DNA of 38,631 nucleotides from Bacteroidota bacterium (GTDB taxonomy: Bacteria > Bacteroidota > Bacteroidia > Bacteroidales > UBA12077): positions 1 to 38,631 of the forward strand of contig JAIFLC010000102.1 of NCBI GenBank assembly GCA_020049295.1, written 5' to 3'. A program made the translations under genes and the position numbers. Below are positions 1 through 38,631 of this stretch, piece after piece. Under the pieces are notes generated by a model. It saw only the letters and a list, made by a program, of their open reading frames with translations. It was not told the DNA's origin and did no database searches. Every line of letters starts with the position of its first letter. The first letter of the stretch is position 1.

Positions 1-158
1 ACCTTATTGCATCAACAGATATGGTTGCTGCCGATGCTGCTGCTGCAAAAATTTTTGGTATGGAACCCGATCAGGTTAATTATATTCAATTAGCTAACGA
101 TATGGGTGTTGGACAAATGGATCTTTCCAAGCTTACTATTAGCCGAATAAAAGTTTAG
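1..158 (+). CDS. DUF362 domain protein, C-terminal end (5' partial)
   Basis: An open frame enters from the left edge (first full codon at base 3) and stops with TAG at 156-158, giving about 51 residues. The tail has the alanine-rich run STDMVAADAAAAKIFG followed by a short segment ending LSKLTISRIKV, which resembles the C-terminus of DUF362 proteins. DUF362 proteins are often found beside polyferredoxins and are thought to take part in iron-sulfur electron transfer, but their reaction is not established. The next gene starts 4 bp after this stop, so the two are almost certainly co-transcribed. The family call rests on a short tail and could be wrong. Confidence 0.6.
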   Translation, partial: LIASTDMVAADAAAAKIFGMEPDQVNYIQLANDMGVGQMDLSKLTISRIKV

Positions 159-162
159 TATA

Positions 163-1731
163 ATGAATCAATCTGTGTTAAAGAAAATACGGGTTGTTTT
201 TTCAATACTGTATTTGATTTTAATTACTTGTCTTTTTGTTGATTTTACAGGATTAATTCCATCATCAGTATATAAATCAATTACTTTTCTGCAGTTTTTA
301 CCATCGCTCTTGCAGTTTAAAGCATTATTCACAATTTCGTCAATTGGATTTATTGTGGTAATCGTATTAACCGTTTTCTTTGGGAGAGTTTATTGTTCTT
401 TTATATGTCCATTGGGTATTTTGCAAGATATTATCAGTTTTATTACAAAGAAAATCCGAAGATTAAAACAATACAGATATAAGTATTTAAAATCCTTTAG
501 TTTTATACGTTACAGTTTCCTTGGACTCTTTATTGCTGGTTTGTTATCAGGATATACATTAATTCTTTCTATACTCGATCCATATAGTATTTATGGCCGA
601 ATTGCTTCAGGGGTTTTCCGCAAATCAATTGTCGAAACCAATAATTTAGTTGTTTCAGGTCTACAACAAATCAATGTGTATTCATTATATCATGTTGATT
701 TAAAGCCAGAATACTGGACCATTTTAGCTGTTTCATTATTCTTTTTGCTTATAATCATTTTGTTTTCAGCTTTCAGAGGTCGGTTGTATTGCAATACCAT
801 TTGCCCTGTTGGAGCATTTCTTGGGTTGATTTCTAAATTTTCAGTTTTTAAGATAGAACTGGATAAAAACTCATGCACTGGATGTCATCTTTGTGTCCGA
901 TCTTGTAAAGCTGGTTGTATTGATTGTGAAACCAAACAAATAGATACCGAGAGATGTGTAGCGTGTTTTAATTGTTTAACCGTTTGCAAAGAAAATGGCA
1001 TTCATTATAAGTTATCATCGAGAAAAGAACTAACCAAAGGCGAACCCATACCAGTAAATACCGGAAGTAATCGTCGTCAGTTTATAGCTATAACTGCACT
1101 TATCTTAGCTGCTGGAGTTAAAAAGTTAAAAGCACAACACGAGGTTAAAGATACAGCAACAAAACCAACAGGACGAGATATTCCTGTTTCTCCTCCGGGA
1201 TCAAAATCAGTTGATCAATTTAACTCATCATGTACGGCTTGCCATTTATGTATTAGCGTATGTCCAACCCATGTATTGCAACCATCGTATACTGATTATG
1301 GTTTAATTGGATTTATGCAACCCGTAATGGACTATAAAGCAGGATTTTGTAATTACGAATGTAAAAAATGCACTGAAATATGCCCAACTGGAGCAATAAA
1401 ACCAATTGAGCTTGAAAATAAAAAGCTTACGCAGATTGGAATAGCTCATTTTGTTCGCAGAAACTGTATTGTTCGTACCGAAAGAACCGACTGCGGTGCA
1501 TGTGCCGAACATTGTCCGACAAAAGCCGTAACGATGGTTCCATGGAGGGATGGATTGGTTATTCCCGAAGTTACTCCCGAAATATGCATTGGTTGTGGTG
1601 CTTGTGAATATGCTTGTCCAACAACACCTTATAAAGCAATTTACGTTGAAGGTAATGCTGAACATGCAATGGCAGGGGAACCCGATAAACAAAAACAAAA
1701 TATAATAGTGGAAGATGATTTTCCGTTTTAA
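163..1731 (+). CDS. NapH-NapG-like fusion: membrane 4Fe-4S polyferredoxin
   Basis: A 522-aa membrane iron-sulfur protein predicted to pass electrons between the quinone pool or membrane and a periplasmic acceptor. The N-terminal half is NapH/YccM-like, with several TM helices and the paired motifs CSFICPLG (about residue 78) and CNTICPVG (about 208). Two ferredoxin-type clusters follow (CTGCHLCVRSC and CVACFNC). After them comes a twin-arginine segment, SNRRQF (RR304-305), and a hydrophobic stretch like a Tat signal. The C-terminal half is NapG-like with four Cys clusters: CTACHLCISVC, CNYECKKCTEIC, DCGACAEHC and CIGCGACEYAC. In nitrate reductase systems NapH and NapG are separate proteins; here they are one chain. 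No nap catalytic gene is in view, so the physiological acceptor is unknown. The start is the ATG 4 bp after the DUF362 stop. Confidence 0.8.
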   Translation: MNQSVLKKIRVVFSILYLILITCLFVDFTGLIPSSVYKSITFLQFLPSLLQFKALFTISSIGFIVVIVLTVFFGRVYCSFICPLGILQDIISFITKKIRRLKQYRYKYLKSFSFIRYSFLGLFIAGLLSGYTLILSILDPYSIYGRIASGVFRKSIVETNNLVVSGLQQINVYSLYHVDLKPEYWTILAVSLFFLLIIILFSAFRGRLYCNTICPVGAFLGLISKFSVFKIELDKNSCTGCHLCVRSCKAGCIDCETKQIDTERCVACFNCLTVCKENGIHYKLSSRKELTKGEPIPVNTGSNRRQFIAITALILAAGVKKLKAQHEVKDTATKPTGRDIPVSPPGSKSVDQFNSSCTACHLCISVCPTHVLQPSYTDYGLIGFMQPVMDYKAGFCNYECKKCTEICPTGAIKPIELENKKLTQIGIAHFVRRNCIVRTERTDCGACAEHCPTKAVTMVPWRDGLVIPEVTPEICIGCGACEYACPTTPYKAIYVEGNAEHAMAGEPDKQKQNIIVEDDFPF

Positions 1732-1746
1732 TTTAGTTAGTAAAAT

Positions 1747-1778
1747 GGTATAAAGGTATAAAGGTATAAGGGGATAAG
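1747..1778 (+). repeat. Four-copy 8-bp tandem repeat GGTATAAR
   Basis: Four consecutive octamers: GGTATAAA, GGTATAAA, GGTATAAG and GGGATAAG. They lie between the stop at 1731 and the ATG at 1809. The last unit ends 30 nt before the ATG. A two-copy version of the same unit is found upstream of ftsE (24922-24937) at the same spacing. Confidence 0.75.
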
Positions 1779-1808
1779 GATCTAAAGTTCTTTTTAGAAA
1801 TTCAGCCT

Positions 1809-2528
1809 ATGAAAAGGTATCAAATCATAATATGGATTACATTATTTGCTATTTCGATGGGTATATTCGAAGGTGCTGTGGTGGTTTACATCCGTGCATT
1901 GTATTATCCCGAAGGTTTTGATTTTCCTCTAAAATTAATGAGTAACCAAGTGGTAATTACTGAACTAATTCGCGAATTAGCATCATTAATAATGTTGCTT
2001 TCAGTTGGGATGCTTGCAGGCAAGAATTTCTCTCAACGATTTGCCTGGTTTATTTATTCTTTCGCAGTTTGGGATATTGTGTATTATATTTTTCTGTATC
2101 TGATATTAGGTTGGCCCGAAAGCATTTTTACATGGGATGTTTTATTCTTATTGCCAGTTACCTGGACAGGACCAGTAATTGCTCCAATAATAATTTCGTT
2201 ATTGATGATTCTTCTTGCAATAGTGATTCATAAACAAAATACTAAAACAAACAATCAATTTAAAGTTGTTAAAAAGGAATGGATAATACTAGTTTTTGGG
2301 TCATTGGTTGTTTTTACTTCTTTCATCTGGGATTACTGCAGATTTATTATTCAGAATATTGGTTCATTTGGAAATAAAGGACAATCATTTTCAAAAAGAA
2401 TGGTTGAATTATCATTTCAATACATTCCTGATCGATTTCCCTGGTTGATTTTTATAGTAGGTATTATAATAATTGGAGCTGGAATATTTTTTGTAAATCG
2501 AAGAAATAAAAAAAGCGCAACGAATTAG
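1809..2528 (+). CDS. Conserved multi-pass membrane protein, function unknown
   Basis: A 239-aa integral membrane protein with about six or seven hydrophobic helices: residues 5-28, 53-72, 78-102, 108-140 (one or two helices), 155-175 and 213-235. The first helix and loop contain GIFEGAVVVYIRALYYPEGF, a segment I associate with an uncharacterised conserved bacterial family. I see no catalytic or cofactor motif. It lies 77 bp downstream of the NapH/NapG-like gene on the same strand, so it may belong to that operon, but the gap contains a tandem repeat rather than a tight junction. Its stop codon falls inside the terminator hairpin at 2512-2537. I do not assign a function. Confidence 0.7.
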   Translation: MKRYQIIIWITLFAISMGIFEGAVVVYIRALYYPEGFDFPLKLMSNQVVITELIRELASLIMLLSVGMLAGKNFSQRFAWFIYSFAVWDIVYYIFLYLILGWPESIFTWDVLFLLPVTWTGPVIAPIIISLLMILLAIVIHKQNTKTNNQFKVVKKEWIILVFGSLVVFTSFIWDYCRFIIQNIGSFGNKGQSFSKRMVELSFQYIPDRFPWLIFIVGIIIIGAGIFFVNRRNKKSATN

Positions 2529-2537
2529 TTGCGCTTT
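2512..2537. terminator. Bidirectional rho-independent terminator
   Basis: A perfect 10-bp stem, AAAGCGCAAC (2512-2521) and GTTGCGCTTT (2528-2537), with the 6-nt loop GAATTA. T-rich sequence follows on the plus strand, and A-rich sequence precedes it, giving a U tract on the minus strand. It sits between two convergent genes and overlaps the stop codon of the plus-strand gene. Confidence 0.85.
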
Positions 2538-2554
2538 CCTTTTTCTTTAAATAT

Positions 2555-4675
2555 TTATTCCTTTATTCCCAGTTGCTGGAAAATAAATGCATATTCCATA
2601 GCATATTCTTTTAATGCCTGGAAACGTCCGGAAGCTCCACCATGTCCTGCTTCCATATTGGTGTGCAATAACAACACATTGTCATCAGTTTTCATATCGC
2701 GCAGTTTTGCAACCCATTTTGCAGGTTCGAAATATTGCACTTGTGAATCGTGTAATCCTGTTGTGACAAGTATAGCAGGATAATCTTGTGCTTTAACTTG
2801 ATCGTATGGTGAATATGACAACATATATTTGTAATAAACAGAGTCTTTTGGATTTCCCCATTCGTCGAATTCGCTGGTTGTTAATGGAATGGATTCATCT
2901 AACATTGTTGTAACAACATCAACAAAGGGAACTTGTGCAATAATACCTTTATATAAATCAGGACGCATATTTGCAATGGCACCCATTAGCAATCCACCAG
3001 CGCTTCCACCTTCTGCAAATAGTTTTTCTTTACTGGTATATCCTTGTTCAATTAAATACTCTGCACACGAATTAAAATCGGTAAATGTATTAATCTTGTT
3101 AAGCAATTTTCCATCTTCGTACCATTGACGTCCATAATATTGTTCGCCTCGAACATGAGCTATTGCAAAAACAAAACCACGATCAAGCAAACTTAATCGT
3201 ATTGAACTAAAATAAGGATCCATGGTTGCTCCATATGATCCATAACCAAAAATCAAAGCTGGATTTGAACTATCAAGTTTTATTCCCTTTCTATAAACAA
3301 TTGACATTGCTATTTTCTTTCCATCACTTGCTGTGGCAAATATTCGTTTCGATTCGTAGTTAGTTTTATCAAAACCCCCAAGTACTTCTTGTTCTTTTTT
3401 AATGGTCTTTTCGCGGGTAACCATATTATAATCAATAGTTGAACTTGGTGTGGTTAATGATGAATAACCATAACGAAGTATCTCACTGTCAAAATCCGGG
3501 TTTATTGAAATATAAGCTGAGTAAGTTTCTTCACCAAAATCAAGATAATGCTCCGAATTATCACCCCATTTAATTATACGCATCTTATTTAATCCATCTT
3601 TGCGTTCTTCAAGAACCAAAAAATCTTTGAATATTTCAATGTTTTCAAGATATGTATTCTCATCATGCGGAATTACATCTTCCCAGTTTTCTTTTGTTGT
3701 TTTATTTAATGGGGTTTTAACAAGTTTAAAGTTTTGTGCATTTAAATTGGTTCTTATATAAAAATAATCTCCATAATGTGAAACGCTGTATTCCAATCCG
3801 CGCTCACGTGGTTGAATTTTCTTGAAATCACCTGTAGGATTATTGGCATCAAGGTAACTGTACTCATCTGATAAGGTACTGTTTGAACCAATTAATAAAA
3901 ATTTATAAGATTTTGATTTGGTTATAAATGTGCTGAATGTCTCATCATCCTCCTGATAAACTAAAACATCTGACGAAGAGTTTTTCTGAATTTCATGTCG
4001 GTATATTTGATAGCTTCTTAATGTTACCTGGTCTTTTTTTACATAAAAAATGGTTTTATTATCATTAGCCCATTCAGCATATCCAACTGTATTTGAAATA
4101 GCATCTGAAAGTAATTCTCCGGTTTCAAGATTCTTTATATAAATCGTATAGTTTCGTCGGCTTACCGTATCTACTCCATAAGCAAGTAATTTGTTATCAG
4201 GACTTACGCTTAAACCACTTACCTGATAATAATCAAAACCAACAGACAAGTCGTTTACATTAAGCATAATTTCTTCCGGAGCATCAAGGTTTTCTTTCTT
4301 ACGACAAAAAATAGGATATTCTTTACCTGTTTCGTAACGTGAATAATAATAATATCCATTCTCCTTATATGGAACAGATTCGTCGTCTTCTTTAATACGT
4401 GATTTTAATTCATTAAAAAGTTTTTCCTGTAGTTGTTCTGTTGGTTTTAAGATAGCTTTAGTATAGCTGTTTTCTGCTTCAAGATATGAAAGAACCTCAG
4501 GGTTTTCGCGCTCATTTAGCCAGTAGTAGTTATCTATACGTGTATCACCATGAATGGTAAGCTCTTTTGGAATCTGTTTTACATCAGGGGCTTGTATTGC
4601 GGCTTTTTGGCATGAAAAAGCCAACATAATAAAAGAGATCAGTAGGGTCATCTTTAAAAATAAATTCTTTTCCAT
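2555..4675 (-). CDS. Prolyl oligopeptidase family (S9A, oligopeptidase B-like) lipoprotein
   Basis: A 706-aa serine peptidase of clan SC, predicted to cleave short peptides after basic or proline residues. The N-terminus is a lipoprotein signal with a hydrophobic core and lipobox LAFSC, so it should be lipid-anchored in the envelope. A peptidase_S9 N-terminal beta-propeller occupies roughly residues 35-440, starting with the typical DNYYWLNERENPEV. The alpha/beta-hydrolase domain follows, with the nucleophile in GGSAGG (Ser558), Asp643 in GLHDSQ and His678 in EAGHGG. The full catalytic triad and the length match the family. It is convergent with the membrane protein gene and divergent from the first sensor kinase. 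The exact specificity (oligopeptidase B versus prolyl oligopeptidase) cannot be settled by eye; oligopeptidase B is the closer match. Confidence 0.93.
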   Translation of the reverse strand: MEKNLFLKMTLLISFIMLAFSCQKAAIQAPDVKQIPKELTIHGDTRIDNYYWLNERENPEVLSYLEAENSYTKAILKPTEQLQEKLFNELKSRIKEDDESVPYKENGYYYYSRYETGKEYPIFCRKKENLDAPEEIMLNVNDLSVGFDYYQVSGLSVSPDNKLLAYGVDTVSRRNYTIYIKNLETGELLSDAISNTVGYAEWANDNKTIFYVKKDQVTLRSYQIYRHEIQKNSSSDVLVYQEDDETFSTFITKSKSYKFLLIGSNSTLSDEYSYLDANNPTGDFKKIQPRERGLEYSVSHYGDYFYIRTNLNAQNFKLVKTPLNKTTKENWEDVIPHDENTYLENIEIFKDFLVLEERKDGLNKMRIIKWGDNSEHYLDFGEETYSAYISINPDFDSEILRYGYSSLTTPSSTIDYNMVTREKTIKKEQEVLGGFDKTNYESKRIFATASDGKKIAMSIVYRKGIKLDSSNPALIFGYGSYGATMDPYFSSIRLSLLDRGFVFAIAHVRGEQYYGRQWYEDGKLLNKINTFTDFNSCAEYLIEQGYTSKEKLFAEGGSAGGLLMGAIANMRPDLYKGIIAQVPFVDVVTTMLDESIPLTTSEFDEWGNPKDSVYYKYMLSYSPYDQVKAQDYPAILVTTGLHDSQVQYFEPAKWVAKLRDMKTDDNVLLLHTNMEAGHGGASGRFQALKEYAMEYAFIFQQLGIKE

Positions 4676-4957
4676 TTTACGAGTGTTTTTTTAGTTAAAT
4701 ATTTTTCAGATTAACAATTTGACAAATAACCAGTTTAAAAGTTTAAAAAGAGGATAAAATTAACAAATACCTAATCGTAATCCATAATTTCTAAAATATT
4801 TATTTTAAAATTGATTATATTGATTTTTAATATTATAAATAATTCTTCGGCCATTAATTGATAACTTAATTTCAAAATAGGGCCATAATATTTGTTTTTA
4901 CGGTATTTTTTTAATATTTTTTTTTCGTAATTGCATCTAAACCAAAAACCATCTTAT
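4676..4957. other. Divergent intergenic region, 282 bp
   Basis: A very AT-rich spacer between the minus-strand S9 lipoprotein and the first plus-strand sensor kinase. It must carry the promoters of both genes. The best -7-like string for the plus strand is TAATATTTG at 4886-4894, one base too long for TAnnTTTG. I see no strong hairpin and no other ORF of note. Confidence 0.5.
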
Positions 4958-7900
4958 ATGAAAAGAATTCTATTTCTATTCATTTGGGTTTTTATCTCCG
5001 TTTGTAAATTAAATTCGGTTTATGCCGATTCTACAGAAAAGGGTGTGCCATTTATAACCAATTATTTTACCCAAAATTATAAAGCACATAATCAAAACTG
5101 GGATATTATTGAGGATAACCGTGGTTTCTTCTATTTTGCTAACGGTGATGGAGTTTTGGTATATGATGGTATTAACTGGGAACTCATTGAGTTACCCAAT
5201 AAAATTTCTTCAAGATCACTAGGGAAAGATCATAAGGGAATAATTTATACCGCAGGAACAAATGAAATAGGTTATTTAAAGCCAGATAAGTTTGGGAAAC
5301 TGGAATATATATCACTAATGGATTCCCTCGGTTTAACAGAGATAGGTATAATTCGCGATATTCAAACAATAGATGAAAGTATTTACTTTAAGTCTTTCGA
5401 ATATTTAATTCGACTGAATAATAGAGGATTCTCTTTCTGGAAAGCAAAATCAGAGTTTACACTCCAATTCGTATTTAACCAAAAATTATTTATTATCGAC
5501 GAAAGTTATGGTTTGTTTACCGTTGAACAAGACAGTTTAATTGCGACTCCGAAAGGACAAAGATTTGTTAATACAGCCTTTAATTTTGCTCAACAATATA
5601 AAGATGAAGTCTTTTTGGCAAATAGAACTGAAGGACTTTTTAAATATATTCCAGCATCAAATCAATTAATGCCTTTAACTAGCGCTGCTAATCCTTTCCT
5701 TGTGGATGAATTTATATATTGCGGCAATATTACATCAAATGGCGATTTAATTTTAGGTACAAACAACGGAGGTTGTATTATTATTAATCAGGAAGGAAAA
5801 ATAAAAGATAAGATAAATAAAAATTCAGGTTTACAACATAATAATATTCATTCAATTCATATTGATGAGAATAATAACTTATGGTTTGCATTAAATAATG
5901 GAATATCGCGTTGCGATATCTCAGTTCCTATTACCCATTGGAACGAATCAATTGGATTAGAAGGTGTTATTGAAGCTATTCTGCGATATAATGGAGTAAT
6001 GTATCTGGCAACGCATCAAGGAATCTACTATTTTAAAAACAATCAACTTAATAAGCTTCAGAATAATATAACACAGGGTTGGTCACTTTTAAAATTTAAG
6101 GTTCCAGACAAAGATGACGAGATTCTTTTAACCGCAACAACTCAGGGTGTTTATGAGATTAGAAATTTGCAGTTAAATCAAATTGCTAGTATTCCTTCAA
6201 TTTATACTCTTTTTCAATCAAAAATCAATAGAAACCTTTTATTTGTTGGAATGAATAATGACATTGGAGTAGTGAAATATGAAAATTCCAAATTTACATA
6301 TGTAGGTTCTATACCACATTCAGGAATAAGTGTCAGGTCAATAACCGAAGACTCAGGTGGAAATATATGGGTTGGAACATATCGAGATGGGGTTATTAGA
6401 ATTATTCCTTCAGATAATGTATTAAATCCAAAACAAATTATTCAATATAAATTAGAATCAGGCTTGCCATCATTAAAAAATATTCTGATTTATTCTATTG
6501 AAGGGGTTATGGTATTTTGTACCGAATATGGAATTTATACGTTTAATTATGATCTGAATAAGTTTGTAGAAGATGGTCGGTTTAAGAATATGTTTCCAGG
6601 AGAGCAAAAAGATGTTTTTTCTATAATTGAGGATGCTAACGGCAATTTTTATTATACCCAATTAGTAAATAAACAAGGTTCAATAGGTATTGCTAAAAAA
6701 AACAACGATGGTACATATTTATGGAATAATAAAGTTTTCAATAAAATACCTGAAATGATGATTCGAAGTATTTATCTCGATTACGACAAGTCATTTTGGA
6801 TTGGTGGTACCGACGGCTTATTTAGAATTGAATTTAATGATAACAATGTAGTTGAAAAAAGTTTTAGTGCATATATAAGAAAAGTGATAATAAAGAACGA
6901 TTCATGCATTTTTTATGGTAATTTCTTTACAAATGAAAATGGTAAAATTTATTTTTCAAATATTCAGAATGATGAACTAAAAACCAAAATTGATTTTAAG
7001 CTCAATACACTAAAATTTAGATTTGCAGCACCCGAATTTAGTAACGAAAAAGAGTTGCAGTTTCAGTATAGGTTAGATGGATTTGATGAGAAATGGTCTG
7101 AATGGTCAACCTCTAACCAAAAAGAATATACTAATTTATGGGAAGGTGATTATACATTTAGAGTGCGTTCATCAAATATTTACAATACCATAAGCGATGA
7201 AGCTGCTTATAGCTTTACCATATTGCCACCATGGTACAGATCAATAGTTGCATTTATAGTTTATTTCCTTATTACGAGTTTATTTGTTTTTATAGTTGTA
7301 CGATTAAGTTTAAGAAACTTAAGAATACAAAATGTAGGACTTGAAAGGCTTGTTCAGAAAAGAACTGCCGAGATAAGCTCTCAGAAAGAAGAGATAGTGA
7401 TGCAATCGCAGGAGCTTGAACATCAGAATAAAGAATTAGAGAAACTTTCGATTATTGCCCGCGAAACAGATAATGCAATTGTTATTGTTGATCCAAACGG
7501 CATATTAGAATGGATTAATGATGGATTTACAAGAATGTATGGATATCACTTAAATGAACTAAAATCAAAATATTCTGATTCTTTCCTTAGTTTTAGCCAT
7601 ACGTCTAATATTAGAGAGTTATTTGACCATTGCATTAAGTATAAAGAAAGTCAGATTTATGAATCTCTAAACATATCTAAATCAGGGCAAAATATCTGGG
7701 CTCAAACAACAATTACACCGATTGTTGATGAAAACAATAATGTGGTTAAAGTAATAGCTATCGATTCGGATATAAGTAAGCTCAAAATGGCCGAAATAGA
7801 GGTGTTGCAACAGAAGGACGAGATTCAACAGCAAAGAGATTTTGCTCAACAGCAGAAACAATTTATTGAGCAACAAAATGTTGAACTCGAGAAACATAGA

Positions 7901-9103
7901 ACGAGGCTCGAGCAGTTAGTTCGCGAACGTACTGCAGCACTCGAAATTGCAAAAGAAAGAGCCGAAGAATCCGACCGGTTAAAATCTGCTTTTCTGGCAA
8001 ATATGTCGCATGAGATTAGAACACCAATGAATGCTATAATCGGCTTTTCGAACATCTTAAACGAAACGGAGGTTTCTGAACCAGAACGCGAAGAACTGTT
8101 ACAACATATTGTAAATAATAGTAATACACTTCTGCATTTAATCGATGATATTATTGATATTGCCAAAATTGAAGCAGGACAATTAACAATCGAAAAAAAG
8201 AATTGTGCCATTAATAAAGTTATGCAAGAGATTTTTGAAACATTTGTTGAGCGAAAGAAAACTCAGTTTAAAAAGGATATAGACTTAAAATTAATTGCTG
8301 GTGTCGAAAATCCATCATTTTCTATATATACCGATCCGCTGAGGCTACAACAGATAATATCAAATTTACTCGATAATGCCTTAAAATTTACAGAAAAGGG
8401 AATTGTTGAGTTTGGATATATCCTTGATGATACTAATGAAATACCTGTGATTAAGTTTTTTGTAAAAGATTCGGGAATAGGCCTTACTACAGATCAGCAA
8501 AAACAAATATTTAGCCGATTTACAAAAATCGAAAACGATAAAAAGAAGCTTTATCGTGGAGCCGGATTGGGATTAGCGATTTGTAAAAATATTGTTGGCT
8601 TACTAGATGGTGAAATATATGTTGAATCAGAAATAAATAAGGGCTCAGTATTTTATTTTACGATACCTTATATTAAAATTACTGATCGAGAAAAACTAAT
8701 TATAGAAAGTCAAAAAACGATACCTGAATATAAATGGCCAGGTAAAACTATACTTATCGCTGAGGATGAAGACAGTAATTATCGTTTTCTAGAAATGGTA
8801 CTCTCAAAAACAGAAGCTCGTTTATTGCATGCCGAAAATGGAAAACAAGTACTTGATCTATATCAGAAAAACGAAGTTGACCTTATTTTAATGGATATAA
8901 AAATGCCTGAAATGGATGGGCTGGAAGCTACAAGAGCAATCAAACGAATTGACAATGAGATTCCTATAATTGCACAAACTGCTTTTGCAATGGAAAATGA
9001 TGAAAAAATGAGCCTAGATGCAGGTTGTAATGCATATATTTCAAAACCAATAAGAAAACAAAAATTGTTAGAGTTATTAAATGAGTATTTAAATGATAAC
9101 TAG
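4958..9103 (+). CDS. Hybrid sensor histidine kinase: reg_prop sensor, PAS, kinase, receiver
   Basis: A 1381-aa hybrid two-component protein. I place the start at ATG 4958 because it gives a clean signal peptide (MKRILFLFIWVFISVC...); a TTG at 4931 would add nine residues in front. About fourteen degenerate propeller-blade motifs fill the periplasmic part (for example IWVGTYRDGVIRI), followed by an intact Y_Y_Y region, one TM helix (about 757-780), a coiled coil, a PAS domain (about 831-948), a Gln-rich coiled coil, HisKA with phospho-accepting His1018 in NMSHEIRTP, HATPase_c with N box LLDNALKF, and a C-terminal receiver (about 1262-1380) with phospho-accepting Asp1313 in LMDIKMPEMDG. There is no AraC-type output domain, so the signal must leave by phosphotransfer or through a partner. 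Of the three adjacent kinases, this is the only one with a PAS domain. The ligand is unknown. Confidence 0.92.
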   Translation: MKRILFLFIWVFISVCKLNSVYADSTEKGVPFITNYFTQNYKAHNQNWDIIEDNRGFFYFANGDGVLVYDGINWELIELPNKISSRSLGKDHKGIIYTAGTNEIGYLKPDKFGKLEYISLMDSLGLTEIGIIRDIQTIDESIYFKSFEYLIRLNNRGFSFWKAKSEFTLQFVFNQKLFIIDESYGLFTVEQDSLIATPKGQRFVNTAFNFAQQYKDEVFLANRTEGLFKYIPASNQLMPLTSAANPFLVDEFIYCGNITSNGDLILGTNNGGCIIINQEGKIKDKINKNSGLQHNNIHSIHIDENNNLWFALNNGISRCDISVPITHWNESIGLEGVIEAILRYNGVMYLATHQGIYYFKNNQLNKLQNNITQGWSLLKFKVPDKDDEILLTATTQGVYEIRNLQLNQIASIPSIYTLFQSKINRNLLFVGMNNDIGVVKYENSKFTYVGSIPHSGISVRSITEDSGGNIWVGTYRDGVIRIIPSDNVLNPKQIIQYKLESGLPSLKNILIYSIEGVMVFCTEYGIYTFNYDLNKFVEDGRFKNMFPGEQKDVFSIIEDANGNFYYTQLVNKQGSIGIAKKNNDGTYLWNNKVFNKIPEMMIRSIYLDYDKSFWIGGTDGLFRIEFNDNNVVEKSFSAYIRKVIIKNDSCIFYGNFFTNENGKIYFSNIQNDELKTKIDFKLNTLKFRFAAPEFSNEKELQFQYRLDGFDEKWSEWSTSNQKEYTNLWEGDYTFRVRSSNIYNTISDEAAYSFTILPPWYRSIVAFIVYFLITSLFVFIVVRLSLRNLRIQNVGLERLVQKRTAEISSQKEEIVMQSQELEHQNKELEKLSIIARETDNAIVIVDPNGILEWINDGFTRMYGYHLNELKSKYSDSFLSFSHTSNIRELFDHCIKYKESQIYESLNISKSGQNIWAQTTITPIVDENNNVVKVIAIDSDISKLKMAEIEVLQQKDEIQQQRDFAQQQKQFIEQQNVELEKHRTRLEQLVRERTAALEIAKERAEESDRLKSAFLANMSHEIRTPMNAIIGFSNILNETEVSEPEREELLQHIVNNSNTLLHLIDDIIDIAKIEAGQLTIEKKNCAINKVMQEIFETFVERKKTQFKKDIDLKLIAGVENPSFSIYTDPLRLQQIISNLLDNALKFTEKGIVEFGYILDDTNEIPVIKFFVKDSGIGLTTDQQKQIFSRFTKIENDKKKLYRGAGLGLAICKNIVGLLDGEIYVESEINKGSVFYFTIPYIKITDREKLIIESQKTIPEYKWPGKTILIAEDEDSNYRFLEMVLSKTEARLLHAENGKQVLDLYQKNEVDLILMDIKMPEMDGLEATRAIKRIDNEIPIIAQTAFAMENDEKMSLDAGCNAYISKPIRKQKLLELLNEYLNDN

Positions 9104-9176
9104 TAATTGATATAATAATAGAATGACCGATGTAAAGTAATTATTAAAATGATTTTTTTTAACTTATCAGAATTTA

Positions 9177-12100
9177 GTGAAAAAACAATTATACATAAGA
9201 TTTATTCTGACTTTAGTTGTTATTATAATGATTACAATGCAGAATAATTCATTTTTACAGGCTCAAATTCTTGATACATCAAAATCACTTACCCAATACA
9301 GGCTAAGATCATGGACAATAGATGACGGTTTGCCTTCAAATGCTATAAGTCATATTATGCAATCCAAAAATGGCTATTTATGGATTTCAACATATGGAGG
9401 AATTTCCAGATTTGATGGTGTTGATTTTACAAATTTCACATCTCAAAATAGCAATGCTTTAACAACTGAAGCAACAAAAATTTTATGTGAAGACAATGAT
9501 GGGATTATTTGGATTGGAACACAACAAGGAATAGCCTCATTCAAAAACAATAGTTTGTATCGTGATAAGAATCTCGATGTTCTTGATAATTCAAATATTG
9601 AGGCCTTATTTGTTGATAAAAACAATGCAATTTGGATTGGAACCGAGAATGATGGATTATTTAAATATCAAAACAATCACTTAACAGCTTTCCCTGAGCT
9701 GAATGAAATTACAACCAACTCAATTTATGCAGTTTTTGAAGATAACAAAAGCAATATATGGATTGGAACTATTAAGGGAGAACTAATTAAGTATAATGAT
9801 GGTGTTTTTACACCTTGTGATATGAATAATTCCTCTGAGGAGATATTTTCTTTTTATCAGGATAAGCAGGAGGTTGTTTGGGTTTCAACCAGTAATGGAG
9901 TTTATTTTATTAAAGATGATAAGCTAAATAAGCACCCAAACATTAACATAAAATTTATCGATAATATTTTAGAAGATTCGCACGGAAATTTCTGGATTTC
10001 AACGTATACCGATGGATTATACAGGTTTAATAAATCTAATCATAAAACAGAACGATTATCAGAAATAAATGGATTACCCAATAATCGTGTAATAGAAATA
10101 CTTTTCGATAATCAAGGAAACCTTTGGGGCGGAACATATAGAAATGGGTTGTTTCAGATTTCAGATGGTAAATTCATGTGTTTTTCAAAATCTGAAGGAC
10201 TAAATTCCGATATTAATACTGCTATTATGCAGAATGATGAGAATGAATTTTGGGTTGCAAATGAACAGGGGACAATTGATATTATCAAAAATAAAGAAAT
10301 TAAAAAGTTAAAAACAAATATTCCTATTCTAAGTCAACAAATTAAGCATATGCTAAAGGATAGCAAAGGGAATGTTTGGATTAGCACCTATTCTGGGTTA
10401 TTAAAGATAAACAAATCTGCTGAAAAATTGTATAATGTAAACAATGGATTTCCTGATAATTACATACGAAAAACACACGAAGATACGTATGGAAATATCT
10501 GGGTAGCTACAAACAGAACAGGATTGCATAAAATTGATCTAAATGGGAACATCTTAACTTTAAATACAGATAAAGGCTTAAGCTCTAATTATGTTATGAC
10601 TTTAACACAATATAATTCAGATATTATTGTAGCTGGAACAAAAAAAGGTATAAATTTTATAAAAAATGATACCGTAATTGAGCATTATACAATGGATGAT
10701 GGATTACCAGATAATATGATTTTTAATATTTATAAAGACAAAACAGATAATAATGATATTTTATGGATATCAACTAACAATGGTATCTCAAGGTTTGAAA
10801 ATGGAAAATTTACTAATTACTCGATTGAATCAGGGTTACAAACAAATAACGTATATGATATTAAAGAAGATGATTCAGGTTTTTTCTGGTTGCCAGGTCC
10901 AACAGGAATAATGAAGGTTTCTAAACAACAACTAAATGATTATGCTGCAGGAAATATCAAAAAAGTCGATTATATTTTTTATGATAAAAGTGATGGAATG
11001 AAAAATAGTGTTTGTCTTGGTGCAACAGAATCATTGAAAGATTCTAACGGTAATATTTGGTTTTTAACTGCCGAAGGCGTGGTTCAGATAAATCCCCAAA
11101 AACTAACTGTTATAAAAGCACTTCCTATAGTAATTATTGAAAAAGTATTTACAAAAGATTCTTCTTTTAACATTGAAAATACGGTAAACATTCCCCCGAA
11201 ATATAATCGTTTTAATATTAAATATACTGCTTTAGACTTGATTTTTCCTGAAAAAATACAATTTAAATACAAATTAGAACCGTTTGAAAATGAATGGATT
11301 GATGCGGAAAACAAGAGGATCATATCTTATACAAATATAGATCCGGGAAATTATATTTTTAAAGTGCGCTCTACTAATAGCCATGGTATTTGGAACGAAG
11401 ATTATACTTCAGTAATTATTAATGTAAAACCTGCATGGTATCAAACATTGCTTTTTAGATTTGTATTTTTTGTTTTTATTCTTGGCTTAATAATCCTTTT
11501 TTATAGATTGAGGATTTCGGGAATAAAACATCAGCGAAATATGTTAGAAAAACAGGTTGAGGAAAGAACCAAAGATTTGCATGAAATTAATACTCAATTG
11601 GAAGAAAAACAAGCTGATCTTGAGTTAAAACAAGAAGAGATAGAAGCTCAGGCCGAAAATCTTTTGCTTGTTAATAGTGAGTTGGAACAACATCGAAACA
11701 ATCTCGAAAAACTTGTAAAAGAAAGAACCGAAGAACTCGAAAAAGCAAAAGAAAAAGCAGAAGAATCAGACAAACTTAAATCAGCATTCCTTGCCAATAT
11801 GTCGCACGAAATTAGAACACCAATGAATGCTATTATAGGTTTTTCAAATTTATTGATCGATCCATTTATTAAAGATCATCAGAAAACAGATATGGTAAAG
11901 CATATTACCCAAAATACCAGGTCGCTTCTCAAATTAATTGAAGATATTATTTGCCTATCCAAAATTGAGTCTGGCGAAATGGCCGTAAACTATAGAATTG
12001 TTAAGATTCATAATCTTTTAAATGAAATCTATTTAGATTATAAAGAAAGGATGGAATCCGAAAGCATTGAAATGATAAATTTTATATTCGAAAATGAATT

Positions 12101-12476
12101 AAATGAAAAAGAGATTGACATTTATACCGATCCATCCCATCTGAATCAAATTATTGGTAATTTATTGGATAATGCATTTAAGTTTACTGAAAAAGGAGAA
12201 GTCAGATTTGGTTATGAGCTCTTTGAAGAGAATAATCTGCCATATATTAAAATCTATGTAAAAGATACGGGAATAGGCCTTTCTGATCTTGAAAAACAAA
12301 AATTGTTTAAACGGTTTACAAAAGCCGAAATGTCTAAACAAAAGCTTTATCGTGGAGCCGGCTTAGGATTAGCCATTTGTAAAAGCCTAATTGAAATAAT
12401 GAAAGGAAAAATAGAGGTTGAGTCTGAAAAAGATAAGGGTTCTGTATTTAATTTTGTTTTACCAATTGATAATTAA
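9177..12476 (+). CDS. Sensor histidine kinase with reg_prop sensor, no fused receiver
   Basis: A 1099-aa paralogue of the preceding kinase, starting at GTG 9177 (MKKQLYIRFILTLVVIIMI..., a signal peptide); no ATG upstream is in frame. I count fourteen blade motifs, such as LWISTYGGISRFDG and IWIGTENDGLFKY, consistent with two seven-bladed propellers. Then come an intact Y_Y_Y region, a TM helix (about 757-778), a coiled coil, HisKA with His877 in NMSHEIRTP, and HATPase_c with N box LLDNAFKF. It ends just after the ATPase fold (FNFVLPIDN), where its neighbours continue into a receiver. The missing receiver is encoded by the next gene, 13 bp away in a different frame. It presumably detects an extracellular or periplasmic ligand and autophosphorylates at His877. 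Confidence 0.92.
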   Translation: MKKQLYIRFILTLVVIIMITMQNNSFLQAQILDTSKSLTQYRLRSWTIDDGLPSNAISHIMQSKNGYLWISTYGGISRFDGVDFTNFTSQNSNALTTEATKILCEDNDGIIWIGTQQGIASFKNNSLYRDKNLDVLDNSNIEALFVDKNNAIWIGTENDGLFKYQNNHLTAFPELNEITTNSIYAVFEDNKSNIWIGTIKGELIKYNDGVFTPCDMNNSSEEIFSFYQDKQEVVWVSTSNGVYFIKDDKLNKHPNINIKFIDNILEDSHGNFWISTYTDGLYRFNKSNHKTERLSEINGLPNNRVIEILFDNQGNLWGGTYRNGLFQISDGKFMCFSKSEGLNSDINTAIMQNDENEFWVANEQGTIDIIKNKEIKKLKTNIPILSQQIKHMLKDSKGNVWISTYSGLLKINKSAEKLYNVNNGFPDNYIRKTHEDTYGNIWVATNRTGLHKIDLNGNILTLNTDKGLSSNYVMTLTQYNSDIIVAGTKKGINFIKNDTVIEHYTMDDGLPDNMIFNIYKDKTDNNDILWISTNNGISRFENGKFTNYSIESGLQTNNVYDIKEDDSGFFWLPGPTGIMKVSKQQLNDYAAGNIKKVDYIFYDKSDGMKNSVCLGATESLKDSNGNIWFLTAEGVVQINPQKLTVIKALPIVIIEKVFTKDSSFNIENTVNIPPKYNRFNIKYTALDLIFPEKIQFKYKLEPFENEWIDAENKRIISYTNIDPGNYIFKVRSTNSHGIWNEDYTSVIINVKPAWYQTLLFRFVFFVFILGLIILFYRLRISGIKHQRNMLEKQVEERTKDLHEINTQLEEKQADLELKQEEIEAQAENLLLVNSELEQHRNNLEKLVKERTEELEKAKEKAEESDKLKSAFLANMSHEIRTPMNAIIGFSNLLIDPFIKDHQKTDMVKHITQNTRSLLKLIEDIICLSKIESGEMAVNYRIVKIHNLLNEIYLDYKERMESESIEMINFIFENELNEKEIDIYTDPSHLNQIIGNLLDNAFKFTEKGEVRFGYELFEENNLPYIKIYVKDTGIGLSDLEKQKLFKRFTKAEMSKQKLYRGAGLGLAICKSLIEIMKGKIEVESEKDKGSVFNFVLPIDN

Positions 12477-12489
12477 ATAAAAATAATGT

Positions 12490-12894
12490 ATGGATCAAAG
12501 CCTGAATGCAGGGGGTTATGATTGGAGCAATAAAACTATTTTAATTGCTGAGGATGAGGAAAGTAATTTTCGCTTTCTCGAAATGGTGCTTATAAGAACA
12601 GGTATAAAAATAGTATGGGCTTGCGATGGGATAGAAGCTATTGAATTAGCTAAACAAAACAATCCGGATCTGATTTTAATGGATATAAAAATGCCAAATA
12701 TGGATGGTTTGGAGGCAACACGACAAATAAAACAACTAATGCCCGAAGTTCCTATTATTGTTCAAACAGCATTTGCTATGGAAAGCGATGAGAAATTAAG
12801 TTTTGAAGCAGGGTGCAACGATTATCTTTCTAAACCTATTCGGGTAAAGAAACTTATCGAAGTGGTTGCTAAATATTTAGAGTTAGATACCTAA
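12490..12894 (+). CDS. Stand-alone receiver protein, partner of the upstream kinase
   Basis: A 134-aa single-domain CheY-like receiver. The acidic pocket is in LIAEDEESN, the phospho-acceptor is Asp65 in LMDIKMPNMDG, the conserved Thr is in VQTAFAM, and the Lys is in LSKPIR. There is no output domain. It closely resembles the fused receivers of the two flanking kinases, including the lead-in YDWSNKTILIAEDE against YKWPGKTILIAEDE in the first. It lies 13 bp after the kinase stop, in another reading frame. The simplest view is that it was once the C-terminal domain of the second kinase and was split off by a frame change, or that it is the ancestral separate state. It most likely takes phosphate from His877 and passes it on. 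Confidence 0.93.
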   Translation: MDQSLNAGGYDWSNKTILIAEDEESNFRFLEMVLIRTGIKIVWACDGIEAIELAKQNNPDLILMDIKMPNMDGLEATRQIKQLMPEVPIIVQTAFAMESDEKLSFEAGCNDYLSKPIRVKKLIEVVAKYLELDT

Positions 12895-12933
12895 CTAATT
12901 AAATTTTATTGCATAAAAAATCAAATCATAGTG

Positions 12934-12941
12934 TATTTTTA
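12934..12941 (+). promoter_or_regulatory. Possible -7 box for the third kinase gene
   Basis: TATTTTTA, close to the Bacteroidota -7 consensus TAnnTTTG, with a TTG at 12909-12911 that could serve as the -33 element (22-nt spacing). It would start transcription near 12947, leaving a leader of about 105 nt that contains the hairpin at 13001-13017. The match is imperfect and AT-rich sequence gives many such hits. Confidence 0.25.
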
Positions 12942-13000
12942 TGAAACAAACATGTCAGCAAGAGAATCCAAACAAAAATAAAAATGAGACATGTGAGTTC

Positions 13001-13017
13001 TCTGCCTGTTAGGCAGA
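13001..13017. repeat. Small GC-rich inverted repeat in a kinase leader
   Basis: Stem TCTGCC (13001-13006) and GGCAGA (13012-13017) with loop TGTTA, in an otherwise very AT-rich spacer. It lies 36 nt before the chosen ATG of the third kinase. It is not followed by a T tract, so it is unlikely to be a terminator. It could be a lone copy of an interspersed palindrome or a leader structure. Confidence 0.5.
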
Positions 13018-13052
13018 CAGTCATACAACAATTAAAAACATATTATTTACGT

Positions 13053-16000
13053 ATGAAAAAAGTTTACCACATAGTGTCCATCTTCTTTTTTATACTTGGA
13101 TTTACAATTAATTTAAATGCCCAAATAAACGAAATGGTTTTTCATAAGGTTTCGCTTAAGGATGGCTTGTCGCATAATAATGTTTATACTATTATTCAGG
13201 ATAATCTTGGTTTTATGTGGTTCGGTACTCAGGATGGACTTAATCGCTACGATGGATATAGATTTATTATTTACCGACATGATTCAAAAAACCCAAATAC
13301 ACTTGGTACTGGTAATTTCGGAAAGATGATTCAGGATACATCTGGTGTTTTTTGGTTTGGAACATATGGTGGTGGATTAAATAGATTTGATCCTAAAACA
13401 AATCTGTTTAAACATTATACCTCAAAAGTTGATGACCCGAATAGCATAAGCAATAACCAATCATTATTTGTTTTTCGTGATATGGACAATGACCTTTGGA
13501 TTGGTACTGTAAATGGATTGAATAAGTTTAACGAAAAAGAGGAAAAATTCACAAGATACCTGCCAGATCCTGATAATCCAAACAGTTTAAGTCAGATGCG
13601 AGCAAAAAGTATTTGCCAAACTTCGGATGGAATATTATGGATTGGTACTGATGATGGATTAAATAGATTGGATAAATCTAAAGGAATTTTTAAGCATTAT
13701 AAACATAACCCAAATGACAAAAACTCAATCGGCTCAAATACTGTCCAGAACATGCTTGTTGATAAAAACGGTATTATATGGATTGCTACTCGCGATGGAG
13801 GATTAAACCGGTTTGATCCCAAAACAGAAATCTTTACAAAGTTCTTAAATAACCCAAACGATCCAACAACGATTAGCGATAATAAAGTCGAGTATCTTTT
13901 TATTGATACATACAATCAATTTTGGATTGGAACATACGAGGGTGGATTAAATCTTTTTGATCCACAAACAGGTAAGTTTAAACGTTTTTTGCACGATCCC
14001 AAGGATCCTAAAAGCATTAGCAGTAATCGTATTGAGTGTATTTATGAAGACCGATCAAAAGTACTGTGGATTGCAACAAGAGGTGGGGGAGTTAATAAAC
14101 TAGATCTTAAGCCAGCAAAATTTAAAAATCTAGTACATGAGCCAAACAACCCCAATTCATTACCACAATCTAGTATTATGGCAGTTACAACTGATAAGGA
14201 AGAGAATATATGGATTGGAACCGATGGTGGAGGTTTGACAAGGTATAATCTTGCAAAAAATGAGTTTCTTCATTTTAAACATAATCCTAACAATAAAAAT
14301 ACAATAAGTAAAAACAGAATTTTTTCAATTCTTGTAGATAAAGAAGGTGTTATTTGGGCTGGTACATATCAGGGAGGGTTAAACCGTATTGAGTATAAAA
14401 ATGGAAAATATAATATTAATCATTACTTAAACAACCCAAAATCTGAATCTAGTATTTCAAACAACCAGATCAACTCTATTGTTGAGGATAAAAATGGAGA
14501 CTTATGGTTTGGTAGCGCTAATGGATTAAATAAATTGGTAAAAACTGATAACCCTCAAACCTACTATTTTAAAAACTATTTTCAGCAACTTTCTGATACA
14601 GATAATATTGTTGATAATTATATGGGTTATGTTTTCATAGATTCAAAAGATCGTATTTGGATTGCAGCTTATTATAGTGGATTATTTGAGTTTGATAGAA
14701 TAAATGAAAAGTTTATTTCATACTCACCTCGGAAAAGTCAACCCGAAGATTATCAAACCGATATACATGCATTAACAGTTTTTGAAGATAGTGATGGAAA
14801 AATTTGGGTTGGCACCGAGTCGAATGGAATTTTACAATTTGATTTAGAAACAAAAAAATTTATTTCACATCCGCGAAATGATGTTTTTCAAGGAAGCATG
14901 ATTGTTGGTATACTTGAAGATGAAATGAAAAACTTCTGGATTAGTACATCACGAGGATTAACAAAATATACCGCATGGAATAAATCGATTAATACATATA
15001 TTTTCGGTAGCAATGCTGCATTAAGTTATTTTAATCCGTTGGAGGTTACAAATAATCCGTATTTACCGAATGTTGTAATTACTGATTTCAAGATTTTAAA
15101 TAAGTCAGACTGGAATTCAACACTCACGAACTCAAAAATGTTTAAAAATAGTTCCGAAGTGATATTGTCTCACAAGGATTATTTCTTTACCATTGAGTTT
15201 GCAGCACTTGATTTTACAACTTCCACTGAGAATGAATATATGTATATGCTCGAGGGATTTAAAGTAAAAGCTTGTAATAACGATAAAATATGGAACGAAT
15301 TTCCAACAGAACTGAAAATAAGAGTAATACCACCAATATGGAAAAGACCCTGGTTTTTTGCTTCTGAAATTTTATTGGTATTACTATTACTATGGTTTTA
15401 TATCCGAATTAGGACAAATGCTTTAACACGAGATAAAAAAAATCTGGAGCAAAAAGTAGATGAACGAACCAAGGAAATTAATTTGCAAAAAGAAGAACTT
15501 GCTACTCAAGCCGAAAACCTGGAAGTAATTAATAAACAACTCGAAGAACATCAGAATCATCTTGAGGAATTAGTTAAAGTGCGTACTGCAGATCTTGAGA
15601 TTGCTAAAGATAGAGCTGAAGAAGCTGATCGACTTAAATCAGCATTCCTGGCTAATATGTCCCACGAAATTCGCACTCCAATGAATGCAATTATTGGATT
15701 CTCGAATCTTCTTTATGATCCAGAAATTGATAAGGACCAACAACAAGAAATGATTAATCTTATTGTTAAAAATAGCAATACTCTGCTCACCTTAATCGAT
15801 GATATTATTGATACCGCTAAGATTGAAGCTGAGCAACTTAAAATTATCGAAAGAGAATGCAATCTTCAAAGTATTTTTCAGAATTTGTTTGACTATTATG
15901 AAGAAAACAAGCAGCCTAATCTCAATATAAAATTTAATTTAAATGATTATTACCTAAAAAATAGCCTGGTAATTAAATCTGATCCTTACAGACTTCAACA

Positions 16001-16751
16001 GATTTTAACCAACCTTTTAAGCAATGCTATTAAGTTTACCGAAAATGGATCGATTGATATTGGATATGATTTGGAAAGAAGAAAAGTAGATAACTGTATT
16101 CTTTTCTGGGTTAAGGATACAGGAATAGGTATTTTGCCAGAACAGCAAAAAAATATGTTTGCAAGGTTTACTCGAATTGAAGATAATCGTAAAAAGATTT
16201 ACCGTGGCGCTGGACTTGGATTATCCATAACGAAAAATCTAATCGAAATGTTAGGTGGTAAAATATGGGTCGAATCTGAAATTGAAAAAGGGTCAGTATT
16301 TAATTTTACAATTCCGTATAAGCTTATTTCAATTGCTGGTGAAGAACCAATTGTTACTATGAAAACATCTTCAAAATACAGATGGAATGAAAAAGTAATT
16401 CTTATTGCCGAAGATGAAGAAAGTAATTTTAAATTTCTGGATATGGTAATTCGCAAAACAAATGCGAAACTTTTGTGGGCTAAAACTGGTGTGGAGGCTA
16501 TAAAACTATGTCACGAAAATCAAAATCTGGATATTGTTTTGATGGATATTAAAATGCCCGAAATGGATGGTATCGAAGCAATTAAAGAAATCCGTAAATC
16601 ATTTAAAACATTGCCAATTATTGTGCAAACTGCATTTTCAATGCCCGAAGACAGACATTTGTGCATCGATGCTGGTGCTAACGATTTCATTGCTAAACCA
16701 ATCGGAACAGAAAAACTGCTTACCCTTATCGATAAATTTTTAACTATATAA
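13053..16751 (+). CDS. Hybrid sensor histidine kinase with apparently shortened sensor
   Basis: A 1232-aa hybrid kinase. I choose ATG 13053, which starts a signal peptide (MKKVYHIVSIFFFILGF...); an ATG at 12984 would add 23 residues unlike a signal. Thirteen good blade motifs are present (LWIGTDDGLNRLD, FWIGTYEGGLNLFDP and others), then only a remnant of a fourteenth (IFGSNAALSYFNP). Y_Y_Y is also short: MLEGF runs directly into KVKACNND, where about 25 residues are usual. Next come a TM helix (about 763-786), a coiled coil, HisKA with His871 in NMSHEIRTP, HATPase_c with N box LLSNAIKF, and a receiver (about 1114-1230) with Asp1165 in LMDIKMPEMDG. There is no DNA-binding domain. The catalytic parts look intact; the membrane-proximal sensor may not fold normally. 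Confidence 0.9.
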   Translation: MKKVYHIVSIFFFILGFTINLNAQINEMVFHKVSLKDGLSHNNVYTIIQDNLGFMWFGTQDGLNRYDGYRFIIYRHDSKNPNTLGTGNFGKMIQDTSGVFWFGTYGGGLNRFDPKTNLFKHYTSKVDDPNSISNNQSLFVFRDMDNDLWIGTVNGLNKFNEKEEKFTRYLPDPDNPNSLSQMRAKSICQTSDGILWIGTDDGLNRLDKSKGIFKHYKHNPNDKNSIGSNTVQNMLVDKNGIIWIATRDGGLNRFDPKTEIFTKFLNNPNDPTTISDNKVEYLFIDTYNQFWIGTYEGGLNLFDPQTGKFKRFLHDPKDPKSISSNRIECIYEDRSKVLWIATRGGGVNKLDLKPAKFKNLVHEPNNPNSLPQSSIMAVTTDKEENIWIGTDGGGLTRYNLAKNEFLHFKHNPNNKNTISKNRIFSILVDKEGVIWAGTYQGGLNRIEYKNGKYNINHYLNNPKSESSISNNQINSIVEDKNGDLWFGSANGLNKLVKTDNPQTYYFKNYFQQLSDTDNIVDNYMGYVFIDSKDRIWIAAYYSGLFEFDRINEKFISYSPRKSQPEDYQTDIHALTVFEDSDGKIWVGTESNGILQFDLETKKFISHPRNDVFQGSMIVGILEDEMKNFWISTSRGLTKYTAWNKSINTYIFGSNAALSYFNPLEVTNNPYLPNVVITDFKILNKSDWNSTLTNSKMFKNSSEVILSHKDYFFTIEFAALDFTTSTENEYMYMLEGFKVKACNNDKIWNEFPTELKIRVIPPIWKRPWFFASEILLVLLLLWFYIRIRTNALTRDKKNLEQKVDERTKEINLQKEELATQAENLEVINKQLEEHQNHLEELVKVRTADLEIAKDRAEEADRLKSAFLANMSHEIRTPMNAIIGFSNLLYDPEIDKDQQQEMINLIVKNSNTLLTLIDDIIDTAKIEAEQLKIIERECNLQSIFQNLFDYYEENKQPNLNIKFNLNDYYLKNSLVIKSDPYRLQQILTNLLSNAIKFTENGSIDIGYDLERRKVDNCILFWVKDTGIGILPEQQKNMFARFTRIEDNRKKIYRGAGLGLSITKNLIEMLGGKIWVESEIEKGSVFNFTIPYKLISIAGEEPIVTMKTSSKYRWNEKVILIAEDEESNFKFLDMVIRKTNAKLLWAKTGVEAIKLCHENQNLDIVLMDIKMPEMDGIEAIKEIRKSFKTLPIIVQTAFSMPEDRHLCIDAGANDFIAKPIGTEKLLTLIDKFLTI

Positions 16752-16871
16752 TCTGTTTATCTAAATTTAATCTAGGCGAGATATATCTCCTTTCATTAAT
16801 TAGCTCATAATTTCAGTTTTGGGATTCTAAGGATTTTTAATTTATTTTACCCTTTCTAAATTAATATACAC

Positions 16872-19325
16872 GTGCTGTATCCTGATAATTTTGAACATAA
16901 AATTGGTTTCGACAAAATCCGCGAAATGCTTAAAGGCGGATGCTTATGTAGCTTAGGCTGGCAAAAGGTCGATAACATAAAATTTTCATCATCTTATTCA
17001 TTTATCGAGACACTAACCGGACAGGTAAATGATTTTAAGCAAATTATGATGATGGAAAATGAGTTTCCGTTAAATCATTTTATTGATGTTTCTGATGCAT
17101 TGAAAAAGATTAGGATAGAAGGAAGCTATTTTATTCCAGAACAACTTTTTGATCTTAAAAGATCGTTGGAGACGATTAAGGCTTTGCTGAATTTTTTTAA
17201 GACACGAAAAGAAGAACAAAAATATACATATCTGCAGAGTTTAACCGAAAACGTTAAATTGTATCCATACATTTTCGAACGTATAGATACAATCATTAAT
17301 AAACAGGGTAAAATTAAAGACAATGCATCGCCAGAGCTAAGCTTTATACGAAGAACAATTAGCGAAAAAGAAAGCTTGGTTTCAAAGCGCTTGCATGCAA
17401 TTTTGAAAAACGCACAAAAGGAAGGATTTATTGGTGATGATGTTACCCTTGCAGTTCGCGATGGACGAGCAGTTATTCCTGTTGATGCTACACATAAACG
17501 AAAGATAAAAGGTCTGATCCTTGATGAATCAACCACTGGGAAAACCTCTTTTATAGAACCTGCTGAGATTGTTGAGCTGAACAATGATATTAAGGAGCTT
17601 GGATACGAAGAGCGCCGTGAGATTATTAAAATCCTAACTCTTTTTGCCAATGATATCCGTCCATACATTGATGATTTGCTGCATGCTTATGATTATATGG
17701 GAACTATTGATTTTATTAGATCAAAGGCTCTTCTGGCAGTCAAATTAAATGGTATAAAACCAATTTTTAACAACAAACCAATGGTTCAGTGGCGCGATGC
17801 AGTGCATCCTTTGCTTTATTTACCGTTTAAAGCAGATGGGAAAAAAGTGGTTCCCTTAACAATTACCCTGAATAATGAAAATCAGCGCATTTTACTTATT
17901 TCGGGTCCAAATGCCGGAGGGAAATCTGTTTGTTTACAAACAGTTGGCTTATTGCAATATATGTTCCAGTGTGGATTACTGGTGCCAATGAATGAAAATT
18001 CTGAAATTGGTATTTTCGAAAATGTATTTATTAATATCGGCGACGATCAATCCATCGAAAATGATCTAAGTACGTATAGTTCGCATTTATTAAATATGAA
18101 AAACTTTATTCGTAATGCGAATAATAAAACACTTGTTTTAATTGATGAATTTGGTTCGGGTACAGAACCAATGCTTGGAGGAGCAATTGCCGAAGCTATT
18201 CTCGATAAGCTGAATCAAAACATGGTTTTTGGTGTAATTACAACTCACTATACCAGTTTAAAGCATTTTGCATCATCAACTTTTGGAATTGAAAATGGGG
18301 CAATGCTTTTTGATACCGATAAAATTCAGCCCTTATTTAAACTTTCGATTGGCGAACCAGGTAGCTCATTTGCTTTCGAAATTGCACGTAAAATAGGATT
18401 ACCCGAAGAAATTCTTCAAAAAGCAACAGCCAAAATAGGCAAAGACCATATCGATTTTGATAAAAACCTCAAAGATATTATCCGTGATAAACGTTATTGG
18501 GAAACCAAACGGGAAAGTATACGCAAATCAGAAAAAAATCTCGAAGAGGTGATTGCCAAGTATAATCAAGAAATTGAAATAGCTGAGAAATCGAAGAAAG
18601 AAATACTGGCAAAAACCAAAACAGATGCACAATTGCTTTTAGCTGATGTTAATAAACGGATTGAAAATGCCATCTTCGAGATTCGTGAGAGTCAGGCTGA
18701 AAAAGAACGAACAAAAACGATCAGGAAAAAGCTCGACGCATTTAAAGAGGAAATTAATGCGATAAATACCGATGATGAAGCCAAAATAAATCGCAAAATT
18801 GAAAAACTGGAACACAGGGAGAAATACGGAAAACCTAAACCTGAGGTTGAAAAGAAACACGAAAAACTCGAAAAAGGAGATAAAGTGAAGCTTTTTGGCC
18901 AGACCTCATCAGGCGAAGTGCTTGATATAAACGGCGATAGTATTATGGTGGCTTTTGGTAATATGATTACTACGCTGAATTATAAAAAACTCGAAAAAAT
19001 TACCGAAGAACAATACAAAAAACTAAACAAGGATTCTGGAACAAAAACTCAATCGTGGGATTTCGGAGAAAAACGGCTAAATTTTAAACCTGAAATTGAT
19101 GTTCGTGGTAAACGTGCAGATGAAGCGCTGCAAATCGTTCGCGATTTTATCGATGAGGCTATTGTTATAAATATCGGATCAGTTCGAATATTACATGGTA
19201 TAGGTGATGGAATTCTGAGACAGTTAATAAGGCAGTATCTGGGAACAATATATGTGATTAAATCATACCATGATGAGAGCGTGCAATTCGGTGGTTCAGG
19301 AATTACAGTTGTCGAATTTGAATGA
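16872..19325 (+). CDS. mutS2: MutS2 family ATPase/endonuclease with Smr domain
   Basis: An 817-aa MutS2 protein, linked in other bacteria to suppression of recombination and, in Bacillus, to splitting of collided ribosomes. The start is GTG 16872, giving MLYPDNFEHKIGFDKIREML, which matches the family N-terminus; no better ATG exists. MutS core and lever regions fill residues 1-330. Walker A is GPNAGGKSV (345-353), Walker B is LVLIDEFGSG with Asp425, and a signature region follows. A long charged coiled coil spans about 540-670. The C-terminal Smr nuclease domain starts at DVRG (Asp743) and has HGIGDG (His775) where HGxGxG is usual. The length is normal. It is followed after 44 bp by the deacetylase gene on the same strand. 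Confidence 0.95.
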   Translation: MLYPDNFEHKIGFDKIREMLKGGCLCSLGWQKVDNIKFSSSYSFIETLTGQVNDFKQIMMMENEFPLNHFIDVSDALKKIRIEGSYFIPEQLFDLKRSLETIKALLNFFKTRKEEQKYTYLQSLTENVKLYPYIFERIDTIINKQGKIKDNASPELSFIRRTISEKESLVSKRLHAILKNAQKEGFIGDDVTLAVRDGRAVIPVDATHKRKIKGLILDESTTGKTSFIEPAEIVELNNDIKELGYEERREIIKILTLFANDIRPYIDDLLHAYDYMGTIDFIRSKALLAVKLNGIKPIFNNKPMVQWRDAVHPLLYLPFKADGKKVVPLTITLNNENQRILLISGPNAGGKSVCLQTVGLLQYMFQCGLLVPMNENSEIGIFENVFINIGDDQSIENDLSTYSSHLLNMKNFIRNANNKTLVLIDEFGSGTEPMLGGAIAEAILDKLNQNMVFGVITTHYTSLKHFASSTFGIENGAMLFDTDKIQPLFKLSIGEPGSSFAFEIARKIGLPEEILQKATAKIGKDHIDFDKNLKDIIRDKRYWETKRESIRKSEKNLEEVIAKYNQEIEIAEKSKKEILAKTKTDAQLLLADVNKRIENAIFEIRESQAEKERTKTIRKKLDAFKEEINAINTDDEAKINRKIEKLEHREKYGKPKPEVEKKHEKLEKGDKVKLFGQTSSGEVLDINGDSIMVAFGNMITTLNYKKLEKITEEQYKKLNKDSGTKTQSWDFGEKRLNFKPEIDVRGKRADEALQIVRDFIDEAIVINIGSVRILHGIGDGILRQLIRQYLGTIYVIKSYHDESVQFGGSGITVVEFE

Positions 19326-19369
19326 TCATTATTTTTTGTAAATTTGGGATAAACTAAACCTAGGATATT

Positions 19370-20674
19370 TTGATAATAATTTACACCCCGGAAGCAACAA
19401 AAAGGCTTGAGTATATTTTAAAATTCATTTTTTCGGATATACTAAAAATAGAATTTCAGATTACTACCGATAAAGATGCTTTTAGGAAATCAAATCTCCC
19501 AAAAGTTAATTATTCGCATGAGGAAATTTCAGACTCTTTTTGGATCGAACCTATTGATTTATTATTCGAATCAAATATTCTTCAAAAGAAGATCGAGGTA
19601 AACACCTGGAATAACTACAAAGTTTTTTTTCAAACATCCGAAAAAGCAGATATTCCATTCGATTTATTTGCTGCAAGTTTTTATTTAATAAGTCGTTACG
19701 AAGAGTATCTTCCTTTTAGTGCCGATCAACATGGGCGATTCGAAGCAAATCAAAGTTTAGCATTTAAAAATAGGTTTTTATACGATCCTATTGTAGATCA
19801 ATGGACTTATTCATTTGCTCAAATGCTTAAGCATAAATTCTTTGGTCTTAATTTACCTGAACGAAAATTTACCTTTATTCCAACTATTGATATCGATAAT
19901 GCATACGCTTACCTGTATAAAGGAGCGGTTCGTACCATTGGAGCAGCCATGCGCGATTTATTCAGGCTCGATGCAAATGAAAATATCAAACGGTTTCAGA
20001 CATTAGCAGGTGAAAAAGACCCTTTCGATACATACAGTTATATCGATTCGTTACACGCACAATACGGAATTAGCCCTATTTGGTTTTTTCTTGCTGGCAA
20101 TTATGGCGAATATGATAAAAACCTACCAATTGAGAATGAGGGTTTTCAGGATTTAATTAAAGAAATTTCGAAAAGAGCAGAAATTGCAATACATCCTTCA
20201 TACGAGTCTAATCAAAGTTTTGAGCAACTTAAAAGCGAATACGATTATTTGTCGAAGATAACAGGAAAACCTGTTACTAAAAGTCGTCAGCATTTTCTGA
20301 AACTATTATTTAACGAAACATACCAAAACATAATTAAACTGGGAATAAAAGAGGATTATACCTTAGGATATGCATCAGATATAGGATTTAGAGCCAGCAC
20401 ATGTACGCCTTTTTTGTTCTACGATTTGTATAACGAACACGAAACAGAACTTCGTATTTTCCCATTTGAGGTGATGGATGTTACACTTAATCAATATCTT
20501 AAATTGTCGGTTGAGGAGGCCGAAGAGAAAATAAAGTGTATTATTGATAAAATAAAATCGGTAAACGGAACATTTATTTGCTTATGGCATAACGAATCGT
20601 TAAGTGATCATGGATATTGGAAAGGATGGGAACCTGTGTATAAAAAAATGCTCGAAATAATTTTTGAAAAATAA
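19370..20674 (+). CDS. Polysaccharide deacetylase family protein (DUF7033-type N-terminus)
   Basis: A 434-aa protein. The start is TTG 19370 (MIIIYTPEATKRLEYILKFI); no in-frame ATG occurs near, and the similarity to the family begins at these residues. The N-terminal 150 residues look like the DUF7033 module that precedes NodB-type deacetylases in Bacteroidota. The deacetylase part begins at PTIDIDNA (Asp174, Asp176, the usual metal/catalytic acid position), continues with AIHPSYES, which may supply a metal-binding His, and ends with FICLWHNESLSDHG (His407). It probably removes acetyl groups from a surface polysaccharide. No signal peptide is visible, so it may act on cytoplasmic or lipid-linked intermediates. 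The toxin-antitoxin pair begins 7 bp after its stop. Confidence 0.85.
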   Translation: MIIIYTPEATKRLEYILKFIFSDILKIEFQITTDKDAFRKSNLPKVNYSHEEISDSFWIEPIDLLFESNILQKKIEVNTWNNYKVFFQTSEKADIPFDLFAASFYLISRYEEYLPFSADQHGRFEANQSLAFKNRFLYDPIVDQWTYSFAQMLKHKFFGLNLPERKFTFIPTIDIDNAYAYLYKGAVRTIGAAMRDLFRLDANENIKRFQTLAGEKDPFDTYSYIDSLHAQYGISPIWFFLAGNYGEYDKNLPIENEGFQDLIKEISKRAEIAIHPSYESNQSFEQLKSEYDYLSKITGKPVTKSRQHFLKLLFNETYQNIIKLGIKEDYTLGYASDIGFRASTCTPFLFYDLYNEHETELRIFPFEVMDVTLNQYLKLSVEEAEEKIKCIIDKIKSVNGTFICLWHNESLSDHGYWKGWEPVYKKMLEIIFEK

Positions 20675-20681
20675 TTAAGGA

Positions 20682-20975
20682 ATGAAAGATTATCTTGAAA
20701 TAAATAAAACAATATTATCTTCTCTAAAGAAGTTTAATCCAGAGATAATTGGTCTTTTTGGTTCTTATTCTCGAAATGAGAATAAAGAAGGAAGCGATTT
20801 AGATATTTTAGTACGATTTAAAGATTCAATTTCTATGTTCCAATTAATTAGAATTGAGAATGATCTTTCAGAAAAACTAGGGATAAAAGTTGATTTAGTA
20901 ACTGAAGGTGCTATAAAAAACTCAAGATTAAAATCAAGAATCGAAAAAGATTTACAAATTATTTATAAGGCATGA
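20682..20975 (+). CDS. mntA: MNT-domain nucleotidyltransferase antitoxin (MntA-like)
   Basis: A 97-aa minimal nucleotidyltransferase. The motif GSX10DXD is complete: Gly27-Ser28, ten residues, then Asp39 and Asp41 (GLFGSYSRNE...SDLDILV). A third acid is expected in the strand VDLVTEG. In characterised MntA/HepT pairs this enzyme adds AMP to the HEPN toxin and so neutralises it (type VII toxin-antitoxin). It overlaps the next gene by 4 nt (ATGA), so the two are translationally coupled. The size and gene order, antitoxin first, fit the family. It starts 7 bp after the deacetylase gene, so it may be transcribed from that promoter. Confidence 0.9.
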   Translation: MKDYLEINKTILSSLKKFNPEIIGLFGSYSRNENKEGSDLDILVRFKDSISMFQLIRIENDLSEKLGIKVDLVTEGAIKNSRLKSRIEKDLQIIYKA

Positions 20976-21301
20976 AAGACGATTTAGTTTATATTGATCA
21001 TATAAAAGATTGTATTCGAAAAATTAAAGAGTTTACACAACAAATTGAGAAAAATGATTTTGCAGACAATGAATTAATTCAGGATGCTGTTATAAGAAAC
21101 ATTGAGATTATTGGAGAAGCCACGAAAAAAGTTTCAAATAGCTTTAAACAAACGTATTATGAAATGCCATGGAAAGAAATGGCCGGTATGAGAGATAAAC
21201 TAATCCATGATTATATGGGTGTTGACATTGGTGTAGTTTGGAAAACTATTAAACTTGATATACCTGAAATAGATAGATTAATACAGAAAATTAAGATTTA
21301 A
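20972..21301 (+). CDS. hepT: HEPN-domain toxin (HepT-like, DUF86)
   Basis: A 109-aa all-helical HEPN protein. The nuclease motif is RDKLIHDY: Arg74, four residues, His79, then Asp80 and Tyr81. This matches the RX4HXY signature of HepT ribonucleases, in which the Tyr is the residue modified by MntA. The conserved helix RNIEIIGEATKKVS precedes it, as in DUF86 proteins. In known systems HepT cuts tRNA or mRNA unless adenylylated. All signature residues are present, so the toxin should be active. The start ATG overlaps the antitoxin stop. Confidence 0.9.
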   Translation: MKDDLVYIDHIKDCIRKIKEFTQQIEKNDFADNELIQDAVIRNIEIIGEATKKVSNSFKQTYYEMPWKEMAGMRDKLIHDYMGVDIGVVWKTIKLDIPEIDRLIQKIKI

Positions 21302-21328
21302 GTTATACTTTTTAACCAAATTATTTGA

Positions 21329-21523
21329 ATGACCGAATTCATTAAGCTCAGAAAATTATTAATGATCTTAACAGGAATACTTCTAATAATTATTTTGACA
21401 CAGATTAATTATAACAATTTATCATTTAAAGAAAACCTGACTGCCTATATTATGATGTTTAGTGGATTATGTACTATTCTTGGGCTGTATTTATCAAATA
21501 AATACGATTTGAAAAAGAAATAA
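21329..21523 (+). CDS. Small two-helix membrane protein, unknown function
   Basis: A 64-aa ORF with two hydrophobic segments (about residues 9-26 and 39-56) and a lysine-rich tail (NKYDLKKK). It starts with ATG 27 bp after hepT and ends 10 bp before the FemAB/GNAT-like gene, so it sits in the same transcription unit. The hydrophobic pattern with positive ends is what a real small membrane protein would show. I do not recognise the family. Confidence 0.5.
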   Translation: MTEFIKLRKLLMILTGILLIIILTQINYNNLSFKENLTAYIMMFSGLCTILGLYLSNKYDLKKK

Positions 21524-21533
21524 AATCTTCAGA

Positions 21534-22445
21534 TTGGAAATAAAGTACCTCAAACATAATCAGATCGATAAACAAAAATGGGATTCTGCTATTGAAAATG
21601 CCCAAAATGGATTAGCGTACGCTCTTTCCTGGTATCTCGATATAGTTTCACCAAATTGGGATGCTTTAATTTTTGGCGATTATGAAATGGTAATGCCATT
21701 AATCCATAAAAAAAAATACGGAATTACATATTTATATCAACCTATTTTTACACAGCAAACTGGTATATTCTCAAACATAAAAATTACTACCAATCATGTT
21801 GAAGGTTTTATAAAATCAATTTCGGAAAATTTTGAGTTTATTGAAATATATTTAAATTCATCTAATCCCGGATTAAATTATAATTTTTTTATACCACGAA
21901 ACACCCAACTAATCAATTTATCAAAAAACTATGATGAGTTGGTTTTAAAATATGCAAAGAGTCTTAAATTAAATTTGCAAAAAGTGAATGAATCCGGTTT
22001 AATTATAAAGCAAAAAGGGGAAAGTCATAGTTTTATTGAACTAATGAAAAACATGTTTAAGGCAAAACATATTAGAGAGATAAGAAAAAGTGACTATGAA
22101 AATTTAAAGAACATTATTGATGCTAGTTTAAATAAAAACTTGGGACAGTTTTATTTTGGATATTTGAATGAAGAATTATGTGCTGCTGCATTCTTTTTAA
22201 AATGTATGAATAGGGTTATTCTTTATACCGCTATGAATGAAAAGGGCAGAGATAATAGTGCCATGTTTGGTTTAATCGATAAGTATCTTCAGGAAAATTC
22301 AGGAAAGGATTTAATTTTTGATTTTGCGGGATCAAATATTCCCGGAGTTAAGTATCGAAATATGGGATTTGGGGCTACAAACGAAACTTATTTTGCAATT
22401 AAATTGAATAACCTGCCAGTTCCCTTTAAATGGTTTAAAAGGTAA
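21534..22445 (+). CDS. FemAB/GNAT-like acyltransferase-fold protein
   Basis: A 303-aa protein. The start is TTG 21534 (MEIKYLKHNQIDKQKWDSAI); the first in-frame ATG is about 50 residues later, past conserved sequence, so TTG is preferred. The N-terminal pattern of a W-rich segment (SWYLDIVSPNWDALIFGDYE) then MVMPL is typical of an uncharacterised Bacteroidota family related to FemAB/GNAT folds. The C-terminal part has a GNAT-like strand-loop (LCAAAFFLKC) and FDFAGSNIPGVKYRNMGFGA. In other genomes such proteins are found near surface polysaccharide genes, and it may transfer an amino acid or acyl group to a cell-surface precursor. It converges with the acetyltransferase gene, with only 2 bp between the stops. 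Confidence 0.7.
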   Translation: MEIKYLKHNQIDKQKWDSAIENAQNGLAYALSWYLDIVSPNWDALIFGDYEMVMPLIHKKKYGITYLYQPIFTQQTGIFSNIKITTNHVEGFIKSISENFEFIEIYLNSSNPGLNYNFFIPRNTQLINLSKNYDELVLKYAKSLKLNLQKVNESGLIIKQKGESHSFIELMKNMFKAKHIREIRKSDYENLKNIIDASLNKNLGQFYFGYLNEELCAAAFFLKCMNRVILYTAMNEKGRDNSAMFGLIDKYLQENSGKDLIFDFAGSNIPGVKYRNMGFGATNETYFAIKLNNLPVPFKWFKR

Positions 22446-22447
22446 AA

Positions 22448-22981
22448 TTACTCTCTATAAGAGTTGATTTTTTTTATTACTTGTGCAGGATTTCCTGCAA
22501 TAATCTGGTTTCCTTCTGTAAATGATTTTGTTACAACCGCACCTGCAGCTACAATGGTATGCTCGCCTAATTCTACCTCTGGTAAAATGATACATCCTGT
22601 GGAAAGCCATGAATTTTTTCTAATAATAATTGGTTTTCCTCTTAAATAGGTATTATAATTCAAAACATCATGGTTCATGCTGATGATCGAAACATGAGGC
22701 CCGGTTAATACATTCTCTTCGAAAATTATTCCGTTCCTGCCATCAACATAGCACCCTTTTGCATATCCGGGATATTTCGTTCCTCGCTGAATCTTTTCCG
22801 GACATTTTATCTGCGACGTAAAATGAACTGGCCATGGAACATTTCTGTTATAACCCACAATCTTTTGTTTATAAGCATATTTTATTAGATCAACCACTGG
22901 ATAATTTGGATCACCAATAGTTAGCTCCTTGTAAAACAGACCTAATATGAAATATATACTTTGCTTAATCAGCTTTTTCAT
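22448..22981 (-). CDS. Left-handed beta-helix (hexapeptide) acyltransferase
   Basis: A 177-aa O- or N-acetyltransferase of the LbH family, likely to acetylate a sugar of a surface polysaccharide using acetyl-CoA. The hexapeptide repeats run from about residue 65 to 165 (VLTGPHVSI, SWLSTGCIILPEVELGEH, TIVAAGAVVTKS). The catalytic His lies in SIISMNHDVLN and the coil ends in IIAGNPAQVI, the usual family ending. Its ATG overlaps the end of the flippase gene by 17 bp, so the two were made as one message. It appears intact although the flippase upstream is broken. Confidence 0.9.
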   Translation of the reverse strand: MKKLIKQSIYFILGLFYKELTIGDPNYPVVDLIKYAYKQKIVGYNRNVPWPVHFTSQIKCPEKIQRGTKYPGYAKGCYVDGRNGIIFEENVLTGPHVSIISMNHDVLNYNTYLRGKPIIIRKNSWLSTGCIILPEVELGEHTIVAAGAVVTKSFTEGNQIIAGNPAQVIKKINSYRE

Positions 22982-24163
22982 ATTCGTTTTTCATTATTCT
23001 GTATCCAATAAAAGCCAAAACTAAATATAGTACCGAACCAAACAGAGATACCCCCAATAATAAAATTTCAAATTTTTCTGTTTTGGTAAAAAATAGTACA
23101 GATAAAATTACGATCAAATAAATGATTTGCCAAATCAATAAAATCCCATTCCGACGAGTTAGTGAGAACACGTTGCTTACATTTCGCATTGCAAAGCTTG
23201 TAATGGTAAGTGGGGCAAGATATTTGGCGATCGAGCCAGCCATTCTCCATTCTTCTCCTAACACAAATGCAAATAGCTCTTCTCCACATAAAATGATCGG
23301 TATCATTGCAATTATTGCCAAAATTAGGTTAATGAAAAAAGACATTAGATAAAGCTTAACCTTTTTCTCTGTTTCGTTTATTTTCTGATAAAAAACAGAT
23401 GTAAACGATTGTGTAATAAGATTTAATGGATAGTTTACAACTTTTGACGCATTGGTGTATAATCCAACCATGGTTGTTGAGTAAAATATGTTTAAAACAT
23501 AGATCAATATATCAACAGAAATAGAGTTTAACAATCCCATTGGAGCCGAATAATATGGAAAATTTTTATTCTCTTTTAGCTGGATTTTTATATCTGTTTT
23601 TTTTATTTCTTTAAATTCTGATTTTTCATTTTTTTGAAATCTAAAATAAAATATAATTAACTGAAAGAACTGACCAATAATATGTCCAATAAATAGTCCT
23701 GTTGATTGTATGTAGTGGAAAAGACCAAATAGAATATTTGAACCCGATGTAGACCCTGACTGGGCAATACTAGTACACTCAAGGGTAAAAAGTAAAAATA
23801 GTTAGGATTAATGAATTTTATAAATATGTTTTCACTGTTTTTTATGATAGTGATTGCTATAAAGCATAGAAAAGAAATTACAAAAACTATTCGGGTTGTT
23901 CCCTTTAAAATTGCAAGTGCATCTTTTTTGTGCCTTGGCAACATTATTGCCAATTCATATCTTCCTGTTGATATAGTAGATACAATAGTAGCTAAACTAA
24001 AATAAATAGCAAAGAAACCAAAATCCTGTGGTGTATATATTCTTGTTAGAACAGGAATCGCTAAAAAAGTAATAATTTGAGCTATTGTCGACCCTGATAA
24101 TAGAGTAAAAATATTTCGTAAAAATTCACTTTTAAAATTGAAGTCCTTTATAAAATAATTCAT
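22965..24163 (-). pseudogene. Polysaccharide (Wzx-type) flippase, broken by internal loss and frameshift
   Basis: Two fragments of one oligosaccharide flippase. The first begins at ATG 24163 (MNYFIKDFNFKSEFLRNIFT...), with typical Wzx helices including TRIYTPQDFGFFAIYFSLAT, and runs to PNYFYFLPLSVLVL. It then goes out of frame and stops at 23657. From about 23774 a second frame carries TSIAQSGSTSGSNILFGLF, then continues without a stop through LIIFYFRF and APMGLLNSISVDILIYVLN to the end at 22965. Between the two homologous parts roughly 25-30 residues normally present are missing, so this is a short deletion that also shifts the frame, near 23768-23786, rather than a single-base change. The second half has an ATG at 23540, but a half-flippase is unlikely to work. 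The original protein would have moved lipid-linked sugar units across the inner membrane. An assembly error is possible. Confidence 0.82.
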
Positions 24164-24177
24164 TAGAAGGCTAAAGT

Positions 24178-24891
24178 TTAGTATTCCTTCAAACTGTCAA
24201 AATCAATTTCGTCGGCAAGTCGCTGTTCAAATACTTTTCCATTATCAAATTTAACGGTTCGGGCAGGGAATTGTTTTACCATATTGTAATCGTGCGTTGC
24301 CATAATAACAGCCCTGCCATTATTGCAAATTTCGAGCAATAGTTTCATTAGGTTTACCGATGTTTCAGGATCAAGGTTTCCTGTAGGTTCATCGGCAAGT
24401 ATAATTTCTGGGTCGTTGAGCAACGCTCTTGCAATTACTACACGTTGCTGTTCTCCACCCGAAAGTTGATGAGGCATTTTATATCCTTTGTAACCAAGGT
24501 TAACTCGTTCAAGTACCTGAGCTATACGATCATTAATTTCTTGTTTACTTGTCCATCCTGTTGCTTTAAGCACAAATTGAAGATTGTCGTGAACACTACG
24601 GTCGCTGAGTAATTGAAAATCCTGAAAAACAATACCCAATTTTCGTCTTAGAAATGGAACCTGTTTGGTTTTTATCTTTTTTAAATCGTAGCCTGCAACT
24701 TTACCTTCACCATCCTTTAAAGGGATTTCGGCATTAATTGTTTTTATCAAACTTGATTTACCTGTACCGACTTTGCCAATAAAATAAACAAACTCGCCCT
24801 TATTAATGCTAAGATTTACATCATTAAGAATCAGATTATCTTTCTGAAAAATCTTGGCCTTTTCAAATTCTATAATTGTATCAAGTTCCAT
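24178..24891 (-). CDS. ftsE: Cell division ABC transporter ATP-binding protein FtsE
   Basis: A 237-aa ABC ATPase. Walker A is GKVGTGKSS (39-47), with a Val where many ABC proteins have Ser or Pro. The Q-loop is in GIVFQDFQLL, the signature is LSGGEQQR (from Leu143), Walker B is IILADEPTGNLD, and the H-loop is in MATHDYNMV. The FtsE-like segments SVHDNLQFVLKATGW and GNLDPETSVNLMKLL separate it from the LolD group, though that distinction by eye is not absolute. FtsE works with the membrane protein FtsX to activate peptidoglycan hydrolases at the septum. No ftsX is adjacent here. The flippase remnant lies 14 bp downstream. Confidence 0.85.
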   Translation of the reverse strand: MELDTIIEFEKAKIFQKDNLILNDVNLSINKGEFVYFIGKVGTGKSSLIKTINAEIPLKDGEGKVAGYDLKKIKTKQVPFLRRKLGIVFQDFQLLSDRSVHDNLQFVLKATGWTSKQEINDRIAQVLERVNLGYKGYKMPHQLSGGEQQRVVIARALLNDPEIILADEPTGNLDPETSVNLMKLLLEICNNGRAVIMATHDYNMVKQFPARTVKFDNGKVFEQRLADEIDFDSLKEY

Positions 24892-24921
24892 TATGCTGTA
24901 ATATTTATTTTTGTAATAATA

Positions 24922-24937
24922 TTATACCCTTATACCC
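24922..24937 (-). repeat. Two-copy 8-bp tandem repeat GGGTATAA upstream of ftsE
   Basis: TTATACCC occurs twice in a row on the plus strand, which is GGGTATAAGGGTATAA in the direction of ftsE. It ends 30 nt before the ftsE ATG, the same distance as the related four-copy repeat (1747-1778) before the gene at 1809. Confidence 0.65.
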
Positions 24938-24943
24938 AATTTT

Positions 24944-25141
24944 TTATAATTTATAAAGTTTCCCAAAGGGAACCTCTTCGATCAATTTAACAATCTGATC
25001 TTCATATTTTTCTAATCCAAGCTTTTTTATTGATTGCACTGGATTTGATGTTTTAAAATGTGCAATTAATACAAATTGATCATCACGCAATTGAATAAAG
25101 TCAGGAATTTTATCCGTTCCACGGGTCTTTAAAAAGTACAT
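24944..25141 (-). CDS. Small conserved protein of Bacteroidota, unknown function
   Basis: A 65-aa soluble protein, MYFLKTRGTDKIPDFIQLRD at the start and EEVPFGKLYKL at the end. I recall short proteins of this form beside ftsE in Bacteroidota genomes, which supports it as a real gene, but no function is known to me. It has a plausible alpha/beta pattern and no hydrophobic segment. It lies 52 bp upstream of ftsE on the same strand and has a good -7 box 27 nt upstream of its ATG. Confidence 0.7.
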   Translation of the reverse strand: MYFLKTRGTDKIPDFIQLRDDQFVLIAHFKTSNPVQSIKKLGLEKYEDQIVKLIEEVPFGKLYKL

Positions 25142-25167
25142 TATTAAACTATATTTGCAGTTTGGTA

Positions 25168-25175
25168 CAAAATTA
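25168..25175 (-). promoter_or_regulatory. Candidate -7 box for the small protein-ftsE operon
   Basis: CAAAATTA on the plus strand is TAATTTTG on the minus strand, an exact TAnnTTTG. It would start transcription about 20 nt before the ATG at 25141. I see no TTG at the usual -33 distance. A further exact match on the plus strand, TATATTTG at 25150-25157, faces it. Confidence 0.4.
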
Positions 25176-25223
25176 GCTAAAGATAAAATATTTTTAATAA
25201 TTAACAGTTTAATGTTAATTAAA

Positions 25224-25243
25224 AAGCCTTTTTATAAAGGCTT
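25224..25243. other. Hairpin in the divergent region before the TPR gene
   Basis: A perfect 8-bp stem, AAGCCTTT (25224-25231) and AAAGGCTT (25236-25243), with loop TTAT. The sequence after it is AT-rich but lacks a clean T tract on either strand. If the plus-strand TATATTTG at 25150 is used, the hairpin would lie in the leader of the TPR gene. Confidence 0.45.
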
Positions 25244-25260
25244 GATAATTTTATTCTTGC

Positions 25261-25268
25261 TAAATTTA
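25261..25268 (+). promoter_or_regulatory. Possible -7 box for the TPR gene
   Basis: TAAATTTA, one mismatch to TAnnTTTG, with a TTG at 25242-25244 that is somewhat close (16 nt) for a -33 element. It would place the start of transcription about 20 nt before the ATG at 25293. Confidence 0.25.
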
Positions 25269-25292
25269 TGCGAATTTCAAGTGATGTAAATT

Positions 25293-28200
25293 ATGATACA
25301 AAAAATTAGGAAATTACTTTTTGCTCTGTTACTATTTTCTTTGGGTATTAGTGTGTTTGGACAGAAAAACCTAATCTTTACCGATGCCGATAGGTTATAT
25401 AAAAATGGGGTGGAACTGTTTAATAAGGAAAAATATGGGGCAGCTCAGGAGCAATTTAATGAAGCCATTAATCTCTATGGTAAAAATAACCATGAATTTA
25501 AAGCTAATGCTGAGTATTATTCTGCCTTGTGTGCCATTGAATTATTTAATAATGATGCTGAATATCTGATGGCCAAATTTATTGCTGAGCGTCCTGAAAA
25601 CTCAAAAGTAAATTCGGCTTATTTTAACATGGGTAAATTCCAGTACCGACAAAACAGATATGCTAAAGCTATATTTTGGTACACCAAATTGAATAAACAC
25701 AAATTAAATAAAGAAGAGCTTTATGAGTATTATTTTAAGTTAGGATATAGTTATTTTGTGACTAAAGATTTTGAAAAAGCAAGTGCTGCATTTTTCGAAA
25801 TCAAGGATGTAAATACAAAATATACAGCACCTGCAAATTATTATTATTCGCATATCGCTTATCAGAATAAAAACTACGAAACAGCTCTAAAAGGATTTCA
25901 ACGGTTAACCGATAATGAAACTTTTGCCCCGGTAGTTCCATATTATATAACTCAGATCTATTATTTGCAAGGGAAATATAATGAGGTGATTAGTTATGCA
26001 CCGGCTTTAATTGAGTCTGCAAGTGCAAAACGAGCTCCTGAGATCGCAAAAATACTGGGCGATTCGTATTATAAAAAACAACAATATGCTGAGGGTGTTA
26101 AGTATCTCGAAATGCATGCTAAAAATGCACCAAAAGTCGAAAGCCAGGATTACTATCAATTAGGGTACTCATATTATAAAATAAAACTATATGATAGCGC
26201 AGTTGTTTCATTCGAAAAAGCTGTAAATAATAATGATCAATTAGCACAGAATGCATATTTTCACTTGGCTGATTGTTATATTGAGCTTGGACAAAAAAAT
26301 AGAGCACAACAGGCATTTGAGTTTGCATCAAAACTCGATTTTGATCCTCAAATTAAAGAGGAAGCCCTGTTTAATTATGCATTATTAACCTACGAACTTT
26401 TCCATTCACCTTTTAATGAAGCAATAGACGCATTTCAGCAGTTTATTAAGTTATACCCAAATTCATATCGTATCGATGACGCGTATAACTTTTTAGTTAT
26501 GGCTTACTTGTATACAGGTAATTACAAAGAGGCTCTCAACTCACTCGACAAAATAAAGGATAAAGATCATGCAATGAAGGAGGCTTATCAAAAAGTTGCC
26601 TATTACAGAGGATTGGAATTGTATAATAATCTTTACTTTGAACAATCAATCGAAACGTTTGATAAATCACTTCAGTATCCTGCATATAATAAGGCGATTT
26701 CGGCACAAGGACATTATTGGAAAGCAGAAGCATTATATCAATTAAACGATTTTCAGAAAGCAATTGATGAGTATAACCAGTTTTTAATTACTCCAGGCGC
26801 TTTTCAACTTGAAGAGTATAACTTAGCTCATTACAACCTGGGATATTCTCATTTTAAATTAAAACAATATACCGAAGCTATTCCGTGGTTTAGAAAATAT
26901 AGCAGCATTGCTCCAAACGATTCTACTCCCACGTTATCAGATACTTATAATAGAATTGGTGATAGCTATTTTATGAATAAAACCTATTGGATGGCAATCG
27001 ATTATTATGATAAAGCAATACTTACAGGGAAAATGGACAAGGATTATGCATTGTTTCAACGTGGTTTTTCTTTTGGACTGTTAACCCGACCTGAGAAAAA
27101 AATAGAATCGTTACTACGGCTAATTACGGAACACCCCGAATCAGCATATATTGATGATGCATTATTTGAAATGGGTAAAAGCTATCTTGAACTGAAAAAC
27201 GAAGATAAAGCTTACGAATGCTATTTGCAGGTATTAAATGATTATCCTACAAGTAGTTATTTGAAAAATTCGCTTGTTCAATTGGGGCTTATTAGTTACA
27301 ATAAGGATAAAAATGATGAAGCTCTTAAATATTATCAAAGGGTAGTTGAGGACTTTCCGGGAACTACAGAAGCAAAAAATGCACTTACAGGTATCAAAAA
27401 TATTTATGTAGATATGAATAACGTTAATGGTTATTTTAGCTATGTAAATGGGTTGGGAAAGTTTGCTGATGTTAGCCTAACAGAACAAGATTCATTGACT
27501 TTCATCTCTGCCGAAAAGCTTTATATGAAGGGTGATTGCTCAGGTTCTATAGAGCAGTTTAAAAACTATATTCAGAAATATAACGATGGAAATTTCATTC
27601 TAAATGCACATTTTTACATTGCCGATTGCTACAATCGTACAGGTGATAAAGAAAATGCACTTAAATCCTATAACTTCGTAATAAGCAAACCTAAAAACAC
27701 ATTCACTGAGCAGGCTCTTTTATCAGCATCAGTTCTAAATTACAGAGATTCAAGCTATAATGATGCATTAGATCATTATAAAAAACTCGAGGAGGTGGCT
27801 GAACTCAACAGTAGCCTTATTGATGCGAGGATAGGACAAATGCGCTCATATTTCCAGTTAAAAGACAATAATAATACCGTACTTGCTGCTGATAAGGTAT
27901 TGCATACCGAAAAAGTTTCTGAAGAAATTATGCGCGAAGCAAGATACAAAAAGGGAAAAGCATTGTATGCCGATAAGAAAAATCCACTTGCCCTTGACGA
28001 GTTTAGAATTCTTTCGCATGATGTAAATAGTGCAGAGGGAGCCGAATCAAAATATCTTATCTGCGAAATCTATTTCAACGATAAACAAACTGCTGTTGCT
28101 GAGTATGAAATTTTCGATTTTATTGGACAAAAAACCTCACAGGAATATTGGCTGGCAAAAACATTTATATTATTGGCCGATGTTTATATTCAGAAAAAAG

Positions 28201-28367
28201 ATATTTTCCAGGCAAAACATACTCTAAAAAGCATTATCGATAATTATAATCCAGATGCAAAAGATGAGATATTAAATACTGCAAAGGAAAAATATAATAA
28301 AATAATTGAAGATGAAAAGTATGAGTTAACTAAAAAGAAATCAGAAGAAATTGAAATAACCTTCTAA
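25293..28367 (+). CDS. Large secreted tetratricopeptide-repeat protein
   Basis: A 1024-aa protein with a signal peptide (MIQKIRKLLFALLLFSLGISVFGQ), so it should be periplasmic or surface-associated. The rest is a long run of TPR-type helix pairs, recognisable by repeated patterns such as YYQLGYSYYKIKLYDSAVVS, AYFHLADCYIELGQ, ALFEMGKSYLELKNEDKAYE and NAHFYIADCYNRTGDKENAL. No enzymatic domain is visible; the C-terminus is charged (KKKSEEIEITF). TPR arrays hold protein partners together. The outer-membrane barrel gene starts 53 bp downstream on the same strand, so the two probably form one complex, as I recall for similar pairs in Bacteroidota. Confidence 0.88.
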   Translation: MIQKIRKLLFALLLFSLGISVFGQKNLIFTDADRLYKNGVELFNKEKYGAAQEQFNEAINLYGKNNHEFKANAEYYSALCAIELFNNDAEYLMAKFIAERPENSKVNSAYFNMGKFQYRQNRYAKAIFWYTKLNKHKLNKEELYEYYFKLGYSYFVTKDFEKASAAFFEIKDVNTKYTAPANYYYSHIAYQNKNYETALKGFQRLTDNETFAPVVPYYITQIYYLQGKYNEVISYAPALIESASAKRAPEIAKILGDSYYKKQQYAEGVKYLEMHAKNAPKVESQDYYQLGYSYYKIKLYDSAVVSFEKAVNNNDQLAQNAYFHLADCYIELGQKNRAQQAFEFASKLDFDPQIKEEALFNYALLTYELFHSPFNEAIDAFQQFIKLYPNSYRIDDAYNFLVMAYLYTGNYKEALNSLDKIKDKDHAMKEAYQKVAYYRGLELYNNLYFEQSIETFDKSLQYPAYNKAISAQGHYWKAEALYQLNDFQKAIDEYNQFLITPGAFQLEEYNLAHYNLGYSHFKLKQYTEAIPWFRKYSSIAPNDSTPTLSDTYNRIGDSYFMNKTYWMAIDYYDKAILTGKMDKDYALFQRGFSFGLLTRPEKKIESLLRLITEHPESAYIDDALFEMGKSYLELKNEDKAYECYLQVLNDYPTSSYLKNSLVQLGLISYNKDKNDEALKYYQRVVEDFPGTTEAKNALTGIKNIYVDMNNVNGYFSYVNGLGKFADVSLTEQDSLTFISAEKLYMKGDCSGSIEQFKNYIQKYNDGNFILNAHFYIADCYNRTGDKENALKSYNFVISKPKNTFTEQALLSASVLNYRDSSYNDALDHYKKLEEVAELNSSLIDARIGQMRSYFQLKDNNNTVLAADKVLHTEKVSEEIMREARYKKGKALYADKKNPLALDEFRILSHDVNSAEGAESKYLICEIYFNDKQTAVAEYEIFDFIGQKTSQEYWLAKTFILLADVYIQKKDIFQAKHTLKSIIDNYNPDAKDEILNTAKEKYNKIIEDEKYELTKKKSEEIEITF

Positions 28368-28420
28368 CGCTAGTTAATAATTTGGAATTTTTTAATTTGA
28401 TGAAATTGTAAACTTAAGAT

Positions 28421-30085
28421 ATGATGCAGAAATTGATAATATACCTTTCAACATTTAGCCTGATATTATTTGCTGGTAAATATTCCTACTCACAGGATAC
28501 GTTGAGCAAGGAAGTGCATGTTGTTAAACCATATGAACCAAGCATTTCGGATGCATTTAAAATCAATAAACTTCCTAGAATTACAGATACTGTTAAGCTT
28601 ATTCCTCAGGTAAAATATACGTTGCAGACCAAACCGTTAAATGTTGGATACACTATCGACCCGATTAAGCCGGCAAAAATGGTTGGAGAACCACTGTCAA
28701 AACTTTATAATAGCTATGTAACCGTTGGGCTTGGAACAAAAATTATTCCGATGATTGAGGCATATTATAACAATCTCAGGTCCAAAGATTATTCTTATGG
28801 AGCTTATTATAAACATTTGTCATCATTTGCAAAAGTTGATCTTACAGACGATATTCGCCAGGATGCAGGATTTCATGATAATGAACTCCGTTTTTATGGT
28901 AAAAAATTCCTAAAAAACTCAATAATTTTAGGTGATATTGGTTTAAAAAGTAATACGGTATATCATTATGGTTATAATCCATCAATTGATACATCACTTA
29001 ATAAAGATGATATTAAACAAAATTTCATGCTTTTAAATCTTAATACCAATTATAAAAGCAATTATATCGATTCAACTCATATAAATTACGACTTTGGTTT
29101 TAACCTTGATTATTTTAAAGATAAATTTGATAATAGTGATCTTTCTTTTAAAATAGCAGGTGATATCAATAAGATTTTTTCATCAGAAATGGTTGGTGTT
29201 AATTTTAAAATAGAGCATCATTCAGTTAGCGAAAGTATTGATTCGGCTGGTAATACCATTGTAAATATTAGTCCATGGATCGGTAAATTTGGTAAACGAT
29301 TTAGGGTTAAAGTGGGAGTTAATATTTTTTCTGATAATCGTGGTGATTATTCAAATACCTTTTATTTCCCGATGGGTAGTCTTGAATATGATATTGCAAA
29401 TCATTATCTTATTCCTTATGCTGGCGCTGATGGTAAACTCGAAATAAATGATTACCAACATACTGCATACACAAATCCATTTATTATGCCTGGTCTAGGG
29501 CTTAAAAATACTGCACATAAAATAATTCTTTTTGCTGGTTTAAAAGGGAATTTCTCATCAACAACGTATTATAATATCAGAGCAACCTATTCGTTAGTCG
29601 ACGATATGCCACTTTTTGTAAATAATCTTGATAATACAGATAGCATTGGTAATATGTTTGGTGTTATTTACGATAATGCAGAGGTAGTATCTTACTTTGG
29701 CGAATTATCAGTTACAACTAGCGAAAAATTAAGTTTCCATTTTAAGGGGAATTATAGCACTTATACTCTCGATACTGAGAAAGAAGCATGGCATAAACCC
29801 AAATTTGATCTGAGCTTTGTTACCCGGTATAATTTGAAAAATAAAATAGTTTTAAAAGCAGATCTTTTTGCAATGGGCAAACGATATGCAAAAATCGATA
29901 ATGCAGGAAATATTAAAGAATTAGAATCTGTAATTGATATAAATATTGGTGCAGAGTACCGGTATTCAAAAGCACTTTCAGGTTTTGTACATTTAAATAA
30001 TTTGCTTTCAGAAAGCTATTATTCCTGGAATTATTATCCAACCTATGGATTTAATATTTTGGCAGGATTAACCTATTCGTTTTAG
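28421..30085 (+). CDS. Outer-membrane beta-barrel protein
   Basis: A 554-aa protein with a signal peptide ending near SYSQ and a conserved lead segment HVVKPYEPSISDAFKINKLP. The rest shows alternating hydrophobic and polar residues with many aromatics, typical of beta strands, and the last residues LAGLTYSF end in Phe, the usual outer-membrane assembly signal. It could be a porin or an assembly partner of the TPR protein encoded just upstream. I see no TonB box or plug domain, so it is not a typical TonB-dependent receptor. The exact role is unknown. A second ATG directly follows the first. Confidence 0.8.
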   Translation: MMQKLIIYLSTFSLILFAGKYSYSQDTLSKEVHVVKPYEPSISDAFKINKLPRITDTVKLIPQVKYTLQTKPLNVGYTIDPIKPAKMVGEPLSKLYNSYVTVGLGTKIIPMIEAYYNNLRSKDYSYGAYYKHLSSFAKVDLTDDIRQDAGFHDNELRFYGKKFLKNSIILGDIGLKSNTVYHYGYNPSIDTSLNKDDIKQNFMLLNLNTNYKSNYIDSTHINYDFGFNLDYFKDKFDNSDLSFKIAGDINKIFSSEMVGVNFKIEHHSVSESIDSAGNTIVNISPWIGKFGKRFRVKVGVNIFSDNRGDYSNTFYFPMGSLEYDIANHYLIPYAGADGKLEINDYQHTAYTNPFIMPGLGLKNTAHKIILFAGLKGNFSSTTYYNIRATYSLVDDMPLFVNNLDNTDSIGNMFGVIYDNAEVVSYFGELSVTTSEKLSFHFKGNYSTYTLDTEKEAWHKPKFDLSFVTRYNLKNKIVLKADLFAMGKRYAKIDNAGNIKELESVIDINIGAEYRYSKALSGFVHLNNLLSESYYSWNYYPTYGFNILAGLTYSF

Positions 30086-33510
<3,425 letters not shown>

Positions 33511-33558
33511 AAAGCAATTATTTTAGTCTTACAATTAGATTCTTTAATTATGCTGCTT

Positions 33559-34338
33559 TTAAATTTCTATTTCTCCTTTAAATACAAATTTCGCAGGGCC
33601 GGTAAGCCAAACATCTGTAAATTTATTATTCCCGGTTTTTTTAAAGCGTACATTTAGTTTACCACCCAATGTTTTTATATCCCATGAATTTTTGTCAGTA
33701 TTCATATTTATTGTTGCACATATGGCAGATGCAGTAACTCCTGTTCCGCATGACAAGGTTTCATTTTCAACCCCACGTTCATACGTTCTTACAAAAAGAT
33801 CATTTCCAAGAAATTGAACGAAATCTACATTAACACCATATGGCTCAAATTCTTTGCTGTTTCTTATTGTTGATCCTCTTTTAAAAACATTTATTGTATT
33901 TACCTCCGGTTCAAAAATTACATAATGTGGAGAACCTGTGTTTAAAAGGTAATTATTGTTTTTTACTGTAAATTCTGAGACATCAGACATTTTTAACGAA
34001 ATGGTATCGTTTTTATTAATTACCGATTCATGTAATCCATCAATAGCATCGAATATAACTTTTTCAGATGCTAGTTCCAATTTCTGTGCAAAAGCGGTCA
34101 AACATCTACCTCCATTGCCGCACATAGTACTTTCATTACCATCTGAATTATAATATCTCATCTTAAATGCCAGGGAAGGATGATTTTCTAAAAACATTAA
34201 TCCATCTGCACCAATTCCGAAATGCCTGTCACATAAGAATTGAATTTGATCAGTGTTAAGGTTTATTTTTATCGATCTATTATCAATAATAATAAAATCG
34301 TTCCCCGTACCATGAAATTTATGAAAGGTTAGTTTCAT
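33559..34338 (-). CDS. dapF: Diaminopimelate epimerase
   Basis: A 259-aa DapF, which converts LL- to meso-diaminopimelate for lysine and peptidoglycan synthesis. The N-terminus FHKFHGTGNDFIIIDNR is typical. The two catalytic cysteines are Cys73 in MCGNGGRC and Cys197 in LSCGTGVTAS. The substrate-binding ERGVENET is present. The length is slightly short for the family but normal in Bacteroidota. It lies 48 bp upstream of the S9-type hydrolase on the same strand, possibly in one message. Confidence 0.97.
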   Translation of the reverse strand: MKLTFHKFHGTGNDFIIIDNRSIKINLNTDQIQFLCDRHFGIGADGLMFLENHPSLAFKMRYYNSDGNESTMCGNGGRCLTAFAQKLELASEKVIFDAIDGLHESVINKNDTISLKMSDVSEFTVKNNNYLLNTGSPHYVIFEPEVNTINVFKRGSTIRNSKEFEPYGVNVDFVQFLGNDLFVRTYERGVENETLSCGTGVTASAICATINMNTDKNSWDIKTLGGKLNVRFKKTGNNKFTDVWLTGPAKFVFKGEIEI

Positions 34339-34450
34339 CTTTTTTCTGTAAACTTAAAAAAATATTTGATAAAATGCTGCAAAATTGTAGACCGTGTTAA
34401 ATATTGTTAAGAATAGTGCATTTAATAAACCAAGGCATTAATTTTGACGT

Positions 34451-34458
34451 TACCTTTG
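34451..34458 (+). promoter_or_regulatory. Candidate -7 box for the DegP-type protease gene
   Basis: TACCTTTG matches TAnnTTTG exactly, 34 nt before the ATG at 34493, giving a leader of about 30 nt. A TTG at the usual -33 distance is not evident. It stands out because it interrupts an AT-rich spacer. Confidence 0.45.
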
Positions 34459-34492
34459 CGATAAAATTAGTTTTAACTAAAGAGTATAAGTT

Positions 34493-35980
34493 ATGAAAAC
34501 AAAAACTATTTTTTTAAATATTGTAATTTCCGTTTTTACAGCCATCTTAACCATAGTTGTCTATTCATCTATTAAAAAAGATAATGAGATAGCAAAACAG
34601 TTTACAAACAATCAATCCCAAACAAGTATTATTGATGATACAAACAATGTTCATTATGCAGCAATGCCTGTTTTTAGTGATGGTAATGTAACTGATTTTA
34701 CTGTTGCTGCCGAAAAAAGTGTTAACGCAGTTGTTCACGTTACATCAAAATATAATTTAGAGAATAACTATTATCGAAATCCTGTTTATGAATTATTTTT
34801 TGGTGATGGATATTATAATCAACCAGTAATGTCATTTGGTTCTGGAGTAATTATATCTGAAGATGGTTACATTGTTACAAACTATCATGTTGTCGAAAAA
34901 TCTGAAAAATTAGAAGTTATTCTCAATGACCGACGTTCATTTACTGCTGAAATAATTGGTACAGATCCAAATACCGATTTAGCATTGTTGAAAATCAAAG
35001 AAACTACTTTGCCTTTTATTCCGTTTGGTAATTCAGATGAGGCTAAAGTAGGAGAGTGGGTTCTTGCAGTGGGTAATCCATTTAATCTAACCTCGACTGT
35101 TACTGCAGGAATTGTTAGTGCCAAAGCGAGAAGTATCAATGCTTTACGCGAACAGGGATTCTCACCTGAATCATATATTCAAACTGATGCAGCTGTAAAT
35201 AAGGGAAATAGCGGTGGTGCACTTGTAAATCTTCGAGGGGAACTGATTGGTATTAATTCGGCAATTTTATCGCCATCTGGATCATATACTGGTTATTCTT
35301 TTGCTATACCAGCAAATATCGTTAAAAAAGTAATTGCCGACATAATTAAATATGGAGAGGTACAACGTGCTGTTTTAGGTATTGAAATTAGCGATATTAA
35401 TAAGAAATTAGCCGATGAGCTTAGTTTGGATAAAATTGAAGGAGTTCTTATAAGAGAGGTTACCGAAAAGGGTGCAGCTGAACTTGCCGGAATAAAATCA
35501 AATGATATTATTTTAAGTATTAATAATGTTGCAGTCAACAGTATGACTGAATTAACTGAGCAGATGGGGAAATATCGTCCGGGTGAAAAGGTAAACATTA
35601 TTATAAAAAGGGAGAATAAAAAGAAACAATTTGATGTTATATTGCGTAATACACAGGGTAACACGGATATTGTCAGAGCTGATCAATCTGAAACGATGCT
35701 CGGTGCAGATTTGCAGCGATTAAACAGTAATGACAAACGAAGATTGGGTATTGATAATGGATTAGTTGTTCTTAAACTTAAGGATGGTGCGTTAAAAGAT
35801 GCCGGAATTAAAGAAAATTTCATCATAACAAATATCCAAGGTGAAAAAATGAACACCGTCGATGATTTGAGAAATGTATTATCAAAATTTAAATCGGGCG
35901 ATGAAATAGAGATTGAAGGTACCTATCCAGGTGGAAGATACATTTATATTTACAAAGTTGAAATAATGAAGGGTAAATAA
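34493..35980 (+). CDS. degP: DegP/HtrA-type periplasmic serine protease with two PDZ domains
   Basis: A 495-aa HtrA-family protease for envelope protein quality control. A single N-terminal hydrophobic segment (about residues 7-25) serves as signal or anchor. The trypsin-like domain has the complete triad: His132 in TNYHVV, Asp162 in NTDLALL and Ser240 in GNSGGAL. PDZ1 starts near 295 (RAVLGIEISDI) and PDZ2 near 390-490 (MLGADLQRLN ... GGRYIYIYKVE). The two-PDZ layout and the length match DegP/DegQ. The choice of symbol between degP and degQ is arbitrary here. rpoD follows after 51 bp on the same strand. Confidence 0.95.
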   Translation: MKTKTIFLNIVISVFTAILTIVVYSSIKKDNEIAKQFTNNQSQTSIIDDTNNVHYAAMPVFSDGNVTDFTVAAEKSVNAVVHVTSKYNLENNYYRNPVYELFFGDGYYNQPVMSFGSGVIISEDGYIVTNYHVVEKSEKLEVILNDRRSFTAEIIGTDPNTDLALLKIKETTLPFIPFGNSDEAKVGEWVLAVGNPFNLTSTVTAGIVSAKARSINALREQGFSPESYIQTDAAVNKGNSGGALVNLRGELIGINSAILSPSGSYTGYSFAIPANIVKKVIADIIKYGEVQRAVLGIEISDINKKLADELSLDKIEGVLIREVTEKGAAELAGIKSNDIILSINNVAVNSMTELTEQMGKYRPGEKVNIIIKRENKKKQFDVILRNTQGNTDIVRADQSETMLGADLQRLNSNDKRRLGIDNGLVVLKLKDGALKDAGIKENFIITNIQGEKMNTVDDLRNVLSKFKSGDEIEIEGTYPGGRYIYIYKVEIMKGK

Positions 35981-36031
35981 CTTCATTAAACAAATCAAAA
36001 AGTTAACCAACAAATTAATCTTTTATTTTCT

Positions 36032-36892
36032 ATGAGGCAACTTAAAATAACAAAATCAATAACCAACAGGGAAAGTGCTTCGCTTGATAAGTATTTGCAC
36101 GAGATTGGCCGGGAGGTTATGATTACTGTTGAAGAAGAAGTAGAGCTGGCTCAAAGAATAAAAAAGGGAGACAGGATTGCTCTAGAAAAGCTTACCAAGG
36201 CAAATTTGCGTTTTGTTGTTTCTGTGGCTAAACAATATCAAAACCAAGGACTTACACTTCCTGATTTAATAAACGAAGGTAACCTTGGATTAATAAAAGC
36301 AGCCGAAAAATTTGATGAAACCCGCGGATTCAAATTTATTTCATACGCAGTATGGTGGATAAGACAATCCATATTGCAAGCTATAGCAGAACAATCGAGA
36401 ATAGTACGGTTACCTTTAAATCAGGTTGGATCGTTAAATAAGATCAATAGAGCATTTTCAAAATTTGAGCAGGAAAACGAAAGAACTCCTTCACCTGATG
36501 AACTTGCAGAAAAACTTGATCTTCCGAAGGATAAACTGACTGATACAATGCGAATTTCTGGCAGACACGTATCTATGGATGCCCCATTTCAGGAAGGTGA
36601 AGACAATAACTTGCTTGATGTTTTGATAAATAATGATGCACCAGGTTCGGACCGTCTATTAATGGATGAATCGCTTGTTATTGAAGTAGATAGAGCTCTG
36701 GCTACATTAACTGACCGCGAAAAAGAAATTCTGAAATATTTCTTTGGAATTGGTGTTCCTGAAATGACATTGGAAGAAATAGGAGATTACTTTGGATTAA
36801 CGCGCGAACGCGTTAGACAGATTAAAGAGAAAGCAATAAGAAGATTACGTCATACATCAAGAAGTAATCATTTAAAATCATATTTGGGTTAA
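36032..36892 (+). CDS. rpoD: Primary sigma factor (RpoD/SigA), short Bacteroidota form
   Basis: A 286-aa sigma-70 protein that directs RNA polymerase to the housekeeping promoters. It lacks region 1.1 and the non-conserved region, as is usual for the primary sigma factor of Bacteroidota. Region 1.2 is at [20 protein letters not shown]. Region 2 includes [34 protein letters not shown] and [13 protein letters not shown]. Region 3 begins at [14 protein letters not shown]. Region 4 has the helix-turn-helix [20 protein letters not shown] followed by [10 protein letters not shown]. All parts are intact. It converges with uvrB, with a terminator between them. Confidence 0.96.
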
Positions 36893-36923
36893 GAGTAGAT
36901 TTAACGTCAATTCGATTCATAGT

Positions 36924-36950
36924 AAAGAGTTGCAATTATTGCAGCTCTTT
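36924..36950. terminator. Bidirectional terminator between rpoD and uvrB
   Basis: Stem AAAGAGTTGCAA (36924-36935) with TTGCAGCTCTTT (36939-36950), one G-U pair, loop TTA. A T tract follows on the plus strand, and AAA precedes it for the minus strand. It lies directly after the uvrB stop and 32 nt after the rpoD stop. Confidence 0.85.
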
Positions 36951-38631
36951 TTATTTTGTTTTGATTAATTCTTGTAGCATATACATTTCGTCGCGTAAAC
37001 GCGCTGCTTCTTTAAAATCAAGCGCCTTGGCTGCTTTCTCCATTTTTAAACGAGTATTTTCGATGGCTTTTTCCATTGCTATCTTATTCATATATTTGAC
37101 AACAGGATCTGCTGCAATATCAATACTTTCAGGTTCGATATATGCTTTTCCTGTCTTGTCAATTTTTGACTTATAGTCGCCCATCATTGACTTTGATGCT
37201 TTTATAATTTGTGTTGGAGTGATGCCGTGTTTTTCGTTATAAGCTAATTGTTTTTCTCTTCGACGAGTGGTTTCATCTATTGTTTGTTTCATCGAATCCG
37301 TAATTTTATCAGCATACATAATTACCCTGCCATCAATGTTTCTGGCAGCTCGTCCTGATGTTTGGGTCAAGGCTCTTGATGATCGTAAAAAGCCTTCCTT
37401 GTCAGCATCCAGAATTGCAACCAGAGCAACTTCGGGTAAATCAAGACCTTCGCGCAACAGGTTAATTCCCACCAATACATCAAAAGTTCCGTTTCTAAGC
37501 TGATCCATAATTTCAACTCTTTCCAGTGTTTCTATATCCGAATGAATGTATCGACATTTAATATCAAATCGTATAAGATATTTTGTCAGTTCTTCTGCCA
37601 TCCTTTTAGTTAATGTAGTTACTAAAACACGTTGATTTTTTTCTGTCCGAATATTAATTTCTTCCATTAAATCATCAATCTGGTTTAAGGATGGACGAAC
37701 TTCAACTTCAGGATCAAGTAGGCCTGTTGGTCTTATTAATTGCTCAACTACAATGCCCTCTGATTTTTCAAGTTCATAATCTGCGGGTGTTGCACTAACA
37801 AAAATAATCTGGTTTACTAATTGTTCGAATTCATCAAATTTCAAGGGCCGGTTATCAATAGCTGCAGGCAATCGAAATCCATATTCAACCAGGTTTTTCT
37901 TGCGTGAATTGTCCCCACCATACATTGCTCTGATTTGAGGAATGGTTGCATGGCTTTCATCTATCACAACTAAAAAATCATCCGGAAAATAATCGAGCAA
38001 ACAGAATGGACGCGTTCCGGGTTTTCGTCCATCAAAATATCGCGAGTAGTTTTCAATTCCGGAGCAATAGCCTAATTCCTTGATCATCTCAAGATCATAC
38101 TCTACCCTATCTTTAATTCTTTTGGCTTCTGGGTTTTTTCCTATGGATTTAAAATACTCAATTTGTTGAAAAAGATCATCCTGAATTTCACGAATAGCCT
38201 TGTGCATTCGCTCTTTTGTTGTAACAAAGATGTTTGCAGGGTAAATAATTCCTTTCGTTAATGTCTCAACAGTACCATTGGTAATGGGATTGAATGATTC
38301 TATTTCTTCAATTTCATCCCCTAAAAAGATAACACGGTATGCCAGATCGCTGTATGCAAGATAAATATCAACTGTATCGCCATTAACGCGAAAGGTACCC
38401 GGTTTAAAATCAAGTTCACTTCTTGAATATAAGCTCTCGACAAGTGTTCTTAGAAATTTATTACGACTAACCAAATCACCCTGATTTATGGTTATTGTAT
38501 TACTGTGAAAATCTTCCGGATTACCAATACCATAAATACACGAAACTGACGAAACAACGATTACATCTTTTCTTCCTGATAATAGAGATGATGTGGCACT
38601 TAACCGTAGTTTTTCTATTTCTTGATTTATC
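36951..38631 (-). CDS. uvrB: UvrABC system protein B (5' end outside the window)
   Basis: The frame is open to the right edge and covers about 560 residues of the usual 670. UvrB is the damage-verifying helicase subunit of nucleotide excision repair; it is loaded by UvrA and then recruits UvrC. Visible parts, in order: LRLSATSSLLSGRKDVIVVSS and SCIYGIGNPEDF (domain 1a/2 region), VVIDESHATIPQI (Walker B, DESH), IIFVSATPADYE (motif III), TTLTKRMAEELTKYL (motif IV), GINLLREGLDLPEVALVAIL and QTSGRAARN (motifs V and VI), and a C-terminal UVR motif (FKEAARLRDEMYMLQELI) that contacts UvrC. Walker A and the beta-hairpin start lie beyond the edge. An internal TTG at 38474 is not the real start. Confidence 0.97.
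   Translation of the reverse strand, partial: INQEIEKLRLSATSSLLSGRKDVIVVSSVSCIYGIGNPEDFHSNTITINQGDLVSRNKFLRTLVESLYSRSELDFKPGTFRVNGDTVDIYLAYSDLAYRVIFLGDEIEEIESFNPITNGTVETLTKGIIYPANIFVTTKERMHKAIREIQDDLFQQIEYFKSIGKNPEAKRIKDRVEYDLEMIKELGYCSGIENYSRYFDGRKPGTRPFCLLDYFPDDFLVVIDESHATIPQIRAMYGGDNSRKKNLVEYGFRLPAAIDNRPLKFDEFEQLVNQIIFVSATPADYELEKSEGIVVEQLIRPTGLLDPEVEVRPSLNQIDDLMEEINIRTEKNQRVLVTTLTKRMAEELTKYLIRFDIKCRYIHSDIETLERVEIMDQLRNGTFDVLVGINLLREGLDLPEVALVAILDADKEGFLRSSRALTQTSGRAARNIDGRVIMYADKITDSMKQTIDETTRRREKQLAYNEKHGITPTQIIKASKSMMGDYKSKIDKTGKAYIEPESIDIAADPVVKYMNKIAMEKAIENTRLKMEKAAKALDFKEAARLRDEMYMLQELIKTK

Follow-up and report, generated by a model that had tools for sequence, protein, structure and literature searches.

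Polyferredoxins in which NapH and NapG are joined in one chain (PFD) have been described by Tooke et al. (2017, PMC5449189), with an internal twin arginine ahead of the fifth transmembrane helix (TM5) and insertion into the membrane first by the Sec and then by the Tat machinery. According to the accessible part of that account, PFD homologues are present in several phyla, and reporter fusions to the type protein, MLMS-1 (Q1NSB0), gave Tat-dependent export of the part beyond TM5 and Tat-independent insertion into the membrane (PMC5449189). The weak hydrophobicity of TM5 and the positive charges that follow it favour release of the chain from Sec (PMC5449189). The MLMS-1 PFD-TMD reporter was recovered in membranes at nearly its full theoretical mass (PMC5449189), indicating that this homologue is not cleaved in E. 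coli. No partner of the PFD is named in the accessible part of the paper beyond the comparison with NapGH. The architecture treated below, which an earlier note on this DNA had described, is therefore not new but has been on record since 2017, with reporter evidence from MLMS-1 for its internal Tat segment.

Two other systems are comparable in part. In the available descriptions, actinobacterial Rieske proteins (Sco2149) resemble the present protein in a route through Sec and then Tat and in an internal Tat segment placed before an Fe-S domain, but differ from it in their Rieske domain, their usually three helices and their unrelated clusters; no cleavage is described for them there. The cytochrome b/c1 protein FbcH of Bradyrhizobium is made as one precursor with an internal export signal and is cleaved into two respiratory subunits; however, it follows the Sec route, yields haem proteins and has an established cleavage, where cleavage of the present protein is only predicted.

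The window (the whole stretch of DNA analysed, 38,631 nucleotides) is a complete contig of a draft genome, G000 (2.96 Mb, 209 contigs, 79% complete), which its named relatives place in the Bacteroidota. Four computed features, namely the fusion itself, its conserved clusters, a conserved Tat-like joint and a recurring partner, lead us to propose, with a probability of roughly 70%, that the gene encodes a membrane-bound electron relay resembling NapH plus NapG, which would be made as a single precursor and would serve one exported partner, the product of the gene immediately upstream.

The fusion protein and its family

The gene is an intact open reading frame (ORF) at positions 163..1731 of the forward strand, on which all features given below also lie, and encodes 522 residues. 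A NapH-like part (about the first 290 residues) and a NapG-like part (about the last 180) are joined by SNRRQF and a short hydrophobic stretch, boundaries that follow from Pfam and from NCBIfam matches below cut-off. Fer4_5 was matched in two stretches (E 1.3e-22), along with other Fer4 families. The NapH models TIGR02163 and PRK09477 gave 83.1 and 79.7 bits against cut-offs of 213.05 and 234, and the NapG models TIGR00397 and PRK09476 gave 51.2 and 58.9 bits against 178.85 and 269. The nearest named relative, from Bacteroidetes bacterium GWF2_33_16, is 79% identical. In a search against solved structures, the best 60 of 64 matches were ferredoxin modules, and AlphaFold models of 11 fusion rows were too poor to use (mean pLDDT 37.2).

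The family was followed in 86 rows, the window and 85 further loci, with partial rows among them and several genomes represented repeatedly (three rows each from G054 and G395, two from G398). The counts leave out L075 (the same locus as L036), L074 (in G012, where the ORF is only a remnant of 65 residues from the C-terminus), L001 (the window itself), L002-L006 (matches in the genome of the window that are weak and ferredoxin-like) and L007-L035 (shorter duplicates of loci), and four partial matches, in G025, G030, G035 and G049, lie outside the locus set. The row of L042 includes a 258-residue upstream extension in the same frame. With the window's genome included in both counts, the fusion was found in 29 of 59 near genomes at E 1e-30, some of the matches being partial, and in 45 of 392 panel genomes at E 1e-80.

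The NapH-like part carries two CxxxCP motifs (residues 78-83 and 210-215; positions 394..411 and 790..807), followed by two ferredoxin-type 4Fe-4S sites of the form Cx2Cx2Cx3C (residues 238-248 and 265-275; positions 874..987) that are predicted to be cytoplasmic. Four further 4Fe-4S sites of the NapG type (residues 357-367, 396-407, 435-451 and 475-485; positions 1231..1617) are predicted to be periplasmic. The 28 cysteines of these motifs are conserved in all rows that cover them in the 86-row alignment. There are thus six canonical cluster sites, two plus four, compared with seven clusters (three inside, four outside) described for the PFD; the four conserved CxxxCP cysteines might form a third inner site. 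The protein shares with the PFD the fused NapH and NapG parts, a conserved arginine pair before TM5 and the low hydrophobicity of TM5 with its positive charges. With the separate NapH and NapG of the quinol dehydrogenase it has in common the CxxxCP pairs, the two inner and four outer cluster sites and a periplasmic half that is predicted to be routed through Tat; it differs from them in being encoded by one gene, in its NCBIfam scores and in its partners.

The earlier note had read the gene as just such a fusion around an internal SNRRQF, with two CxxxCP motifs, two 4Fe-4S sites and four NapG-type sites. The reading holds on every count: the ORF is intact, both halves have their Pfam and NCBIfam matches, all the sites were located, and the joint and the cysteines are conserved across the 86 rows.

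The joint between the halves

The joint SNRRQF spans residues 302-307, with its arginine pair, R304-R305, at positions 1072..1077. All 86 rows keep the second arginine (R305), whereas the first position is arginine in 53 and lysine in 33. A tree from which the joint was left out shows at least 14 exchanges between RR and KR, the second arginine remaining unchanged throughout. Ahead of the joint, the NapH-like membrane part (positions 187..777) has four predicted transmembrane helices, at about residues 9-31, 55-77, 114-135 and 184-205, with predicted insertion energies of -2.41, -2.28, -1.21 and -4.14, and the distribution of positive charges places its N-terminus in the cytoplasm. The segment that follows the pair, QFIAITALILAAGVKKLKAQ, has a predicted insertion energy of +2.14, compared with -2.41 for TM1, and ends in KKLK; the weakly hydrophobic Tat-like stretch with its basic end, QFIAITALILAAGVKKLK, occupies positions 1078..1131. 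Energies predicted in the same way for TM1 to TM5 cover 80 of the 86 rows, the other six having too little sequence: in each of the 80, the value is positive for the segment after the arginine pair and negative for both TM1 and TM2. This pattern matches the rule of Sec-to-Tat release as given in the accessible part of PMC5449189. In a separate comparison, in which TM5 was covered in all 86 rows, the median was +2.81 for rows with the putative cleavage site described below, +2.31 for rows without it and +2.89 for 57 N-terminal Tat signals of the DUF362 proteins encoded beside the fusion. The joint segment is as weakly hydrophobic as the N-terminal Tat signals of its partners. Topology prediction, called for in the earlier note, thus gives four transmembrane helices and a weakly hydrophobic, Tat-like fifth, and the buried Tat-like segment noted there is supported by the invariant second arginine and the uniformly positive insertion energy.

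Several loci add to this picture. Directly upstream of the fusion, tatA and tatC are found in L042-L045, four RUG genomes which we take from the name to be of rumen origin, and in L082, and they lie about 4 kb downstream in L065 (confirmed by Pfam in L042, L082 and L065). A lone tatA-like ORF lies some 2-6 kb from the fusion in L081 and L063. L121 encodes the two halves in separate ORFs that overlap, and the N-terminus of the NapG ORF carries the same joint as MDKSRREAIKK. Co-occurrence with TatC was set aside as evidence: 391 of 392 panel genomes have TatC, as do 56 of 59 near genomes, the window's own included, and being nearly universal its presence tests nothing.

That lysine takes the first place of the pair in 33 of 86 rows would not be expected of a Tat signal and is one point against the proposed relay. 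Substitution by lysine is poorly tolerated in Tat signals, as far as the accessible part of a review goes (PMC7317946). Among the DUF362 signals of the same loci, 57 of 60 have xRRx, two have RK, one has an unclear start and none has KR, so that KR appears to be tolerated internally and is unseen N-terminally. The requirement may be looser for a Tat signal that is already tethered to the membrane. The KR rows also speak for an alternative in which both halves are cytoplasmic and the arginine segment is a chance hydrophobic helix. Against it stand the second arginine, kept in every row through all those switches, the tat genes adjoining some loci and the partners that carry Tat motifs themselves, and we regard it as very improbable. 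The joint segment very probably crosses the membrane, judging from its sequence, leaving two clusters inside and four outside.

In the proposed relay, Sec would insert the first four helices so that this part begins and ends in the cytoplasm. There the NapG half would fold and acquire its four clusters, and the internal R/K-R segment would then hand it to Tat for translocation. Whether the exported half stays attached is a separate matter. Some 16-22 residues past the arginine pair, the segment often ends in a small residue followed by glutamine, in the window as KA-Q, which gives a putative signal-peptidase I site between A324 and Q325 (positions 1132..1137). The pattern [AVSTLIGCM]x[AGS]-Q, with the cut before Q, is found at a distance of 13-30 residues from the pair in 56 of 86 rows, the window's included, compared with 859 of 34,684 control segments from other parts of these proteins (2.5%) and 1,775 of 17,200 shuffled joints (10%). 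The 56 rows have mostly A at -1, Q at +1 and mostly L, A, I, S or V at -3, much of which is imposed by the pattern itself. In the same loci, the pattern is found in 60 of 114 N-terminal signal-like ORFs and in 31 of 410 other ORFs, and is therefore read as a common form of signal-peptidase I site there. Four further fusions carry the site when read by eye, three from Parabacteroides distasonis (one linked to DUF362 and two to an aldo/keto reductase, one of the three being partial) and one from Bacteroides finegoldii. In L110, the lipobox LNSC stands in its place.

The alternative is that the chain remains uncut, TM5 serving as an uncleaved anchor so that all six clusters lie on one five-helix polypeptide, as for the MLMS-1 polyferredoxin, whose reporter ran near its theoretical mass (PMC5449189, in the part accessible). 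The Q-type site is missing in 30 of 86 rows, 26 of which fit only a looser pattern that is common by chance, and it is altogether absent from one 11-row clade (L108, L109, L111 and L113-L120; 0 of 11), although 8 of 17 N-terminal signals and 7 of 60 other ORFs of that clade have it. However, both partner clades have the site, about as often as N-terminal signal-like ORFs do, the hydrophobicity of the segment does not exceed that of the Tat signals at the N-terminus of DUF362, and both the lipobox of L110 and the separate NapG ORF of L121, which starts at the joint, speak against a retained anchor. We therefore give the uncut chain slightly less than an even chance. A more hydrophobic anchor in rows lacking the site was not borne out, the medians (+2.31 without, +2.81 with) differing at p 0.18.

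Given the site in 56 of 86 rows and one lipobox, the mature product may be two chains, which suggests that many family members are perhaps precursors cut in two after Tat export. For the protein in the window, the odds that it is cut between A324 and Q325 into two mature proteins, NapH and NapG, appear about even on its sequence. The earlier note had envisaged six clusters along one chain that may cross the membrane as a wire; the crossing is upheld as very probable, whereas the single chain has become doubtful.

Recurring partners of the fusion

The window, and with it the contig, starts within a DUF362 gene, so that only its last 51 codons and stop are present (positions 3..158), ending 4 nt before the fusion gene. 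The earlier note had named a DUF362 protein as the upstream neighbour, correctly so: the 51-residue fragment shares 96% identity with the C-terminal end of its DUF362 counterpart in the nearest relative, L036, whose gene lies 4 nt upstream of its fusion gene and encodes an N-terminal Tat signal, MKRRDFIRK. This orthologue scores 182.1 bits against PF04015 (gathering cut-off 24), and the window's fragment alone gives no Pfam match. Among NCBIfam models the nearest is Npun_F2552, at 82.4 bits against a cut-off of 500. A search of the DUF362 protein against solved structures found no relative (one chance match, E 1.8), and AlphaFold models of six DUF362 rows were too poor to use (mean pLDDT 47.2).

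Of the 85 loci, 60 have an upstream DUF362 gene on the same strand, and in 54 of these it overlaps the fusion gene or lies no more than 65 nt away, the window's fragment being additional to these counts; xRRx lies near the N-terminus in 57 of 60. In another clade, comprising 16 of 85 loci, an aldo/keto reductase (AKR) encoded downstream of the fusion takes the place of DUF362. A twin-arginine motif stands near the N-terminus of 14 of these 16 AKRs, and the two that were tested both have C-terminal Fe-S motifs. In L068 and L069 a flavodoxin-like or FMN-reductase gene adjoins the fusion locus. The remaining nine loci have neither partner: three stand at the start of a contig, four are of the RUG type with the tat operon, and the others are L061 and L110. 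A survey of the neighbours for a conserved oxidoreductase, as suggested in the earlier note, therefore yields two partners, DUF362 in most loci and the AKR in its stead in one clade.

At the level of genomes, the DUF362 subfamily (E 1e-50) occurs in 43 of 392 panel genomes, 42 of which carry the fusion. The exception, G072, has beside DUF362 a divergent ORF for a polyferredoxin (524 residues) in which both the FPF tail and the Q-type site are missing. Fusion genomes lacking the subfamily are G398 and G431, both of the reductase type, and the window's own, in which only the fragment is assembled. In G218 both genes are present, unlinked.

The tail in question is DDFPF at the C-terminus of the fusion (positions 1714..1728). 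F[PGA]F closes all 58 complete DUF362-linked rows, and the window's, compared with 0 of 16 AKR-linked rows, and is a candidate docking site. These counts are complete, but the partner switches only once on the tree, with G072 as an exception to the pairing of tail and partner, and the association is for this reason given no p-value.

A nitrate reductase is not the partner: NapA (TIGR01706) scores above cut-off in 0 of 40 genomes carrying the fusion, the window's own included, and in 1 of 14 control genomes, in keeping with the earlier note, which had seen no nitrate reductase gene nearby. Weaker TIGR01706 matches in 22 of the 40 carriers are read as other molybdoenzymes. For the electron acceptor, left open in that note, the choice narrows to the recurring, Tat-signal-bearing partner, which in this clade is DUF362. 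Recurring partners can thus be given to a type of fusion known since 2017; in searches of open-licence papers, no account was found of DUF362 with NapGH-type fusions or with lar genes.

In the proposed relay, electrons would pass between the periplasmic half and the Tat-exported DUF362 protein in this clade, and between the NapH half and the menaquinone pool; the likeliest direction is outwards from quinol, as in NapGH. The quinone link is drawn from the resemblance to NapGH, whose curated NapH and NapG models the fusion matches below their cut-offs. DUF362 proteins are not known to have a redox cofactor, a further point against the relay.

Neighbouring lar genes and a small membrane protein

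In 10 of 60 DUF362 loci, LarC is encoded beside the DUF362 pair, accompanied by LarE and LarB in eight; the two loci with LarC only, L039 and L070, lie at contig ends, and the lar families were confirmed on L053 and L121. In nine loci LarC is divergent from DUF362, and these nine rows make up one clade exactly (support 85). In the tenth, L121, it comes next downstream of NapG. The adjacency perhaps has only two origins. Among panel genomes, LarC is above cut-off in 15 of 43 with DUF362 and 11 of 349 others, raw counts uncorrected for relatedness, and is absent from 28 of the 43. A search of 20 genomes from the window's genus, among them G000 and several that are incomplete, found no LarC.

According to the accessible part of one paper, DUF362 and LarA belong to a common Pfam clan (PMC11770544). 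A shallow profile comparison of DUF362 with LarA gave nothing beyond an unrelated control. LarA, recognised by Lar_N, was found in 11 of 15 panel genomes with both LarC and DUF362; no Lar_N match was found in G124, G155, G230, G298 and G452, all of which have LarC and DUF362. Lar_N was also unmatched in 5 of 11 LarC genomes lacking this DUF362 subfamily, so that other users of the cofactor are likely. In the accessible part of a genome survey, about 15% of genomes have larB, larE and larC but no larA, and the cyanobacterial cofactor user is expected to have a fold distinct from that of LarA (PMC11796402). The ten loci with adjoining lar genes make DUF362 a candidate nickel-pincer enzyme other than LarA, although it is set apart from the LarA superfamily and the LarB/LarC/LarE pathway by its Tat signal, its polyferredoxin partner and, in the window's genome, the LarC that was not found. 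The DUF362 protein of G124, encoded beside larC, larE and larB in a genome without a LarA match, offers a concrete candidate for the question of genomes lacking larA.

The same evidence bears on the direction of electron flow. DUF362 or the AKR might oxidise a periplasmic substrate and pass electrons inwards, from the NapG half to the NapH half and on to menaquinone; the shared clan and the adjoining lar genes would fit, the cofactor of LarA being one that, in the accessible descriptions, transiently accepts hydride from the substrate. However, the characterised analogue, NapGH, is a quinol dehydrogenase, as stated in the accessible part of PMC5449189, and an exported AKR with Fe-S motifs would more easily be a receiver of electrons. 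Inward flow therefore seems unlikely to us, and outward flow from quinol is retained for the relay.

At the divergent place occupied elsewhere by larC, 21 DUF362 loci have a gene for a membrane protein of about 170 residues (family A4). It has no credible Pfam match (best E 0.0019, in two of the 21 members), no NCBIfam match for the one member searched and no match in the PDB. A4 and larC occur together in no locus (0 of 64 rows), an exclusion that is not significant when relatedness is allowed for, since supported branches offer no more than 1 to 2 independent pairs that are informative. The protein might import a cofactor or its precursor, or mark the use of a different cofactor.

Taken jointly, these observations could be read as follows: DUF362 would be a nickel-pincer enzyme other than LarA, loaded with its cofactor in the cytoplasm, exported in folded form by Tat and wired to quinone through a precursor split by signal peptidase, while A4, as a possible importer of cofactor or precursor, would substitute for the lar genes where LarB, LarC and LarE are absent, as in the window's genus. 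This composite reading is a long shot, and its odds were lowered slightly because the lar adjacency may stand for two origins. In a search of 80 genomes, A4 was found in none of the 21 that have both the fusion and LarC; 2 of 31 genomes without the fusion have it, and it lay away from the fusion locus in five LarC-negative carriers. Within the window's genus, the five other carriers all have A4 and lack LarC, and in another genus of the same family four carriers have LarC and lack A4.

Membrane proteins encoded near the fusion gene

In the window, the fusion gene is accompanied on the same (+) strand by a gene for a membrane protein of 239 aa (1809-2528), to which a Pfam search assigned no family, and this protein is also conserved adjoining the fusion in L036, the locus of the window's nearest relative. 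A second membrane protein of about 170 aa, encoded divergently from the DUF362 gene, is present in L036 (4084-4584) and at 20 further loci. Alignment of members from these 21 loci gave 21 invariant columns, and searches of Pfam, NCBIfam and PDB returned no credible match for this uncharacterised family. Among the loci compared, its gene and the lar genes never occur together.

Tat and redox genes

Genes tatA–tatC lie directly upstream of the fusion gene in L042 (5928-7004), L082 (6951-7957) and L043-L045, possibly forming a dedicated Tat system. Reductase-type fusions are adjoined by a flavodoxin-like gene in L068 (5526-6095), an FMN-reductase-like gene in L069 (5104-5976) and tandem aldo/keto reductase genes in L135 (5508-8456).

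Variants of the fusion

L121 (5589-9971) carries a natural split of the fusion: NapH and NapG are encoded by two ORFs that overlap, and larC, larE and larB come after them. In L110 (5557-7164), a lipobox (LNSC) closes the internal Tat-like segment, as if the NapG half were a lipoprotein; DUF362 is present in this genome, unlinked to the fusion. The cytoplasmic linker ahead of the KR motif has long insertions in L050, L052, L071 and L072, the longest being in L071. The fusion gene seems to have decayed in L074 (G012:C75, near 32769-33074), where a C-terminal remnant alone remains, inside a long contig.
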